Below are positions 1-64,000 of a stretch of DNA of 64,000 nucleotides, in pieces; within the stretch, counting starts at the first letter, position 1, and each line of letters starts with the position of its first letter. The notes below the pieces were generated by a model. The model was not told where the DNA came from. It searched no databases and saw nothing but the letters and a program-made list of their open reading frames with translations. This DNA is from Methanoculleus receptaculi (GTDB lineage: Archaea; Halobacteriota; Methanomicrobia; Methanomicrobiales; Methanoculleaceae). The position numbers were made by a program, and so were the translations under genes. The stretch is from the NCBI RefSeq assembly GCF_033472595.1, contig NZ_CP137642.1, forward strand, positions 558,001 through 622,000. The letters run 5' to 3'.

Positions 1-79
1 GCTTGTAATGGTTTGTATTTAACCATTCCGCATATGTAAGTAATTATATGTTACATCATTTACATTAAGGTTTTTTGAT

Positions 80-303
80 TTATCCTGCGGTGGTGAGGCG
101 GCGAACTGGGAAGACCCCGACCAAACTGTGCGGGGATGAAAGCGGAAAACCACCTCCACCTCGCCCCCTCCTTTATAGTTTGCAGGCAGTTCACCGGCAG
201 AGGGGGTCAGGATCGTTCGTTTCCCGGATGAACCTGCCCGAGTTCCACCGTTCCTCTGCGAGAACCCCGGGAAGCCCCGCCCGGCAGGCGCGGGGCAGTT
301 CAC
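80..303 (+). mobile_element. Deleted IS200/IS605-type (tnpB-only) element, ends only
   Basis: A non-coding stretch of about 220 bp that keeps both ends of the tnpB element found intact at 36127-37527. The left end (about 84-150) shares the TGCGG-GGTGA start, the GGGAAG-CCCC hairpin arm and the GGGGATGAAAGCGGA block. The right end (271-303) has the GAAGCCCCGC stem, a GCGGGGC return arm and the terminal GTTCAC. No tnpB coding sequence remains between them. Its structure resembles a MITE derived from a tnpB-only element. The open frames across it are very rich in Pro, Arg and Ser and I do not take them as genes. Confidence 0.6.
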
Positions 304-381
304 GCCCCTCGCTCCCCCGATGATAATAGAGATGCTTTCTGTTTGGCACAATAACGGTGGGTCAGAAGACCTCTTTTTCAA

Positions 382-829
382 AAACCGGCCCTGAGAGGTA
401 AAATTATATATTTTTATGGCTAAAGTTATGAGATTGGTTGCCGTTAAGCACTAGTTGTGATTATTATCTGAACTATTGCTATTTATATATATTTTAATAT
501 TATTTAATGTGTATTACATCTGCATGCCAGATATTGCGTCTTGCAACACCCGGTTTGATAGAAACTCTTTTAAATGATCCAATTTAATTATTTTAGACCC
601 AGAAATCAGGATTTTAAAATATAACAATGAGAATAAATCTTAAATGAATAATACTTTTTAAATGTTAAATCTATCTTATTTCGCAAATTTTATTAACACA
701 TCTCATCTACTCTTATAGTCCCTTCTGGGACGTGGAGTAGCGGTCTTTGGAGAATCCGGCGCGGATCGTTACCCCGCCGTATCCTGCATGAACAGAACGT
801 ATTGAACAAGGGTAAAAGGATGAAATACT
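382..829 (+). promoter_or_regulatory. AT-rich upstream region and leader of the mcr operon
   Basis: About 450 bp without a gene, strikingly AT-rich against the GC-rich flanks. It contains several TATA-like stretches (for example around 487-507 and 650-668). A 5-bp hairpin, GTCCC-TTCT-GGGAC at 718-731, lies about 100 bp before the mcrB start. The mcr promoter should lie here, but I cannot choose among the TATA candidates by eye. A long leader before mcrB leaves room for post-transcriptional control; that is inference. Confidence 0.5.
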
Positions 830-2134
830 ATGGCTAAATACACAGAAACAATCGATCTATATTCTGATGATGGTAAACTGCTCAAAAGCGGCGTTACCCT
901 CGACAGAATCAGCCCGCTGGTTAACCCGGCCACAGGTAAGATCATCGACCTGACCAAGAGAACAATCAGTGTGAACCTCGGCGGCATCCAGGATGCGCTC
1001 AGGACAGGAAAACTTGGAAAGGGCAAGATCAAGGGAAGAGAACTTGACCTCCCGATCATGGAGAATAAGGATGCGATCGTCAGCAGGATCAAAGAGATGG
1101 TCCAGGTTGAGGAGGGTGACGACACCGAGATCCTGGAGTTCAATGGGGGTAAACTCCTGCTTGTCCAGGTCCCGACAAAACGCCTGATCAATGCATCCAC
1201 ATATGATGCCGCGATCACCTCGGTCGCAGCCGCGACAACGCTCGCGATCGTTGATCAGTTCAACATCGACGCGTTTAACGCCTCCACCGTCAAAGCGGCC
1301 TGCTGGGGCAGTTATCCTCACACCCAGGACATGGAGGGTGCGCTTGTCACATCCATCCTCACGATCCCGCAGAACAATGAGGGTATCGGCTACGCGCTCC
1401 GCAACATCCCGGTCAACCATGTCGTCATGATGACCAACAAGAACGCTCTCCAGGGTGCAGCGCTATCGTCCACCCTCGAGACCGCCGGGATATTCGAGAT
1501 GGGATCCGCCATTGGGCCGTTTGAGCGCGCCCAGTTGCTTGCCTACGCATACCAGGGCCTGAACGCGAACAACCTGGTCTACGACCTCGTAAAGGCGAAT
1601 GGTGAGAATGGGACGATCGGAACCGTCGTCCAGAGCCTGGTCGAACGCGCCATCGAGGATAAGGTTATCACCCCCGGCAAGAAGGGCGGCTACTTCCAGT
1701 TCTACGAGACGAAGGACCCGATGCTCTGGAACGCCTACGCCGCTGCAGGAACCATGGCAGCCACCATCGTCAACTGTGGCGCCGGACGGTTTGCGCAGGC
1801 GGTCTCGTCGACGCTCCTCTACTTCAACGATCTCCTCGAGCATGAGACCGGTCTCCCGAGCACCGACTACGGCCGTGTGATGGGTACTGCCGTCGGGTTC
1901 TCGTTCTTCAGCCACTCGATCTACGGTGGCGGAGGTCCCGGTATATTCAACGGCAACCATGTTGTGACCAGACACGCCGCAGGCGTGGCCATCCCGTGCG
2001 TCGTCGCCGCGATGGCGCTCGATGCCGGAACCCAGATGTTTTCGCCCGAGAGCACCTCGAAACTCTTCGCCGAGACCTACGGTAAGGTCGACGTCTTCAA
2101 CAAGCCGATCCAGCAGATCGCAAACGGAGCCTGA
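830..2134 (+). CDS. mcrB: Methyl-coenzyme M reductase, beta subunit
   Basis: Beta subunit of the alpha2beta2gamma2 methyl-coenzyme M reductase, which releases methane from methyl-CoM and coenzyme B in the last step of methanogenesis. The 434 residues match the usual McrB length. The C-terminal half is typical, with a glycine-rich SIYGGGGPGIF stretch (residues about 364-374) and a GNHVVTRHAAG segment just after it, a region that lines the active-site channel in solved structures. It is the first gene of mcrBDGA and follows a long AT-rich leader. The ATG at 830 gives the conserved start (MAKYTETIDLYSD). mcrD follows after 16 bp. Confidence 0.97.
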   Translation: MAKYTETIDLYSDDGKLLKSGVTLDRISPLVNPATGKIIDLTKRTISVNLGGIQDALRTGKLGKGKIKGRELDLPIMENKDAIVSRIKEMVQVEEGDDTEILEFNGGKLLLVQVPTKRLINASTYDAAITSVAAATTLAIVDQFNIDAFNASTVKAACWGSYPHTQDMEGALVTSILTIPQNNEGIGYALRNIPVNHVVMMTNKNALQGAALSSTLETAGIFEMGSAIGPFERAQLLAYAYQGLNANNLVYDLVKANGENGTIGTVVQSLVERAIEDKVITPGKKGGYFQFYETKDPMLWNAYAAAGTMAATIVNCGAGRFAQAVSSTLLYFNDLLEHETGLPSTDYGRVMGTAVGFSFFSHSIYGGGGPGIFNGNHVVTRHAAGVAIPCVVAAMALDAGTQMFSPESTSKLFAETYGKVDVFNKPIQQIANGA

Positions 2135-2150
2135 ACGAACAGAGGTTCGA

Positions 2151-2618
2151 ATGACAGACGCCACATTTCCACAGGTCAGGATTGTGCCCCACAGGTTGCT
2201 CAAACCCGTGACCGCAGAAAGCCTGCTGAATAACCTTGCCGGCATTACCGGTGTCCGTCGGATTCTGGTCCGCGGCCCGGGTCTTCCAGAGAACGTCCCT
2301 TACGGCCCGGCACGAGGAAACCCGAACCCTCACCATGACCGCAGGACGATCAACGTCGGCGATACCGAGATCGCGTTGCGCGTTCAGGTTGGTGAGGTTA
2401 TCCTTGAGGTCGAGGACGACTCCGCAATAACCGAGATCCGGTCGATCTGTGACAACTTCTTCGTGAACTTCCCTTACCAGGTCCAGATGGGCAGGTTCAT
2501 GAAGACCGATCCGACGCTCGTTGACTACGCTAGGTATGGACCGGATGCCGATCCCGATCTAATCGGTCTCGCCGATCCCAGGAGCAGGGTCGGCCCGGTT
2601 ATCATCAGGACTGAATAA
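2151..2618 (+). CDS. mcrD: Methyl-coenzyme M reductase operon protein D
   Basis: McrD, 155 residues, a conserved accessory protein of methyl-coenzyme M reductase operons. It is not part of the purified enzyme and is thought to assist assembly or cofactor insertion. I chose the ATG at 2151, which opens MTDATFPQVRIVPHRLL, the usual McrD beginning. The frame is open further upstream but would overlap the end of mcrB. In many methanogens mcrC follows directly; here the next 91 bp hold no gene and mcrG comes next. Confidence 0.93.
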   Translation: MTDATFPQVRIVPHRLLKPVTAESLLNNLAGITGVRRILVRGPGLPENVPYGPARGNPNPHHDRRTINVGDTEIALRVQVGEVILEVEDDSAITEIRSICDNFFVNFPYQVQMGRFMKTDPTLVDYARYGPDADPDLIGLADPRSRVGPVIIRTE

Positions 2619-2709
2619 CTGCCGCAGAAATGCAGGATTTTGGAAATATGGCTGAAAACTCATTCAAAAGAGGATATAGGTATCTACCAACTTTGAGGTG
2701 AATGAAACA

Positions 2710-3474
2710 ATGGCATACAAGCCCCAGTACGGTCCCGGGACATCGATTGTCGCCGAGAACCGACGTAAACAGATGAACCCCGACCACAAACTTGAGAGGG
2801 TTCGCTCAGTAACAGATGAAGATATTGTGCTGATTCTGGGTCACCGGGCCCCTGGTTCTGCATACCCCTCCGCACACCCGCCGCTTGCCGAACAGCAGGA
2901 GCCAGACTGCCCAATGCGCAGGCTCGTCAAACCAACCGAGGGTGCAAAGGCTGGTGACCGTGTCCGCTACATCCAGTTCACGGACTCGATGTTCAACGCG
3001 CCATCACAGCCATACCAGCGGACCTACACCGAGTGCTACCGCTTCCGCGGTATCGACCCGGGTACACTCTCCGGCCGCCAGATCGTCGAGTGTCGTGAGC
3101 GTGACCTGGAGAAGTACGCAAAAGAACTTGTCGAGACCGAACTGCTCGATCCGGCCCGCACAGGCATCCGTGGTGCGACGGTGCACGGCCACTCGCTCCG
3201 CCTTGCCGAGAACGGCATGATGTTTGATATGCTCCAGAGGAGCGTGCTCGGCGAGGACGGGATCGTCCGCTACGTCAAGAACCAGATCGGCGAGCCGCTC
3301 GACCGGCCGGTTGTTCTCGGCAAGCCGATGGACGAGAACTGGCTCAAGGAGCACACGACGATCTTCCACTCGCTCGTGGGGACACCCTACCGCGATGACC
3401 CAGAGTACATCGAATACGTCCAGCGCATCCACTCGCTGCGGACGAAATACGGCTTCATGCCGAAAGAGGAGTGA
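2710..3474 (+). CDS. mcrG: Methyl-coenzyme M reductase, gamma subunit
   Basis: Gamma subunit of methyl-coenzyme M reductase, 254 residues. The ATG at 2710 opens [19 protein letters not shown], the conserved McrG N-terminus, and is preceded by a GAGGTGA ribosome binding site at 2695-2701. A GTG four codons upstream would overlap that site. The [18 protein letters not shown] segment is the conserved gamma-subunit stretch near the nickel cofactor F430. The stop lies 5 bp before the mcrA start. Confidence 0.96.
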
Positions 3475-3479
3475 TCAAA

Positions 3480-5186
3480 ATGGCAAAGATTGAGAGAACC
3501 CAGAAGTTGTTCCTGAAATCCCTCAAGGAGAAGTTCCAGGGACAGGAGATCGAGTCCGAGACCGCCGAATTTTACAAGTTCAACGGCGTCCGCCAGTCTC
3601 CCCGCAAGATGGAGTTCATGAAGGCGAGCCGTGCCATCGAGATGGACCGCGGCATCCCCATGTACGACCCGGAACGCTGCCACCTCGGCGGAATCCCCAT
3701 GGGTCAGCGCCAGCTGATGACCTACGAGGTCTCCGGCACCGGCGTCTTCGTGGAGGGCGACGACCTGCACTTCGTCAACAACGCTGCGATGCAGCAGTTC
3801 TGGGATGACATCCGCAGGACGGTCATCGTCAGCATGGACCTCGCCCACCAGACCCTGCAGAAGCGTCTTGGAAAGGAGGTCACCCCGGAGACTATCAACG
3901 AGTACCTCCACATCCTGAACCACGCGATGCCCGGTGCGGCCGTCGTCCAGGAGCACATGGTCGAGACCCACCCCGGCCTTGTCGACGACTGTTACGTCAA
4001 GGTCTTTACAGGTGACCAGGAGCTCGTAGACGACCTGGAGCCCGAGTTTGTCATCGATATCGAGAAACTCTTCCCCACAAAGCAGGCAGAGGAACTCAGG
4101 GCAGAAGTCGGGAAGGCCCTCTACCAGGCGATCCACATCCCGACAACGGTTGTCCGGACGTGTGACGGCGGAACAACCTCTCGCTGGTCTGCGATGCAGA
4201 TCGGTATGTCCTACATCGCTGCATACCGTATGTGCGCCGGTGAGGCGGCCGTCGCCGACCTCTCATTCGCAGCAAAGCACGCGGGCGTCGTTCATATGGC
4301 AAGCCTTCTGCCAGCCCGGCGTGCTCGCGGTCCGAACGAGCCCGGCGGCATCAAGTTCGGTCTCTTCAGCGACATCATCCAGGCGAACCGGAAGTACCCC
4401 AACGACCCCGCGAAGGCCTCGCTCGAGGTTGTCGGCGCCGGAACCATGCTCTTTGACCAGATCTGGCTTGGATCATACATGTCCGGCGGTGTCGGGTTCA
4501 CGCAGTACGCGACCGCGGCCTACACCGACAACATCCTGGATGAGTTCACCTACTACGGTATGGACTACATCAAGGACAAGTACAAGGTCGACTGGAAGAA
4601 CCCGAGCCCGGACGACAGAGTCAAGCCGACCCAGGAGGTCGTCAACGACATCACAACCGAGGTCGCCCTCAACGCCATGGAGCAGTACGAGCAGTACCCG
4701 ACCATGATGGAGGACCACTTCGGCGGGTCACAGCGTGCCGGTGTCATCGCCGCCGCCTGCGGTCTCTCGACCTCGATTGCGACCGGGAACTCCAACGCCG
4801 GCCTGAACGGCTGGTACCTCTCCATGCTCCTCCACAAGGACGGCTGGTCACGTCTCGGGTTCTTCGGCTACGACCTCCAGGACCAGTGCGGTTCCGCGAA
4901 TTCGCTCTCCATTGAGCCCGACCGCGGTCTGATGGGTGAACTGCGTGGTCCGAACTACCCGAACTACGCGATGAACGTCGGTCACCAGGGCGAGTACGCT
5001 GCAATCGTCGGCGGTGCCCACTACGGCCGCGGTGATGCGTTCTGCTACAGCCCCCTCGTCAAGATCTGTTTCGCCGATCCGGCGCTGAAGTTCGACTTCG
5101 CCGAACCACGCCGCGAGTTCGCAAAGGGCGCAATCCGTGAGTTCATGCCTGCCGGCGAGCGTTCACTCATCATACCGGCCAGATAA
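3480..5186 (+). CDS. mcrA: Methyl-coenzyme M reductase, alpha subunit
   Basis: Catalytic alpha subunit, 568 residues, full length; the ATG at 3480 gives [15 protein letters not shown]. Gln157 in [10 protein letters not shown] corresponds to the axial F430 ligand. The post-translationally modified positions known from Methanothermobacter McrA all have the expected residue: His267 (N-methyl-His), Arg281 (5-methyl-Arg), Gln418 in FGGSQRA (2-methyl-Gln), Gly463 in FFGYDLQ (thioglycine) and Cys470 in LQDQC (S-methyl-Cys). Presence of the residue does not prove modification. It ends the mcrBDGA operon; a TTTTTATTT tract follows the stop within 30 bp. Confidence 0.98.
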
Positions 5187-5206
5187 AAACCGAACTCCAC
5201 TACCAC

Positions 5207-5214
5207 TTTTTATT
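5207..5214 (+). terminator. T-rich terminator after mcrA
   Basis: TTTTTATTT-type tract 20 bp after the mcrA stop. Oligo-T stretches end archaeal transcripts without needing a hairpin. The next feature is a mobile-element remnant, so termination here is plausible. Confidence 0.4.
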
Positions 5215-5317
5215 TGCACGTCCTCATAACCCTGCGATCGCAAACATTCCTGCCGATCGTCTGGAAAACAGGTGGAGCGAGTGGTCACTCGCTCACCCAC
5301 GTGTTATGATACTATAA

Positions 5318-5730
5318 TTTAACTTGCGGGGGTGAAGGGGGCGGAGCGGGAAGGAATTCCGGCCTTCAGTCCGGGGATGAATGTGGAGCCGCCTTTTTCC
5401 CTGCGATAGATTTATCATCTTGGGTATATTCTATTATTCTTACCTCTTGTACAAGGCTGAACGTGCTGGTACGAACTTCATTCAAATCGATCCCCGCGAG
5501 ACGACACAGATGTGGTCGAACTGAAGATGCTCTCCGAGAGAGTCCACGAATGCCCATACTGTGGGTTTATTGCCGATCGAGATTATAATGCTGCGGTGAA
5601 TATTCACCGCGTGGGGATGGAAACAGCCCCTCAGGCCCGTGGAGCCAAGACCTCTACATCACATCTCTGCGGTGCAAGCGTTGGCCATGATAGCCGGGAA
5701 GCCCCGCCCGAGAGGCGTGGGGTATTTCAC
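5318..5730 (+). mobile_element. Internally deleted tnpB element (IS200/IS605 type)
   Basis: Second deletion derivative of the element that is intact at 36127-37527. The left end from 5318 (TTTAACTTGCGGGGGTGAAGG) is almost identical to that of the full copy and carries its own hairpin around 5350-5376. The right end at 5697-5730 has the GAAGCCCCGCCC arm and finishes in TTTCAC. Between them only the last quarter of tnpB remains, joined to the left end at about 5433. It lies between mcrA and dinB. Confidence 0.8.
5433..5730 (+). pseudogene. tnpB C-terminal fragment
   Basis: Remnant of a TnpB nuclease. From about 5433 one frame reads YKAERAGTNFIQIDPRETTQ, matching residues about 301-320 of the intact TnpB, then ends in a stop where the first zinc-finger cysteine pair should be; its first Cys codon is TGG (Trp). 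After a small deletion a second frame continues with LSERVHECPYCGF and DYNAAVNIHRVGM. That keeps the second CxxC and the last RuvC aspartate. The first two catalytic acids are gone, so this cannot encode a nuclease. Confidence 0.85.
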
Positions 5731-5756
5731 GTTAGCATGAATGAGATCTCTGCAGG

Positions 5757-6845
5757 ATGACAACCGCCGGGAACAGGATCGTGCTGCACGTCGACATGGA
5801 CAGTTTCTTTGCCTCCATCGAGATCCTCCGCGACCCATCGCTTTCCGGGCGGCCGGTGATCGTGGGCGCCGATCCGAGGGGAGGGGGCGGCCGGGGGGTC
5901 GTGAGCACGTGCTCGTATGAGGCCAGGCGCTACGGGGTGCATTCCGGGATGCCCATCTCCCGGGCTTACGACCTCTGCCCCCACGGCATCTACCTCCCGG
6001 TGGATCGGCCGCTCTATCTCCAGGTCTCAGAGAGGGTCATGGCGATCCTCTCCCGGCACAGCAGGCTGTTTGAGCAGGTGAGCATAGACGAGGCCTACCT
6101 CGATCTCAGCGATATCGGCGATTTCACAGCGGCAGAAGCAATCGCCGCCTCAATCAAGCAGGAGATCCGCGAAGAGACCGGGCTTACCTGCTCGGTGGGG
6201 GTCGCCCCGGGAAAGACCGTGGCAAAGATAGCTTCCGATTACCGTAAACCAGACGGCCTGACGATCGTCCGCCCGGAAGAGGTCGCGGAGTTCCTGGCCC
6301 CCCTCCCCGTGGAGAAGATCCCGGGGATCGGGAGACGGAGCGGGGAGGAACTCCGGCGGATGGGCATCGTGACCATCGGCGATCTTGCACACCGGGATAT
6401 CCAGGAGATAGTCGCGCACCTCGGACGGCCGGGCATCCGGGTGCGCCGCCTCGCCGAGGGTATCGACGGCGCGGAGGTGCGGTCCAGTGAGGGGCGAAAG
6501 TCCATCTCCCGGGAGAGGACGTTTGATGAGGATACCTCCGATCCGACGGTGATCGCTGAGACGCTGGCCGGGCTTGCGGAGAGTGTTGGAGGGACGCTTC
6601 GCTCCGCGGGTCTCCGGTGCCGTACGGTCACGATCAAGGTGAGGTACAGAGGGTTTCAGACGTATACCCGTTCAAAGACTCTGGAGCGTTTCACCGCGGA
6701 TCCGGGCGTGATCCAGAGGGCGGTCTCTGAACTTCTCCAGCCGTTCCTGAACGGCACTGACGTCCGGCTCGTCGGGATCCGGCTATCAAACCTGGAGGGC
6801 GGCGGGCGCACCCGCCAGGCCTCGATCGAAGAGTTCTGCGCCTGA
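5757..6845 (+). CDS. dinB: Y-family DNA polymerase IV
   Basis: Translesion DNA polymerase of the DinB/Pol IV family, 362 residues. Catalytic acids are visible in HVDMDSFFASIE (about residues 11-22) and SIDEAYLDL (about 110-118). A helix-hairpin-helix thumb follows (IPGIGRRSGEELRRMGI) and then the little-finger domain. The C-terminus RQASIEEFCA resembles a PCNA-interacting peptide. It is monocistronic by layout, with the deleted tnpB element directly upstream, so part of its promoter may lie in element sequence. Confidence 0.93.
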   Translation: MTTAGNRIVLHVDMDSFFASIEILRDPSLSGRPVIVGADPRGGGGRGVVSTCSYEARRYGVHSGMPISRAYDLCPHGIYLPVDRPLYLQVSERVMAILSRHSRLFEQVSIDEAYLDLSDIGDFTAAEAIAASIKQEIREETGLTCSVGVAPGKTVAKIASDYRKPDGLTIVRPEEVAEFLAPLPVEKIPGIGRRSGEELRRMGIVTIGDLAHRDIQEIVAHLGRPGIRVRRLAEGIDGAEVRSSEGRKSISRERTFDEDTSDPTVIAETLAGLAESVGGTLRSAGLRCRTVTIKVRYRGFQTYTRSKTLERFTADPGVIQRAVSELLQPFLNGTDVRLVGIRLSNLEGGGRTRQASIEEFCA

Positions 6846-6946
6846 GGCTAGGAAAGAGCAAGATTTTCACCATCGCCCCGACCGGTTTCAGGGTTGAGGG
6901 TACGGGACCGGGTTTTATCACACGCCGCACACAAACCCTCCCGATC

Positions 6947-7378
6947 GTGAGATATACTCTTCAGGTGAGCCTTGACGCCTTTGACCGTTCAGGACGCCCT
7001 CTCTGCGGCGACCACCCCGACCAGAACGGCTTTTGCCGGCTCTGCCTCCGGTGCCCTTTTGCCGTGAGAGACGACGCCCGTGTCTACTGCGAGCGGTTCG
7101 AGACCCCTATCCGGGCACGGGAGAAGTATGCGCTGCAGGGGTGGAAGAAGACACGCCGCAGGGTTCTTGAACGTGACAGAGAGCGCTGTGCCATCTGCGG
7201 CGCCGGAAAGGATCTCCACATCCACCACATCGATCGCGACCCTTCAAATGATGACCTGGCAAACCTCATGACGCTCTGCGCGATCTGTCATGCCAGGGTG
7301 CACGCCGGTCTCCGGCATGAGGATGGAGAAGAAAGGGTAATAAGGGTTCTGCAGGCCGCGATGAAACGAAACCGCTGA
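6947..7378 (+). CDS. HNH endonuclease domain protein
   Basis: 143 residues with a GTG start. The N-terminal third has a compact cysteine-rich stretch (CGDHPDQNGFCRLCLRCPF, then a further Cys in YCERF). The C-terminal half is an HNH nuclease fold: CAICGAGKDLHIHHIDRDPSNDDLANLMTLCAICHARVH, written here only as the motif CxxC-HIHHID-N-CxxCH. HNH domains cut DNA using the paired His residues and a metal. It stands alone between dinB and the oppositely oriented flavoprotein gene, so its biological role is not indicated by context. Confidence 0.8.
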   Translation: MRYTLQVSLDAFDRSGRPLCGDHPDQNGFCRLCLRCPFAVRDDARVYCERFETPIRAREKYALQGWKKTRRRVLERDRERCAICGAGKDLHIHHIDRDPSNDDLANLMTLCAICHARVHAGLRHEDGEERVIRVLQAAMKRNR

Positions 7379-7397
7379 GAAAACCCGTCGGGTGTTC

Positions 7398-8615
7398 TCA
7401 CCAGACTGCTGTGTGGAGATCCTCATCACGCCGAAACAACCCCTGAAAAGAACGGTGCCCCTGGACAGCATCGATAACACGGCGACGCGTTGCCCTGATC
7501 AAGAGACGGAGCAGGATGACAGGCGTCCTGCCGTCGAGGTGGCTGTGGAGGAAGTCCCGGATCCTCATCTCCGCCTCCAGTTCAGGGATGAGACGACGGT
7601 TCAGGAGAAAGGTGTATGTCGCGGCAAGCGGCGCCCCCGAGGTGAGGTGGCGGTCGATTGCGTGAGCGGCGAGTTCTGCCGTTCTCTGGGCATAAAAGAT
7701 CCCCTCCCCAAGGATGGGGCTTGTGAAACCGCCTGCATCCCCGACCAGAACCGTAGCCTCATGGGCCGGGGATGGGGTGTAGTTTCCAAACGGCAGAAGG
7801 CATCCGGCTGGCTTTCGGTCTGCAAACGCCGCAAACCCGATACTCTCCAGGAACTCCCTGAACCGGCCGGGGAGCCCCCTCCGATTTGCCTCAAACAAAC
7901 CACCGATACCCACGATGACCGCATCAGTGTTGGGGAAGACCCAGCCGTAACCCATGGGGCAGGCGCCGAGGAAAACGTGAGGTATCCCTATGTCAGCGTC
8001 CAGAGGGATCGCCGCTTCCCTGTTCTGGTGCATCTCCACCTCCCCGCGGTTGATTTTTATCTCCAGCGCCAGGCCAAGGTTCCTGCGCCACCGTTGCCGA
8101 TCAACAACACCCTCCGGGAGAGAGCGGCGGACGCTGCTGTGGATCCCGTCAGCCCCAACGATGACCCTGGCGGAGCAACGCTCCCCCTCCGCGGTGGTTA
8201 CTGTCCGCTGAACGTGGTCGACCGCGGTCACCTCAGTCCCCTCCCGGACCTCCGCCCCGGCCTCCCGCGCCATCAGGGCAAGGCAGGCATCGTATCGGTC
8301 CCGCCGGGTGAAGTAGAACGGTTCCGCCAGGCCTTCGGCGAGGACGCGGCGATTACCGATGTAGAGGGCACACCCCTTCCCGGTGAAGTCGAGCAGCCCC
8401 TCCCGCCGGAGGGCATCCAGCGGGAGGGAAAATACCCTGTCCAGGAACCGGACAGACTTCTGTGTCAGGCAACCGCCGCAGACCTTCTCACGTGGGTATA
8501 CCGCCCGCTCAAAGAGCCCCACGCGGTGCCCCGCCTTTGCAAGCAGGAAGGCGGCGGTGCTCCCGGCGGGTCCTCCTCCAGCAACTATAACATCGTAATC
8601 CGGCTGGTCCCGCAT
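7398..8615 (-). CDS. Geranylgeranyl reductase family FAD-dependent oxidoreductase
   Basis: 405 residues using the ATG at 8615, which opens MRDQPDYDVIVAGGGPAGST, the FAD-binding Rossmann start; the frame continues upstream inside the neighbouring gene. Conserved family features are YPREKVCGGCLT (about residues 40-51), GADGIHSSVR and GDAGGFTSPILGEGI. Proteins of this family saturate geranylgeranyl chains of archaeal ether lipids or related isoprenoids. It overlaps the 3' end of ablB by 31 bp, so the two may be cotranscribed. Archaea carry several paralogues, so the exact substrate is not settled. Confidence 0.85.
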   Translation of the reverse strand: MRDQPDYDVIVAGGGPAGSTAAFLLAKAGHRVGLFERAVYPREKVCGGCLTQKSVRFLDRVFSLPLDALRREGLLDFTGKGCALYIGNRRVLAEGLAEPFYFTRRDRYDACLALMAREAGAEVREGTEVTAVDHVQRTVTTAEGERCSARVIVGADGIHSSVRRSLPEGVVDRQRWRRNLGLALEIKINRGEVEMHQNREAAIPLDADIGIPHVFLGACPMGYGWVFPNTDAVIVGIGGLFEANRRGLPGRFREFLESIGFAAFADRKPAGCLLPFGNYTPSPAHEATVLVGDAGGFTSPILGEGIFYAQRTAELAAHAIDRHLTSGAPLAATYTFLLNRRLIPELEAEMRIRDFLHSHLDGRTPVILLRLLIRATRRRVIDAVQGHRSFQGLFRRDEDLHTAVW

Positions 8616-9664
8616 TCGACTTTCACTCTTGTGAAGGGTTCGCCTGTGAACCGGATATTGTTTTCCCGCCGGACCGTCTGCCTGGATCGGTCCGAAACGC
8701 CTATCGACTTCCACCAGACGTTCATATCCTCAACCGACCCGCAGATGTTGACACTCTCAGAGAGCGCCCCTGCGAATGCGTATCCTGCCCTGGCAAACGT
8801 GATGTTGGCCGGGTATGATCCGGCTCTGGCGATGGCAAACACCGTCTTTATCCCGCTTGAGTAGACATCTTCCTCCATTAACTGGAGGAGGATGGCTGCA
8901 AACCCGTGCCCCCGGTAGCCGGGCAGAGTTGCAAAACCCGTCATCTCTGCAAATTCGGCGCGGGCGTCAACTTCAGCTCCAGCGACCGCAACGATACGAC
9001 TCCCGGGCTTAATTACACAGAAACAGCGCAGATTCTCCTGCATCTTCTGCGCAAGGTAACCGGGGTCATCAATCGGGACAGGATAGGTCTCAAAGACACT
9101 CCGATAGATCGACGCTACTGCCGGGGCGTCCGCTGCAGTGGCACGAACCGCGGTGAAACACGGTTCCAGCGCCGGACACGCCGCATCCCGCTCACCGGCT
9201 TTGGCCATGGCAACCGCAAGGACTTCATCGTCGTTCCCGCTCCTCCTGCTGCCCCGCGTGGGATGGCGGTACGCCAGGTAGTAGCCGTCAACCTCACCGC
9301 GAAACAATCCCGGGATACGCACCAGCGGTGTGTAGCCGTCTGATACGAACTGATCGAGGGCGGTGGCCGGTATCCTTGCAAATATACTGGAATATCCGCG
9401 CTCTTTTGCAAACGCCCCAAGCCTTCCAGTGATCTCGGGGAGGTCTGTTGTGTCCAGATGATAAAGAAAGGCACGGTCGTTGTGCGGACCGTGGTGGACC
9501 AGGCTGCGCCCGAGCGCTGTAACGGTATCATCACAGGCGTCAGTGCATGGAGAATGCCCCTGAACTGACTGTCGCCTGGAACTCTCTACGGTATGCCGCG
9601 TAAAGGCGGCTCCTGCTTCGGAAGAACGCATTTGATTCTTCTGATCCTGTCGAGAACCTGACAT
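8585..9664 (-). CDS. ablB: Beta-lysine N-acetyltransferase
   Basis: GNAT acetyltransferase that makes the osmolyte N-epsilon-acetyl-beta-lysine from beta-lysine. Family marks are HGPHNDRAFLYHLD, GYSSIFARIPA, RSVFETYPVPIDDP, the acetyl-CoA loop LPGYRGHGFAAILL and the near-terminal ANITFARAGYAFAG / EDMNVWWK. The ATG at 9664 has a GGAAG ribosome binding site and an AT-rich TATA region behind it (9678-9700); a later ATG at 9631 is possible. About 35 residues follow the usual family end and overlap the next gene. The normal partner ablA is a pseudogene at 46.9-49.7 kb. Confidence 0.88.
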   Translation of the reverse strand: MSGSRQDQKNQMRSSEAGAAFTRHTVESSRRQSVQGHSPCTDACDDTVTALGRSLVHHGPHNDRAFLYHLDTTDLPEITGRLGAFAKERGYSSIFARIPATALDQFVSDGYTPLVRIPGLFRGEVDGYYLAYRHPTRGSRRSGNDDEVLAVAMAKAGERDAACPALEPCFTAVRATAADAPAVASIYRSVFETYPVPIDDPGYLAQKMQENLRCFCVIKPGSRIVAVAGAEVDARAEFAEMTGFATLPGYRGHGFAAILLQLMEEDVYSSGIKTVFAIARAGSYPANITFARAGYAFAGALSESVNICGSVEDMNVWWKSIGVSDRSRQTVRRENNIRFTGEPFTRVKVECGTSRITML

Positions 9665-9797
9665 GCTCTTCCATAAAATATATTTTTATCTTAATATATA
9701 ATGAACATGGATATTTCGCTCCCTAGCAGCAGCGACCAATAAACACTTTCACCCCGCGCACGACAGGCTCTTTTACCTGTGGACAGATGATCCAGTC

Positions 9798-10883
9798 ATG
9801 TCCATTGTGGAGCAGAAACTCTCCAGCCTCACTGCCGCCGGGCAGTTTGACATCTGCGCACCCGGCGAGTGCATCCATGTCCTCTCTACAGCGGCGCACA
9901 TAACTTACAACCGGCGGGCGGGTGGATGCGGCCGGATGCTCAAGGTGCTTCTCAACGGTTATTGCTCCTACGACTGCGCCTACTGTTCCGTCCGGGTAAA
10001 CCGTGAACGACTGGGGTTCTCACCGGATGAGTTTGCCGAAGCCTTCCTTCGCCTCTGGCATGAAGACCTTGTCGGAGGCCTCTTCCTGAGTTCCGGCATC
10101 CCGCACGACGTCGACCTTGTGATGCACGACCTTGTTGAGACGGGGGAGATCCTGCGGTGCAGGGGCTACGACGGTTATCTCCACCTCAAGATCCTTCCCG
10201 GCGCTGCACGGGCGGATATCCATGACGCAGCCAGGGTGGCGGACAGGATCAGCATCAACCTGGAGACCACGTCCTCAGACCGCCTGGGGTGCATAGCCGG
10301 GGTGAAGGATTACCAGCAGGATATCCTGAAACGGCAGGCCTGGGTGGCAGAGGAGAAGCCCGAGGGCCATACAACGCAGCTCGTCATCGGGGCGGCGGAC
10401 GAGACCGATGCAGAGATCCTCTCCTGTCTCGCCGGCCAGTATCGCCGGGTCAGGCCAGCCCGGGTCTACTTCTCGGCGTTCCGCTCCCTTCCCGGAACTC
10501 CTCTCGCAGAGCATCCAGATACACCGGCCTGGCGGGCGCGACGGTGCTACCAGGCCGACTACCTGCTCCGGGATTACGGTTTCACGGCCGACGAACTCAA
10601 GGCTTCTCTCGACGAAGACGGGTTCTTCGAAAACCGCGACCCAAAAGAGGTCATCGCAGCCGATATGATGCCGGTGAACGTAAACACCGCCACAAAGTGG
10701 GATTTACTTCGCGTCCCGGGGATAGGACCGAAGGCAGCAGACAGGATCATCAGACTCCGCAAACAGCGGCCGTTCACCGGTCCGGCCGACCTTGCACGTG
10801 CTGGAATCGGGGGACAGGTCGCCGCACGCCACCTCACCTTCGGCAACCGGAAGGGGACCATCCAGACGAAGTTGATCCTGTAA
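9798..10883 (+). CDS. Radical SAM protein with C-terminal helix-hairpin-helix, putative DNA modification or repair
   Basis: 361 residues. The radical SAM cluster motif is GYCSYDCAYC (Cys x3 Cys x2 Cys) at about residues 55-64. The C-terminus (MPVNVNTATKWDLLRVPGIGPKAADRII) is a helix-hairpin-helix DNA-binding motif followed by a second, weaker one. This combination is the family usually annotated as a putative DNA modification/repair radical SAM protein, commonly paired with a uracil-DNA glycosylase-like partner. No such partner sits next to it here. It is divergent from ablB and convergent with the next gene. Confidence 0.8.
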   Translation: MSIVEQKLSSLTAAGQFDICAPGECIHVLSTAAHITYNRRAGGCGRMLKVLLNGYCSYDCAYCSVRVNRERLGFSPDEFAEAFLRLWHEDLVGGLFLSSGIPHDVDLVMHDLVETGEILRCRGYDGYLHLKILPGAARADIHDAARVADRISINLETTSSDRLGCIAGVKDYQQDILKRQAWVAEEKPEGHTTQLVIGAADETDAEILSCLAGQYRRVRPARVYFSAFRSLPGTPLAEHPDTPAWRARRCYQADYLLRDYGFTADELKASLDEDGFFENRDPKEVIAADMMPVNVNTATKWDLLRVPGIGPKAADRIIRLRKQRPFTGPADLARAGIGGQVAARHLTFGNRKGTIQTKLIL

Positions 10884-10943
10884 GGTGGCCGCCACCTCCC
10901 GGTACGAAGACCGCTCGAAGGGGAGTGGTCTGGCTGGAAACCC

Positions 10944-12251
10944 TTAAACCCCGGCATACCGGAGGATGAGGTCGGTTGCCGCCCGGATCTCCTTTCCCTG
11001 CTTCCTTACCTCGGCAAGGTAAGCGTTGTAGATCTCGTCGTTAACAATCCGGATCCTCTTGCGGAAGAGGTCAGCGTGCATCATCAGGTCTAAACACCGG
11101 GCCTCGCTCTCGGTCAGACCGAGCACCCGGTAGTCACTCTTATGCGGCATAAAAGTCGGATTCTTATGGCGTGGCGTCTTTACCACGAGATCGGCAAGCG
11201 GCGTTCCGGGTATGGGTTCGGCAGCGCTCACAAAGGTGTCGTCAAGCAGGAGGGTGGCGATCAGATCCTTTGTAGCCATGTAATCCCGCTCAGTCTCTCC
11301 CGGATACCCGACAATGAAACTCCCGGCGACATGGAGCCGGTGTTTCCGGCACAGCTTCACCGCCTCCACAACCTGCCTCACCTTCACGCCTTTACCCATC
11401 ATCCGGAGCACCCGGTCGCTCCCCGACTCGATCCCGAAGAAGACCCAGCCGATGGTGTAGCGCTTTATGGCGTCAAGTATCTCGTCGGTGATACAGTCCA
11501 CCCTGATATCCGGGGCGGAGATATTTTTGGGCCCCATCACCTCCGCCATTCCGCGCAGGAGGGCGATGAAGGCGTCCGGGTTCATCTCCCCGTTGCTCGA
11601 ACCGTAGAGCGACCCCGTCCCCCCGGATATAGATAGACGTTTTGCGCCGTGGGCTGCAAAAGCCTTTACCTCCTCGATGATGCTCTCGATCGATCGGCTC
11701 CTGACCCTCCTCCCGAAGAACCGGGGCACCTGGCAGAAGGTGCACCCCCCTATACACCCCCGGTGGGTCTCGATGTAGGCGCTCGCCCCCCGGATACTCT
11801 GGCTGCCTATATCGTCCGGGATCAGGGGCAGCGGGCGCTCGATCGGCGCTGGAGGGGCGGGGGGCGTCACCACAGTTCTGCCGCCATCGAGAAACGCTAT
11901 TCCCGGGAGGTCTGGCGAGACCCCCTCCTCGACCAGACGGACCACCGTCTCCTCACCCTCACCTACGACAACCGCGTCGGGGGCAATCTCACCGAGCACC
12001 ATCTCCGGTGCGGCCGAGACGGGCCCCCCCACGTAGACCCGCCCGCCACGCTCGCGGTGTGCCCGGATCACGTCCCTGATCGCGGGATCGAGGAGGTGCT
12101 GGGTCGAGAAGAGGCTCATAAGCAGGATTGAACCCATAGGAACCTCAGGCGTCCGGGTGAGGGTCACGCGGTGGCCTGCGTCACGAAGAACGCCGCCGAT
12201 CAGCATGGCGCCGTAGGTGTAGATACCGGGGGAGAGGATCGTGATCTCCAT
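10944..12251 (-). CDS. B12-binding radical SAM protein, candidate McrA glutamine C-methyltransferase
   Basis: 435 residues. The N-terminal ~140 residues look like a cobalamin-binding fold (SPGIYTYGAMLIGGVLRDAGH, then VGGPVSAAPEMVLGEI). The radical SAM motif is CIGGCTFC with Cys166, Cys170 and Cys173, followed by RISGGTG-like and FFGIESGSD motifs. The N-terminus and layout match the MJ0865-type family, to which I recall the methylase of the McrA active-site glutamine (MgmA) belongs. McrA in this window has the target Gln418, which supports that reading. The distance from mcr and the lack of a search leave it a candidate. Confidence 0.6.
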   Translation of the reverse strand: MEITILSPGIYTYGAMLIGGVLRDAGHRVTLTRTPEVPMGSILLMSLFSTQHLLDPAIRDVIRAHRERGGRVYVGGPVSAAPEMVLGEIAPDAVVVGEGEETVVRLVEEGVSPDLPGIAFLDGGRTVVTPPAPPAPIERPLPLIPDDIGSQSIRGASAYIETHRGCIGGCTFCQVPRFFGRRVRSRSIESIIEEVKAFAAHGAKRLSISGGTGSLYGSSNGEMNPDAFIALLRGMAEVMGPKNISAPDIRVDCITDEILDAIKRYTIGWVFFGIESGSDRVLRMMGKGVKVRQVVEAVKLCRKHRLHVAGSFIVGYPGETERDYMATKDLIATLLLDDTFVSAAEPIPGTPLADLVVKTPRHKNPTFMPHKSDYRVLGLTESEARCLDLMMHADLFRKRIRIVNDEIYNAYLAEVRKQGKEIRAATDLILRYAGV

Positions 12252-12337
12252 GATACAGTTATCGCCCTGACAGTATACAAAAGGTGGTGGTGTCCCGTCT
12301 CACTGCGGTGCAACCAAGTCCGATGACCCGCTCTCCC

Positions 12338-13411
12338 TCAGGGTGTCTTCTCCCCTACCCGGCGGGCGTAGTGGGTGATCGCCCACCCTAGAAGCGCCGT
12401 CGCAGCCGCGACCAGTGCCAGGACATACCAGTGGATCGGGCCGATGGAGTCCACCGCCAGCCTTACAACGAGGTTTAAGGGGTTGTAGGGGACTGCCATG
12501 ACAAAGAGGAGGGCCACCACGAGCGCCGTCGAGAATATGAACTGGGCACTCGTCCTCTCACGGTAATGGAGCGCGACGAGCGCCCCGAGCAGTATGAGGA
12601 CGAGACCGGACGTCGAGACGTGGAGGAGGATCGCCGTGGCGTTATCCACCGGGATGCCGTTTAGCCAGAGGAGGATGAGCCAGGCGCCCGCCTGGACAGG
12701 AACCAGAACCTCGCAGGCGGCAATCTTTCCCCAGATCACCTCCGTGAACATGATCGGTGTCGAGAGCAGGGTCTCGAGCGTCTGCCGCTGGTACTCCTCC
12801 GTGATCAGGTCGATGATCAGGGCCGCCGATACGATCGCCGGGAGGAAGACAAGCAGCGGGATGAGGAGACCGTAGACAAACTCAAAGAAACTCTCACCGC
12901 CCCCGGAGTCCGGGAAGTTCAACTCCACAGGTGAGTAGATCAGCCGGTCGGCCCGGGTCTCACGGAGTTGTTCCTCGTAACCCTGGAGAACCTCTTTTAT
13001 CTTGACGTTGACGACACCCGACTGAAGGTCGTTCTGGATGAGATAGAGCGTTACTGTGATCGGACCTTCAGCGTCGGGAGGTGTCTGCGGGACGTATACC
13101 ACCGCCGAGACCATCCGCTCGCGCAGTGCCGCAAGCGCCGCACCGAGATCCATCCTGTAAAGGATGAGATCGTCTCGTTCTCCAAACTCATCGATCAGCG
13201 GTGATTCCGCCCCGGCGTAACCGACTCTGTAGGTGACCGTTGAGTAGCCCTCGATAGCCTCGGGGTCATACATCGCGGTGAGTCCAACCATCAAGAACGA
13301 CGAGAACATCGCTATGAAGACCTGGAGGAGGATCGCAAAGACGATAGTCTTCTCCGATGACAGCCCGGCGATCTCTTTCTTTGCAATCAGATAGATATGA
13401 CGCCTCTTCAA
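12338..13411 (-). CDS. ABC-2 type transporter permease
   Basis: 357 residues with the ABC-2 permease layout: one membrane helix near residues 22-44, a soluble external segment of about 130 residues, and five or six helices from about residue 185 to the end. The start of the membrane block (SAALIIDLITEEYQRQTLETLLSTP) is the characteristic ABC-2 cytoplasmic segment. Its ATG overlaps the stop of the longer permease upstream by 4 bp, so the two form one transcript. The matching ATPase is divergent at 15294. Substrate unknown. Confidence 0.88.
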   Translation of the reverse strand: MKRRHIYLIAKKEIAGLSSEKTIVFAILLQVFIAMFSSFLMVGLTAMYDPEAIEGYSTVTYRVGYAGAESPLIDEFGERDDLILYRMDLGAALAALRERMVSAVVYVPQTPPDAEGPITVTLYLIQNDLQSGVVNVKIKEVLQGYEEQLRETRADRLIYSPVELNFPDSGGGESFFEFVYGLLIPLLVFLPAIVSAALIIDLITEEYQRQTLETLLSTPIMFTEVIWGKIAACEVLVPVQAGAWLILLWLNGIPVDNATAILLHVSTSGLVLILLGALVALHYRERTSAQFIFSTALVVALLFVMAVPYNPLNLVVRLAVDSIGPIHWYVLALVAAATALLGWAITHYARRVGEKTP

Positions 13412-15213
13412 AGGAGCATCCCCCCGATGAAGTAGAGGTTGTAGAGACTGTGGACCATACCTGCAGCAACGATTCCCGGCGCATAGGCGCGCCGCCCCCC
13501 GAGCAGCAGGAACCCCCCGGTGATCAGCACCCCGGCGATGTGGAGGAGGAGCGGCATCCAGAGCGCCTGGAGAGAGAGGAAGAGGATGCTCCCGAAGATC
13601 GATTCGGTGATCTGGGCAAGCGTGGCAAAGAGAAGGAGTTTTTCGCCGACAAGGAACCCGAGGCCTGTGACCGTTGCCCCGACGAGAAGGTTTCCCGGCG
13701 TGAGGAAACCGGGCCGATCCCTGACTATAGCGTAAAGCCCTATCGATTTTGCAAACTCCTCGATGACCGCGGCAGTGATCGTCAACAGGAGGAGAGAGAG
13801 CGGCATGGGGATGTTGAAGAAGAGGACGAGCGTCAGCATCTCGGCCATGAAGACGAACGGGATCATGAATGCGGCAAGCAGGAAGAGCGAGAAGTGCGGG
13901 TGGTTCCGGCTGATCCCGGTCGATATGAAGTCAACAACCCGTGATATCAGGCGTATCTCCGAGAAGAGGTGTTCTTCCCGGAAGTTTGCAATCCCGAGAT
14001 AGAAGAGGATGATGCTCGTTGCAAAGAAGAGCGCGGTCGAGTAGATGTACTCCATCGCGGTGAACCCGTCACCCTGGATTGCAATCACGACCAGGGTGAG
14101 AGGGGAGACGATGCTGATGACGTGGGTGTTTGCAAATACCGTCGGGAAGAAGAGGTATGACGTGGCGACGGTCGAGAAGAAGATCGAGACAAAGGAGAGT
14201 TCTTTGAAACTCCGGGACGTCATCCCTATGATGAGGGCGTTTGCCAGGAAGAAGAGGATGACCGGGACGAGCGGAAGGAGGATCGTAAGCGGCGCCCTGG
14301 CAAGGAGGGTGATCGCGGCCGCGATCAGGATCATGATCGTGAAGTAGGGAAGGGCCTTTCCTACGACGATCGCCACGGGACGGAGGGGGGTGGAGAGGAG
14401 CGCCTCACCTGCGCGTCCCACCCTCTCGTTCATCACACTCATCATGAAGAACTGGGAGGTGAAGTAGAGCGGGAATATGAAGACGAAGACCAGGATGATG
14501 GTATCAAACGGCAGCGGCAAAGAGAGTTCTGAGGGTGTCAGGAGTCTGTCTGTGGCGGACTCGCCAGAGATGAGAGATGTGTAGCGCTTGAGGGGCTGAC
14601 CATCCCCGGCCTCCACGAGATGCTCCCTGAGTTCTTCCTCGGTTGTGAGCCTGCCCTGGGATGGAGGTGTCACCTCCTCGACCGGGAGAGATGGAGATGG
14701 GGGTCTCCTCGTCTCCACGGGGGCGCCGACCTGCTGGCCGCTCTGGGTCGCAAGGAAATCGATCTCGCTCTTCACGTACTGGAGATCGATCCAGAGAGGA
14801 TAGGCGGCGAAGAGGTCGGGTTCCGCTGCCGCCACGCTTGCAACGTAACTCTCGTAATCGCGCTCGAGCGTATTTAATGCCGCACGCCCTTTATCCGTGT
14901 CAGCAGCGTAGACCTCCCCGTTTATGATGACGATATCGTAGGAAAACCTGTTCTCCCAGAGCGACGCTGCATCATCCTGGTATGTGGCAAACCGGGTGTC
15001 GGATGCGACTATACTGGCCGTGCCGGGGTCATCAACGCCGATCCGGTACATCCCGTCCTGTAGATGGAGACCGCTCTCTGCGGCAAATGCCGTCACCAGC
15101 ACCAGGAGGAGAAGAAGCCCCACAGCAATAGGCAGGATGCCTCTCCCCATCGTGGTCATGGATCGCTTTATCTCCCATGTGGCGATCGTCCGGATTGAGG
15201 AGATAAGACTCAT
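13408..15213 (-). CDS. ABC-2 permease fused to a PrsW-like intramembrane protease domain
   Basis: 601 residues. Residues about 20-430 form an ABC-2 permease: helix at 23-45, external segment to about 225, then a membrane block that includes the MSVMNERVGRAGEALLSTPL cytoplasmic segment. Residues about 435-601 form a second membrane domain with AAVIEEFAKSIGLY, GFLVGEK, LLHIAGV and MVHSLYN. The EExxK motif with later His residues is typical of the PrsW/CPBP-type intramembrane proteases. First gene of a two-gene unit with the smaller permease; divergent from the ATPase gene. Confidence 0.85.
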   Translation of the reverse strand: MSLISSIRTIATWEIKRSMTTMGRGILPIAVGLLLLLVLVTAFAAESGLHLQDGMYRIGVDDPGTASIVASDTRFATYQDDAASLWENRFSYDIVIINGEVYAADTDKGRAALNTLERDYESYVASVAAAEPDLFAAYPLWIDLQYVKSEIDFLATQSGQQVGAPVETRRPPSPSLPVEEVTPPSQGRLTTEEELREHLVEAGDGQPLKRYTSLISGESATDRLLTPSELSLPLPFDTIILVFVFIFPLYFTSQFFMMSVMNERVGRAGEALLSTPLRPVAIVVGKALPYFTIMILIAAAITLLARAPLTILLPLVPVILFFLANALIIGMTSRSFKELSFVSIFFSTVATSYLFFPTVFANTHVISIVSPLTLVVIAIQGDGFTAMEYIYSTALFFATSIILFYLGIANFREEHLFSEIRLISRVVDFISTGISRNHPHFSLFLLAAFMIPFVFMAEMLTLVLFFNIPMPLSLLLLTITAAVIEEFAKSIGLYAIVRDRPGFLTPGNLLVGATVTGLGFLVGEKLLLFATLAQITESIFGSILFLSLQALWMPLLLHIAGVLITGGFLLLGGRRAYAPGIVAAGMVHSLYNLYFIGGMLL

Positions 15214-15293
15214 GGTGATCCCGGAGGGTGTCTGAGAGGCATATTTCTGTAGGGCAACCTATTAGTAGGCATCGGAGACAAAAGAGATACCGG

Positions 15294-16181
15294 ATGATAG
15301 CGGCCCGCAATCTTGTCAAGTATTATGGCGAGTTCCCGGCCCTCGACGGCGTCTCGTTTGACCTTGACGATGGGGAGATCTTCGGGGTGATCGGGCATAA
15401 CGGCGCGGGCAAGACCACTCTTTTAAAGATCATGGCCGGACTTATCTCGCCGACGGCGGGCAGTCTTGTCATAAATGGGATCGACGTTGTTAAAAGACCG
15501 CTCGATCTGAAACGGAACCTTGGATACCTGCCGGAAGAGTCCAGGCTCTACGAGACTATGAGCGTTGAGGCGTACCTTGCGTTCTTCGGTGAGATCTACG
15601 GTCTTCCAGCAGACGTGATCCGGAAACGGTCGATGGAACTCCTCGACGAACTCATGCTGGATCCCGATGGCAAGAAGATCGGTGAACTCTCGAAAGGGAT
15701 GAAGCGGAAGGTCGCAATAGCGCGATCGCTGATCCACGATCCGGACCTGCTCATATACGACGAACCCACCTCCGGCCTCGACCCCATGACCTCACGCTCG
15801 GTGCTCGACTACATCAAGGGGCTGCGCAATCAGGGCAAGACGGTGGTCTTCTCCGCCCACAACCTCTTCCAGGTGGAAGAGGCCTGCGATCTCGTCCTGA
15901 TCCTGCGCCGGGGGAAGGTGGTGGCAAAAGGCAGCATGCACGAACTCCGGGAGGCATTTGGCTCGATTACCTACCAGATCTTCTTCAGGATCCCCGATCC
16001 CGCGACGTTTTCAACCCCGGTCAGTTACATCGCCTCCAATGGCCGCTACATGGCAGAGGCGCACAGCATCGAAGACCTTAACAGGATGACCGCGACGCTT
16101 GCGGCCGCCGGCGCAACGATAGAGCGGATCGAGTCGCACTACCCGACACTTGAAGAGATGTTGTTAAAGATCGGGCAGTGA
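15294..16181 (+). CDS. ABC transporter ATP-binding protein
   Basis: 295 residues with the ATG at 15294 (MIAARNLVKYYGEFPALDG); the frame is open upstream but the ABC domain starts here. Walker A is GHNGAGKTT (about residues 37-45), the signature is LSKGMKRK, Walker B is LLIYDEPTSGLDP, and the switch His is in VFSAHNLFQVEEA. About 70 C-terminal residues form an accessory domain. It powers the two divergent permeases across an 80-bp shared promoter region (15214-15293), most likely as an exporter or resistance-type system. Confidence 0.92.
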   Translation: MIAARNLVKYYGEFPALDGVSFDLDDGEIFGVIGHNGAGKTTLLKIMAGLISPTAGSLVINGIDVVKRPLDLKRNLGYLPEESRLYETMSVEAYLAFFGEIYGLPADVIRKRSMELLDELMLDPDGKKIGELSKGMKRKVAIARSLIHDPDLLIYDEPTSGLDPMTSRSVLDYIKGLRNQGKTVVFSAHNLFQVEEACDLVLILRRGKVVAKGSMHELREAFGSITYQIFFRIPDPATFSTPVSYIASNGRYMAEAHSIEDLNRMTATLAAAGATIERIESHYPTLEEMLLKIGQ

Positions 16182-16297
16182 GTTGCCCGCCGCCCTCAAA
16201 GGGACGACGGGAGGAGGGCGGGTTTGTACACCGGAATCGTTGTCCCCCCGTGCAAATTGGATTATCCGGGGCAATTTAGAGGTATAGCCACAGGGAA

Positions 16298-16305
16298 ACT
16301 TTTAA
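16298..16305 (+). promoter_or_regulatory. TATA box upstream of the U32 gene
   Basis: TTTTAAAT in an otherwise GC-rich intergenic stretch, preceded by a purine-rich GGGAAAC that fits a BRE. Transcription would start near 16325, about 45 bp before the ATG at 16371. Confidence 0.5.
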
Positions 16306-16370
16306 ATGGGACACACACCTGCGCCGCTGGAACGAGTATATAGGCATCCGGGGCGAAACCTAACATAGAG

Positions 16371-18908
16371 ATGCCGTACTATCATCTTCGTGGTGCAGGG
16401 TTGCCAGAACTGCTTGCGCCGGCGGGGTCTCCTGAGGCTCTGGCTGCAGCGGTCAGCGCTGGTGCCGATGCCGTCTACCTTGCCGGGAGACGGTTCGGTG
16501 CCCGGCACTACGCGGCGAACTTCTCGGAGGAGGAACTCGTCTCCGCCATTGATTACGCCCACCTGCGCGGTGTCAGGGTCTATGTCACCGTGAACATCCT
16601 GGTCAGGGATGCAGAACTCTCCGATCTGGCCCGATACCTGAACCGTCTCTACGAGATCGGAGCAGACGCCGTCCTGGTTCAGGATCCCGGTGTGGCGGCG
16701 CTTGCACGGGAGGTCGTCCCGGACCTTCCACTCCACGCATCCACCCAGATGACGATACACAACCGTGAAGGCGTTCTGAGGGCCGCTGGAAAAGGCTTCT
16801 CCAGGGTGGTTCTGGCGCGGGAACTCACCATTCCAGAAATCGAAGATATAGCGGCCGATCCCGGTGCAGGAGGGGTGGGTCTTGAGGTCTTCGCCCACGG
16901 TGCCCTCTGCTACTCTTACTCCGGTCAGTGCCTCCTCTCCTCGGTCATCGGCGGCCGCAGCGGGAACCGCGGGATGTGCGCCCAACCGTGCCGGAAACCC
17001 TACCGGCTCGTGACCGCCGGGGTGGACGAATACGGTCGGCCGGGAGATCTGGAGCCCCTCCCCGTGAATGACCGATACCTTCTATCTACGCGGGACCTCT
17101 GCGTCTATCCCTACCTCGATAGGCTGGTGCGGGCACCGGTGGCCTCGCTAAAGATCGAGGGCAGGATGCGTTCTCCCGCCTACGTCGCCATCGTGACCCG
17201 GATCTACCGGCGCGCTCTCGATGCGATCGCCGCCGGCGGCGACTGGTCGCCATCAAGGGAGGATCTGCGGGACCTGGCGCTCGCGTTCAACCGGGAGTTC
17301 ACGGAGGGCTACATCCTCGGCGCCCGCGATATCATGGCCCGCGACCGGCCCGGGAACCGGGGGCTCTACCTGGGACGGGTCACCGGTTACGATCCGCGGA
17401 GAGGGGAGGCAACCGTCCGCCTTGCCGGGGATATCGTGCCCCGTTCAGGCGACGGGCTGGTCTTCTGCACAGATGACCCCGCGATGGATGTGGGAGCGGT
17501 TGTCCGGGGGGCAGCCGCCGTCAGGAACGGCACGCTGCGACTCAGCGTCCCTGCGCCGGTAACGCCCGGTGCACGGGTCTTCCTCACAAAGAGCATGGAT
17601 CTTGAGGACGGGGCAAAGAGGATAATGGAGGCGGCCCCTGAACCGCTGCAACTAGATCTCCTGGTCACCTGGGATGGAGCGACGCCCTGCCTGGAGGCGG
17701 TCGTCGAGTTGCCGGGTGGTAAACCACTCGGGGTGCGTTACCGCCCCGATCTCCGGATGGATGCGGCACGGAACCGGCCGCTGACCGAGGAGCAGATATC
17801 CGCACAGTTCGGGAAGACCGGGGGGACGCCGTTTGTGATAAGGAGCATGGATATCCGCTACCCGGGCGGCCTCTTTGCCCCGCTCGGAGAGTTGAACCGC
17901 GTCCGGCGGGAGTTTCTTGAGGCCGTCAAGGAGATCCTCCTTGCCGCGCGACGCCCGGACGCGGAGGCGGTTCATGCGGCCCGGCAACGGCTTGAAAGGG
18001 CGCTCACCAGGATGGAACAAGCAGCGGCGCTCAACCGGGGACGCAGCGTCCCGTCGGTCTCGGTCTACACCGACGCCCTGGAGGGTGTGGAGGCTGCTGT
18101 CAGTGGAGGGGCGGGGACGGTCTACCTGGAAGTGGCCGCCGTTCCCTCTCTCCTCAAAGAGGCTGCCAGCGTCTGCCGGGACGGCGGTGCGGAGGTTGTC
18201 TGGAAATGGCCTGCAATCACCCGGCGGACGTTCCTGGACGCGGCGACGCCCATCCTGCCGTCGCTATACGGGGCAGGCGTTAGCGGGGTGATGGTGAGCG
18301 GGATGGGCGCTGCTGATGCTGTGAGGCGGGCCGAACCGCGGATGAACCTCTACGGCGCCGCCGGACTGAACCTCTGGAACCATCGCACCGCCGCGAGACT
18401 GGATGGGCTGTTCCTGCGGTGCACGGCATCCCCGGAACTCCCGGCCGACGACCTCGCCGGGCTTGCAGCCTCGACCGGCGGGACGCTGGAGCTCGAGGTG
18501 CTGGTCCAGGGCAGCATCGAGGCAATGGTGAGCGAGGACCGGCTGGTGGGAGGCGTCGCCGGCGAAGCAGGTTGCAGCAGAGGGTTTATCGGGCTGCAGG
18601 ATGGGCGCAACCGGGTATTCCCGCTCAGGTGTGACTGTGAGGGCAGGACTCACATCGCAAACGCGGTTGAGACCTGCCTGATCGACCACCTCCCGGAGAT
18701 TGCGGAGATGGGTATAGACTCCGTTGCCATCGATGCACGGGGCCGGGGCCCCCGCTACGCCGGGGAGATGGCCCGCTTCTACCGGGCCGCGGTCGATGCT
18801 GTGGCCCGTGGGGACTTCGGTCTACTGCCCGGGCTCAGGAACGAGGTGAAACGGCGGGCTCTCGGCGGCATCACCGGCGGGCATTTTGTCAGGGGTATTG
18901 AGGGTTGA
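16371..18908 (+). CDS. U32 family peptidase / RNA-hydroxylase-like protein
   Basis: 845 residues. The N-terminal domain starts [21 protein letters not shown] and [16 protein letters not shown], the standard U32 opening. Conserved cysteines are in [16 protein letters not shown] and [13 protein letters not shown]; a further Cys-rich region near the C-terminus ([17 protein letters not shown]) completes the usual set of four. Bacterial relatives such as RlhA (YdcP) hydroxylate 23S rRNA and TrhP acts on tRNA. The long C-terminal half matches the DUF3656-type extension. The following tpiA is on the same strand and may be cotranscribed. Confidence 0.85.
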
Positions 18909-19000
18909 TGGTCGTCCCGCAGGATTGGTTGGGGTTGATGAAAGACCGCGGGCCTGCATCAGAGTTAATACAGGGTGGAGCAACCTATCAGGCAGACGTG

Positions 19001-19675
19001 ATGGATATGGATTCGCCGTTCATCCTGATCAACCTCAAGACCTACAAGGAAGGTATGGGCAGCAACGCCCATCGGATAGCTGCTGCGGCCGAGACCGTGG
19101 CAAAAGAGAGCGGTGTCGTCATCGGCATCGCGCCGACCTTCACCGAACTCCACCCGATGAGCCACCACTACTCGATCCCGGTCTACGCCCAGCATATCGA
19201 CCCGATCAGCCCTGGTGCCCATACCGGTCATATTCTTCCGGAATCTGTCCGGTCTGCGGGTGCCCGTGGCACCCTGATCAACCACTCCGAGCGCCGTCTC
19301 ACCCTTGCGGATATCGACGCCTGTCTGCAGGCTGCCAGGAGGCTCCGCCTTGAGTCGGTCGTCTGCACAAACAACGATGCTACCAGCGCTGCCGCCGCAG
19401 CGCTCGGCCCCGACTACGTGGCGATCGAACCCCCCGAGCTGATCGGGAGCGGGGTATCGGTCTCAAAGGCCGATCCCGGTATAATCGAGCGTTCCGTCAA
19501 CGCAGTCCTGGGGGTTAACCCGAACGTAAAAGTCCTGACGGGGGCAGGGATCCAGTCCGGCGAGTGCGTGAAGATCGCCATCGATCTCGGGACATGCGGC
19601 GTTCTCCTTGCCTCGAGCGTGGTCAAGGCTGAAGACCCCGAATCAGTCCTCCGCGACCTGGTCTCCCTGATCTGA
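19001..19675 (+). CDS. tpiA: Triose-phosphate isomerase, archaeal type
   Basis: Interconverts dihydroxyacetone phosphate and glyceraldehyde 3-phosphate. With the ATG at 19001 the protein has 224 residues, the short archaeal length; the open frame extends to 18905 but the added N-terminus is not family-like. Active-site residues are Lys in LINLKTYK, His in LINHSERR and Glu in AIEPPELIG; the phosphate loop is LTGAGIQSG and GVLLASSVV. The ATG at 19007 is an equally good start. It converges with the HTH-CBS regulator, 6 bp apart. Confidence 0.93.
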
Positions 19676-19681
19676 ATACAT

Positions 19682-20248
19682 CTACGTTATCAGCGAGATC
19701 AGGTCGTGCCTGGTGATCACACCCTGCACCTTCCCTTTCTCGATGACGATTACAGCATGGCTGTGGCGCAGCAGGTGGACGACCGTCTCTATCGGTGTTG
19801 TGGGGGGGACCGTCGGGAAACCCGGCTCCATGTAGTCCCTCACCACCCGCGGACATTTCTGGTGAAGTCCTCCCTCGTCCATTGCGTTCGTGATGGCCGA
19901 CTCGGATATGCAGCCGATGGGCACCCCGTTCTCGAGCACCGGCAACTGGGATATGCCTTTTTTCCCCATGATCTCGATGGCGCGGCTGACGGGATCTTCC
20001 GGCGTGACCGAAAAAACCGGGGAGTGCATCACGTCGGCCGCTGTCACCGCCGACTTCTCCGCTGCCTGCAGGACGTTCACGATCTTTGCGAGCGTGCTGA
20101 CTCTCGGATCCACGCTGCCCGCCTCGATCCGCGCCACCATGGACTGGCTTATTCCGGCCATTCTGGCCACATCAGCCTGTTTTAAGCCCATCTGGATCCT
20201 TTTTGCACGAAGTTCCGCTGGAGTTGGGATCTCCATTTGATTACCCAT
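19682..20248 (-). CDS. XRE-type HTH regulator with two CBS domains
   Basis: 188 residues. The N-terminal helix-turn-helix is [31 protein letters not shown] (residues about 14-44). Two CBS domains follow ([22 protein letters not shown] and a second one ending [19 protein letters not shown]). CBS pairs bind adenosyl ligands such as AMP, ATP or SAM, so this is probably a metabolite-sensing transcription factor of the type found across Euryarchaeota. It is convergent with tpiA and divergent from aroD, so aroD or itself is a candidate target. Confidence 0.88.
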
Positions 20249-20456
20249 AGTAATTTTTTACAATATATACCTGCCTGCGGGCCGTGAGCGTGAAAAACCG
20301 GTAAGACCGGTAAGCCGCAGACCTGATAGCGGGGATGTGGGCAGATCCCCGGCGGATCCGTCGTCCATGACCGGGTTCATCAAACCAGGGCACGGCCTGA
20401 AGACACTCTGTTCTGGCAGCCTCAAGATTCTCAGGCGCAAAAGGGTGCATGACAGG

Positions 20457-20469
20457 TATTTAAGATATA
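20457..20469 (+). promoter_or_regulatory. TATA region of aroD
   Basis: TATTTAAGATATAA lies about 25-35 bp before the aroD ATG at 20493. Transcription would start very close to the ATG, so the message may be nearly leaderless. Confidence 0.45.
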
Positions 20470-20492
20470 AGCATGGAATACATCCAGCAGGT

Positions 20493-21122
20493 ATGAAGAT
20501 CGTCGTATCAGTGGACGACCCCGCCCTCATCAACGGGGTGCTGGAATACAACCCGGCGTTCATCGAGATCAGGCTCGACCGTATGGAGGGCGATCTGCTG
20601 GATCACGTCCGTGCAATCCGGGAGATGACCGCCATCCCCCTGATCGCCACGCTAAGGAGCAGGGAGGAGGGAGGGGGCTTTGTCGGCGATGCCGACCTCT
20701 GGGCTGGAATAGTCGGGCCGATTGCAGGCTACGTTGATATAGTTGACGTTGAGACGCGCTACAGCAAGCATGCCCCCTCCCTCAGGAGCCAGGGGGCCAG
20801 GATCCTGGCCTCCCTCCACACAGACGATATGCCCGGCCAGGGAGACCTGGAGAGGATCGAGAGGACGCTCAGGTCGTACGGCGATATACCGAAGATAGTC
20901 GTTCGGCCCGAAAACCCGGACGAACTCCTCGACCTCCTCCGGTTCACCGCCAATGCGCAGAAACCAATCTGCACAAGCGTCATGGGCGGCAGGTTCCGTT
21001 TCGCCCGCGCGATCCTGCCGCTCTTCGGTTCAGAGTTTGTCTTCTGCCACGCGGGGAGACCGATGGCCGAAGGGCAGTACCATATCCGGGAGATGCGCGA
21101 GATCGCCGAACTGCTGGGGTGA
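20493..21122 (+). CDS. aroD: 3-dehydroquinate dehydratase, type I
   Basis: Third step of the shikimate pathway. 209 residues using the ATG at 20493 ([16 protein letters not shown]). Type I features are EIRLDRME near residue 29, [22 protein letters not shown] with the active-site His, and [19 protein letters not shown] with the terminal loop. The Schiff-base Lys of the family would be in the [12 protein letters not shown] region. It faces the aro operon on the opposite strand, convergent with aroC, so all pathway steps lie within 8.5 kb. Confidence 0.9.
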
Positions 21123-21153
21123 GGCGGCGGGTAACGCCACCGCTGTGCAGGCG

Positions 21154-22149
21154 CTAATCCCAGCCGCGGTACTTTGCCTCTTCGAGCATCGCGTCGATGA
21201 TCACGAGCGCAAGCATACACTCTGCAACAGGGAGGATCCTGGGAGCGATGCAGGGGTCGTGCCGCCCTTCGATCCTTATCTCGCGTTCAACCCCGGCGAG
21301 ATCGATCGTCCGCTGAGGGCTGCGTATCGAGGGGGTCGGCTTGACGGCAAGTCTGACGATTATATCCTCTCCGCTCGTGATCCCGCCAAGGATGCCGCCG
21401 GCACGGTTGCTTGCAAACCCTTCCGCGGTGATCGCGTCGTTCATCTCACTCCCAAGGAGACGGGCTGCGCCGAACCCCTCACCGATCTCGACCGCCTTCA
21501 CCGCCCCTATACCCATCATGGCGCCGGCGATGGCGGCATCGATTTTTCCAAAGACCGGGTCACCAAGACCCGGTGGGCAGCCTGAGGCGATCACCTCGAC
21601 TATCCCGCCCACGGAATCGCCTGAATCGCGGGCGGCGCGGATCTCTGCCTCCATCGCTTCACGTTCCCTCACCCCGTGCACCTCGACGACCTCACCACGG
21701 ATCGCGATGCCGCGCGGCGCAAGCCAGCGCATCGCCACCGCACCGGCAGCGACCCGCCCAACCGTCTCCCGGCCGGAACTCCGGCCCCCACCGCGGTGGT
21801 CGCGCAACCCGTACTTCATCTGCCAGGTATAGTCCGCATGCCCGGGACGGTAGACATCCCGGAGCGCGTCGTAGTCCTCCGAACGGACGTCCTGATTGAG
21901 AACCACAAGCGCGATCGGGGCGCCGGTCGTCCGCCCTTCAAACGTCCCTGAGATGATCTCCACCCGATCTGGTTCCCTGCGCCCGGACTCAAGCGGGCTC
22001 TTCCCCGGCCGCCGGCGGTCGAGGTAGGGCTGGATATCCCCTTCCGTCAGGGGCATCCCCGGTGGGCAGCCGTCGATGACCACACCAACAGCCCTGCCGT
22101 GACTCTCCCCGAACGTCGTGCACCTGAAATTTCTGCCGAACGTGTTCAT
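21154..22149 (-). CDS. aroC: Chorismate synthase
   Basis: Final step to chorismate. 331 residues from the ATG at 22149 ([22 protein letters not shown]), which overlaps the aroKE stop as ATGA. Conserved motifs are [44 protein letters not shown] and the C-terminal [11 protein letters not shown]. The mid region [17 protein letters not shown] is the flavin-binding stretch. Last gene of the eight-gene operon. Confidence 0.95.
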
Positions 22150-23510
22150 GAAAGCACCTCCCGCACCTCTTCCGGCGAGACCGCGATCCCGGTGATCAGC
22201 CGGAACTGTTCCACCGCCTGGTGGACGAACATCTCCGTCCCGGGTATGGCCTCGCACCCTGTCTCCCTCGCCGCCCGGATGAGCGGCGTATCCGGCGGGG
22301 TGTAGACCAGATCAAAGACCGTCATCCCCTGCTCCAGGTCGCCGGCATCAAGCAGGCTCCGGGTGTCCGGCTCCATCCCAACCGGGGTTGCGTTCAGCAC
22401 CACATCGGCCTTACATCCCCTGAAATCTTCCAGCCCTCCCCACCGGCAGTTGAAACGTTCTGCAAGTCTCCGTGCAGCATCTGGCTTCCTGGCAAGTATC
22501 GTCACCTCCATATCGAGCGAACAGAGGGCGTAGACCGCTGCGGCCGCCGCACCCCCCGCACCGAGCACAACCGCCCTGGCGCCCTGTCGGTGGAGAAGCG
22601 GCGTCCGGACACCCAGCCAGTCGGTGTTATGCCCGTAAGACCTTCCACCGCACCTGACCACGGTGTTTGCCGCACCTATTGCCGCCGCATGCTCGTCCAC
22701 CTCGTCCAGGTAACGCATCACATCGGTCTTGAACGGGATGGTGACAGAGAGCCCCTTTGTCGGCAGCAGGGATGCCAGACGGATGATCGTCCCGACGTCC
22801 GGCCACTCGAACAGGGTGTAGTGGTAGTTCATCCCGAACCGTTCAAAGAGCCGGTTGTAGAGGAGCGGGCTCCTGCTGTGGGCGCAGGGGTAACCGGCGA
22901 TGCCGCAGACCATCAGCCCCGGGTCACGGCCGAGCATCCCCCGCAGACCGGAGAGCCCGAACCGCTCCAGGAGGTCGTCGCGCTCGCGCCGCCCTTCCAG
23001 CGGGAGAGCGTTCTCACCGCGGATATCCCTGAGGATGATACCGGCAACCTCAACCGGCGTTCGGGAACCGGTATCCACACAGGCATCTGCGGCGCCAAGG
23101 TAGGCGTCCTTTCGCCTGGCAAGGAGGCTGCGCACCTCCTCCTCCGGCGGGAGATCGGTCAGCCCCGGCCGGTCGCTCCCGGCGATCCGCTCCCCTATGG
23201 TCTCCGGCGAGGCGGAGAGGAGGTAGACCCTCCCATGCCGCCGCAGGTCGGCGACGTTTGTGGGGTCGCAGACCGCACCCCCGCCGGTGCTGATCACCCC
23301 CTCCACACCCGCAAGCGACTCGATAACCCCGCGCTCGAGGGCGCGGAACCGCGCCTCGCCGTGCTGCCGGAAGATCTCCGGGATCGAGACCCCGGCCGTT
23401 CGCTCGACAAGCGTATCGGTATCAAAGAAGGGCAAATCCAGGCTTTCAGCAAGGATCCGCCCGACCGAGGTCTTCCCCGTCCCCCGGTAACCGATGAGTA
23501 TGACCCTCAC
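22146..23510 (-). CDS. aroKE: Shikimate kinase - shikimate dehydrogenase fusion
   Basis: 454 residues carrying two pathway steps. Residues 1-~165 are a bacterial-type shikimate kinase: Walker [27 protein letters not shown] and the [10 protein letters not shown] lid. Residues about 195-454 are shikimate dehydrogenase: [35 protein letters not shown], the NADP loop [15 protein letters not shown] and a C-terminal [14 protein letters not shown] chose a GTG start at 23510, behind GGAGGGG and overlapping the aroA stop (GTGA). Most archaea use an unrelated GHMP-type shikimate kinase, so this module suggests acquisition from bacteria. Confidence 0.9.
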
Positions 23511-24775
23511 AGCAGCCCCTCCCCGTATAGAGCCTCCCAGAACCCCGGAAAAGACTTCTCCACGCATCCCGGGTCCCGGATCACCATCCCGCCGACCGCA
23601 AGACCGAGGACGGCAAACGCCATCGCCGTCCGGTGGTCGTCGTGGGGGTCGACAGCAACGCCGTGAAGCGGCGCAGGGTTGATCCTGATGGAGTCCGCCG
23701 TCACCTCGACCCCCGCACCCATCCTGCGCAGGGTCTCCGCCGTCACCGCGACTCGGTCGCTCTCCTTGTAGCGCAGGTGCGCCGTCCCGGTGATTGTCGT
23801 CGGCGACCCTGCCACCGCCGCCACTGCTGCCAGCGTCTGGACGGTATCGGGGGAGGAGGACATGTCGATCTCGATACCTTCAAGATCGCCCGTCCGCTCG
23901 ACCGTCACCGCGTCATCACTTGAGGCAACCCGGCAGCCCATCGAGACGAGGGCGTCCAGGAACCGGCGGTCACCCTGAACGGATGCGGGGTTCAGTCCCC
24001 TGACCGTGACCCGGCCGCCGCATATGGCCGCGATCGCAAAGAGGTATGACGCCGACGAGAAATCGCCCTCGATCCGGTAATTCCTCCCCCGGTAAGGCAC
24101 GCCGCTCTCCACACGGAACCATTCATAGCCCCGCCGTTCAAATCGGGCGCCGAACTCCCGCATCACATCCAGTGTCAGATCCAGGTATGACCGCGAGGCA
24201 GGGGGCGCCGGGAGCGTGACCTCCACATCCTCCTCCGCGCACGGCGCCGCCATCAGGATGGACGAGACGAACTGGCTGCTCACGCTCCCGTCGATCTCCA
24301 CCCTCCCGCCGTGAAGTCTCCCCGATACCCGGACCGGCGGGTAGCCCGACCTGCCGGGAAAGATTACCTCACCACCGAGCCCCGCCAGCGCCCTGGCAAG
24401 GGGGCCGACAGGCCGCTCAAGCATCCTGGAACTCCCGGTCAGCACCACCGGATGGGGGGCAAGGAGCGCCACGGAGGCAAGCAATCGCAGTGTCGTCCCC
24501 GAGTTTCCGCAGTCGATGGTCACCTCGCCCCCTGTCCGGAAGGTACCGCCGCAACCGATGACAAGAACCTCTCCGGGCCGCCACTCAACCGGCACCCTGA
24601 GAGCCTCAAGCCCCCCGGCGGTCAGTTCCGTGTCGACCGCCCCGAGGGGGTTGGTGATACGCGTCTCTCCCTCCGCGAGCGCTCCCGCAATCAGAGCCCG
24701 GTGGGTGTAACTCTTCGAGGGCGGGGCCTCAAAGACCGCTTCGACAGGGCCTGTCCGCGAAACCCTGATAATCAT
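23507..24775 (-). CDS. aroA: 3-phosphoshikimate 1-carboxyvinyltransferase (EPSP synthase)
   Basis: 422 residues from the ATG at 24775 (MIIRVSRTGPVEAVFEAPPSKS), overlapping the pheA stop. EPSP synthase motifs are PPSKSYTHRALI, DCGNSGTTLRLL with the phosphate-binding Ser/Thr, GSVSSQFVSSILMAAP, the EGDFSSASYLFA segment, and RYKESDRV / DHRTAMAFAV near the end. Transfers enolpyruvate from PEP to shikimate 3-phosphate. Confidence 0.95.
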   Translation of the reverse strand: MIIRVSRTGPVEAVFEAPPSKSYTHRALIAGALAEGETRITNPLGAVDTELTAGGLEALRVPVEWRPGEVLVIGCGGTFRTGGEVTIDCGNSGTTLRLLASVALLAPHPVVLTGSSRMLERPVGPLARALAGLGGEVIFPGRSGYPPVRVSGRLHGGRVEIDGSVSSQFVSSILMAAPCAEEDVEVTLPAPPASRSYLDLTLDVMREFGARFERRGYEWFRVESGVPYRGRNYRIEGDFSSASYLFAIAAICGGRVTVRGLNPASVQGDRRFLDALVSMGCRVASSDDAVTVERTGDLEGIEIDMSSSPDTVQTLAAVAAVAGSPTTITGTAHLRYKESDRVAVTAETLRRMGAGVEVTADSIRINPAPLHGVAVDPHDDHRTAMAFAVLGLAVGGMVIRDPGCVEKSFPGFWEALYGEGLL

Positions 24776-25566
24776 ACCCCCGGCACCTCCAGGCGGGGAT
24801 AGCACCCGAGTTCTCTCAAGTTTGTCATGCCTCTGAGTTCCTCCTCTGCCTCAAGCCAGCCTTCGGAGATCTCAAGGTCGATGAAGAAGATGTACTTCCC
24901 GATCCCCCTCCGGGACGGCCGCGACTCTATCCGGGTCAGGTTGATCCCGCGCCTGGCAAAAACCCCCAGGATATCGGCAAGGAGTCCAACCCGGTCGATC
25001 TCCGGGTCAACCAGGAGACTGCACTTTGTGCATCCTGCAAGATCGCGGGGGAGAGGGGAGATCTCGACAAACCGGGTAGTGTTGTCCCTCCTGTTCTGGA
25101 CGTCCCTCACGGCGATCGGAAGGCTGTAGATCCGTGCCGCCATCTCCGAAATGATGGCGCCTGCGTTCTCGTTTCGCTGCATAGCAACCGCGCTCGCAGC
25201 GTTGCTGCTGGTGTGGACGACCTCCACCCCGAGATTGTCGAGGAAGATGGAGCACTGCTCGTGTGTCTGTGGGTGGGCGTAGACGACCGAGAGGCGGGAG
25301 GGGTCGTACCGGGCCGCAAGGTGGTGGCGAACGGGCATGTAGGCCTCGGCGGTGATAGAGACCTCAAACTCCATCAACCCCTGGAGCGTCTCTCCCACAC
25401 CTCCGGTTTCCGAGTTCTCGATCGGCACAAGCCCGCGGCCGGACCCGCTCGCCACCCTGGCTATGATCGAGCGGATCGTCGGCAGGAGTTCGATATCATC
25501 GCCGTATAGCCGTGTTGCAAGGTCGTGGCTGACCGTCCCGGCGGGGCCGAGCGTCAGGACGGTCAT
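24772..25566 (-). CDS. pheA: Prephenate dehydratase
   Basis: Converts prephenate to phenylpyruvate for phenylalanine. 264 residues: catalytic PDT domain (LGPAGTVSHDLA, GLVPIENSETGGVGETL, with the TRF motif in NTTRFVEISP) to about residue 180, then an ACT regulatory domain with GVFARRGINLTRIESRPSR. The ESRP motif is the phenylalanine-binding site of feedback-inhibited enzymes. Overlaps both neighbours by 4 bp. Confidence 0.95.
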   Translation of the reverse strand: MTVLTLGPAGTVSHDLATRLYGDDIELLPTIRSIIARVASGSGRGLVPIENSETGGVGETLQGLMEFEVSITAEAYMPVRHHLAARYDPSRLSVVYAHPQTHEQCSIFLDNLGVEVVHTSSNAASAVAMQRNENAGAIISEMAARIYSLPIAVRDVQNRRDNTTRFVEISPLPRDLAGCTKCSLLVDPEIDRVGLLADILGVFARRGINLTRIESRPSRRGIGKYIFFIDLEISEGWLEAEEELRGMTNLRELGCYPRLEVPGV

Positions 25567-26390
25567 CGGCCGCTCACCACGTGGTTGATCAGATCGTCGG
25601 TCTCTTCGGTCGCGGAGACCAGGTAGGAGGCGTAATGCGCGGCATTGGCGGCAAAGAACTCCTGGAACCGGTCGGCATCCCCCGACTCGACGATCTCCCG
25701 GAGAGCCAGGACTGCCTCCTCGAACCTGGCAAGCACCTCCGGTACGGCCGGGTTCATCTGGAGGATATCCCCGTAGAGCCCGGCGTCCTGAGCAAGGATC
25801 CGCCCGACCAGTCCCATCTCGATCCTGTATATGGGGCTTGTGAAATGGAGAGACTCCGCGATGTCTGTTCCGGTCCTGCGAATGGCCTCTGCCTTTGCAA
25901 GCGTCACAAAGTGGGTGAGACCCTGGATCACCGCCATCATCCGGTCGTGATCCTCCGGTGTCGAGATGGTGATCTCCGCCCCCTGCTCACGGAATACGGA
26001 GAGAAGGGTATCGAGGGTCTCCTGGCTGCAGCGCGCCGGGGTTGCGACGATCGTCTGCCCCCGCAGCGACGCGACGCCAGGCCCGAACATCGGGTGAAGC
26101 CCGATCACCTCCGCACGGGAGGCAAGCATTGCCCGGACGGGTTCGACCTTGAGGGAGGTGAGATCGCAGAAGACCTGATCTTCTGAGAGCAGCGGCGCGA
26201 TCTCGCGTATAACTTCCGCGGTGGCGCGGATCGGCACCGAGACCAGCACAAGGTCGGCCATCTCCGCAACATCCCGGTTCGTGAGCTCGGTCCTCCTCCC
26301 GGAGACGACCGTCTCCCAGCCCGCCGTCTGGAAGACACCGGCAAAGAACCGTCCCATCTGACCGGTGCCACCGATGATACCTGCAATCAT
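25563..26390 (-). CDS. tyrA: Prephenate dehydrogenase
   Basis: 275 residues from the ATG at 26390 (MIAGIIGGTGQMGRFFAGVF), an NAD(P)-binding Rossmann start; upstream codons of the open frame lie inside the preceding gene region and are not conserved-looking. LGLHPMFGP-type motif reads VIGLHPMFGPGVASL, with the substrate-binding His. Oxidatively decarboxylates prephenate toward tyrosine. It lies 4 bp after the dehydroquinate synthase stop. No chorismate mutase domain is fused to it or to pheA. Confidence 0.92.
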   Translation of the reverse strand: MIAGIIGGTGQMGRFFAGVFQTAGWETVVSGRRTELTNRDVAEMADLVLVSVPIRATAEVIREIAPLLSEDQVFCDLTSLKVEPVRAMLASRAEVIGLHPMFGPGVASLRGQTIVATPARCSQETLDTLLSVFREQGAEITISTPEDHDRMMAVIQGLTHFVTLAKAEAIRRTGTDIAESLHFTSPIYRIEMGLVGRILAQDAGLYGDILQMNPAVPEVLARFEEAVLALREIVESGDADRFQEFFAANAAHYASYLVSATEETDDLINHVVSGR

Positions 26391-26394
26391 ACCG

Positions 26395-27381
26395 TTACTT
26401 CTCCAGGATCGTCTCTCTGACAGCAACCCCGAAGTGTCGACCGCCCTCCGCCAGACTGCCGAGAACCCGGTCGCCCACCGCCAGGGCGGCGACCGATACA
26501 GCCGCACCATCCTCCCCAACAAGCCTGATCGTCTCAGCGTTCTGGAGCACCAGACTCGCCTTCGCCTCCCCTGACCTCGCCTCCACCAGGAGGAGAGGGC
26601 GGCGTTCGATCTTCAGCCTGCCGACGACCACCTCGTGGGTCTCGCCCGAGTGCTCCACGATCAGCACCCGGTCACCCACCGAGAGGTCTGAGAGGTATGC
26701 GGTCTTCCCGTCAGGGAGGAGGGTGTAGGCGTGCACCGCTCCGGCGTTCACCCGGAACGGGCGGGGCGCCACATAGGGGTTTTCCAGAGTCTCGGGGTGC
26801 ACCAGGAGGAACGCCGACGAGGTGTTGCCGACGAGCATCCCCTCCCCATTTGCAAGGATTGAACATGTATCCACACAGACCCGGTCGCCCATCCCGACAG
26901 GGGTGATCCGGGTCACCTCGAACGGGACGAGAGGGACGGGCACTGTTGTACCGGCGATAACCTCCGCCACCCGCCGGATCTCCGCCGGGTCATCGGTTGA
27001 AAGCATGATCCCCGCCGCACCACGCTCGAGAACGGTCAGAGCGACCTTCGCCTCCTCGGCGTTCGAGACTGCAGCGATGATCCTCTCTGACTGCGCTACC
27101 AGGTTCTCGAGGGGGATCACCGTCCAGTCCTGTGTCCTGACGATCACCTGGCCCTGCCGGGAAAGCCGGAGCGCCTCCTCTTCGGATTCTTTATCAACGA
27201 TCTCAACCTCGAAGACATCTTTCCCCGGAACCAGGTCACCGTCTGGTGCGATCGTCGTCACCCGCCCGAGTTCCCGAACACGTTCTGCGTCATCGACGAG
27301 GAGGGCGTCGGCCCCGCTCTCGATCGCAGTGGTCGCGAGGTTCTTCCTCCACGGCCGTAGATCAACCCAGAACAGTTTCAT
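26395..27381 (-). CDS. 3-dehydroquinate synthase II (AroB')
   Basis: 328 residues. Archaeal enzyme (MJ1249 family) that makes 3-dehydroquinate from the product of the MJ0400-type aldolase, replacing bacterial DAHP synthase/AroB. Family features are [10 protein letters not shown] at the N-terminus, DWTVIPLENLVAQ, GDRVCVDTCSILANGEGMLVGNTSSAFLLVHPE, and PFRVNAGAVHAYTLLPDGKTAYLSDL. The ATG overlaps the preceding aldolase stop by 4 bp. Confidence 0.95.
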   Translation of the reverse strand: MKLFWVDLRPWRKNLATTAIESGADALLVDDAERVRELGRVTTIAPDGDLVPGKDVFEVEIVDKESEEEALRLSRQGQVIVRTQDWTVIPLENLVAQSERIIAAVSNAEEAKVALTVLERGAAGIMLSTDDPAEIRRVAEVIAGTTVPVPLVPFEVTRITPVGMGDRVCVDTCSILANGEGMLVGNTSSAFLLVHPETLENPYVAPRPFRVNAGAVHAYTLLPDGKTAYLSDLSVGDRVLIVEHSGETHEVVVGRLKIERRPLLLVEARSGEAKASLVLQNAETIRLVGEDGAAVSVAALAVGDRVLGSLAEGGRHFGVAVRETILEK

Positions 27382-28172
27382 TTCGCCGTCTCCAGGGCCT
27401 CGGTGGGACTTACCCCCTCATGCACCACCCGGCAGACCGCGGCCACGAACCGTGCGGTATCGTCGCGCTGGAAAGCGTTCCTTCCCATGCAGACACCCGC
27501 CGCACCCACATCAACAGCATCACGGATGGTCATAAGCGTCTCCAGATCGCCACCCTTCTCGCCTCCGGCGATCAGGACGGGCACCGAACTGGCGGCGGTG
27601 ATCTGACGAAACGAGTCCGGGTCGCCTGTGTAGTTCGTCTTGATCAGGTCGGCGCCAAGTTCCTCGGCGACGCGGACGCAGTGCCCGACCGCCTGCGGAG
27701 ATACAGGATCGATCCCCTTGCCACGGGGGTAGATCATGATCAGGAGCGGCATCCCCCAGCGGTTGCAGTCCCGGGCGACTTCACCCGCCGACTCGATCAT
27801 CCGCGACTCGTTTGGCGCGCCCAGGTTTACGTGGATCGATATACCATCGGCGCCGAGGGCAACCGCTTCCTCCACAGTGCAGACAAGGACCTTGTCGTTT
27901 GGGTCAGGGTTCAGCGAGGTGCTCGCGGAGAGGTGGACGATGAGCCCGATATCCTTTCCGCTCTTCCGGTGCCCTCCCTTCACCATGCCTTTGTGGAGGA
28001 CGATGGCGTTTGCACCTCCTTCGCTTACCGCGTTGACGGTCTCTGGCATGTTGCGGAGCCCCTCGATCTGCCCCATCGTGAACCCGTGATCCATGGGTAT
28101 GATCACGGATCGCCCCGTGTTCCGGTTCATAATTCGCTCAAGCCGGATCTCTTTTCCAATCATTGTTATCAC
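27378..28172 (-). CDS. ADTH synthase / class I fructose-bisphosphate aldolase family, copy 2
   Basis: 264 residues of the MJ0400/DhnA-type aldolase family. Key features are [10 protein letters not shown], the phosphate-binding GGEKGGD and [10 protein letters not shown] loops, and the Schiff-base Lys in [13 protein letters not shown]. In the archaeal pathway this enzyme makes 2-amino-3,7-dideoxy-threo-hept-6-ulosonate from aspartate semialdehyde and a sugar phosphate. It lies directly before the dehydroquinate synthase gene, which makes it the better candidate for that role, but the paralogue next to it could share it. [13 protein letters not shown] offers two in-frame ATG starts. Confidence 0.88.
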
Positions 28173-28966
28173 ATCCTTAGAATCTCTATTGCTTCCTCTG
28201 CAGACCGCCCCTCATGGACGATCAGCGCGGCGGCGCGGATGAGACGGTCAGGCGTCGGGTGCTGGAAGGCGTTTCGTCCGATCGATATCCCGGCAGCTCC
28301 TCCTTCCATCGCGCCTTCCACCAGATCGAGGATCGCACGATCGTCGGTCTTTGAACCCCCTGCTACCACGACCGGCACCGGGCACCCCCGTGTCACCTCC
28401 CTGAACGAGTCCGGATCCCCGGTGTAGACAGTCTTTACTATATCGGCACCTAGTTCCGCCGCCACGCGGGCTGCGAGTTTGACGCTCTCGAGGTCGTGTT
28501 CATCCGCGATCTTCCTGCCCCTCGGGTACATCATCGCGAGGAGCGGCATCCCCCACTCTATACACTCAACCGCGATCCTGCCCAGGTCCTGGAGCATCCG
28601 CGCTTCTGAGTCTGCACCGACGTTTATGTGCACCGAGACGCCGTCAGCACCCATCCTCAGGGCGTTTGTGACGGTGTTGACGAGAACCTTATCGTTTGGA
28701 TCCGGGCCTATGCTGGTGCTCGCCGAGAGATGCATGATCAGACCCACATCACGGCCGTGCCGCCGGTGACCGTGCAGAGCAAGCCCAAGGTGCCCGATCA
28801 CAGCGTTCGCTCCACCCTCGGCAACCAGGTCGATGGTCCTCTCAACATCGATCAGCCCGGGGATGGGGCCAAGAGTCACACCGTGGTCGAGCGGCACGAT
28901 GATGGTCCTGCCGGTGTTTCGATCCATAATACGTTCCAGACGAATCTCTTTACCTCTCATAACCAT
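28169..28966 (-). CDS. ADTH synthase / class I fructose-bisphosphate aldolase family, copy 1
   Basis: 265 residues, paralogous to the next gene along its whole length (shared [44 protein letters not shown] blocks). The Schiff-base Lys is in [11 protein letters not shown]. First gene of the operon. The ribosome binding site GGGAGGAG stands 3 bp before the ATG at 28966 and 9 bp before the ATG at 28960, so the shorter start is at least as likely. One paralogue could serve gluconeogenic aldolase chemistry and the other the aromatic pathway; sequence alone does not decide. Confidence 0.85.
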
Positions 28967-29007
28967 TCTCCTCCCGGAATTTGATGATACGGTCTTTTCC
29001 GGGAAAG

Positions 29008-29037
29008 ATCAAAACTGGCTAAACCAGTTAAAATAAC
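29008..29037 (-). promoter_or_regulatory. Promoter and palindromic operator candidate of the aro operon
   Basis: Reading the minus strand, a TATA-like TTATTTTAA (about 29029-29037) is followed at once by AACTGG-TTTAG-CCAGTT (29013-29029), a perfect 6-bp inverted repeat with a 5-bp spacer. Transcription would begin near 29008, so the palindrome sits between TATA box and start site, the place where a repressor would block RNA polymerase. The first ATG follows about 40 bp later. Regulator unknown. Confidence 0.45.
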
Positions 29038-29237
29038 GATAGATCGCTGCCGCTCTGCAGTTGCGGATATCAGCGGTCAAAATCTGGCAAATAACTCCTG
29101 CGTGCGTGACGGTTACTCCGTTAACCGGGGTAAAAACGGCCACCGGCGAAAAAACATTCACCACGCATTGAGTGTAGTATTATCTGTTTGTGAATAAAAA
29201 CATGCCGGTATCCACTCGGGCGAGAGTCTGGAGCACC

Positions 29238-29258
29238 CTCCCGCGCTAAAAATGCGGG
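29238..29258 (-). terminator. Hairpin after the MBF1 gene
   Basis: TCCCGC and GCGGGA arms with a 9-base loop lie 7 bp beyond the MBF1 stop, between it and the aro operon promoter. No T-run follows on the minus strand, so it may be a transcript-stabilising end or a weak terminator. The rest of 29042-29237 shows nothing I recognise. Confidence 0.35.
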
Positions 29259-29264
29259 AATGAC

Positions 29265-29756
29265 TTATTTTCGGCTCCTCTTGAAGGCTATAACATCTCC
29301 GACGGTCGTTGTCACCCGGTCAGGCCCCCCTATGGATATGGAATCTTCACCCGAGTCTATCAACCTGATATTGAGCGCCTTCTCAAGTTTTTGCCGGACA
29401 TCATCCTCGGGGATGAGGTCACCTTTCTCGATCTTCTTGATCAGGATCTCGCGCTCCTTGATCGCCTGCGCAAGGTCACGCGTTGACCAGCCTCTCTCTT
29501 CACGGGCTGCGCGGATCCGGTTTGGGTAATCCTCGACCAGTTCGCCTTCCATCAGGTCAAAGACATCTCTGGGCTTCCTTCGGGGGATCTGCGTAGCAAC
29601 CATTCCAGGCTTCTTCTGCGAACCACCACTCTGGCGCGGCTGCTGGACTTCTGTACCGTATTTTGCACATCTGGCGCAGACGCGGAGTTCTGCTCCTTCG
29701 ATCTGGATTATTTTCGACTGGCCCTGTATAGGGGCACCGCATAGTTCACACTGCAT
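29265..29756 (-). CDS. Multiprotein bridging factor 1 (archaeal MBF1)
   Basis: 163 residues from the ATG at 29756 (MQCELCGAPIQG). An N-terminal zinc ribbon uses CELCG and CARCAKYG; a linker of about 40 residues leads to an HTH domain of the MBF1/Cro type (IRAAREERGWSTRDLAQAIKEREILIKKIEKGDL). Archaeal MBF1 binds ribosomal subunits and is a general translation or transcription-linked factor. Divergent from PAN across a 57-bp promoter. Confidence 0.93.
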   Translation of the reverse strand: MQCELCGAPIQGQSKIIQIEGAELRVCARCAKYGTEVQQPRQSGGSQKKPGMVATQIPRRKPRDVFDLMEGELVEDYPNRIRAAREERGWSTRDLAQAIKEREILIKKIEKGDLIPEDDVRQKLEKALNIRLIDSGEDSISIGGPDRVTTTVGDVIAFKRSRK

Positions 29757-29813
29757 AACTCTCGCAAACAACTTTATATTTATTTTAACCTATATAAGTA
29801 ATCGAGGGGACGC
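29757..29813. promoter_or_regulatory. Compact divergent promoter for MBF1 and PAN
   Basis: Only 57 bp separate the two ATG codons. A TATA box for PAN reads CTATATAAG at 29792-29800; on the other strand AATAAATATAAAG (about 29776-29788) serves MBF1. Both would start transcription within a few bases of their ATG, so short or leaderless messages are expected. Confidence 0.55.
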
Positions 29814-31052
29814 ATGGAGGATTTTGCCCGGCAGGCACCAGACAAGGAAACCGGTGAAGACATCTACCAGTACCTCTTGGAGCGGATCAGCAGCCTCGAA
29901 AACCGAAACCTGGAACTGCGCGAGCAGTTCCGCCAGATGGAGTCGGAGAAGCGCTACATCGAGACTCAGAAGATCCGTTATGAGCGTGAGCTGCGCAAAT
30001 TGAAGAGCGAGATCGAGCAGCTCAGAAGCCCCCCTCTCGTTATAGGTACAGTTACTGACGTTATCGACAATAACCGCGTGATTGTGCGCAGCAGTGCAGG
30101 GCCGCGCTTTCTGGTCCGCACCTCCCAACTCATAGACCCCGAACTCCTCAAGCCCGGGGTGCGGTGCACACTCAACCAGCAGTCCCTTGCGATCGTCGAC
30201 GTGCTCCCCACGAGTTATGACGCACAGGTCTATGGTATGGAACTTGTAGAGTGCCCGGACGAGACTTACGAGCACATCGGAGGTCTTGAACCGCAGATCG
30301 AAGAGATCCGGGAAGCCGTAGAACTCCCTCTCACAAAGCCCCACCTATTTGAGAGGGTGGGGATCTCCCCGCCAAAAGGTGTCCTCCTCTACGGTCCGCC
30401 TGGGACGGGAAAAACCCTCCTCGCACGCGCGGTGGCCCATCACACAAACGCGCACTTTCTCCGGGTTGTCGGCTCAGAACTGGTTCAGAAATACATCGGT
30501 GAGGGCGCCCGCCTGGTCAGGGAACTCTTCGACCTTGCAAAACAGAAAGCGCCTTCAATCATCTTTATCGACGAGATCGATGCGATCGGCGCGCACCGGA
30601 GCGACTCGACCACCTCCGGCGATCGCGAGGTGCAGCGGACGCTGATGCAGCTCCTGGCCGAGATGGACGGCTTCGATAACCGGGGTGACGTCAAGATCAT
30701 CGCGGCAACCAACCGGATCGATATCCTTGACCGCGCCCTTCTACGGCCGGGGCGGTTCGACCGGATGATTGAGATCCCGCTCCCTGACCACCAGGGGAGG
30801 CTTGCCATCCTGAAGATTCATACGAAGCACATGAACCTCGGCGAAGACGTCGACCTAACCGAGGTTGCCAGGCTAACAGAGGGCAAGAACGGTGCCGATC
30901 TAAGGGCGATATGCATGGAAGCAGGCATGTTTGCTATCAGGATGGAGCGCGACATCGTCACCAGGGAGGATTTCATGAAAGCGATCGAGAAACTCTCGAT
31001 GGACTTTGACCGCCACCATATACACACAACCTTTGGCGAGATGTTCGCCTGA
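29814..31052 (+). CDS. pan: Proteasome-activating nucleotidase PAN
   Basis: 412 residues. AAA ATPase ring that unfolds proteins for the 20S proteasome. N-terminal coiled coil (about 15-72), OB-fold domain (75-132), Walker A GPPGTGKT (194-201), Walker B IIFIDEID, second region of homology [20 protein letters not shown]. The protein ends in MFA, so the HbYX tail that docks into the proteasome would have Phe in place of Tyr. Most characterised PANs end in a Tyr-containing tail. Confidence 0.96.
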
Positions 31053-31252
31053 TAAATTTTTTCATCTGTGTTCGCCATCATTGGAATCAACTTCATACCC
31101 GGCCGTGAACATCCAGCTCATGGAGCAACGATATGGAAACCGGTGGGTGGCAGGGGTTCCTCCGCTCAAACGGCATCTCCCGCCTCTCTCCTGCAGCATG
31201 GTCAACCTTTTTTGGAGACGCAGACTAAACTAACATGAGAAGGAGAGAGGCC

Positions 31253-31477
31253 ATGTGTATTGCAATGCCCGCTGAGGTAATCGAGATAAAAGAGGGCAAC
31301 ATCGGCGTCGTCGACTTCGGCGACCTGAAACAGGAAGTCCGGCTTGACCTTGTCGACGTCAGGGTCGGTGAGTTTGTGCTCGTCCATGTTGGGTTTGCCA
31401 TCCAACGCCTCAGCAGAGAGGAGGGGCTTGAGACCCGTGAGGTCTTCAAGCAGGTCTACGCTGCGATGGAGGACTGA
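31253..31477 (+). CDS. hypC: [NiFe] hydrogenase maturation chaperone HypC
   Basis: 74 residues from the ATG at 31253, opening MCIAMPAEVIEI; the N-terminal Met-Cys is essential because Cys2 holds the Fe(CN)2CO precursor. AGGAGAGAGG lies just upstream, and this site decides the start over an in-frame ATG six codons earlier. It hands the iron centre to the hydrogenase large subunit with HypD. Its stop overlaps the hypA start (TGATG). Confidence 0.95.
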   Translation: MCIAMPAEVIEIKEGNIGVVDFGDLKQEVRLDLVDVRVGEFVLVHVGFAIQRLSREEGLETREVFKQVYAAMED

Positions 31478-31818
31478 TGCACGAGTACAGCATCGCCTAT
31501 GACATCTACACAACCGCCCGCCGGGCTGCGATGGAGAACGACGCAAAAGAGGTGAAGCGCATCACACTGAACGTCGGCAGGATGGCGATGGTGAATCCAG
31601 AACAGGTTGAGTTCCTCTTCAACGTCATCGTCGAGGACGACCCGCTCTTCCCGGCGACCGAAATCTCCTGCCAGGACGTCGAGGTGCGCACCCGCTGCTC
31701 CTGCGGCTACGAGGGAGACGAACGGTTTGTCTGCCCCCGCTGCGGCAAGCTTCCTGAGGTCGTTGCAGGAATGGAGATTGTGGTCACCAGGATCGAGATA
31801 GAAGTGGACGGAGAATGA
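31477..31818 (+). CDS. hypA: Hydrogenase nickel insertion protein HypA
   Basis: 113 residues. MHEYSIAY carries the N-terminal His2 nickel site; the zinc site is formed by CSCGYEG and CPRCG. HypA loads nickel into the hydrogenase large subunit together with HypB. Overlaps hypC and hypE by a few bases, so the three are one operon. A hypB is not adjacent. Confidence 0.95.
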   Translation: MHEYSIAYDIYTTARRAAMENDAKEVKRITLNVGRMAMVNPEQVEFLFNVIVEDDPLFPATEISCQDVEVRTRCSCGYEGDERFVCPRCGKLPEVVAGMEIVVTRIEIEVDGE

Positions 31819-32810
31819 AAGTCAATCTCATGCACGGTGCCGGCGGCGAGGTGATGGGTGAACTCCTGCGCGTCATCACCAACCTGAAGCACAACAACGC
31901 CGGCGGGATAGGGCTCGAGTCGCTGGACGACGGCGCGGTCATCCCGCTAAACGGCCAGAACATCGTTTTTACGACCGATAGCCATGTTGTCTCGCCGATC
32001 TTCTTCCCGGGCGGGGATATCGGTCGCATCGCCATCTGTGGAACAGTAAACGACCTTGCCATGATGGGGGGGCGGCCGATCGCACTCTCGTGCGGTATGG
32101 TCATCCCCGAAGGTTTCGAGGTTGCAGACCTCGAACGGATCGTCGCCTCCATGGATGCCGCACTTGGGGAATGCGGGGCAAACCTTGTCACCGGAGACAC
32201 CAAGGTGGTGGAGCGGAGCGCGCTTGATACCATCATCATAAACACCGCCGGCATCGGCATAGCCGGACGGGTGGTGCGGGACTGCGGGCTTTCGGTCGGG
32301 GATCTGATCATAGTCAGCGGCACCCTCGGCGACCATGGTATCGCCATCATGGCCCATCGGGAGGGGTTCGATTTCGGCGGCCAGATAAGGTCCGACGTCT
32401 CCCCCCTCTGGCCGCTTGTCGAACGGGCGCTTGCTGCCGGCGAAATTCACGCCATGAAAGACCCGACCAGAGGGGGGTTTGCCAACGCAATCAACGAGAT
32501 GGCAAGGAAGAGCGGTGTCGGGGTCATAATAGATGAGGTGAACCTCCCCATCCGGGCGAGCGTCCGGAGCGCTGCGGGTATGCTCGGTATCGATCCGCTC
32601 GAGGTGGCGAACGAGGGAAAGGTCGTCATGGGAGTCGCGCCCGATGATGCGGAGACAGTTCTCGAGGCGCTACGCTCGCACCCCTATGGGCGTGAGGCGG
32701 CGATCATCGGCAGGGTCGTTGAGGGGTCGCATGTTGTCATGCGAACCACCGTAGGGGGGGAGCGGTTCATCGAACCGCCGATCGGTGACCCGGTGCCACG
32801 GGTCTGTTAG
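31815..32810 (+). CDS. hypE: Hydrogenase maturation protein HypE
   Basis: 331 residues of the AIR synthase-like family. It dehydrates a carbamoyl group on its C-terminal cysteine to make the cyanide ligand of the hydrogenase iron. Evident motifs: N-terminal HGAGGEVM, FTTDSHVVSPIFFPGGDIG, KDPTRGGFANAINEMA, and the extreme C-terminus PVPRVC, where the last residue is the carrier Cys. Ends the hypCAE operon. Confidence 0.95.
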   Translation: MKVNLMHGAGGEVMGELLRVITNLKHNNAGGIGLESLDDGAVIPLNGQNIVFTTDSHVVSPIFFPGGDIGRIAICGTVNDLAMMGGRPIALSCGMVIPEGFEVADLERIVASMDAALGECGANLVTGDTKVVERSALDTIIINTAGIGIAGRVVRDCGLSVGDLIIVSGTLGDHGIAIMAHREGFDFGGQIRSDVSPLWPLVERALAAGEIHAMKDPTRGGFANAINEMARKSGVGVIIDEVNLPIRASVRSAAGMLGIDPLEVANEGKVVMGVAPDDAETVLEALRSHPYGREAAIIGRVVEGSHVVMRTTVGGERFIEPPIGDPVPRVC

Positions 32811-32875
32811 AGGGGCGGCCACACCTTCTTTTATATTTCAATGCATCTCCAGACAGACTCTGATGAAGAGAGACC

Positions 32876-33307
32876 ATGACGTATGAAGGGGAGTTCGAGG
32901 TGCGTCTGGTGGACGCCTGGGACTTGGATGCGATCGCAGACCTCTACCGGGCTGGCGGCTGGTGGAAAGAAGAATGGAACCCGGCAGGCCTGTCCTCACT
33001 CATCAGAGGGAGTTTCGCCTTTGCCGTCGCAGTTGAGTCCTCGACCGGCAGAACGGTAGGCATGGGAAGGGTGATCTCGGATGGGGTATCGGACGGCTAC
33101 GTTCAGGATCTGGTCGTCCACCCAAACTACCGGGATCGGGATATCGGAACGATGATCTTATCTGCGCTACTCAAAGAGTGTACGTCTGCAGGTGTCACCT
33201 GGATTGCCCTTATAGCCGAGCCCGAAACAGAGGCATTCTATGCCAGGTCCGGCTTTCAGAGAATGGAAGGGCACACACCCATGCGATGGTACCCGGAAAA
33301 GAGATGA
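32876..33307 (+). CDS. GNAT family N-acetyltransferase
   Basis: 143 residues with the GNAT fold: VGMGRVISDGVSDGYVQDLVVHPNYRDRDIGTMIL contains strand 4 and the acetyl-CoA binding loop (shown as VQDLVVHPNYRDRDIG), and EAFYARSGFQRMEGHTPM forms the usual end. Close relatives are annotated only by domain; substrate unknown. A TTTTATATT promoter element lies near 32830. The next gene follows after 3 bp. Confidence 0.85.
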   Translation: MTYEGEFEVRLVDAWDLDAIADLYRAGGWWKEEWNPAGLSSLIRGSFAFAVAVESSTGRTVGMGRVISDGVSDGYVQDLVVHPNYRDRDIGTMILSALLKECTSAGVTWIALIAEPETEAFYARSGFQRMEGHTPMRWYPEKR

Positions 33308-33310
33308 GAC

Positions 33311-34225
33311 ATGTTAAGATTTGCCGATTTCAAGCCCGTAAGCCTGGAAGATCGCGAGGTGTTCCAGGAGCATTACCAGCATCACCCCCAGATGCACAGC
33401 GACAACACGTTCGCAAACATGGTCTGCTGGAACCACTATGCGGATTACCGTTTTTGCAAGGCCGGCGGTTCGATCATCCTCTCAAACACCATCGACGGTG
33501 TAACCGCCTTCCGTTACCCGATCGGCCCGGAAGATCCCGACCTTCTCGATGATGTCATCGACCTTTCACTCCGGGAGGGCGGGGAGACGCCTCTGCAGGT
33601 TCTGGATCCGGCGGGCGAGGCATTCATCCGGAAATGTTACCCCGACCTCCCGCTGCACCCGGACAGGAACTTCTTTGACTACGTCTACCGGACGGATGAC
33701 CTTGCCGATCTCCCGGGAAAGGGTTACGCCACCATACGGCACCAGGTGAACCGGTTTGCGCGGGACTACAACTATACCATCGAGGAGATCACCAGGGATA
33801 ACCTGGACGACGTCTGGGAGTTCCTGATAATCTGGTGCGAGTGGCGAGACTGTGACTCCATGCCCATCCTTGCTTACGAGAGAGAGGCCATCCTGTTTGC
33901 CGTGAACAACTTCTTCGAGATCGGGCTTGAGGGCTGGGCTATAAGGATTGGGGATGCCATCGGGGCGATATCAATCTTGGGGCCAGTAAACAGGGATATG
34001 GCCGTCGTTCACTTTGAAAAAGCTCTTCCTGAGACATATCGCGACATCTACAAGGTCATCATGAGCGAGACGGCGAGAGAACTTTGTGACCACTACCGCT
34101 ACATCAACCGGGAGTGCGACATGGGTGCGCCAGGGCTTCGCGAGTCAAAGACCCGCTACCACCCCGCCTGCATGGTTGAAGTCCACTATATGACCCGGGA
34201 CGACCTGGAGGCATGCTGCCGGTGA
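33311..34225 (+). CDS. DUF2156 protein (lysyltransferase C-terminal-like GNAT fold)
   Basis: 304 residues that read as the DUF2156 family, the fold shared with the lipid lysyltransferase MprF C-terminal domain: FSDNTFANMVCWNHYADYRF near residues 35-54, a central IRHQVNRFARDYNY segment and a C-terminal INRECDMGAPGLRESKTRYHP. These proteins have two fused GNAT-like halves and probably transfer an aminoacyl or acyl group. Between a GNAT gene and pyrC, overlapping the latter. Confidence 0.75.
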   Translation: MLRFADFKPVSLEDREVFQEHYQHHPQMHSDNTFANMVCWNHYADYRFCKAGGSIILSNTIDGVTAFRYPIGPEDPDLLDDVIDLSLREGGETPLQVLDPAGEAFIRKCYPDLPLHPDRNFFDYVYRTDDLADLPGKGYATIRHQVNRFARDYNYTIEEITRDNLDDVWEFLIIWCEWRDCDSMPILAYEREAILFAVNNFFEIGLEGWAIRIGDAIGAISILGPVNRDMAVVHFEKALPETYRDIYKVIMSETARELCDHYRYINRECDMGAPGLRESKTRYHPACMVEVHYMTRDDLEACCR

Positions 34226-35475
34226 CCGCCGACCTGCTGCTCCGGAACGTTGCATCACCTACAGGAAGGCGCGCCGATATCGCCGTCACTGGCGGTGTTG
34301 TCCGCCACGTCGGCGCAGCGGTTCGTGCCGATGAGACGATAGACTGCAGCAGGTTCACCTGCCTTCCCGGCGCGGTCGATATGCATGTCCACATGCGGGG
34401 CGGGGTGCAGGCAGATAAGGAAGACTGGCGTTCGGGCACGGTAAGCGCGGTCGCCGGCGGGGTAACGCTCGTCGTCGACCAGCCAAACACAGTCCCCCCG
34501 ATCACCACACCCGACCGCCTCCGGGCGCGCATCCGCGAGGCAGGGGAACAGGCCGTATGCGGGTTTGCCATTAACGCCGGTGTCCTCCCGGACGCGGACC
34601 TGACAGGGATGTGGAAGGCAGGCGCGATGGCGTTCGGGGAGACGTTCGCAGCACCGTCGAGTTATGGGGAGGGGCTTGACCTGGAGAGCCTGAGGGCTCT
34701 CTTCGCCCGTATCCACACCCTCGGAGGGCTTGCAACCGTCCATGCCGAGGAGGTCTGCGGAACGGCGCCGGAAACCCTCGCCGAGCACGACCGTGCGCGG
34801 CCGGGTGAGGGCGAGGCACGCGCTGTAGGGAGGGTTGGCGAACTCGCACCGGTGGGGATGCGGCTTCATTTCTGCCACCTGAGCACCGCTGCCTCGGTCA
34901 GGGCTGCCCGCGGCAGCGTAGAGGTGACACCCCACCACCTCTTTCTCTCGTACGAAGACTTCGATCCGGACAACACCCTGGCCAGGGTGAACCCGCCGCT
35001 AAGGGACGAAGCGACACGGCGTGCTCTATGGTCATGCTGGGATGCGATCGACGTCATTGCCTCCGACCACGCCCCACACACTCTTGCCGAGAAGAGCGTC
35101 CCGTTCAGATCAGCCCCTTCAGGCATCCCCGGTATCGAGACGATGGTCCCCCTCCTGATGGCGGCGGTGTACCGGGGGCGGATCAGCCTCCTGTCAGTGA
35201 TCGAGAAGACCTCGTGGAGACCCTCGGAGATCCTCGGCCTCCCTCGCGCAGGGTTCGAACCGGGTGACAGGGCGGACTATGCCCTCTACCCTGACGAACT
35301 CACCCGGATCGATGCCTCCCGCCTTCACACGAAGTGTGGCTGGTCGCCATTTGAAGGGAGTGAAGCGGTCTTTCCGGAAGAGGTGATCGTGGGAGGAGTG
35401 CGGGTCTACGCCCACGGCGACCTCCTGGAGGCACGCCCCCGATTCTGCCCCGGCAAAGGATATTTATTGCAGTGA
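34213..35475 (+). CDS. pyrC: Dihydroorotase
   Basis: 420 residues. Third step of pyrimidine synthesis. Metal-binding DMHVHMRGG (about residue 55-64), a later His in VHAEEV and CHLSTAAS, and Asp in ASDHAPHT are in the expected order for amidohydrolases. At the usual position of the carboxylated Lys the segment reads MAFGETFAAP, with no Lys. The alternative start GTG at 34222 would overlap the preceding stop as GTGA and is as likely as the ATG at 34213. Confidence 0.9.
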   Translation: MLPVTADLLLRNVASPTGRRADIAVTGGVVRHVGAAVRADETIDCSRFTCLPGAVDMHVHMRGGVQADKEDWRSGTVSAVAGGVTLVVDQPNTVPPITTPDRLRARIREAGEQAVCGFAINAGVLPDADLTGMWKAGAMAFGETFAAPSSYGEGLDLESLRALFARIHTLGGLATVHAEEVCGTAPETLAEHDRARPGEGEARAVGRVGELAPVGMRLHFCHLSTAASVRAARGSVEVTPHHLFLSYEDFDPDNTLARVNPPLRDEATRRALWSCWDAIDVIASDHAPHTLAEKSVPFRSAPSGIPGIETMVPLLMAAVYRGRISLLSVIEKTSWRPSEILGLPRAGFEPGDRADYALYPDELTRIDASRLHTKCGWSPFEGSEAVFPEEVIVGGVRVYAHGDLLEARPRFCPGKGYLLQ

Positions 35476-35499
35476 GATAAATAATAGATAGCCGATAAA

Positions 35500-35658
35500 G
35501 CGCACCTTATAGGTCCCCGGGTGATCACAGGCAGGACGCCAGGATATGAACCACGGGACAACCCGGGTGCGCGACAGGCACGCCCGGCATATGGGTTCGA
35601 TCGGGTGAGGGACGGCACAAGGCCACCAGTGATCCTGGATCGTTAGTGCCGGGCGACA
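35500..35658 (+). ncRNA. Tandem H/ACA-like pseudouridylation guide RNA
   Basis: Two consecutive 73-75 nt hairpins, each followed by ACA. Hairpin 1: stem GCGCACC (35500-35506) with GGTGCGC (35566-35572), upper stem GTCCC (35513-35517) with GGGAC (35555-35559), pocket strands of 6 nt on each side, and ACA at 35574-35576, 14 nt below the upper stem. Hairpin 2: a 9-bp stem (35581-35589 with 35647-35655), upper stem CGATC (35598-35602) with GATCG (35638-35642), ACA at 35656-35658. Both have GGGTGA on the 5' side and TGA on the 3' side, able to form the G.A pairs of an L7Ae kink-turn. A TATTTATT box at 35461-35468 and a T-rich end at 35672-35677 frame it. Targets not identified. Confidence 0.6.
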
Positions 35659-35679
35659 CTCGTTCAAGGGGCTTTTCTG

Positions 35680-35997
35680 ATGGATACCTATGCCAATGCT
35701 GTCTCTGAGACACCGGATGGGGTGACCATTGCTCTCGACGTTACAGCAGGTGCAAAACGGTCTCTGTTCCCCGCGGGTTACAACGAGTGGCGTCGGAGTA
35801 TCCGATGTCAGGTGGCAGCCCCCGCAGTCGGCGGGAGAGCAAACCGTGCCGTCATAGACCTCCTGGCAAAGACGTTTGAGGTGTCCCGCGGCAACGTGAC
35901 GATCGTTGCCGGGCATGCATCTTCATCAAAGGTTGTGGCGATCTCCGGTTTATCACGTTCCCGTGCTCTCGAATGCCTGAACCGCTTCGACGCATGA
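35680..35997 (+). CDS. DUF167 / YggU family protein
   Basis: 105 residues, small alpha/beta protein family. Typical segments are VTAGAKRSLF, CQVAAPAVGGRANRAVIDLLAKTFEV and VTIVAGHASSSKVVAISG. Function unknown in all domains of life. It follows the H/ACA-like RNA closely; they might be read from one promoter. Confidence 0.88.
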   Translation: MDTYANAVSETPDGVTIALDVTAGAKRSLFPAGYNEWRRSIRCQVAAPAVGGRANRAVIDLLAKTFEVSRGNVTIVAGHASSSKVVAISGLSRSRALECLNRFDA

Positions 35998-36126
35998 ATG
36001 GTCTGTCGGAGACATAACCTGCAATTTTACGGCAATTCTCATTACGAAAGCCAGAAGACAGTAAAAAGGAGAGGGATATATAAGTATAATATGTGATGTA
36101 GCCTTTTCCAGGTTTAGATTATGTCC

Positions 36127-37527
36127 GTGAACTACCCCGCCCTGAAGGGCGGGGCTTCCTGCTTCATGGCCAACACTTGCATCACAGAGATGTGATGTAG
36201 AGGTCTTGGCTCCACAGGCTCAAAGGGCTGTTCCATCCCCACGCGGTGGATATTTACCGCAGCGTTGTAATCTCTATTGGCAACAAACCCACAGTATGGG
36301 CATTCGTGGACTCTCTCGGAGAGCGTCTTTTTCACGATGCTTCCGCAGTTCGAACACATCTGTGTCGTGTCGCGGGGATCGACTTTGACGAGTTCCGTAC
36401 CAGCACTTTCAGCCTTGTACGAGAGGTAAGAATAAAATCGTCCCCACGACGCACTGTGGATACTTCTCCGGAGCCCGCGAGATTTGCCGTTCTCTTTCAA
36501 ATACTTGATATTCAGGTCTTCAACACAGATCGTCGCATAGGTGTCAACGTACTGACGGGAGAGTTTGTGCAGGAAATCGTTCTTCTGGTTGGTGACATGA
36601 TCATAGACCTTCTCCAGTTTCCTTTTTGCTTTCTTCCAGTTTTTCGAGAACCGTTTTTTCCGGGCAAGACTCCGCTGGATCTTCTTGATCCTGCCCAGAG
36701 AATGTTCATAGAACCTGGGGTTCTCGATCACTGCACCGTCACTATCGACCGCAAACGAATCCAACCCGACATCGATACCGACAGACTGCCCTTCACGCTT
36801 TGATGAAGACACTGTCTGCTCTGTCTGAATGATCACATACCATCTATCGCCGGAACGGGTGATCAGGACACCCTTCACCTTCCCGGTGTATGGTCGGTGC
36901 ATGTTGAACGGAATCGTTCCGATCTTCGAGAACGTAATCGAACTATGCTCGCGATCGATCTTGAAACCCGACTGATTATAATTGATCGTCCGGTATCGGG
37001 CTGCACTCTTGAATCGGAGTTTGCCGATCTTCCGTCCTCTCTTCTTTGTCTGCGAGAGTGCAGCGATGTTGCTCCAGAGGGTATAGTTGACCATCTGGAG
37101 CACTTTAGAGTATACGTCCTTGAGTGCAGGATTCTCCTCTTTCAGCGTGACGATCCGCGCCTGCATTTCTCGCATCGTCGGAGAGATCCCACCCTCTCGT
37201 GCCGTGTTGCATTCTTCGAGAAGTTTGTTGTAGAGCCACCTACAGGTATCAAGTGCAGTGTTCAGCCGTGTTTCCACGGTTGCGTCTGGATACGCTTGGT
37301 ACTTGTAGGAAACGATCATTTACTTCTCCATCTGCGAGTCAACATACTCCTTCAGCGCATCGAGACTTACCTGTCCTGATGTACCTGTACCGAATGTGCA
37401 GACCTATCAAGTTTATACCTCATGTTGGGTGAATGATATATCTATCGCAGGAAGGGCGGCTCCGCTTTCATCCCCATCGTGAACGGTGGGGACTTCCCGC
37501 TCCGCCCCCTTCACCCCCGCAAGTTAA
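36127..37527 (-). mobile_element. Complete tnpB-only element of the IS200/IS605 superfamily (IS1341 type)
   Basis: About 1.4 kb, minus strand. The left end (37440-37527) has the TTGCGGGGGTGAAGG start and a TCCCC-ACCGTTCACGA-TGGGGA hairpin; the right end (36127-36160) has GCCCCGCCC-TTCA-GGGCGGGG followed by TAGTTCAC. It carries one intact gene, tnpB, and no tnpA, so it could move only with a TnpA supplied in trans. The right end overlaps the tnpB stop, as expected where the omega (reRNA) guide RNA is made from the 3' end of tnpB plus flanking DNA. Deleted relatives lie at 80-303 and 5318-5730. Confidence 0.88.
36132..37319 (-). CDS. tnpB: RNA-guided nuclease TnpB
   Basis: 395 residues, intact. 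The split RuvC site is complete: Asp183 in GIDVGLD, Glu267 in CVEDLN and Asp350 in RDYNAAVNI. The zinc finger has CSNC (322-325) and CPYC (340-343). The N-terminus MIVSYKYQAYPDATVETRL is the usual TnpB start, with the RNA-binding region to about residue 170. TnpB cuts DNA next to a short target-adjacent motif using omega RNA. The last 30 residues are encoded by the element right end, so the frame overlaps the RNA. Confidence 0.95.
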   Translation of the reverse strand: MIVSYKYQAYPDATVETRLNTALDTCRWLYNKLLEECNTAREGGISPTMREMQARIVTLKEENPALKDVYSKVLQMVNYTLWSNIAALSQTKKRGRKIGKLRFKSAARYRTINYNQSGFKIDREHSSITFSKIGTIPFNMHRPYTGKVKGVLITRSGDRWYVIIQTEQTVSSSKREGQSVGIDVGLDSFAVDSDGAVIENPRFYEHSLGRIKKIQRSLARKKRFSKNWKKAKRKLEKVYDHVTNQKNDFLHKLSRQYVDTYATICVEDLNIKYLKENGKSRGLRRSIHSASWGRFYSYLSYKAESAGTELVKVDPRDTTQMCSNCGSIVKKTLSERVHECPYCGFVANRDYNAAVNIHRVGMEQPFEPVEPRPLHHISVMQVLAMKQEAPPFRAG

Positions 37528-37662
37528 AAAAGGTTGCTGTGAGACTTCCATCTGATTTAAGTAATCATAGCTTAAATATATATCTATCTGTATGTCCGCG
37601 CATGCAAAAACCCGTGGAAAATACAGAAATATGGATTACATTTACAGAGGAGGCAGGACTCC

Positions 37663-38874
37663 ATGTATTCACCTGATACAACAAAATACCTTATCCACCT
37701 TACGCTGCAGATCGAGGGGGTGGTCGATAAACCCGACGTAGTGGGCGCCATCTTCGGCCAGACCGAGGGTTTGCTCGGCGAAGACCTTGACCTGCGCGAT
37801 TTGCAGAGAACCGGCCGTGTCGGCAGGATAGACGTGCAGATAACCACAAAACGCGGTGAGACCAAGGGTGAGATTCTCATCTCGTCATCTCTTGACAGGG
37901 CAGAGACCGCGCTCCTGGCTTCGTCGCTTGAGACGATCGACCGGGTTGGGCCGTGCACGGCCCATGTGATGGTTGACCGCATCGAGGATATCCGGGTGAC
38001 CAAACGACGCCGGATCGTCGAGCGCGCAAAGGAGATTCTACTTGAAAATTTCGATGAGGGGTCCATAAACAGCGATGAACTGCTCGACGAGGTCCGGGAA
38101 GCCATCCGAATGGAGAAACTTGAGTACCTTGGGGAAGAGAGAGTCCACGCCGGCCCTCATGTTATGGCCTCTGATGCCATAATCATTGTCGAGGGGCGTG
38201 CCGATGTCACCAACCTCCTGCGTCACGGGATCAAGAACGCCGTAGCAGTCGAGGGTACAAACATCCCTCAGATTATAATCGATCTCTGCACACAGAAGAC
38301 TGCGACCACGCTGCTCGACGGCGACCGGGGCGGCGACCTGATCCTTCGCGAACTCCTCCAGGTCGCTGAGATTGATTTCGTGGCCTACTGCCCGCGCGGA
38401 AAGAGCGTCGAGGAGATGAGCCGCAAAGAGATCGTTAAAGCGCTCCGCAACAAAGTGCCTGCGGTCGGCCTGATCGAGCACATCCCTCTGGAGGAGGCTA
38501 CAGAGCGGTTGCCGGTTCATGCGACACCAGCGGCTGCCAGATCTCCGGGCGGCGAGGATGTTCAGCCACCGCCGGGTGGGGGGGGCAAAAAGTCACCTTC
38601 GACACTTGGTGAACACATGGCAGATGTCCGGAACAAGAAGATTGCCAGGTTTCTCTCCCCCGATTACACCGTCCTCCTGGAATCCAGCGCCGCAGATGTC
38701 GAGAGTGCACTCCAGAACCTGAACGGCGATGTTGAAGGGCTTGTCGTTGACCGCGTGATCGACCAGAGGCTCCTCGATCAACTCGGTGGAAAGGACCTTG
38801 AGTTCGTGGCTGCCACAGATTTTAAAGGAATTATAAAACGCCCACTCTCGATCCGACTCATAAAGATAGTTTGA
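37663..38874 (+). CDS. dnaG: DnaG-type primase (archaeal)
   Basis: 403 residues. N-terminal archaeal DnaG domain (YLIHLTLQIEGVVDKPDVVGAIFGQTEGLLGEDL), then a TOPRIM domain with DAIIIVEGRADVTNLL (catalytic Glu) and LLDGDRGGDLIL (DxD-type acids). A Gly/Pro-rich linker (about residues 288-312) separates the C-terminal part. In archaea this protein is linked to the exosome and RNA processing as well as primer synthesis. The start at 37663 follows GGAGGC. Confidence 0.94.
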   Translation: MYSPDTTKYLIHLTLQIEGVVDKPDVVGAIFGQTEGLLGEDLDLRDLQRTGRVGRIDVQITTKRGETKGEILISSSLDRAETALLASSLETIDRVGPCTAHVMVDRIEDIRVTKRRRIVERAKEILLENFDEGSINSDELLDEVREAIRMEKLEYLGEERVHAGPHVMASDAIIIVEGRADVTNLLRHGIKNAVAVEGTNIPQIIIDLCTQKTATTLLDGDRGGDLILRELLQVAEIDFVAYCPRGKSVEEMSRKEIVKALRNKVPAVGLIEHIPLEEATERLPVHATPAAARSPGGEDVQPPPGGGGKKSPSTLGEHMADVRNKKIARFLSPDYTVLLESSAADVESALQNLNGDVEGLVVDRVIDQRLLDQLGGKDLEFVAATDFKGIIKRPLSIRLIKIV

Positions 38875-38889
38875 TGCCGGTCCCCGGTG

Positions 38890-38905
38890 CAAATTTATAT
38901 ATATT
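38890..38905 (+). promoter_or_regulatory. TATA region of the UPF0058 gene
   Basis: AAATTTATATATATTC lies 35-50 bp before the start codon and just behind the dnaG stop. Transcription would start near 38925, leaving a short leader with GGGGAGAGG. Confidence 0.5.
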
Positions 38906-38939
38906 CACGTCCACCACTTTTTCTCTCGGGGAGAGGATG

Positions 38940-39224
38940 ATGCACAAGGAAGAGTTAATAGCGCTACATGGTATTCTCACAGAGATTAAAGATTTTTTTG
39001 AGTTGCAGAACCCGGATCTGAAATTTTCACAATACTATGCGTTAAAGATTGACCCTTCTCAGGTGCATAAGAGCAAAATGGAACACAAGTACGCTATCTT
39101 CGTGCTTGGAACTGAACTTGCAAACGCCATGAAGGACGTGGAATTCGCGTCATCAAGCAGGGTTTCTGCCAGGATGAAAGAACTCGCCGATAAGACCTTA
39201 AAAGACCTCGAGTACCTCCAGTAG
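38940..39224 (+). CDS. UPF0058 family protein
   Basis: 94 residues, start chosen at the second of two adjacent ATGs so that GGGAGAGG keeps some distance; the product opens MHKEELIALHGILTEIKDFF. Small, alpha-helical and conserved only in archaea (UPF0058). Conserved marks include HKSKMEHKYAIFVLG. Function unknown. Confidence 0.85.
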   Translation: MHKEELIALHGILTEIKDFFELQNPDLKFSQYYALKIDPSQVHKSKMEHKYAIFVLGTELANAMKDVEFASSSRVSARMKELADKTLKDLEYLQ

Positions 39225-39275
39225 TAAGAGATACAGGGTGCGGGCAGGCCCGGTGCACCAACCGCGCCTTTCTGT

Positions 39276-40070
39276 TCAGGAACGCATCGTGCGTTCGCAC
39301 TCGATGAGGTATGAGGCAAGCAGTTTCGGGATAGGTGTCGCCATACAGTGCCAGTTTGGAGTTCCGTTCACCTCAAGAACTGTGTATCCTTCCCGATCGC
39401 ACAGAAGGTCGACACCGCAGTAATCGACGCCGATCACTGCCGCAGACGCCTCAGCTATAGCGCGCATCTCGTCATCGATCTCGACCGGCATACCGATCCC
39501 GCCCTGATGGATGTTGTGCATCAACCCCCGAGAGACCCTGGTTATGGCGCCAACCGCCTCTCCACCCAGGACGAAGACACGGAAGTCCCGATCGTTCGGG
39601 ACGTATTCCTGAAGATACCAGGGGCCGGGCCCGAGGTCGCCGGGCTCTATCACAAGCCGGATGCCATTCCCATCATACCCGTAGACAGGCTTATAGACAA
39701 CCTTTCCATGCCGCCTGAGAAATTCACGCGCCTGGTCTTCTGAAGAGACGTAGACTGTCGCCGGTGTCCGCACCCCTCTTTGCAGGAGAAGTGCCGTTGT
39801 CATCACCTTGGAGGCACAGGTAGCGATGGCTGCGGGAGTGTTTATCACCCGGTTGGAAAGCGAGAGTACGTTAAGGATCTCAAACCGATGCATATCCTGC
39901 CGGATACCACATACCCATATGAGTTCATGTTCAAGCCCCGAGTTAAGGGGGTCAACTGTATCAAGGTCAAGAACGTGATACCGGGCACCTACTTTCTCCA
40001 GTTCCTGTATAACGGCACCGGTTGAGTTGTCTTCCGGCGTGTCGGTCGGTTTCGGTACGATATGAATCAT
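39276..40070 (-). CDS. RimK-type ATP-grasp ligase
   Basis: 264 residues. ATP-grasp features: an N-terminal preATP domain with NRVINTPAAIATCASKVMTTALL, KPVYGYDGNGIRLV (ATP-binding), YLQEYVPNDRDFRVFVLGG, and the metal-binding end GVDLLCDREGYTVLEVNGTPNWHCM. Closest in style to the alpha-L-glutamate ligases RimK, LysX, MptN and CofF, which add glutamate to a protein, amino acid carrier, tetrahydromethanopterin or F420. A methanopterin or F420 role is plausible in a methanogen but not shown. Convergent with UPF0058. Confidence 0.75.
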   Translation of the reverse strand: MIHIVPKPTDTPEDNSTGAVIQELEKVGARYHVLDLDTVDPLNSGLEHELIWVCGIRQDMHRFEILNVLSLSNRVINTPAAIATCASKVMTTALLLQRGVRTPATVYVSSEDQAREFLRRHGKVVYKPVYGYDGNGIRLVIEPGDLGPGPWYLQEYVPNDRDFRVFVLGGEAVGAITRVSRGLMHNIHQGGIGMPVEIDDEMRAIAEASAAVIGVDYCGVDLLCDREGYTVLEVNGTPNWHCMATPIPKLLASYLIECERTMRS

Positions 40071-40155
40071 TGCGCCTAACCACCAACTCCCCTGACCAGG
40101 AGTTCTTCAGTATCCTTTTGTAACTTGCCCGATATAACCACTGGGTAAGAGAACC

Positions 40156-40635
40156 ATGCGGAGGAAGCGGGTCTGCATCATCGGGTGCGGCAACCCCATC
40201 ATGGGAAATGATGGAGCAGGGGTCCTTGTGATGCACCTCTTTGAGGGGAGATTCCCTGGCGTTGATGCGATTGACGGCGGTAGCGGTGGTTTTGGCCTGA
40301 TCGCGCTTATGGAAGGCTACGATAAGGTTGTTATCGTCGATGCTATGGTAGGTATAAGTGACCGTGCAGGCGATGTCTTAACGTTCGAAAACCCCCCAAA
40401 CCGTGGGTTCCACGCGAGCATATCCCATGATATCGGGATCGGGGACGCGGTGGCGATAGCAAAGGAACTCGGGTATACGGCGGAGATCGTGACCATCGGG
40501 ATTGAAGTGGGTGAGATCCAGGCATTCAGCCGGGAGATTGATCCGGCGGTCAGGGTGGGGATCCGGGTTGCCGAAGAGAAGATCCTGGCTATACTGGAGG
40601 ATTGGATCGATTGTAGTGAAACTATAAGGCAGTAG
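40156..40635 (+). CDS. Hydrogenase maturation protease family (HycI/HyaD type)
   Basis: 159 residues. CIIGCGNPIMGNDGAGVLVM holds the conserved Gly-Asn and nickel-binding Asp; KVVIVDAMVG holds the second Asp; SISHDIGIGDAVAIA contains the conserved His. These enzymes cut the C-terminal peptide from [NiFe] hydrogenase large subunits after nickel insertion. The C-terminal fifteen residues (DWIDCSETIRQ) are not conserved-looking. It works with hypCAE eight kilobases away; the hydrogenase substrate is not in the window. Confidence 0.88.
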   Translation: MRRKRVCIIGCGNPIMGNDGAGVLVMHLFEGRFPGVDAIDGGSGGFGLIALMEGYDKVVIVDAMVGISDRAGDVLTFENPPNRGFHASISHDIGIGDAVAIAKELGYTAEIVTIGIEVGEIQAFSREIDPAVRVGIRVAEEKILAILEDWIDCSETIRQ

Positions 40636-40746
40636 TTATACCATCAGATGAAGCTCAAGGGTCATGCCAACCTCTATTCTGATCTCATCAGATCAACAAT
40701 TCTGTGATATAAACTCCTCATCTTTTCCTGGTAGTATGTGCACAGC

Positions 40747-40778
40747 CCATCAAACCAGTGCGGCTACTGGTTTGATGG
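40747..40778. repeat. 13-bp perfect inverted repeat, copy A
   Basis: CCATCAAACCAGT and ACTGGTTTGATGG with a 6-bp centre. It lies between the protease gene and the DUF2226-like gene, 14 bp before a GAAATATATAAATG TATA box (40791-40804). A second, slightly diverged copy is at 50629-50662. It could be a terminator hairpin, an operator or a short palindromic repeat family. Confidence 0.7.
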
Positions 40779-40843
40779 CTTCATTCTCATGAAATATATA
40801 AATGACAAACTTTATGCTCTACAACAGATCTAACTTTGCCTGA

Positions 40844-41584
40844 ATGCAACTGCCACGCGGCCGGTTCCACAAGATCATCAAGTCCACGGCAACCCCTGCT
40901 CTGATCGAAGAGATGAGAGCAGCAAAGTTCACCGGGATCTGCAGGATTGTCCTTGGCAGCGAGAGCGCGACACTGGTATTGAACGAGGGTTCGGTAGTGC
41001 TTGCCGAGTATGGAGGGCTGAATGGGTATCAGGCACTTGATGGGGTGCTCGGGAGCGAGGAGGAGGCAGGTGCTGAATTGAACCTTCTGACGCCAGAGCA
41101 GGTTCGGCTCTCCCAGGAGTTTAACCGCCAGTGTGCGATCGAGGTGCCCACAACAGGAAAGGTTGGAAAATCGCCAGCGAAAAGAGGTGTTCCAGAAGGG
41201 GCAGAGCCGGCCGCCCCCGGAAAACAACCAGCAGGCGGTGGTATTTCCAGAGATGTGAAACCAGTTACAGATGTTAAACCTGCAAAACCCCCAAAAGCAG
41301 GTACGGTTCCAGAAAGGTCAGATACTGCCCCCGGCGTGGGAAAAAGTTCTTCCGCGCACAGCCCTGAACCTACTGCGGGGTCGCAGAGCGTTCCCCGGCC
41401 TGGAGCCAAACCCGCGCAGGAGGTGGCCGGGACATCTCAATCGGGGGGTGACGAGATTGACACCCTCCTCCAGAACATGGAAGAGATAAACATCGAGCAC
41501 CTTGTCAGCAACTTCAGGACGAACTGCAAGGAAATGCTCAAGAAGATTCACCTGGATCATCTCATCAAGGACAACGAAACATAA
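40844..41584 (+). CDS. DUF2226-like protein with Pro/Ala-rich linker
   Basis: 246 residues. Residues 1-~95 form a compact domain (LPRGRFHKIIKSTATPALIEEMRAAKFTG, LVLNEGSVVLAEYGG, GYQALDGVLGSEEEA) resembling archaeal DUF2226. Residues about 105-195 are a low-complexity Lys/Pro/Gly/Ala linker; residues 200-246 form a charged helical tail (IDTLLQNMEEINIEHLVSNF). I do not recognise a catalytic motif. First of three genes on one strand with roadblock-like and MinD genes, separated by 20 and 31 bp. Confidence 0.7.
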   Translation: MQLPRGRFHKIIKSTATPALIEEMRAAKFTGICRIVLGSESATLVLNEGSVVLAEYGGLNGYQALDGVLGSEEEAGAELNLLTPEQVRLSQEFNRQCAIEVPTTGKVGKSPAKRGVPEGAEPAAPGKQPAGGGISRDVKPVTDVKPAKPPKAGTVPERSDTAPGVGKSSSAHSPEPTAGSQSVPRPGAKPAQEVAGTSQSGGDEIDTLLQNMEEINIEHLVSNFRTNCKEMLKKIHLDHLIKDNET

Positions 41585-41604
41585 CTTCAGGGGCTGATAA
41601 CAGA

Positions 41605-42105
41605 ATGGATTCAACCGGTATCATCCAGTTTTTTCTGATCCTCCTCACGATAATAACAACGATAGGTTTTGCCGCAATTACCTATTACCTCGCGGAGATC
41701 AGTCGTGTTCTCAACATGGCAGGCTCTCCGCAGGTGCCGTTGCCGCCAGCGGAGACACTAAGCCCGGCCCGCAAGGAGCCCCTCATTGAACCCGGCGCGA
41801 TGGGAAGCCTGGAAGAGGCTCTTGGTCTGATCAGCAGGAAATATGGTCTTGAATCCATAACTCTGGCTACCACTGACGGCCTCCTGATCGCCTCAACGAA
41901 ACCTGGGAGCGAGGACGATGCCGCGCGTTACAGCCACCTCTACCTGCAGGGGAAACTCCGCGGTGAGAATGGAATCGAACTCCTTGGCATGTCTCATCGT
42001 GGAGAGACGGTGATAGCAATCACCCGCTCTTCGGCACCTCTCTCCGATGACCAGAGAAACGCACTCGAAAAGGATATACAGAACACCCTGCAGCACTGGG
42101 TATGA
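41605..42105 (+). CDS. Membrane-anchored roadblock/LC7-like protein
   Basis: 166 residues. One membrane helix at residues 6-30 (IIQFFLILLTIITTIGFAAITYYL), a short linker, then a domain of about 100 residues with LISRKYGLESITLATTDGLLIAS and a C-terminal amphipathic helix. The domain reads as a roadblock/LC7-like fold (two-stranded core plus helix), a regulator of small GTPases and ATPases in polarity or motility. It lies between a DUF2226-like gene and a MinD-type ATPase, which suggests membrane recruitment of that ATPase. Confidence 0.7.
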   Translation: MDSTGIIQFFLILLTIITTIGFAAITYYLAEISRVLNMAGSPQVPLPPAETLSPARKEPLIEPGAMGSLEEALGLISRKYGLESITLATTDGLLIASTKPGSEDDAARYSHLYLQGKLRGENGIELLGMSHRGETVIAITRSSAPLSDDQRNALEKDIQNTLQHWV

Positions 42106-42136
42106 GACCAACCAGACCGAAACACCGAGTGGTTAC

Positions 42137-42925
42137 ATGGTAAAGGTATACACAATTGCTTCTGGCAAAGGCGGTACAGGGAAGACCACAGTCACAGCAA
42201 ATCTGGGGGCGATGCTTGCCCGTTACGGTAAGAAGACCTGCATTCTGGATGCCGATGTCGGCATGGCGAACCTCGGGCTCATTCTCGGACTTGACGAACT
42301 GCCTGTGACCCTGCACGAGGTGCTGGCCGGTAAGGCGCGTGTCAGGGATGCCACCTATGAAGGGCCGTTCGGGGTAAAGGTTGTCCCGTCCGGACTCTCT
42401 CTACAGGGATTCCAGCAGTCAAACCCGGATCGGCTTAAAGACGTCATGACGGATCTCGTGAGCGAGTTCGATATACTTATACTGGATGCTCCTGCAGGGA
42501 TCAGCAGGGATGGTGTCATCCCGCTGACTCTCGCCGACGGCGTGATCCTGGTGGTAAACCCCGAGATATCCTCGATTGTCGATTCCTTAAAGACAAAGAT
42601 TCTAACCGAGACCGTCGGCGGGCATATAGAGGGGGCGATCATCAACCGGGTCGCAACCAGCGGAAACGAGTTCAACACAGCTCAGATGGAGAAACTGCTT
42701 GGGACGAGGGTGATCGGGGTCATACCTGAGGATCCAAACGTTCGGCGCGCGTCCGCGGGAAGGACACCGGTCGTTGTTAAGTATCCCGCATCCAGCGCAT
42801 CCCATGCTTTCAAACACATTGCAGCGGATGTGGCAGGCATTGAGTACGTCGAAGAGGAGACCGAGGAAGTCAAAGAGAGTTTTGTCGAACGGTTGGCCCG
42901 CGTTCTCTTCCGCTCAAAGACGTAG
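42137..42925 (+). CDS. minD: MinD/ParA-type ATPase
   Basis: 262 residues from the ATG at 42137 (MVKVYTIASGKGGTGKTTVTANL). The deviant Walker A is KGGTGKTT, Walker A' is ILDADVGMANLGLILGL, and Walker B is ILDAPAGISRDGV. The C-terminus (EEVKESFVERLARVLFRSKT) is an amphipathic helix like the membrane-targeting sequence of bacterial MinD. Methanogens have several MinD paralogues involved in positioning surface and polar structures. The neighbouring roadblock-like membrane protein is a likely partner. Confidence 0.88.
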   Translation: MVKVYTIASGKGGTGKTTVTANLGAMLARYGKKTCILDADVGMANLGLILGLDELPVTLHEVLAGKARVRDATYEGPFGVKVVPSGLSLQGFQQSNPDRLKDVMTDLVSEFDILILDAPAGISRDGVIPLTLADGVILVVNPEISSIVDSLKTKILTETVGGHIEGAIINRVATSGNEFNTAQMEKLLGTRVIGVIPEDPNVRRASAGRTPVVVKYPASSASHAFKHIAADVAGIEYVEEETEEVKESFVERLARVLFRSKT

Positions 42926-43023
42926 CGCAGGGAAGGCCATTTTGGTTTTTACTTTTTCCATGTTTGAATGGATATAATCATCTCCCTGCCTCATACACCC
43001 TTCCAACCCAAACTCCTCGCACA

Positions 43024-43742
43024 TCAGGGAAATACTCCCTGTCCTGGTCTTTCCGCAGTCTTCCGTACCTGCTCTGGCACCTCGGTGATCGCTCTCTCCT
43101 CCCCGCTCCTCACTGCATACGCCTTTGAAAGTTTCAGGAGGAGGCCATGCGGTGAGAGATGAGCGGTCATTCCCGCTTTCTTGATCCTATTCAGGATCCT
43201 GCAGTAGATGTAGAGGCACAGGAACCCCACAAAGACGTGGCCAAAGACCGCCTTTGCATCGCGGAGGTATAGTTTATCCGCCTGGATTAAACTCTTGAAC
43301 ACGGTATTATGTTCTTCGACCAGGCTTCTGGACTTGTAGAGGTCGTAGACCTCCCGGGGTTCTGCCGCTCGGCGAGGAGACGATCAGGATCCGGCCGGCG
43401 CGCTTCAGTCGCTTATTCAGCGTCTCTCGGTCGATCACCCCCTCTTCCAGTAACCGGTAGAGCGTCTTCTCCTCCTCCGCCACCAGATCGAGATCCTCAT
43501 AGAGGTAGGGCGTCACCCCGTCCACCTCATGTGTGGTAGAAGAAGTGGTGGTCAGTTAGGTGGATCCGGGTCTCATACCGGGTGCTGTTGCGCCGCTGGG
43601 GGAGGACAAACGCGATCTTCGTCTCCCGCAGAACCTTCACATTCGCTTCCGAGACGAATCCCCGGTCGAGGATGAGAGTTGTCCGGGAGGTATCGATCTC
43701 GGCGAGGGACCGGACAAGCCCTGTATCGGTCGCACTGATCAT
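43024..43742 (-). pseudogene. Broken copy of the IS1634/IS4-like transposase
   Basis: Three shifted frames on the minus strand match, in order, residues about 210-470 of the intact transposase at 47910-49334. The pieces read [16 protein letters not shown] and [38 protein letters not shown]; and [22 protein letters not shown] through [13 protein letters not shown]-like sequence. About 16 residues between ATDTGL and VRSLAEID are missing and the N-terminal 200 residues are gone. No terminal repeats found by eye. Inactive. Confidence 0.88.
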
Positions 43743-43846
43743 CGGAAAGATAATCTTCGATTAACGCTAAGGGATCCCTGGCCCTGTTTCTCCTTTGCTG
43801 TTTCTCCTTTCTCTAAATCTAGGTTGGATTCAGGGCCATTTTACTT

Positions 43847-43990
43847 TTACAGAACTTTCGCTACGTTACCCTTCTTTTCGTGCTCGGTCATCTCCTCTAT
43901 CAGTTCGGAGAAGGTCATCCCCGGCTTGCGCATACTGGAGAGGGCAGCCCAGACCTCTTCCCTGACAACAATGCGCTTTATGGCATTCAC
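43847..43990 (-). CDS. Small antitoxin-like protein (VapB/DUF217 type), orphan
   Basis: 47 residues with a GTG start at 43990: VNAIKRIVVREEVWAALSSM followed by RKPGMTFSELIEEMTEHEKK and GNVAKVL. This is the pattern of short archaeal antitoxins paired with PIN-domain toxins (a strand that sets up a ribbon-helix-helix-like dimer, then an EELIEEM-type helix). The expected toxin gene downstream on the same strand is missing; the next 100 bp lead into the broken transposase. Probably left over after the toxin was lost. Confidence 0.55.
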   Translation of the reverse strand: MNAIKRIVVREEVWAALSSMRKPGMTFSELIEEMTEHEKKGNVAKVL

Positions 43991-44201
43991 GGCATATGTA
44001 CTACTGACAGAAAAACATTGCCGGTGTACCGGGTCATCCCCGGCAGGTTTGTCTGCCGGGCGCTATCCAGATGCCTCTCCCGTTTGGTGTCCGCGAGGTT
44101 CGGTGGAGCAGAGCATCTCGCATCGTCAGAGCGAAAGCAGGGCCCGATGAAAGTCCCTTTCTGGAGATTCCGGGGATGGCGCCCTCTGCACACCAGACCC
44201 C

Positions 44202-45578
44202 TCAGATCCCGAGGTCGTCGAGGTCCATGACGTAGAACCCCCCGGCTCTGAGCACTTCCTTGCCCTCGACGGTGCGGGCGGCGATGCCGGTGGTCACCGG
44301 CTGGCCGAGGCCCTTTACGAGCGGCAACTTTTCCTCCAGGGCGGCAAGGATGCCGCATGCCTCCGGGAGGGTGAGGTCGCGGTTCTTGATCTCGACGGCG
44401 AGGCTTCCTTCCGGGCCGAGGGCGAGGAGGTCGATCTCGTCTCCCCGGCGGTTCCACCAGGGGCCGATCTCTTCGTACCGCTCCGTAAGGTCCCGGGCGA
44501 GGAGGCTTCGCAGCATCTCCTCGAAGGCCCGGCCCGAGAACCCTTTCCATTCCCGGAGGATCCGGTTCTTTAAGAGGTCGAAGCGGCCGCTCTCGTACAG
44601 GCTCATGTTCCTGTAGATGTAGCGGGCGTAAAACCGGAAGAAGTTGTCCGCAAAGACGTATCTTCCCATCTTCGAGCGTTTTCCTCTTTCGGTGACCGGG
44701 ACCCGGTACTCGATGATCCCGAGGAGGTCGACAAGGTCACGCAGATACGGGGGGAGCGAGGTCGGGGGAAGGCGGACAACGTCGGCGATCTCCTTCTGCG
44801 ATCTCTTCCCCCCGGCGATGGCGGCAAGGATCTCGTAGTAGGTCGCGTGCTCCCGCCCGAACTCTTCGACCATGACATCGCTCATCTCCCGGCGAAGGGG
44901 GGCGAGGTCGTCGAGGACGAGCCGATCGAGAGCGCTTTCGAGGTCGGTACACCCGTACTTCTCGAGGAACGTGTAGTAGTAGATCGTCCCGCCGAAGAGG
45001 AGGTAAAGGTCGAGCCGCTCTGCAGGGTTCCGCACCCCCAGGTCTTCGAGGATGGCGAGACATTCTTCCGGTTTGAACGGGCGGAGCGTCAGGATGTTGT
45101 CGGCACGCCGAAAGAGGGGAGCATTTCCTTCGAGGAAGATCTCGCGGATCATTCCGACCGACGAGCCGGAGACGATGACGAAGAGGTGCGAGTCCCGCCC
45201 CTTCAGATCCCAGAACCGCTGCATCTGGGAGACGAACGAGGGGTGGACTTTGAGAAAACGCTGGAATTCGTCGAAGACGACGACCAGGGGCCGATCGTAG
45301 GAGAAGAGGAATTCAAGGAAGGTCTCCGGGGTATCGGTCTTGATGTAGCCGGGGAGGTTGAGCGTCTCTGCCGTCAGCCCCCCGAACTCCTCCATGAGGG
45401 CTTCGATGCTCTTGTTTGCGTCCACGTAGAAGTAGAGTGCCGGTTTTCCCTTGCAGAACTCCTTGACGAGCTCGGTCTTGCCGACCCTTCGCCTGCCGGT
45501 GACGACGAGAAAGGAGGGGGTCCTGGCGTAGAGGTGCTCCATTAACTGGAGTTCCCGCTCCCTGCCGTAGAACCTCAT
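44202..45578 (-). CDS. Archaeal ATPase of the DUF234 type (AAA family)
   Basis: 458 residues from the ATG at 45578 (MRFYGRERELQLMEHLYARTP). P-loop VVTGRRRVGKTEL (about residues 25-37), Walker B VVVFDEFQRFL, sensor IVSGSSVGM. An HTH segment in the middle (KRSQKEIADVVRLPPTSLPPYLRDLVDL) and a C-terminal nuclease-like DUF234 domain (YEEIGPWWNRRGDEIDLLAL ... VEIKN) complete the standard architecture of these common, functionally unknown archaeal proteins. The ATG is adjacent to a perfect 10-bp inverted repeat. Confidence 0.9.
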   Translation of the reverse strand: MRFYGRERELQLMEHLYARTPSFLVVTGRRRVGKTELVKEFCKGKPALYFYVDANKSIEALMEEFGGLTAETLNLPGYIKTDTPETFLEFLFSYDRPLVVVFDEFQRFLKVHPSFVSQMQRFWDLKGRDSHLFVIVSGSSVGMIREIFLEGNAPLFRRADNILTLRPFKPEECLAILEDLGVRNPAERLDLYLLFGGTIYYYTFLEKYGCTDLESALDRLVLDDLAPLRREMSDVMVEEFGREHATYYEILAAIAGGKRSQKEIADVVRLPPTSLPPYLRDLVDLLGIIEYRVPVTERGKRSKMGRYVFADNFFRFYARYIYRNMSLYESGRFDLLKNRILREWKGFSGRAFEEMLRSLLARDLTERYEEIGPWWNRRGDEIDLLALGPEGSLAVEIKNRDLTLPEACGILAALEEKLPLVKGLGQPVTTGIAARTVEGKEVLRAGGFYVMDLDDLGI

Positions 45579-45615
45579 AATGATTATATGTATAATAATT
45601 ATAGGTATAATCATT
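45579..45615. promoter_or_regulatory. 37-bp dyad with perfect 10-bp arms upstream of the DUF234 ATPase
   Basis: AATGATTATA at 45579-45588 and TATAATCATT at 45606-45615 are exact inverted complements. The 17-bp centre contains the partly palindromic ATAATTATA. The whole stretch is AT-rich and abuts the start codon, so it should contain the TATA box and looks like an autoregulatory operator. Confidence 0.6.
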
Positions 45616-45718
45616 GTGGTGCCGGCGGGAGAGACACCCTTATCTCCCGGCTGCGACGATTCCCTGCCATGGTACGGTCGGGGGCGGTCGTGGATCAACT
45701 CTTCGGGGTGACGGGCCG

Positions 45719-46737
45719 GTGATCGCGGAGCATCTCCGGGCACGGACGAGCGGGGCGCTTATGCGAGTGGCAGGCCTCATCGCCCGCGACCTCGGGGCCA
45801 CGGTCGTCAGGCCGGAGAAGCGGGGCTCGCGTGCGCCCGGGAGCGGTATATCGTCATCGGGGATGCGGACAACACCTACGACTTCCTGGAGATCCCGAAA
45901 CTCCTCGCCCGGCTCGATGCCGGCGCCGATATGGTGCTCGGCTCCCGGCTCAGGGGCGAGATCAAGTCCGGAGCGATGCCCCTCCTCCGCAGGTACGTGG
46001 GCAACCCCCTCTTAACCTGGCTCCTCAACCGGGTCTTCGGGATCAGGATATCGGATGCGCACACGGGCTTTCGGGCGTTCCGGCGGGAGGCGCTCCACCG
46101 GATGAACCTCAAGACCGGGGGGATGGAGTTTGCAAGCGAGATGATCATCGAGGCGGCGAAAGCCGGGCTCCGGATTGAAGAAGTCCCGATCACCTATTAC
46201 CCACGGGTCGCGCCCTCGAACCTGCAGAGTTTCTCCGACGGCTGGCGGCACGTCCGGTTCATGCTCCTCTACCGGCCGATCCCCTTCATCACCGTCCCGG
46301 GGCTGCTCTTCGCGATCTTCGGCTTCTTCCTGATGGTCATCTTCCTCTTCCGGGGCGACGTCGAGACCTCGTTCATCCACTCCTTCATCCTCGCAGCCCT
46401 CTTCTTCGTCGGCGGGCTCCAGGCGCTCTTTGCCGGGGTCAACATCGCCGTCTACTCGGCCGTCCAGGGCTACGGCGAGGCGGGCCCGTTCATCTCCCGG
46501 CTCATGAACAACCACAACCTCGAGCGGGAACTCCTTGCCGGTATCCTGCTGATGGCCGGCGGCGGCCTCGTCGGGCTCGGCATCCTCCGGGACTGGGCTG
46601 CCTCGGGATTCGGCCCGCTCTTCCAGATTGCAAACGCCGTCTGGGCGCTGGCACTCTTCCTTGCCGGGATGCAGGTCGTCTTTTCAGGGATCTTCACGAG
46701 CATGATGCTCTTAAAGCGCGGGGAAGGGCAGGACTGA
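45719..46737 (+). pseudogene. Family 2 glycosyltransferase, truncated and frameshifted
   Basis: Remnant of a dolichyl-phosphate sugar transferase-like protein. One frame gives RDLGATVVRPEKRG (about 45785-45822). A shifted frame then gives CARERYIVIGDADNTYDF, with the nucleotide-sugar acidic motif, and runs intact through HTGFRAFRREALHRM, ITYYPRVAPSNLQSF and four C-terminal membrane helices to 46737. The first ~80 residues and part of the G-rich segment are missing. An ATG at 45931 leaves an open reading frame of 268 residues that lacks the sugar-binding site. Confidence 0.8.
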
Positions 46738-47815
46738 ACCCCTTCCGGTGTATGGTGCTTTATCCGGCGATCCCGTTTCTTATGCCTCAGTTTTGATTTT
46801 TGGGCTCTTTTAGGGGAGATCGATCCTGCTATATATGGTTGGCGGTACAGTTGTGAACCGGAGAAGCTTCAAATGACCACATTATCAAACAATCAACAGA
46901 AGATAGCAAGGAGGATCGACGCAGGCACCGCCGCCGAAGTCTGGCGCGACTGGAAGTGGCAGGTGCGCCACGCGATCACCGATATATCCACATTCGAGCG
47001 GCTTCTCGGCATATCGTTCGGAAAGGACGAGCGGCGGGAGCTGGAGGAGACCGCGAACCGGTTCCCCCTGCGGATAACCCCGTACTACCTCTCGCTCATT
47101 GATACGAAGGATCTCTGGATCGATCCGATCTTCATGCAGTGCTTCCCGTCGCCGGCGGAGCTGCAGGTCGAGCCCGACGATATGGAAGATCCGCTTGCCG
47201 AGGACGCCGATCACCCTGCCGCTACCCCGACCGGGTGCTCTTTTTGGTCAGCAACGTCTGCGCTGTGTACTGGCGGCACTGCACCCGGAAACTGAAGGTC
47301 GGGGACGTCGACTCCATCCCCTCAGAGGCCGAGGTCATCGAGAGCCTGGACTACATCCGGGAGAACCCCGGTATCCGGGACGTCCTCCTCTCCGGGGCGA
47401 CCCGTTCATGCTTCCCGATGACCGCCTCGACTGGATCCTGACCGAGCTCGACGACATCGAGCATGTCGAGGTGGTCGGGATCGGCACCCGGACTCCGGTT
47501 GTCCTTCCCTACCGGATCACGTCACCACCCGCTCTGGGTGAACACCCACTTCAACCACCCGGCGGAGATCACCGCGTCCTCGCAGAAGGCGCTCGCGCAG
47601 CTTGCCGATGCCGGCATACCGCTCGGCAACCAGACCGTCCTGCTCGCGGGGGTGAACGACTGCTCCCGGATCATGAAGACCCTGGTGTACAGACTCGTCA
47701 GGAACCGGGTCCGGCCCTACTACCTCTACCAGTGCGACCTGTCCGAGGGGCTCGCCCACTTCCGCACCCCGGTCTCGAAGGGGATCGAGATCATCGAGCC
47801 CAGACACCGCATGAT

Positions 47816-49327
47816 TTAGGGATTATACTCTCCAAATCATCCTCATTTTTCCAATCCCGCCACTCAAATCGCAAGTTCTATATACCTATAATCCCTAATA
47901 TTATATCATATGGAAGACTGGGTTCGTGCCTGGCTGGAAGAGCAGCGCCGGAAGGGTGAGAAGTGCCTGGAGATCAAATACATCCAGAACAAACCCTACG
48001 TCTACCGCTCAACGAGTGTCTACGACAAGACCACCAAATCGCCGAAGAAGGTGAGCACGTATCTTGGCCGTCTCACAAAAGAAGCTGGTCTCATCCCGAA
48101 AGGATCGCGTGGTAGCCGTCCCCTCCATTCTTTCAGGACGGTCAGGGAGTATGGGAACGCCGCCCTCATGACAGAGGAGTTCACTGACCTGTTACCGGTT
48201 CTCCAGGACGCTTTCCCAGACTACTGGCAGGAACTCGTTGTACTGACATTCACCCGGGTCACCGGTTACACACCGCTCTCGCGGGTTGCGGATGTGTGGG
48301 ATAAACTTGACAACATCCTTGATATCAAACCTGACTGTGACCCAAGAACGCTCTCCCGGGTACTAACAGCGGTCGGCGGTGACCGCACCGCTCAACAGAT
48401 GGTCTTCCAGCATCTCTCCTCACGTGCACAGCACCTCGTCTATGACCTCTCATTTGTCTTCTCCTGCTCCGATACCGTGAACCTGGCCGAGTTCGGCTAC
48501 AACGCCGATGATATCTGGCTCCCGCAGGTCAACATCGCGCTCTTCAGTGCGACCGATACAGGACTTCCTGTGATGATCCGGGGCCTGCCAGGCTCAGTCC
48601 GGGATGTCGCCACGCTTGTCCGGTCCCTCGCCGAGATCGATGCCCCTGGCGCGACCCTCGTTCTCGATAGGGGTTTCGTCTCGGAGGCAAACGAGAACCT
48701 GCTGCGAGAGTCAGGACTCCAGTTCGTCCTCCCCCAGCGCCGCAACAGCACCCGGTATGAGACCCGGATCCACCTCACCGACCACTTCTTCTACCACAAA
48801 CGGCTGATCCATGCAGGGAAACGTGAGGTGGACGGGGTGACGCTCTACCTCTATGAGGATGTCGATCTGGTGGCGGAGGAGGAGAAGACGCTCTACCGGT
48901 TGCTGGAAGAGGGGGCGATCGACCGAGAGACGCTGAATAAGCGACTGAAGCGCGCCGGCCGGATCCTGATCGTCTCATCCCTCGCGGCAGAACCCCGGGA
49001 GGTCTACGACCTCTACAAGTCCAGAAGCCTGGTCGAAGAACATTTTGCCGTGTTCAAGAGTTTAATCCAGGCGGATAAACTATACCTCCGCGATGCAACG
49101 GCGGTCTTTGGCCACATCTTTGTGGGGTTCCTGTGCCTCTACCTCTACTGCAGGATCCTGAATAGGATCAAGAAAGTGGGAATGACCGCTCATCTCTCAC
49201 CGCATGGTCTCCTCCTGAAACTTTCAAAGGTGTATGCAGTGAGGAGCGGGGAGGAGAGAGCGATCACCGAGGTGCCAAAGCAGGTACGGAAGATCGCAGA
49301 GAGGCTTGAACTGAATATATTCCCTAA
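47816..49327 (+). mobile_element. Complete IS1634/IS4-like insertion sequence
   Basis: About 1.5 kb. Inverted ends: TTAGGGATTATA at 47816-47827 and TATATTCCCTAA at 49316-49327 (11 of 12 positions complementary). A further ATAATCCCTAA lies at 47887-47897 near the left end. It carries one transposase gene and sits inside the ablA pseudogene. I see no clean target-site duplication beside the ends. A wrecked copy lies at 43024-43742. Confidence 0.82.
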
Positions 49328-49334
49328 TGTATGA
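47910..49334 (+). CDS. DDE transposase, IS1634/IS4-like
   Basis: 474 residues, intact. First acid near [12 protein letters not shown], second in [15 protein letters not shown] (about residues 248-262), Glu in the region [25 protein letters not shown] (about 370-395), consistent with the DDE site of large IS4-like enzymes with a long insertion between D and E. The N-terminal [20 protein letters not shown] fits the ATG at 47910. The stop at 49332-49334 lies beyond the inverted repeat, so the last residues come from flanking DNA. Confidence 0.88.
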
Positions 49335-49828
49335 GGAGATTGGGATCGAGAACCTCATCGGGCACACCAGCGGTTTTGCGGTCCCGACCTACGTCATCGA
49401 CGCCCCCGGCGGCGGAAAGATCCCGGTGATGCCCCAGTACCTCATCTCCTGGTCCACGAACCGGGTGGTGTTGCGCAACTTTGAAGGGGTGATCACCACC
49501 TACCGCGAGCCCGACTCCTACGAGCCGGTCTGGTGCAACCGCAAGTGCGCGACCTGCAGCCAGTACCTCAAGGTTGAGGGCGCGGACGAGTCCAAGGCAG
49601 TCGGGATCGGCAAACTCCTCTCCGAAGAGGATCCGACGACCGCGCTCGTCCCGGAGAACACCGAGCGGTTCGAGCGGAGAAATGAGTCCTGACACCGTCA
49701 CGACGATCGGCGGCACCCTCGTCCAGCCCTTGCGGAGCCGGATTCGAGTGCAAATGCAGTCCCGGTTGCAGACATTTGGTCTGTTCAGGTACCGTTAAGA
49801 TGTAATCACCCATCCGCATGGGCTCCAG

Positions 49829-50347
49829 TCAACGTCGCGGAACAGCGGTGACATCGATCTGTTTCACCCATTCAGGCAGTTGTTCTACCCGATCAACGGA
49901 CGTCACCGTCCCGTTGGGCGTGTCGAGGATTATTTTGTAGTTCTCCCAGCCGGTGGTATTGATAGTACTCTCCCAGCCGACAGTCTCGCCGCTGGCATCA
50001 GTAACGGCGGTAACCACCCTATAGGACTCGATACTCTCCCGTGCCGCAGAGCCAGGGTCCGACGCCGCCTGCCGGAGAGGGGGAAGAGTGATGAATGCCA
50101 CCGATTCTCCCGTCTCGTTGAATACACCACCCTTGAAGATGTAGCCTCCCTCGACCAGATCCCGGACTTCGCTGTCGTTTCGCAGTATCCGGGTCATCCG
50201 GTCATACCCGGAGACCCGGTCGATCCCGTCGTGCGCGGCTTCGTCATCATCGGCACAGCCCATGCTCTCCAGGAATAAAACGGAGAGGGTTGCAGAGAGC
50301 ACGACGGCAACCCCTAATAATATTCCCATTTTCTTCTTTGAATGCAT
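49829..50347 (-). CDS. Secreted or lipoprotein-like protein of unknown function
   Basis: 172 residues. An N-terminal signal anchor (KKMGILLGVAVVLSATLSVLF) is followed by ESMGCADDDE, where the Cys could be a lipid site. The rest is a polar domain ending WVKQIDVTAVPRR; no motif recognised. It overlaps the stop of the small gene upstream (TAATG), so the two are an operon. Confidence 0.7.
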   Translation of the reverse strand: MHSKKKMGILLGVAVVLSATLSVLFLESMGCADDDEAAHDGIDRVSGYDRMTRILRNDSEVRDLVEGGYIFKGGVFNETGESVAFITLPPLRQAASDPGSAARESIESYRVVTAVTDASGETVGWESTINTTGWENYKIILDTPNGTVTSVDRVEQLPEWVKQIDVTAVPRR

Positions 50348-50622
50348 TAGGCCTCCATGGTTGCTGCCAGAGGATTGGTGACACCGAAAACCTCATCCCT
50401 GGAATATCCAGTTCTTTCGAGTATCCTGGAAATGGCCTCTTCCTTATCCGGATTGAGAGGCATTACTTTTACAGGAAGCCTATGCGCATAGTATACCGGC
50501 TCCCCGTATCGGATAAGTTCATCAACCGTTTCGGAGGCAATACTGAGTTCACCAGGGCGCTCTTTCAGTTCATCGATTGGAATTATCTCTATATCATACT
50601 TTTCCCTTTCAACCGTGGTCAT
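50347..50622 (-). CDS. Small protein of unknown function
   Basis: 91 residues from the ATG at 50622 (MTTVEREKYDIEIIPIDELK). Acidic, soluble, no signal peptide; ends SRILERTGYSRDEVFGVTNPLAATMEA. The open frame extends upstream through an inverted repeat (50629-50662) and I start it downstream of that. Cotranscribed with the secreted protein gene after it. No family recognised. Confidence 0.6.
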   Translation of the reverse strand: MTTVEREKYDIEIIPIDELKERPGELSIASETVDELIRYGEPVYYAHRLPVKVMPLNPDKEEAISRILERTGYSRDEVFGVTNPLAATMEA

Positions 50623-50628
50623 ACTGAG

Positions 50629-50662
50629 GCCATCAATCCAATGCCCCCACTGGTTTGATGGC
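50629..50662. repeat. Inverted repeat, copy B
   Basis: Arms GCCATCAATCCAATG and CACTGGTTTGATGGC, 13 of 15 positions paired, with a CCCC centre. It is a diverged copy of the palindrome at 40747-40778 and lies 7 bp before the start codon of the small gene at 50347-50622. Confidence 0.65.
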
Positions 50663-50687
50663 AACTTTAAGCGACCACGCAGATCCC

Positions 50688-50744
50688 TCCCTCATCCCCC
50701 ACCCTCTGCATAATTAGAATCCTCCCCCTCATCTCCCACCCTCT
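50688..50744. repeat. Short direct repeat, 38-bp period
   Basis: CCCTCATCCCCCACCCTCT at 50688-50706 recurs as CCCTCATCTCCCACCCTCT at 50726-50744, 18 of 19 bases identical, in a gene-free stretch (50663-50878). No other feature seen there. Confidence 0.6.
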
Positions 50745-50878
50745 CATAGAAACGATACCTCGAGCCTTGAGAGCAAATTGTGGCAGAACCTGGAAAACTG
50801 AAGACAGCTCCCGCTCATCATGTCCCCCCATATTTCGGGGGGAAAGTTCCCTCAACTCCGACTGAGTATCAGAATCCC

Positions 50879-51870
50879 TCAGACCAGTGCACTCAGGTGC
50901 GTTGGATTCTTCAGTCCCGCGCGCAACCCGAACAGAAGGAGAATTTGATATGCAACGAAGTTGAGAGTCATATAGAGTTTCCGGCTCTCATGTCGGATCC
51001 CTTTGAGGTGAAAGGTTACAGAAGCCTTAATCCGGCCATGTATCCGTTCACACTCACCGCGGCTTTGTATGAGAGTTGGGAATTCCGGGTCGAGAAGATT
51101 CTTGTTTCGCAAATGCATCCCGACCTGTTCAACTCTTCCATGCTGGTATAGGAATCGCAACTGTTGAGTCAGTGGAGCATGGATATCTCCCCCTGCTCTC
51201 CGGAGTTTGTTGACCCAATGCCGGATGCGTGGGTTCCGTCCATTTTTCCCGGATCACTGCCCCCTCCCGGGTATCAATACAGGGAAGTGGAAAAAGGTGG
51301 GTTAAATCCGCATCAGTCCCATTCGAGTAGACCATGGTGAGTGGGTATGGTCCGAGATGGAAGATATGCGCTTTATCCATCTTAACCTGGTAATGCGGGT
51401 GAAAAAGAGCATATCTGTCATACCGGGATGCTTCGATTGGAGTTGAATCGATGATCCCAACCATCTCCTTCTGTGCCCAGAGAACAATTGCCTCACCGAC
51501 AAGATGCATGAGCCGTTCCACACCTTCGACGCCGAGACGATATTTCACAAAACTGTGGAGTGTTGCAGGATTGGGCAATAGATACCCTGCTTTCAGTCTT
51601 CTCTGCACCAAGGTTGAAACAATCATCCTCTGTCAGGAGACGAACTGTCCGGACATAGGAATGTTTCCTGAAACACTTGACGACAGGTAGTTTGATCATA
51701 AGAATAACCGGATAATGGAACCGAGAGACCTGTCTGGAGTAGTATTCTCGTTCAATAGTCTGTGCAATGGTGTCCAGATAGGGCGAACTGAGGAACTCCG
51801 TGAGAGAGAACCCTGGTTTAATCTCTTCAAATCCGTCTTCTTTTGCCAAAAACTCGGTGTTAAAGGCCAT
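50879..51870 (-). pseudogene. Broken DDE transposase of a third insertion sequence
   Basis: Three shifted frames in order on the minus strand: MAFNTEFLAKEDGFEEIKPGF to RTVRLLTEDDCFNLG (51870 to about 51600), then RRLKAGYLLPNPATLHSFVK with GIIDSTPIEASRYDR (to about 51160), then RIHGRIKASVTFHLKGIRHESRKLYM (to 50879). DSTPIEASR carries the first DDE acid of a transposase family unlike the two other element types in the window. Unable to encode a working enzyme. Confidence 0.8.
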
Positions 51871-52022
51871 GAGCCATTTTGGGGCCAGGTATATATACCT
51901 GACGGAACACCTCTTACCGAGGCGCAAAAAAAATTAGCAGACCTGGTAAATCTCCGGTAAAAACCAGATAAACTGGCAAGGTGCGCCAGAGGCGCGCATA
52001 CTACCGGAAAAGAGAGAAGTGT

Positions 52023-52775
52023 TTATAGGCCAGATCGTTGATTTGATGGCCTCATACTATCAGGAGACCTGGAAGGAGTCGTGATCGTAAAGGTCTGGTC
52101 AACGCCCACTGCTTCATAGACAGGTCCAAATAAATAATCAGTCACAGTAAACTCGATCGTCTGACCGGGATCGACATCAATAAGCCACCAGAAGAAATGT
52201 CCTACATCAGTTTGATCGGGATTATGTTCCCACTTGCGCCAGACAATTTCTCCATCTTCGCTATCATCATAGCCGTTGAGCATGAAAGTTACGAGATCTG
52301 CTGCAGAAAGAGCAAATCCGGCATATGGGGATATGGCACTTATTGCCAGAGATGATACCTTATATGCAACAGTATAGTAATACGCACTGTTGCCATTATC
52401 ACGGGGCCATGCCCCCATGCGCACCGGGTCCGTGCTGGTCCATATCGACTGATGGGGCTTGTTATATGTCTCTGCAATTTCCAGAGACTGAATCCTGCAG
52501 GCAGATGCGGATTCACCGTCATTGTAGCGCGTCTCTCCTACACCAGCCATGCGGAAATTACATTCATATACGTCCCTTTCCGGAATGTACGGCCCACCAA
52601 AATAACCAACAGATGAGGCAATATATGCGTCAATCTGCCCATAAGAGGCTGAATTGACTTCAGTCCAACTTTCGTCCGGGTTGTCGTAAGCACTCGCCGC
52701 AGGCACCACACTCACACTCACCAGCATTACCGTCAGGAGCGTGGAGAATGCCCGCAGTCCAATTTTTCCGTTCAT
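52023..52775 (-). CDS. Secreted protein of unknown function
   Basis: 250 residues. A signal peptide with hydrophobic core FSTLLTVMLVSVSVV ends in PAASAYDN, a good cleavage site. The mature part is rich in Tyr, Ser and Asp, with two cysteines (YECNF, ASACRIQ) that could pair. Residues about 135-165 (VAYKVSSLAISAISPYAGFALSA) are moderately hydrophobic. The end FTITTPSRSPDSMRP is polar. No family recognised. Confidence 0.7.
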   Translation of the reverse strand: MNGKIGLRAFSTLLTVMLVSVSVVPAASAYDNPDESWTEVNSASYGQIDAYIASSVGYFGGPYIPERDVYECNFRMAGVGETRYNDGESASACRIQSLEIAETYNKPHQSIWTSTDPVRMGAWPRDNGNSAYYYTVAYKVSSLAISAISPYAGFALSAADLVTFMLNGYDDSEDGEIVWRKWEHNPDQTDVGHFFWWLIDVDPGQTIEFTVTDYLFGPVYEAVGVDQTFTITTPSRSPDSMRPSNQRSGL

Positions 52776-53451
52776 GTGTTTTTCCTCCGGTTTTTCCCCG
52801 GAGGCAGGAGGGGCATACCTTCAAGTGCAGAAAGTGCATACACTTCCATTGCCTCTGGGCACGCGGGGCGCGTCAGACCTGGGGATGGGCGACCCCCGCA
52901 CGCGGCACCCGATGCGCTTCTGGGTTGTTAGAAGATATAAAATCAGCAGTCACCGTTCGGCTGGAACCGAACGCACCATAAACCTTTTTTATTGAGTGAC
53001 GAACGGCAGTACGGGTATTCCCGCCATCGGCATACACACGAGATGGATCCGCCTCGCGAAGGTGGTACTTACAAAACCGGGATAGCAGGTACGAGCAACA
53101 CGCTCATGACCGTGAGAACAACTGTTGATCGCACAGATCCAATGGTTCTCATTTTCTCCGAGTTTCTGTACCTGGAGGCATAATAAAGCGTTTGTTTAAG
53201 TGCACGAGGTGTTTACTCCCGCTTCGCCTCTGAGCATGCTATGGGGACCCGGCTCGCTCGTGAGGAGGAATCCGGGCTCCCGCGGGAAGCCGCGGGCGGT
53301 GCCACCGATGAGACTCTGTCATCAACGCTTATACCATTTCTGTGAAAATCGTCTAGCCATCAAGGCACCCGGAGGTTCCGGTCCGGGAAAAAGCGCGCTC
53401 GCCCGATATCGGAACGCAGCTCTTCCGCTCGCTTCGGATCCGGCCGAGTAT
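52776..53451. other. Gene-free stretch
   Basis: About 680 bp where I support no gene. Short open frames on both strands have implausible composition. It holds a strong hairpin at 52954-52973 (see separate entry) and GC-rich local inverted repeats around 53240-53300. The upstream promoter of the secreted protein gene must lie near 52776-52830, but no clear TATA box is visible. Confidence 0.5.
52954..52986 (+). terminator. Hairpin followed by T-tract
   Basis: CGTTCGG (52954-52960) and CCGAACG (52967-52973) form a 7-bp stem with a 6-base loop, followed at 52983-52988 by TTTTTT. It looks like a rho-independent-type terminator for a plus-strand transcript, although no gene is seen just upstream on that strand. 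Confidence 0.5.
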
Positions 53452-54027
53452 TCAGTCGTCACCCATTCTCGTTCGTAACTCCAACAAGATCGGATCAACC
53501 AGATCCCGGAGTTCTCCGCGGTCGCGAGACGTGTCCCAGACCCCGCAACCGCCGTCCCCCAGCCGCATGACGATCATGTTCCCCGACCAGTCCTCGAGAT
53601 CCAGAAAGAACACCGCTTCGTCTGCAAGGATCTCCTTCGGCAACCCATCGACGATATAACTCGTCACGAATGTCGTTGGAACGGGGAAATACATCGCGAC
53701 ATAGGTGCTGTTCTGTTTCATGGCGTCCAGTTCCTCCCGCGAGAACCCTGTCTTATACTGGCCAGAGATACATCGAATTTGTTCGAGGCACTCCGTTTCT
53801 AGGGCAAAATACCCCGGATCTTCCGGGTAGAGGAGGGTGCTCCCGCCCCCGCGAGCGCGGACCTCAATGAACGAGACATTCTCCCGGAGGGCGCCCGTCG
53901 GCCGGGCCGTCTGATTCTCCGGAATCTCTGGGACTTCCGAGACCATATCCGGCAGCATCAGTGCGGCGACCAGGATCAGTGCAGCCGCGGCGGCACAGGC
54001 GATGACGGGATACAGGATCTTCTTCAT
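53452..54027 (-). CDS. Signal-anchored protein of unknown function
   Basis: 191 residues from the ATG at 54027 (MKKILYPVIACAAAAALILVAALML), a clear signal anchor; the longer open frame is Arg/Ser-rich and not real. Mature part has cysteines in TECLEQIRCISG and GGCGVWDTS. No family recognised. It follows another secreted protein gene by 37 bp on the same strand. Confidence 0.7.
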   Translation of the reverse strand: MKKILYPVIACAAAAALILVAALMLPDMVSEVPEIPENQTARPTGALRENVSFIEVRARGGGSTLLYPEDPGYFALETECLEQIRCISGQYKTGFSREELDAMKQNSTYVAMYFPVPTTFVTSYIVDGLPKEILADEAVFFLDLEDWSGNMIVMRLGDGGCGVWDTSRDRGELRDLVDPILLELRTRMGDD

Positions 54028-54064
54028 ATGCTTGCTCCGAAAAAGGGAAGGGAGCCGGGAGCGG

Positions 54065-55015
54065 TCACTTGACCGCCGGGACCTCCTCCCTGAACTCGGG
54101 AGACGCGGGGACGTAGCGGACGAACGAGGTCTCCTCCCCCGTCCCGTCCAGCACCTTGCCCGTGAAGATGTAGACCGGGACAAGGTGGGTGGGCTCCCTC
54201 GTCGCCGGGGCCTCGTAATAGCCGAGTTCGATCCCGGTGATATCTGCGCTCAGGCCCTCCGCCACGCCGGCGACTTTCAACTCTTCAAGCGCCTCCTCCG
54301 GCGTTATGATTGGTATCTCTTCCTGTGGGACATAGTCTCTCCAGAGTTTATATACATTCAGGATATCCCCTCCACCGCCGACTTCAACCGTCAGTTTCGA
54401 ACCGACAACCGGCCGACCGTCGATTGTGCGGGAGTACGAGACCAGAACGTCTTCAAAGGCGATACCGATAACCTCGCCATTCTCATTCTGTTTGACGATC
54501 TGTGGATGATCGACGCCGCACAGGATCGCATCAGGGGGTGCCAGCCCCGTCTTCTCCAGATATCTCGTTGCGATCCCGATCGCCTTCTCATCCGAAGGTA
54601 GGTTTGAGGGCAGGTTTTTGTCGTTCGGGTTCATCCAGCGAGGGATGTCAATCAGGGCGACACGTCCCGATTTCATATGGACCTCCAGCGAGTAGGGTTC
54701 GTCGGAGAGCAGCATCTGGTCGTACGATTCACGCACCGTTCCCTCCAGACCCATCTTCTCCGCCATCGATGAGACAAGTTCCGCTGTGATCTCCGGTTTT
54801 ACTGATTTATATAGGGTGACCTGTTCGGGCGTCGACGGGAACGGTACAGAGACGGTATAGGTAAGGTTTGCATTACTCGTCGATTTCATACCGCCTGTCA
54901 GGTCGGAACGATCATCCCGAAGAGGATCGTCGGCAAGCATGGGTATGCCGATCGCGGAGATCGTTCCCAGAAGCGCCAGCATAACGACGCTTATCCCAAT
55001 TACTTTCATGTTCAT
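54065..55015 (-). CDS. Signal-anchored protein of unknown function
   Basis: 316 residues. Membrane or signal helix at residues 4-26 (VIGISVVMLALLGTISAIGI). The exported part contains two repeated-looking alpha/beta segments (EITAELVSSMAEKMG; TPEEALEELKVAGVAEG) reminiscent of PepSY-like inhibitory domains, but I cannot prove that. Ends FREEVPAVK. First gene of a two-gene unit with 53452-54027. Confidence 0.7.
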   Translation of the reverse strand: MNMKVIGISVVMLALLGTISAIGIPMLADDPLRDDRSDLTGGMKSTSNANLTYTVSVPFPSTPEQVTLYKSVKPEITAELVSSMAEKMGLEGTVRESYDQMLLSDEPYSLEVHMKSGRVALIDIPRWMNPNDKNLPSNLPSDEKAIGIATRYLEKTGLAPPDAILCGVDHPQIVKQNENGEVIGIAFEDVLVSYSRTIDGRPVVGSKLTVEVGGGGDILNVYKLWRDYVPQEEIPIITPEEALEELKVAGVAEGLSADITGIELGYYEAPATREPTHLVPVYIFTGKVLDGTGEETSFVRYVPASPEFREEVPAVK

Positions 55016-55025
55016 CTAGATCACC

Positions 55026-55244
55026 TCAACACTGGTATGTGCCATACAGGAACGACGCACCGGGGGTTCCCTGGCTTCCGTGCCCGTAGACATAGTCGGA
55101 CCAGCAGCCTTCTCGGGCAAGGGCTGCCGCATAAGAAGTGAGTATATCAATATCCCCCAGGTGCGAATGTTCGTTGCTCCGAGCCGATTCAGTCCATTCA
55201 AGATAGATCTCTCCCAGATTCCCAAGCGGCGTATATGTTGTGGA
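55026..55244 (-). pseudogene. C-terminal fragment of an unidentified secreted protein
   Basis: One frame reads STTYTPLGNLGEIYLEW then TESARSNEHSHLGDIDILTS and YAAALAREGCWSDYVYGHGS to GTYQC and a stop at 55026. The composition is protein-like, but there is no start codon before the upstream stop at 55245. It looks like the end of a longer gene whose front was lost. An overlapping 80-codon frame (55016-55258) has a start but an unlikely sequence. Confidence 0.45.
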
Positions 55245-55251
55245 TTATTTC

Positions 55252-55534
55252 CTACCACTTTTCCAGTGCTTCAAGCCGCTCTTCAATCCTAGTTATAGAC
55301 GCCTGCATCGAACGTAGCAGCTCAGTGCTCTCCACAGAATCGAACCGGGTTTTTGTAAAACGTCAAGGTAGCGGCTCTCTTTATCATCAATCCACAATTT
55401 AAGGTTGCTTACGAGGCTATCAATAAACATCAGTGTGATGACAACTCCCCAGATCAGCCAGAGGCCAGTAACGGCACTGATAATGGTCACTCCTATCGCT
55501 GCAAGAATATACAAGGTATTTTTACTTTTTCCAT
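55252..55534 (-). pseudogene. Small two-helix membrane protein, apparent double frameshift
   Basis: The ATG at 55534 has an AAGGGG ribosome binding site. Adding one A to each of two A5 runs (minus strand; T5 at 55526-55530 and 55350-55354) gives one continuous protein of about 94 residues: MEKSKNTLYILAAIGVTIIS, a second hydrophobic helix (LWLIWGVVITLMFIDSLV), and a charged tail ending in the coiled-coil-like ITRIEERLEALEKW. Either the gene is broken twice or the reference under-counts both homopolymers; the coherence favours sequence error. Promoter: TTTATAAG near 55600. Confidence 0.55.
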
Positions 55535-55868
55535 AATTACAACCCCTTTCTTCTAAATTTGCCTGCTCAAATCCACACAATGAGATGAACACTGTACTAC
55601 TTATAAATTCTGTCACATTCCTTTACACGTCCAGGGGATGTTCCCGAAAATAAAGAGGTTGATCCCCCGCGGGGGAGAAAGACGAGACAACCCATTCTCA
55701 CAGAAGGGATACTGATTTTTATCCAGCAAAAATGCTCCGGAATGCACTAAGAAGATAATTGGGTGTCCAAAGCTGATGCGCACTCGCCACTGGAATAGAC
55801 CCGACATTCGGCGGGATGTACAAAGAAGAGAGGGTGCTTTCGCTCCACTACAGAAACGAGCCGGATAC
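55535..55868. other. Gene-free stretch
   Basis: About 330 bp. It holds the promoter of the small membrane protein gene (TTTATAAG near 55600-55608 on the minus strand) and a 12-bp perfect palindrome, CCCCCGCGGGGG, at 55664-55675. Nothing else recognised. Confidence 0.45.
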
Positions 55869-56516
55869 CTACCTCCCGATCGCCTGCATAAACCGCTCCC
55901 GGATCTCGGCCGGAGCGAGCGGGATGTTCGGAACCTGTGCGTTCCCGGGCCTCAAGACCGCGTGGATGAAGTTCGGGCCCCGCCCCCGGCTCCCCCAGGC
56001 CTCCACGAGTTCCTCCTCGTTCTGAACTTTGCACGTATTCCGGATCCCGGCGGCGAGGGCGAGGAGTTCCATATCTACCAGCCCGGAGGCCGGGGTGGGC
56101 TGGTTTCCCGTGCTCCCGAAGGCCCCGTTGTCCAGGCAGACGATCGTGAGGTTCGCCGGTGCTTCCGCGGCCACAACCGGGAGAACGGCGGTTCCGAGCC
56201 CCTGCGTCGTGTAGGGAGAGCAGCGCAGGCAGAACCCGGCGCTCTCGACCAGGAGGAGGTCGGCACCCTCCTCCCCGGCCCAGGCGATGGCGTCCCGCAT
56301 CACCATCACCCCGGCGTGGTCAGGGCAGAGGTCGCCGGAATAGACCTTCCGCGCCGGGATCCCGAACTCGGTCGCGAGTTCCTCGTCTTCGAACGCCCGG
56401 ACGACGTCGATCTTGAGGTAGGCGATCCGGTGCCCGCCCTGGAGGGAGCGGATGGCCTGCCGGACGACGGCGGTCTTCCCGGCAGACGGCGGCCCCGCGA
56501 CCACGACGAGCCTCAT
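55869..56516 (-). CDS. P-loop nucleotide-binding protein (HypB/CooC-like)
   Basis: 215 residues. P-loop VVAGPPSAGKTAVV at residues 4-17; a Walker B-like DLLLVESAGFCLRCSPY near residue 85-101 with two cysteines that could bind metal or a cluster; GDLCPDHAG carries another Cys. The layout resembles metallochaperone NTPases such as HypB, UreG and CooC, but the usual HypB motifs are not all present. It overlaps the broken ABC ATPase gene by 4 bp, indicating a former operon. Confidence 0.65.
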   Translation of the reverse strand: MRLVVVAGPPSAGKTAVVRQAIRSLQGGHRIAYLKIDVVRAFEDEELATEFGIPARKVYSGDLCPDHAGVMVMRDAIAWAGEEGADLLLVESAGFCLRCSPYTTQGLGTAVLPVVAAEAPANLTIVCLDNGAFGSTGNQPTPASGLVDMELLALAAGIRNTCKVQNEEELVEAWGSRGRGPNFIHAVLRPGNAQVPNIPLAPAEIRERFMQAIGR

Positions 56517-57278
56517 GCCCCGACCGGTTTCGTGATCAGGTTGCCAGCCCTGATCTCTTCCCGCATCTTCCGGATGGTCTCGTCGAGGCGGCGGGCCTCC
56601 CTGAGGGCGGCGTCCTCACGGCCGTCCGGCTCGATGACCCGCTCGACCGCCCCATCCCGCATGACGATCCGCCGGGCGGAGAGGAGAGAGACCAAGGGGT
56701 CGTGCGTGACGAAGACGACCGCCTTTCCCCCGGCACGGAGCACCTCGATCACCCGCTCCTTGAAGATCCCGGCGTTCTCCACCTCGTCGAGGGAGGACCG
56801 GCGCTGCCGCGACCATGACGGCATCCGCCACCAGGAGCGATCGGGTCTGCCCCCCCGCAGAGTGCGGTCATCCGGGCGCCGGATCAGATCTCCTCGCCCG
56901 TGAACTCGTTTGCAAGGGCGATCGTACGGCCAACGATGCTTTCGTCATCAATCTTGCGGGACCGGACGTGCATCGCGAGAAACTCCTCGATCGTGAGGTC
57001 GGCGAGACATCGGGTGTTCTGGGTGATCAGGGCGACGGGCTTGTGCGCCGGGTCGCGGACGAACTCTTCGGGAGGGTATTCGCCGTTGACGAGGACCGTG
57101 CGCCCCGTGGCGGTGTCGTTCCTGGCGAAGACCTCGATATCGTTGATGAGGGCGCTCTTTCCCGAACCGGTGGGGCCGACGATCGATATCGTGTCGCCCG
57201 GGCGGATGACGATCGTGTCGAACCGCTCCGGTTCCGGCCGGGGAGGACCGTGATCTCGCGGATGGCTGAGGGATCCAT
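56513..57278 (-). pseudogene. ABC-type ATPase, nonsense and frameshift mutations
   Basis: Fragments in order: MDPSAIREITVLPG (from 57278), shifted to ERFDTIVIRPGDTISIVGPT with Walker A GPTGSGKS, LITQNTRCLADLTIEEFLAM, EFTGEEI and an in-frame TGA at about 56884. Past the stop a degraded signature (LCGG, with an extra G shifting QTRSLLVADAV), then VLLDEVENAGIF-like Walker B after another shift, and VVFVTHDPLVSLLS to 56513. At least one nonsense codon and three frameshifts. Homologues in other methanogens sit beside the P-loop gene and XRE gene here, to judge from the overlaps. Confidence 0.82.
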
Positions 57279-57381
57279 GCTGGAGGGTCGTCACGCAGGA
57301 AGATGAGGATTGTCCTCCATAGCGGAACTCTTAACCAAAACAGGAAAAACATTATCACATCAATACTATTATAGTAAAACA

Positions 57382-57867
57382 ATGCTCTCGCGAAAGATCT
57401 TCGAAGCCGACTTTGCCGACGCTCTCCAGGAGGAACTTGCCCGGCAGGGTATGAGCATCCGCGACCTCGCGGAACGGGCCGGGATCCCGCCCGCAACCCT
57501 CTACAAGCTCACGTCGGGCAGGGCTGACCCGCGCCTCTCGACCGTCCGGCGGATCGTCAACGTCCTCGAGCCCCGGGAGAGGAGTTTCATCGCGGTGATC
57601 GCGGCCCGGTTCCTGCTTGATGAGATCGACAACCGCGACCTTCCCATCGGCGGGAAGCAATACCACATCAGGGGCTACGCGGCCGATTCGCTCGACGAGT
57701 GCATCATCGCAGCGGCGCGGGCGGACAAGGAAGGGGCGCTCGGGATCGTCTGCGCTCCCATCCTCGCGCCGATCGTGGAAAAGATCGTCGGCTGCCCGGT
57801 GGCGATCATCAAACCGCAGCAGCAGACGATTATCGAGGCGATCGAGACGATAGCAAAGAGGGTTTAG
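57382..57867 (+). CDS. XRE-family transcriptional regulator
   Basis: 161 residues from the ATG at 57382 (MLSRKIFEADFADALQEELA). HTH: GMSIRDLAERAGIPPATLYKLTSGRADPRLSTVRRIV. The remaining ~90 residues form a distinct domain (IRGYAADSLDECIIAAARADKEGALGIVCAPILAP ... VAIIKPQQQTIIEAI) that may bind a ligand. It is divergent from the ABC/P-loop pair and probably controls it. An in-frame ATG at 57310 is less likely. Confidence 0.82.
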   Translation: MLSRKIFEADFADALQEELARQGMSIRDLAERAGIPPATLYKLTSGRADPRLSTVRRIVNVLEPRERSFIAVIAARFLLDEIDNRDLPIGGKQYHIRGYAADSLDECIIAAARADKEGALGIVCAPILAPIVEKIVGCPVAIIKPQQQTIIEAIETIAKRV

Positions 57868-57880
57868 GGGCCGTCACGAC

Positions 57881-58120
57881 CTAACTCTCGAAGAAGTCGA
57901 TCAGGTAGTAGTTCCCGCAGTACTCCACGATCTTCTCCCGGTAACTCTTTGCAATACGCACTGTCTCGTTGTAGGAGAGCGGCACCTCAATAAAGCCGGT
58001 TCGGGCGAAATTGTGGCAGTGAATTAGTAACTCCAGGCGCTTGCCGGAACAAAAAAAAGTTGTCCTGGCCGGGGGAACCCGGCCGCGGAGGGTGTTCAGA
58101 ACTCGTGCACGGGCACGCAT
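57881..58120 (-). CDS. Possible small protein, uncertain start
   Basis: The last 45 residues look protein-like (FARTGFIEVPLSYNETVRIAKSYREKIVEYCGNYYLIDFFES, quoted only as FARTGFIEVPLSYNE and VEYCGNYYLIDFFES). The front overlaps the Lon stop and crosses a T8 run, so the real start is unclear. It could be a short intact gene starting inside or a truncated remnant. Confidence 0.3.
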   Translation of the reverse strand: MRARARVLNTLRGRVPPARTTFFCSGKRLELLIHCHNFARTGFIEVPLSYNETVRIAKSYREKIVEYCGNYYLIDFFES

Positions 58121-60474
58121 CTCCTCTCCGCATACGGCAGGACCGGCCCGGCAAGATCGAGCCCTAGCGCCTCACGCAGGACGTCCTCTATGGTATCCAC
58201 GGGCACAAACGTCAGATCGCTGCGCACCTCCACGGGCACGTCCTCGAGATCACGCTCGTTCTCCCGCGGCAGGATGACCGTCTTGATCCCGGCCCGGTGC
58301 GCCGCGAGGACCTTCTCCTTGATCCCGCCCACCGGCAGCACGGCGCCAGAGAGGGTCACCTCCCCGGTCATCGCAACCATCGGATCGACCGCTTTCCCCG
58401 TGACCAGGGAGGCGAGCGCTGTAAGGATGGTCACCCCGGCCGATGGCCCGTCCTTCGGGGTCGCCCCCGAGGGCACGTGGATGTGGATGTCGCTTGAGAA
58501 GAAGTCAAACCGGCTCGGCATGCCTGCCAGTCTAGAGCGGATCAGGCTGAGCGAGATCTGGGCAGACTCCTTCATCACATCCCCGAGTTGACCCGTAAGC
58601 GTGAGTTTCCCCTTGCCGGGCATGAACGTCCCCTCAATAAAGAGAATGTCCCCGCCTACAGGCGTCCAGGCAAGCCCCGTCACCACGCCGGGCGGGTTCT
58701 CCTTCCTTGCTACGTCCTGCCTGACGGTCTCTCTACCAAGTATCTCAGGGAGCATATCCGCCGCTACGACGATCGGAAGGTCGGCCGTCCCCGAGACGAC
58801 CTTCGTGGAGACGAACCGCGCGATCCTGGCCAGTTGTTTCTTGAGACCCCGCACACCTGCTTCCCGGGTGTATCGGTCGATGATCGCCTCGATGGCGCTG
58901 TCATCGATCTGGAGTTCGCCATCATCCAGGCCATGCTCCACCAGCGTCTCCGGCAGGAGGTGGTCTTTTGCAATCGCGATCTTCTCGTTCTTCGTGTAGC
59001 CCGAGATCTCGATCACCTCCATCCGGTCAAGGAGCGGCGCCGGGATGGTCGCGAGTGTGTTTGCCGTGGCTATGAAGAAGACATCCGAGAGATCGTAGGG
59101 GACCTCCAGGTAGTGGTCCGAGAACGTGCTGTTCTGTTCCGGGTCGAGAACCTCCAGTAGGGCGCTTGCCGGGTCTCCCATGTAGGAAGAACTGACCTTG
59201 TCGACCTCATCCAGGACAAAGACCGGGTTCTTCGTCCCGGCTCGTTTCATCCCCTGGATGATCCGGCCGGGAAGCGCCCCGACATACGTCCGCCGGTGAC
59301 CCCTGATCTCTGCCTCGTCCCTCACACCACCAAGACTGATCCTGGCATACTTCCGGCCGAGCGCCTCCGCAATGCTCCGCCCGAGGCTTGTCTTGCCTGT
59401 GCCGGGCGGCCCCACCAGGAGGAGGATCGAGCCCTGCTTCTCCTGTTTGAGTTTCATTACCGCCAGGTGCTGGACTATCCGCTCTTTGACCTTCTCGAGG
59501 CCGTTGTGGTTGCTGTCAAGGACGCGGCGAGCCCCCACGATATCGATCTCCTTTGTCTCCTCAACCGTCCAGGGCAGGTCGAGCAGGAGGTCTAGATAGT
59601 TTCTTATCCCCTGGCTCTCGTGGTGCTGGCTCCCGCCCATCTCAAGTTTTTTGAGTTCGGCAAGTGCCTTCTTCCGCACCTCGTCTGGCATCGCCGAGCG
59701 CTCGATCCGCTCCCGGTAGTCACCATCGCCGGCGGAACCCTCGCCTTCGCTTAGTTCTTCCTGGATCACGCGAAGCTGCTCCCGCAGCAGCGCCTCGCGG
59801 TTTGCCTTCCCCACCTTCTCGGTGGCCTTCCTTGCAACCTCGATCCGGATGCTGAGGCGCTCGTTAAAGTCCACCAGTAAACGTAGGAACGCGTTGTAAC
59901 GCTCTTTTACGGATACAGTCTCAAGCAGTGACTGTTTCGTTGCAACGTCCACCGGCATGAAAGGCATGACGAAAGCCATGATCTGGTCGACGGACTCCAT
60001 ACCGTCAACGGGGCGGGTGAACTGCTCGGAGCCCTGGAAGTTGCTGCTGATCTCGTGAATGGCCGCCCTGACGTCGCGAAGCATCTCCTCCCGTCCCTCC
60101 TCATCGAGGTCGTCTATGTCCGGGAGAGGCTCGCAGGAAGCGTGATACACCCCTCCGATCTCCGAGAGTGCCACGGCCCGCACACGCGAGGTTGCATGTG
60201 CAAAGACTATGTAACCCTCGTCTGCAGGCTGCACACGCGAGATGGATAGGAGTGTCCCGACCGTGTAGAACGCGCCAGCAGGGTCTTTCTCCGGCTCCGT
60301 GTCCACCTTTGCGGTCAGTCCAACCGCGGATGCCGACCCGTAACTCTTTATTGCATTGATCAGACCTTCCCCGACGGTTTTACCAACCAGGACCTTTGTT
60401 CGGGTCTCCGGGTAGACCACAACCTCGGTGAGCGGTATGACAATGCGTTCGTTGCTGGAGTCTTTTGAATACAT
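58096..60474 (-). CDS. lon: ATP-dependent Lon protease, bacterial LonA type
   Basis: 792 residues. N-terminal substrate domain (to about 210) with coiled coil, AAA module (Walker A GPPGTGKT 355-362, Walker B VFVLDEVDK 418-426) and C-terminal protease domain with the Ser678/Lys721 dyad (PKDGPSAG; GGIKEK). No transmembrane segments, unlike the membrane LonB usual in archaea, so this is a bacterial-type soluble Lon, probably acquired by transfer. A 60-residue C-terminal extension ends CVPVHEF. MarR-type regulator gene directly upstream. Confidence 0.95.
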   Translation of the reverse strand: MYSKDSSNERIVIPLTEVVVYPETRTKVLVGKTVGEGLINAIKSYGSASAVGLTAKVDTEPEKDPAGAFYTVGTLLSISRVQPADEGYIVFAHATSRVRAVALSEIGGVYHASCEPLPDIDDLDEEGREEMLRDVRAAIHEISSNFQGSEQFTRPVDGMESVDQIMAFVMPFMPVDVATKQSLLETVSVKERYNAFLRLLVDFNERLSIRIEVARKATEKVGKANREALLREQLRVIQEELSEGEGSAGDGDYRERIERSAMPDEVRKKALAELKKLEMGGSQHHESQGIRNYLDLLLDLPWTVEETKEIDIVGARRVLDSNHNGLEKVKERIVQHLAVMKLKQEKQGSILLLVGPPGTGKTSLGRSIAEALGRKYARISLGGVRDEAEIRGHRRTYVGALPGRIIQGMKRAGTKNPVFVLDEVDKVSSSYMGDPASALLEVLDPEQNSTFSDHYLEVPYDLSDVFFIATANTLATIPAPLLDRMEVIEISGYTKNEKIAIAKDHLLPETLVEHGLDDGELQIDDSAIEAIIDRYTREAGVRGLKKQLARIARFVSTKVVSGTADLPIVVAADMLPEILGRETVRQDVARKENPPGVVTGLAWTPVGGDILFIEGTFMPGKGKLTLTGQLGDVMKESAQISLSLIRSRLAGMPSRFDFFSSDIHIHVPSGATPKDGPSAGVTILTALASLVTGKAVDPMVAMTGEVTLSGAVLPVGGIKEKVLAAHRAGIKTVILPRENERDLEDVPVEVRSDLTFVPVDTIEDVLREALGLDLAGPVLPYAERRCVPVHEF

Positions 60475-60531
60475 GATGATTTTTCCTGATTATCTGGTTC
60501 TGGATTACTTTACACGAAGATCGGCTCGAGA

Positions 60532-60951
60532 TCAGCCGACCTTGCGGAGGATCTCAACCAGGAGATCCAGTTCGTTCTCATCGAGCGCCTGCACCATCCT
60601 CTCGATCATCCGGTGCAGCGCGTTACGGTCAGCGTTTGCCAGCATCCGCCCCTTCTCGGTCAACCGGATGTAGGTTACTCTCCCGTCATCGGGGGATTTC
60701 TGACGGTAGGCGCACTCCATCCGGACAAACCGATTAACCATCTCCGTCACGGTAGGCTTTGAGTTTCTGGTGATCTCGGCAAGCCTGCTGAACGTCACAT
60801 CGCCGTGCCTGTCGATGACCTTCAAGTAGGAGATCTGTTTCGCCGTCACGTCGCCAAGCCCGCACTCGGAGAGGATCTCGCAGGAACATTCGTCCCTGAT
60901 GGCAAAGAGGCGTTCAAACACCTCGAACAGACGCTCAGCTCTTGCCGACAT
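60532..60951 (-). CDS. MarR-family transcriptional regulator
   Basis: 139 residues. Winged helix: VTAKQISYLKVIDRHGDVTFSRLAEITRNSKPTVTEMVNRF with the recognition helix, and DGRVTYIRLTEKGRML as the wing. The promoter region 60952-60995 contains TTAGTTAGTTTGGATAAGCC, an imperfect inverted repeat (TTAG / CTAA) near a TTATAAAGG box, a likely autoregulatory site. Precedes lon on the same strand by 57 bp and may control it. Confidence 0.85.
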   Translation of the reverse strand: MSARAERLFEVFERLFAIRDECSCEILSECGLGDVTAKQISYLKVIDRHGDVTFSRLAEITRNSKPTVTEMVNRFVRMECAYRQKSPDDGRVTYIRLTEKGRMLANADRNALHRMIERMVQALDENELDLLVEILRKVG

Positions 60952-61321
60952 ATCAGATGCTTAGTTAGTTTGGATAAGCCTAATTATAAAGGTTGTGATG
61001 GCAGCCAACACCGGGAGAGCGGACGGGCGTTCATGTCTTTATATCGTCGCATTTCATCACATGATCGGCGACCCGATATGGTTCCTGGGCGTTTAACCGT
61101 CGCCCTCAGAACTATCGAGGCCGGCCCGGGCAAAACCGGGCACCTGCTATTGAAGCGATCAATGCGGACCACATGGTGTTCTTTATGTTTCCCCTCACGT
61201 ACGTCAGAGGCGCTCCATCGCCAGGAGCAAGCCTCACATCAGGTTTCCACACATTCACACAGTTCAGTTCGTGTTGTAACTCTCGCAACTTCGCCAGCGA
61301 AGGTCGACATCTCAAGTTATA
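60952..61321. other. Gene-free stretch between marR and a lipoprotein gene
   Basis: About 370 bp. The marR promoter and imperfect inverted repeat lie at its left end (60957-60990). The rest shows no coding signal that I accept; an antisense frame across 61112-61315 has no family resemblance. Confidence 0.45.
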
Positions 61322-61948
61322 TCAATCAAGTATCCCTTCTATATCTATGATCGAGTACGATGGGTAGAGATAGAAGATCGTCGTATCGTTGTAGATCATA
61401 ATAACCCACTCATTCCGATCATCGAAGACGTGCCACCATCCCTCCACCTTGTCCCTGGCCTGGTGGTAATCACCGGGACGAGGACCTGAAACGGGTTCTG
61501 CAATCCAGATCTCGGCACCACAGTAACCCCCGGCGGTACGCCCCTCCTGTTCACTGATTACGATGTAGAACGACAGCCCTTCTTTTTGGAATTCTACGGT
61601 GGCGGAGCCACGGGCGCGGTCTTTTTCATCGTTCATCTCGTTGATCGATGTGATGTTCCACCCATTCTCGATCAGGATCCCTGTACGCGGATCGTTTTGA
61701 AGGATCGAAGAGATCAACGTGACATTCGGGCTGAAGTTCGGCCCGCCCCTGATCTCGACCTGCGAGAGGTCGACAGGTATCCCTGGACCCCCGGTAGCCA
61801 CTGAAGTGGGGGTAAAAGAGCCGTTCATCAGCAACCCGTCCATGGAGTCGTTCATACCGTCATCCTCGACGGGTCTCTGCGTATCGATACAACCGCAGGA
61901 CGCCAGCAGGATCATGAGAACGAAATAAAGGGAGTATTTGGTTTTCAT
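61322..61948 (-). CDS. Lipoprotein of unknown function
   Basis: 208 residues. Signal peptide MKTKYSLYFVLMILLASCGC with an LASC lipobox; lipidation at the first Cys is likely. The mature part is polar; a WWHVFDDRNEWVIMIY segment near the end looks like a small beta domain. A single internal cysteine (GGYCGAEIWIAEP). No family recognised. Promoter likely in the 61949-61958 / upstream overlap with the next minus-strand gene. Confidence 0.7.
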   Translation of the reverse strand: MKTKYSLYFVLMILLASCGCIDTQRPVEDDGMNDSMDGLLMNGSFTPTSVATGGPGIPVDLSQVEIRGGPNFSPNVTLISSILQNDPRTGILIENGWNITSINEMNDEKDRARGSATVEFQKEGLSFYIVISEQEGRTAGGYCGAEIWIAEPVSGPRPGDYHQARDKVEGWWHVFDDRNEWVIMIYNDTTIFYLYPSYSIIDIEGILD

Positions 61949-61958
61949 TCGATCACCT

Positions 61959-62309
61959 CTAGTTCGCAGTATGGAGTTTTACCTGATATGGGTTTTGTAT
62001 TATTTCGACAAAACATTGGTCAATTATCTCCTGGGGAGCGAACGACGAGTACCACGGGTCCAGATGTACGTTCATCATGGGTACGCCATATGCTTTGTAC
62101 GACATACTGTAAAACCTCGTGTCACCCGGCACATCGGTATTGTCGTCGACATACCAGCCTTCCAGTGCACATGCCACCAGGCGGTTACTCTGGAGCAGGA
62201 TACGATCTGAAACCATCTCGCTGGTCTGGCCGGTTGTGCGGTCTTCCAATGTGACAATCCAGAGATTCCTAACACCAATCTTCCCATTTTTCTCCGGACT
62301 GATAGTCAT
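61959..62309 (-). CDS. Hypothetical protein, start uncertain
   Basis: About 116 residues from the ATG at 62309 (MTISPEKNGKIGVRNLWIVTLEDR). Later in-frame starts are possible because the ATG touches the divergent ATG at 62308. The composition (ACALEGWYVDDNTDVPGDTRFYSMSYKAYGV) is protein-like and unlike a shadow frame; no signal peptide at this start. Might be the rear part of a longer exported protein. Confidence 0.5.
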   Translation of the reverse strand: MTISPEKNGKIGVRNLWIVTLEDRTTGQTSEMVSDRILLQSNRLVACALEGWYVDDNTDVPGDTRFYSMSYKAYGVPMMNVHLDPWYSSFAPQEIIDQCFVEIIQNPYQVKLHTAN

Positions 62310-63198
62310 GACAGAACAACCCAGCAAAAGAACCCTTACCGCCCTCCTGGGCCTGGCCGTCTTCCTTACCCTCTCGGTCCCGTGCAGTCTCCTCATCGTT
62401 CTCGGCACCGGGGGTCCTGGTGCCCTGGCAGCAGCGCTCACCCTCCTCCTGGGAGGGATTCTCATGCTCCTGGTACTCCAGAGATACCGGAAGTACGGGT
62501 ATCGGCCGGGCCCCGCTCTGCTCGCGGTCGTCATCGGGTGTGCCGGTGCGCTCCTGGCAATCCTCGGCGTTCTTACCCTCGGCCTTGCCTGGGCTGATGT
62601 CAACCCTGCCACCTACACCTACCAGGTCACGGTCACCGGGCTCGAGAACTATACCGGCGGTCCTGTCACCGATATCCTGGTTCCACTCCCATCGCGTGAG
62701 GGAGAGATGATCTTCTCCGAAGAAGACCTTGAAGGGCAGCGCGTTGGCGCCTGGAAGACTCTCTTTGCAGAGACACCGAAGGGAAGGATGCTTGTCTTCC
62801 AGACCATGGAGCGCGATCTCCCGGATATCAGCGTGACCTTTGGGAGTCCGACGGAGAACTACTTCCTCATCGACGATATAACCAAAGAATCCTTCAGTCC
62901 GGTCGTCGCCGAGGCACCGGCCGGGTATACCAGGTGGGCCTTTGGGACCGGGGATGTTCAGAACTTTACCACCCTGGTCTGGCTCGATGAGGGGATCAGG
63001 CCTAAGACTGCTGATGCCGGGCCGATCGTCATCCACCTCCGGATCACCGCAGGTGGCGGACGTCTCCATGGCATCACCGGGGAGAAGTATCAGGTTGAGG
63101 TCTATGAGGCGATTCCTCCCGGTGTCACCGGTTTTGTCCCGGTGAGGGCACAGGTGGCAAGGTTCGGGGATACGGGGATCTTACCGGTGACAGAATGA
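62308..63198 (+). CDS. Membrane protein of unknown function
   Basis: 296 residues. Three hydrophobic helices in the first 100 residues (ALLGLAVFLTLSVPCSLLIVL; ALAAALTLLLGGILMLLVL; ALLAVVIGCAGALLAILGVL), then an exterior beta-rich domain of about 195 residues with ENYTGGPVTDILVPLPS and ENYFLIDDITKESFS. The ATG at 62308 overlaps the divergent start on the other strand. A second, shorter exported-type gene follows. Confidence 0.72.
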   Translation: MTEQPSKRTLTALLGLAVFLTLSVPCSLLIVLGTGGPGALAAALTLLLGGILMLLVLQRYRKYGYRPGPALLAVVIGCAGALLAILGVLTLGLAWADVNPATYTYQVTVTGLENYTGGPVTDILVPLPSREGEMIFSEEDLEGQRVGAWKTLFAETPKGRMLVFQTMERDLPDISVTFGSPTENYFLIDDITKESFSPVVAEAPAGYTRWAFGTGDVQNFTTLVWLDEGIRPKTADAGPIVIHLRITAGGGRLHGITGEKYQVEVYEAIPPGVTGFVPVRAQVARFGDTGILPVTE

Positions 63199-63316
63199 GT
63201 TGAGATGTGTGCACTACAGCCAACTATCGCAGATTGGGGAGAGGGCGTGGTGAGAGTTCAACGCGATGGAGAGAACGTTTATGGTCAGGGGTTCGGACGT
63301 AGTGCATGGTGATCTC

Positions 63317-63808
63317 ATGAGCGTAGCGAAACGCAGTGAGTACGTTGCAGAAAGAATACTTCTTGTCGTCCTGCTCATCGCACTCCTTCTCGTCCTCGGC
63401 GCTCTGGCCTGGTCCTGCACGCCCGCCACCGGGATTGCGGTAACGCCTGTCGCCGACGTCGGCGACGGCGTGGAGGTCCAGTCGATCGTCGGTACGATAC
63501 ACCCGGGCGAGTACCAGACCATCGAGAAGCCGGTGCCACCGGGCGTAAAGACCCTGAAGGTCTACCTCGACTGGAGCGGGCACCAGCATCCAGGAACCGA
63601 TTCGCTTACCCTGACCATAACCCCGCCGGGGAGCGCCGCGCTCGGTCCCTACCATGACGGTGCCGACGGGAGGACGGACGAGAAGATTGCCCTCACCCTC
63701 TCAGGGTCCACTCCCCTGCCGTTGGGCACGTGGAAATTCCTGATCTTCGGGGAAGACGTTCCGGAGGAGGGAACGGAGTATACGCTGAATGTCGTCTATT
63801 ACTACTGA
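63317..63808 (+). CDS. Signal-anchored protein of unknown function
   Basis: 163 residues from the ATG at 63317 with GGTGAT upstream; the ORF opens earlier but an ATG behind a ribosome binding site is preferred. Helix ILLVVLLIALLLVLGALAWS at residues 14-33, then a beta-sandwich-like domain (YQTIEKPVPPGVKTLKVYLDWS; TLSGSTPLPLGTWKFLIFGE) similar in style to archaeal PPC-like surface domains. Followed by another exported gene. Confidence 0.68.
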   Translation: MSVAKRSEYVAERILLVVLLIALLLVLGALAWSCTPATGIAVTPVADVGDGVEVQSIVGTIHPGEYQTIEKPVPPGVKTLKVYLDWSGHQHPGTDSLTLTITPPGSAALGPYHDGADGRTDEKIALTLSGSTPLPLGTWKFLIFGEDVPEEGTEYTLNVVYYY

Positions 63809-63839
63809 GGGGTGCCGGGCCTCCGTAGGGGGCTGGACC

Positions 63840-64000
63840 GTGCACAGGGCAGCTCTCCTGCTCATATTCCTTACCCTGGCCCTCCTCCTCCTCTGGAGCC
63901 CGGCGGCGGCGAAGATCATCGTCGAACCAGGCCCCGCCGAACTTCCTACTGATGGGATAAACGTCGACGACGAACGGTTCGTGCCGCTCTGGTACTACCC
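63840..64000 (+). CDS. Exported protein, partial at window end
   Basis: Starts at GTG 63840 behind GGGGG; an in-frame ATG at 63789 is possible. Signal peptide HRAALLLIFLTLALLLLWSPAAAK is clear. The frame runs off the window at residue 54 (FVPLWYY). It belongs to the same exported-protein set as the two preceding genes. Confidence 0.6.
   Translation, partial: MHRAALLLIFLTLALLLLWSPAAAKIIVEPGPAELPTDGINVDDERFVPLWYY

Follow-up and report, generated by a model that had tools for sequence, protein, structure and literature searches.

The window analyzed here, a stretch of 64,000 nucleotides from Methanoculleus receptaculi (contig NZ_CP137642.1, positions 558,001 to 622,000), carries on its minus strand an open reading frame at 13408–15213 that begins with ATG, encodes 601 amino acids and contains no internal stop codon. 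Its product joins an ABC-2 permease (residues 1–427; 13933–15213, minus strand) to a putative PrsW-type intramembrane protease domain (residues 428–601; 13411–13932, minus strand), in agreement with a preliminary description of this DNA in which a single polypeptide at these coordinates was said to combine a permease reaching to about residue 430 with a protease-type domain. The smaller permease and divergent ATPase named there as partners were both found: a second ABC-2 permease of 357 residues, the presumed partner subunit, is encoded on the minus strand at 12338–13411 (PF12698, E = 2.7e-14), and an ABC ATPase is encoded divergently on the plus strand at 15294–16181 (PF00005, E = 2e-30), in a reading frame open from 15228, for which sequence and homologue length make the ATG at 15294 the likely start over the GTG at 15228.

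We searched 62 loci with tblastn: the window itself, 20 loci of its own order, 40 of other orders or families, and a named haloarchaeal plasmid. The small permease gene follows the fusion gene in 62/62, and an ATPase gene is adjacent in 58, in the same direction in 18 and divergently in 40. At the four loci where no ATPase was found, L074, L096 and L111 are true misses at that threshold and L075 is cut by the upstream contig end. The genes for the fusion protein, the small permease and the ATPase form a three-gene module. We took these counts from tblastn because our crude ORF picker lets long antisense reading frames displace real genes.

The fusion protein has matches in 56 of 61 genomes including the window's own, 50 of them nearly full length and six fragmentary or split (G004, G014, G015, G021, G026 and G028, with a TGA in one of the G004 pieces). 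Homologues are also present in 147 of the 294 genomes, and 61 of the 107 genera, of an even sample of the phylum, many of them near full length and at 28–38% identity. Because of these matches the fusion gene is no chance open reading frame, and an assembly artefact is likewise ruled out; the fusion is evidently old, being spread over half of the sampled phylum genomes. Named carriers include Methanoculleus species, other Methanomicrobiales and Haladaptatus salinisoli. Scanning contigs of close relatives yielded 31 loci, each with an archaeal title, and a plasmid search gave one haloarchaeon. The Haladaptatus salinisoli copy, the only named annotated copy examined, carries the annotation 'ABC transporter permease subunit', which says nothing of a protease, and has the motifs EEVAK and GFFLGEK as well as the His motifs. 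The H. volcanii motility genes hvo_3001/hvo_3002 (PMC5198076) were considered as possible members of the family. We found no description of an ABC permease/PrsW fusion in the literature searched, most subscription journals lying outside it.

That the N-terminal half is a complete ABC-2 permease, as had been proposed, is borne out mainly by predicted structure. In a full-length Pfam scan the fusion protein matches PF12698 at E = 0.001 with 18.7 bits, below the cut-off of 31.6, and 22 of the 35 homologues in our alignment A1 match it at E ≤ 0.01 (best 4.3e-11); A1 holds 35 of 41 sequences from the window and loci L074–L113, with L075, L077, L080, L087, L097 and L102 omitted. Sequence searches of solved structures with the fusion protein and with A1 gave nothing credible. 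The AlphaFold2 model of the whole protein, built with the 35 sequences of A1, has a mean pLDDT of 82.7, and the best structural match of its permease half is chain E of NosFY (rmsd 4.2 over 211 aligned residues), at a Z of 14.9, also near the range that unrelated helical bundles can reach according to the tool's notes. Residues 1–432 of the model further match type-V exporters (ABCH, Z 14.8; ABCG, up to 14.1; KpsM, 10.9; PmtCD, 10.6; Wzm, up to 10.4), and the first 34 ranks are all ABC exporters, among which we count the rows labelled 'mycobacterial efflux pump', except for an APH-1 chain at rank 29. Residues 1–427 are thus modeled as an ABC-2 (type V) exporter permease fold, in which TM1 and TM2 are separated by an insert (residues 48–234; 14512–15072, minus strand) predicted to be extracellular and made up of a small alpha/beta domain plus a linker modeled at low confidence (pLDDT below 50 at residues 151–191 and 194–225).

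The C-terminal half had been described as PrsW-like, with a PrsW/CPBP fold expected; PrsW fits it better than CPBP. When residues 428–601 are searched in isolation, PF13367 is matched above its cut-off of 23.5 bits (28.1 bits, E = 1.7e-6), and a profile search of the genome gives the fusion protein 26.3 bits, while full-length Pfam scans of the fusion protein and its homologues leave the domain undetected. Among the isolated C-terminal halves of the 35 A1 members, 13 match PF13367 at E ≤ 1 and 22 do not. Aligned with hhalign against 16 stand-alone archaeal PrsW proteins (alignment A3, 16 of 30 candidates), the C-terminal half scores 91.5% at E = 8.6e-7 with the motifs in register, versus 2.3% over 25 columns against nine CPBP proteins (alignment A4, 9 of 9). 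PF02517 (CPBP/Rce1) has no match in the fusion protein and one, at E = 0.58, among the 35 C-terminal halves. On the strength of this, and of an EExxK motif in 95/95 homologues rather than the EExxxR that, with FxxxH and HxxxN, marks CPBP/Rce1, assignment to CPBP/Rce1 was rejected. PrsW is described as having EExxK in TMH3, a further His in TMH5 and HxxxD in TMH6 (PMC4602095), and the C-terminal half has the expected set of EExxK, a Glu in the second helix, a His and HxxxN/D over four successive helices. The window's genome also encodes a stand-alone PrsW (L114:1405–2097, plus strand; 134.8 bits) that is unlinked to the module.

The C-terminal half also folds confidently in prediction (mean pLDDT 93.4 over residues 428–601). 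Its best matches are a chain of the 7tm3 multipass translocon, which we take to be TMEM147 (Z 11.2), APH-1 chains (10.3–10.9) and a BOS-complex chain (10.5), followed at lower scores by LptFG (8.5), Mce1 (8.3), SpdC (6.7) and Rce1 (6.2). These matches come from VIA-align, whose notes call a Z of 10–11 possible for unrelated helical bundles, and are read together with the motifs; Foldseek gave no significant match to the same model (best E 0.56). Such a mixture is expected, because ABC membrane domains and APH-1 share a topology (PMC6588880). It is the residues, and not the fold alone, that settle the identity of this half as a predicted PrsW-type protease.

The EEFAK motif and later His motifs pointed out in the preliminary description are present and conserved, and the glutamates are invariant: E485, E486 and K489 of EEFAK (residues 485–489; 13747–13761) and E524 and K525 of FLVGEK (residues 520–525; 13639–13656) are identical in 95/95 distinct homologues. 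H558 (13540–13542) and H588, the latter in the HSLYN motif (residues 588–592; 13438–13452), are each identical in 93 of the 95, the other two having gaps there, and N592 is identical in 91/95; all four features lie on the minus strand. Of the two outcomes named in the preliminary description as refuting it, C-terminal helices that do not model as a PrsW/CPBP fold and glutamates lacking conservation, neither arose. The 95 are the distinct sequences among 110 of at least 480 residues from 114 sources, in which one genome may recur. In the 35 more divergent homologues, which have 20–38% identity to the fusion protein of the window, the invariant columns of the C-terminal half are exactly E485, E486, K489, E524, K525, H558 and H588.

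Taken together, the model and the counts of basic residues give about five membrane passes in residues 428–601. Lys and Arg together average 3.91, 2.51 and 2.23 per protein in the inside loops 410–437, 497–507 and 570–579, and 0.09 and 0.06 in the outside loops 464–473 and 530–541, so that the motif residues come to lie inside the membrane. Residues 539–600 form one long helix in the model; given how long it is and that it contains the basic stretch 570–579, we interpret it as two passes. The C-terminal half looks like an active, membrane-buried protease. The evolutionary distances of the two halves correlate (Spearman 0.73; none of 999 permutations as high, the best reaching 0.30), as expected if the halves were joined once and then inherited together.

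The pairing of a permease with an intramembrane protease is already a known kind, because NCBIfam NF041647 (636 positions) catalogues an 'ABC transporter permease subunit/CPBP intramembrane protease', which, to judge by name and length, likewise unites in one polypeptide a permease and an intramembrane protease from the same broad superfamily. The fusion protein is not a member of that family: it has no match at E ≤ 1, one of the 35 A1 members matches at E = 0.0012, and none of 120 phylum genomes has a match over the cut-off of 435 bits, 98 having weaker ones. In the present module the protease is PrsW-type rather than CPBP and is carried by the other permease subunit, the small permease being the one that weakly matches the N-terminal part of NF041647 (7e-14, far below the cut-off). 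What is new, to judge from these comparisons, is the PrsW-type version of the permease/protease fusion. Peptidase-containing ABC transporters have a C39 domain, a cytosolic cysteine protease, built into an exporter with a fused ATPase; they resemble the present protein in having a protease inside an exporter subunit, and differ from it in that here the protease is intramembrane, the permease is of the ABC-2 type, a different kind of exporter, and the ATPase is separate. PrsW (PF13367), the site-1 protease of RsiW in Bacillus subtilis, has the same EExxK and later His in successive helices, whereas here these are fused behind an ABC-2 permease, the second motif is GEK instead of the EN of stand-alone PrsW relatives, and there are about five passes rather than the eight of 'most representatives', a number that is typical and not strict (PMC3482391). 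A functional precedent is found in Staphylococcus aureus, where the intramembrane protease Eep and the ABC exporter EcsAB are placed in one linear-peptide pathway (PMC7157817). There the two are separate proteins with known substrates (lipoprotein leaders), and the precedent is only an analogy because Eep is a site-2 metalloprotease, of another family. For the enterococcal pheromones, too, a model of proteolysis followed by ABC export has been put forward (PMC10202637).

Building on the architecture, the conservation, the partner genes and the position of the motifs inside the membrane, all of which the sequence and the model establish, we tentatively propose, as a reading somewhat short of an even chance, that the module is a cut-and-export machine for membrane-embedded peptides in which one ABC-2 permease subunit carries a PrsW domain at its C-terminus. 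In this scheme the pore, powered by the ATPase, would be built from the permease half together with the small permease, with the PrsW half sitting in the membrane after the final helix of the permease. The PrsW half would cut in or beside a hydrophobic membrane segment, which could be a transmembrane helix, a signal peptide already spent or the leader of a lipoprotein; driven by ATP, the pore would extrude or clear the cut fragment, so that one complex would do what the separate Eep and EcsAB do in Staphylococcus aureus. Such sequential cutting and clearing seems the most economical idea; the proteolysis, the substrate and the coupling are parts of it that we infer. The role suggested in the preliminary description, that the protease could process an exported peptide or a lipid-linked substrate, would be compatible with it. 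It is also conceivable, though improbable, that the fused PrsW frees short hydrophobic peptides from signal peptides or membrane proteins which the same complex secretes, a dedicated linear-peptide route conserved across methanogens and haloarchaea; if so, secretion by the fusion complex would serve archaeal signaling or rivalry.

The targets of archaeal membrane proteases are described as scarcely known (PMC9263693). Here a candidate protease site lies hidden in a protein that the single named annotated copy labels as a plain permease, although its homologues occur in half of the phylum genomes sampled. If the protease and the pump are coupled, the fusion would allow the link of ABC transport to intramembrane proteolysis to be tested directly within one polypeptide, and would open a way to study how archaea turn over membrane peptides or secrete peptides. 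That link is known with separate partners in Gram-positive bacteria.

The BOS-complex chains, APH-1 and SpdC are not known to be proteolytic, and the fold matches to them (Z 10.3–11.2 for the first two, 6.7 for SpdC) would suit a C-terminal domain that serves the exporter structurally or by binding lipid and is no protease. The topology that APH-1 has in common with ABC membrane domains (PMC6588880), together with the LptFG and Mce1 matches, points the same way. This explanation is weakened, and in our judgment made quite unlikely, because seven catalytic-type residues are invariant in the 35 divergent homologues and no other column of the C-terminal half is; moreover, ABC membrane domains are without these polar residues, and APH-1 is described as having QExxR in place of the EE motif (PMC6588880). 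If the domain is a protease, it may instead regulate, cutting a membrane regulator or partner upon envelope stress or a toxic peptide while the exporter acts as sensor. B. subtilis PrsW, which acts as site-1 protease on the anti-sigma factor RsiW ahead of the site-2 protease RasP (PMC10202637), is a precedent for such a role, and in 14 of 35 Methanomicrobiales loci (for example, L158:1599–2744, plus strand) a syntenic block includes a gene for an M50 site-2 protease with a CBS-like tail, no more than 9 kb from the fusion gene. However, about three genes separate it from the fusion gene, no M50 gene was seen near the module in the loci examined outside Methanomicrobiales, the M50 genes of the window's own genome lie elsewhere, away from the module, and the wider set shows no regulator gene conserved next to the module; we regard a regulatory role as rather unlikely, if less so than a domain that is no protease.

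The protease might also serve in sorting or anchoring surface proteins, removing a C-terminal membrane tail and leaving transport of the protein, or of its lipid, to the pump. Myxosortase, a CPBP protease, offers a precedent (PMC11980579), and secreted or surface-type proteins are encoded downstream of the module in some lineages: genes for secreted-type proteins that by eye are PEGA-like in 7 of 35 Methanomicrobiales loci, and a CARDB/BatD/DUF11-type secreted protein (L078:11581–13398, plus strand) in five loci of one family, of which one copy was scanned. Such neighbors are not common to the lineages, though, and an archaeosortase (TIGR04178) is already encoded in the genome; we give a sorting role little probability.

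The preliminary description had suggested looking for small peptide genes near homologues, and the outcome counts against the cut-and-export reading. None common to several families was found among 551 gap ORFs of 15–100 residues that lie up to 4 kb from the fusion gene at 35 Methanomicrobiales loci, a search that small gap ORFs lying under false long ORFs could escape; what it left is one candidate limited to a genus. Among the best 12 groups of small ORFs, one occurs in 12 loci, three occur in three loci each and the rest in two each; the group of 12 was rejected as a peptide gene, since it lies over tRNA-Lys in 4/4 loci checked. The candidate is a single-span membrane protein of about 70 residues encoded downstream of the small permease and in the same direction in three loci of one genus: 75 nt past the small permease gene in L161:10157–10369 (plus strand), 97 nt past it in L166:11876–12088 (plus strand), and past one further ORF in L169:6407–6622 (minus strand). 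It is possibly a substrate or an accessory protein. A second script, aimed at small hydrophobic ORFs immediately following the small permease gene, found them in 2/62 loci, a count that we did not use because the script missed two of the three known cases.

The genes around the module differ from lineage to lineage, and with the crude ORF picker no gene cluster beyond the module recurred in more than 5 of the 49 sources of the wider set. The window encodes a helix-turn-helix protein with CBS-like repeats (19682–20248, minus strand), loose relatives of which lie near the module in 5 of those 49 sources, possibly by chance. A penicillin-amidase family protein is encoded downstream in two loci of another family (L083:11604–14234, plus strand; one copy scanned), and a small conserved protein of 63–87 residues with repeated C-x-x-C pairs is encoded in gaps near the module at L171:6055–6246, L173:6078–6269 and L175:6699–6962.

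Follow-up and report, generated by a model that had tools for sequence, protein, structure and literature searches.

The window, by which we mean the whole 64,000-nucleotide stretch of Methanoculleus receptaculi DNA analysed here, belongs to a genome that consists of one 1.98 Mb contig. Two adjacent hairpins, each followed by an ACA box, lie between a pyrC-like gene and a gene of the DUF167 family (Table 1). The same RNA was found in 58 of 61 Methanomicrobiales genomes; pyrC is directly upstream of it in all 58 and DUF167 is just downstream in 57. Outside the order, pyrC or DUF167 adjoins the RNA in several lineages (loci L122, L131, L133, L275, L279 and L280), which suggests that the pyrC/DUF167/guide-RNA neighbourhood is old. 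Further along the window, at 36132-37319 on the minus strand, there is a TnpB/OrfB-type IS605 gene (OrfB_IS605, Cas12f1-like TNB zinc domain). The GC-rich palindrome CCCCGCCCTGAAGGGCGGGG near its 3′ end (about 36137-36156) is a possible omega-RNA and element end.

Table 1. Features of the locus, numbered from the first nucleotide of the window; pairings with rRNA and signals are predicted, and "order" stands for Methanomicrobiales
Feature	Position	Strand	Remarks
pyrC-like dihydroorotase/amidohydrolase gene	34213-35475	+	upstream neighbour, 58/58 genomes
Candidate TATA element GGATATTTAT	35458-35467	+	about 25 nt upstream of the RNA; position shared by most Methanoculleus sequences
Two-hairpin box H/ACA guide RNA (probable)	35491-35658	+	predicted mature extent about 168 nt; conservation, covariation, covariance-model homologues
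GCC, 5′ strand of a possible 3-bp helix enclosing hairpin 1 and its ACA	35491-35493	+	invariant in order
Hairpin 1	35500-35572	+	lower stem 35500-35506/35566-35572; upper stem from C35515-G35557
Hairpin 1, 5′ guide AUAGGU	35509-35514	+	pairs with 23S GCCUAU 2598-2603; near-invariant in order, UAGGU invariant
Hairpin 1, kink-turn	35523-35549	+	bulge 35545-35547; sheared G35523.A35549 and A35524.G35548; sequence and alignment
Hairpin 1, 3′ guide ACAACC	35558-35563	+	pairs with 23S GGUUGU 2590-2595; invariant in order
Hairpin 1, ACA box	35574-35576	+	invariant in order
GGC, 3′ strand of the possible 3-bp helix	35577-35579	+	would pair with GCC 35491-35493; alignment
Hairpin 2	35582-35654	+	lower stem 35582-35589/35647-35654; upper stem from 35598/35599 with 35642/35641
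Hairpin 2, 5′ guide GGGUU	35593-35597	+	pairs with 23S GACCC 1965-1969; alignment, target scoring
Hairpin 2, kink-turn	35607-35632	+	bulge 35628-35630; G35607.A35632 and A35608.G35631
Hairpin 2, 3′ guide GUUA	35642-35645	+	pairs with 23S UAAC 1958-1961; GUU invariant, A nearly so in order
Hairpin 2, ACA box	35656-35658	+	invariant in order alignment
DUF167 (YggU family) gene	35680-35997	+	downstream neighbour, 57/58 genomes

Structure, conservation, homology to known guides, rRNA complementarity and the protein genes were all established by computation. Single-strand folding yielded both adjacent hairpins with the lower stem, pocket and upper stem that the first-pass annotation had described. 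Hairpin 1 was far more stable than shuffled sequences (z = -3.6; 0 of 200 shuffles as stable), and hairpin 2 had a z of -1.95, with 7 of 200 shuffles as stable. The decisive evidence for the two hairpins is comparative. In plain MAFFT alignments within the order, comprising 33 hairpin-1 and 35 hairpin-2 sequences, 90% and 94% of the stem cells, respectively, were paired, and 11 and 13 pairs had changed on both sides. None of 500 shuffles matched any of the five measures, and slid registers were far worse. Across the phylum, 99.3% of the cells of the hairpin-1 lower stem were paired and six of its seven pairs were double-changed (59 distinct sequences); since the phylum-wide alignment had been fitted to the model, the in-order counts are the stricter test. 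Compensatory changes, which had been proposed as a check in related genomes, are abundant in both hairpins, and the earlier opinion that chance was unlikely can be put more strongly, as covariation excludes chance for each of them. A further short helix could form between the GCC and GGC triplets that surround hairpin 1 and its ACA, judging from their complementarity. Both triplets are invariant in Methanomicrobiales except for one U replacing the last C, and the helix is not consistently retained in lineages outside the order.

In both hairpins the ACA begins one nucleotide past the lower stem. The paired TGA motifs previously pointed out as kink-turn elements do belong to canonical kink-turns, which across the alignments of both hairpins consist of a 3-nt bulge, N-(A/G)-U, and then tandem G.A pairs. 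The distance from the closing pair of the upper stem to the ACA is 14 nt in hairpin 2, when the pair 35599-35641 is taken as closing. In hairpin 1 it is 14 nt in the free fold and, measured from C35515-G35557 in the target-bound register, 16 nt. The latter value is the top of the reported 14-16 range and lies beyond the 14-15 nt of those Pyrococcus guides that are productive. Productive guides fold with a GA stem of about 10 layers (PMC4652768). When bound to 23S U2596, hairpin 1 has 10 layers from C35515-G35557 to A35524.G35548, matching this length; hairpin 2 has 10 layers with its closing pair 35599-35641, plus a bulge.

Rfam searches, with the window at the gathering score and with the locus at E values up to 5, gave no match. 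Covariance models of hairpin 1 (R1) and hairpin 2 (R2) were built from the in-order alignments and searched in 247 genomes of the phylum, where hairpin 1 was found in 107 and hairpin 2 in 83. Outside the order, independent R1 and R2 matches are adjacent in many genomes (e.g., at L121-L124, L134 and L176). At the haloarchaeal-type loci L125-L128 and L180-L187 they are separated by a few tens of bases, in agreement with the report that haloarchaeal hairpins lie apart, with a long spacer (PMC2584109). At L052 (G037; 1870-2077, minus strand) other sequence splits hairpins 1 and 2, and the R2 match lies some 220 bases further. A three-hairpin RNA is present at locus L153, in a genome that we take to be that of Archaeoglobus fulgidus DSM 4304. 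The second hairpin of this RNA is an R1 match, and most of its length matches RF00064 HgcG (Pab40) at 92.8 bits, the gathering score being 77. RF00064 matches at R1/R2 sites were also seen at L130, above the gathering score, and at L123 and L134, below it. The third hairpin of L153, with GGUCAG ... GUGUUAC, sits where hairpin 2 would, an assignment made by eye, R2 having given no score. Because the Archaeoglobus homologue falls inside RF00064 HgcG, the window RNA is regarded as a diverged orthologue of Pab40 hairpins 2 and 3. The HgcG/Pab40 RNAs have three hairpins, of which the window RNA has the second and third; where the first would be, only 15 nt upstream of it, is the stop codon of pyrC. 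The RNA had been thought to be unannotated. This holds in that no Rfam model detects it, but the family itself is already known, and the window RNA is a real member of this guide-RNA family previously unrecognised by Rfam.

Target scans were carried out on the organism's own 23S rRNA (L059). Hairpin 1 can form 6+6 bp flanking U2596, in the A-loop. The 3′ guide duplex for this site was calculated at -6.1 kcal/mol; the proposed limit of -6.0, computed by a different program, comes from PMC4652768. Around U2627 there is another fit, formed by AACCCGG/CUGGGUU together with GGUC/GACC. The first-pass annotation had correctly recognised a pocket in hairpin 1 and had placed its strands at 35507-35512 and 35560-35565; the functional strands are instead 35509-35514 and 35558-35563, which requires that two more base pairs be opened. 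The pocket as originally drawn, closed by the pair 35513-35559, was rejected as it yielded only weaker rRNA sites, e.g., U2233. With the window sequence taken singly, 5 of 100 shuffled rRNA sets had a best score that equalled or beat that of the U2596 duplex. Since single-sequence scores are not significant alone, scores were averaged over 47 hairpin-1 sequences (that of the window and 46 non-haloarchaeal homologues). Mean complementarity then ranked U2627 first and U2596 second among all uridines of both rRNAs, and 0 of 40 shuffled rRNA pairs attained the top score. The search for rRNA targets that had been suggested earlier was thus fruitful: fitting uridines occur in the 23S rRNA of this organism, and the same positions are the reported sites of modification by homologous guides in Archaeoglobus and haloarchaea (PMC4652768, PMC2584109). 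The reported target of the A. fulgidus homologue Af4.2b is L2601 (PMC4652768). The A. fulgidus positions L1970, L2601 and L2639 given in that paper are all uridines in the 23S rRNA at L141 with a single offset of 5, and L2601 then corresponds to U2596 here. U2627 is equivalent to the reported haloarchaeal target 2621, and haloarchaeal-type homologues retain this fit only.

Hairpin 2 fits U1962 in helix 69 and perhaps also U1964. Its pocket, too, had been noticed before; the 3′ strand starts at 35642. The family keeps GGGU(U/A), complementary to the (G)ACCC by U1962, and in some relatives the motif reads GGGUUA and is fully complementary to UGACCC; the 3′ guide GUUA is retained in haloarchaeal and other homologues. 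In target scoring, 7 of 40 shuffles did as well as the best site, and U1962 was in third place, so the assignment of this uridine rests on homology: U1962 corresponds to the target published for Hvo2, Af4.3 and Pa40.3.

Taken together, compensatory change and the target uridines bear out the H/ACA guide proposed initially. We estimate at roughly 93% the probability that 35491-35658 is a two-hairpin box H/ACA sRNA, a guide for 23S pseudouridylation and the Methanomicrobiales orthologue both of hairpins 2 and 3 of Pab40/Pf7/Afu-4 and of Haloferax HP1-HP2. That the hairpins arose by chance in a G+C-rich spacer would be in keeping with the modest stability of hairpin 2 when folded by itself (the z of -1.95 given above), but the strong compensatory change and the conservation across families make this explanation negligible. 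Instead of a guide acting in trans, the RNA might be a structured leader acting in cis on DUF167, or an element within the intergenic region of a pyrC-DUF167 operon. Its constant place in the order, between the two genes and 21 nt before the DUF167 start, would be expected of such an element, as would the proximity of pyrC or DUF167 in a few outside lineages. However, Archaeoglobus, haloarchaeal and other homologues have neither gene beside them, and what is conserved goes beyond structure, since the pocket sequences match rRNA and known guides, and the ACA boxes and kink-turns are kept. The leader explanation was set aside because distant homologues are without a DUF167 neighbour, and we consider a cis element very improbable.

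For a guide RNA, different sets of hairpin-1 target uridines can be considered. Tentatively, and at somewhat less than even odds, we propose that its single pocket guides both U2596 in the A-loop and U2627 in the peptidyl transferase centre, 31 nt apart, and that haloarchaea kept only U2627. The CCCC/GGG upper stem would slide, exposing either AUAGGU/ACAACC or GGUC/AACCC, and this would explain the near-complete invariance of the hairpin-1 pocket and closing stem in the order. The pocket might instead guide only U2627 (Hvo 2605/Hma 2621), like the haloarchaeal orthologue, the A-loop match being coincidental. AACCC(GG) and GGUC do pair with CUGGGUU[UA]GACC, U2627 is the best-scoring site in both the order and the phylum sets, and C35564 is more nearly invariant than U2596 would require. 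Yet AUA 35509-35511 and C35559, which U2627 does not need, are retained in most non-haloarchaeal homologues and changed in haloarchaea, and in A. fulgidus the homologue has L2601, which corresponds to U2596, as its reported target (PMC4652768). Restriction to U2627 therefore appears unlikely.

Transcription of the guide RNA, its assembly into an RNP and the modifications themselves are inferred. The TATA box noted upstream in the first-pass annotation has a counterpart in GGATATTTAT, a TATA-like element conserved in the genus at about -25. It overlaps the conserved end of pyrC, and its status as a promoter element is ambiguous because the same bases encode a conserved G-Y-L near the PyrC C-terminus. 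The T-rich tract noted just after the hairpins is not a conserved terminator, and no other conserved terminator was seen. Given this, and with DUF167 starting 21 nt after the hairpin-2 ACA, co-transcription with DUF167 or pyrC followed by processing is possible. Genes for Cbf5, Nop10 and L7Ae are present in the genome above the cut-off; a Gar1 candidate scored 26.6 bits, below the curated cut-off of 29.3. In the proposed mechanism, L7Ae would recognise both kink-turns, and Cbf5 together with Nop10 and Gar1 would bind the lower stem and the ACA. The pocket strands would pair with 23S rRNA on either side of a uridine that Cbf5 would convert to pseudouridine. Hairpin 1 (ACAACC and AUAGGU) would direct this to U2596, with U2627 as a possible second register near the peptidyl transferase centre, and hairpin 2 (GUUA and GGGUU) to U1962, perhaps also to U1964. 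We take U2596 and U1962 to be the equivalents of E. coli U2555 and 1915, and the E. coli equivalents of the predicted target uridines together to be 1915, 1917, 2555 and 2586.

These results assign a function to an RNA that is conserved in a methanogen order but escapes Rfam. They predict that methanogen ribosomes carry pseudouridines in helix 69, in the A-loop and in the peptidyl transferase centre. If hairpin 1 does serve two sites, the two hairpins together would account for as many as four pseudouridines. The results also join the guides of Thermococcales, Archaeoglobus and haloarchaea into one lineage. Among the related guides, Afu-4 of A. fulgidus shares both hairpins and their order, with Af4.2b directed to L2601 (U2596 here) and Af4.3 to L1970 (U1962 here) (PMC4652768). 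It differs in having an extra first hairpin and lower-stem sequences that are wholly different, yet compensated. Haloferax volcanii HP1-HP2 (Hvo1/Hvo2, also called sR-h45) has two hairpins like the window RNA, and R1 and R2 match haloarchaeal-type loci. HP2 is reported for both 1956 and 1958, equivalent to U1962 and U1964. In haloarchaea a long spacer separates the hairpins (PMC2584109), whereas those of the window RNA are adjacent, and the haloarchaeal-type hairpin 1, with reported target 2621, has lost the A-loop complement. Pab40/Pf7/HgcG (RF00064) of Thermococcales has three hairpins against two here, the second and third being homologous through Archaeoglobus and intermediate homologues. 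Its third hairpin addresses the same helix-69 uridine as is predicted for hairpin 2 (L2016 in P. abyssi, PMC4652768), while the listed target of Pa40.2 is L1932 and not the A-loop.
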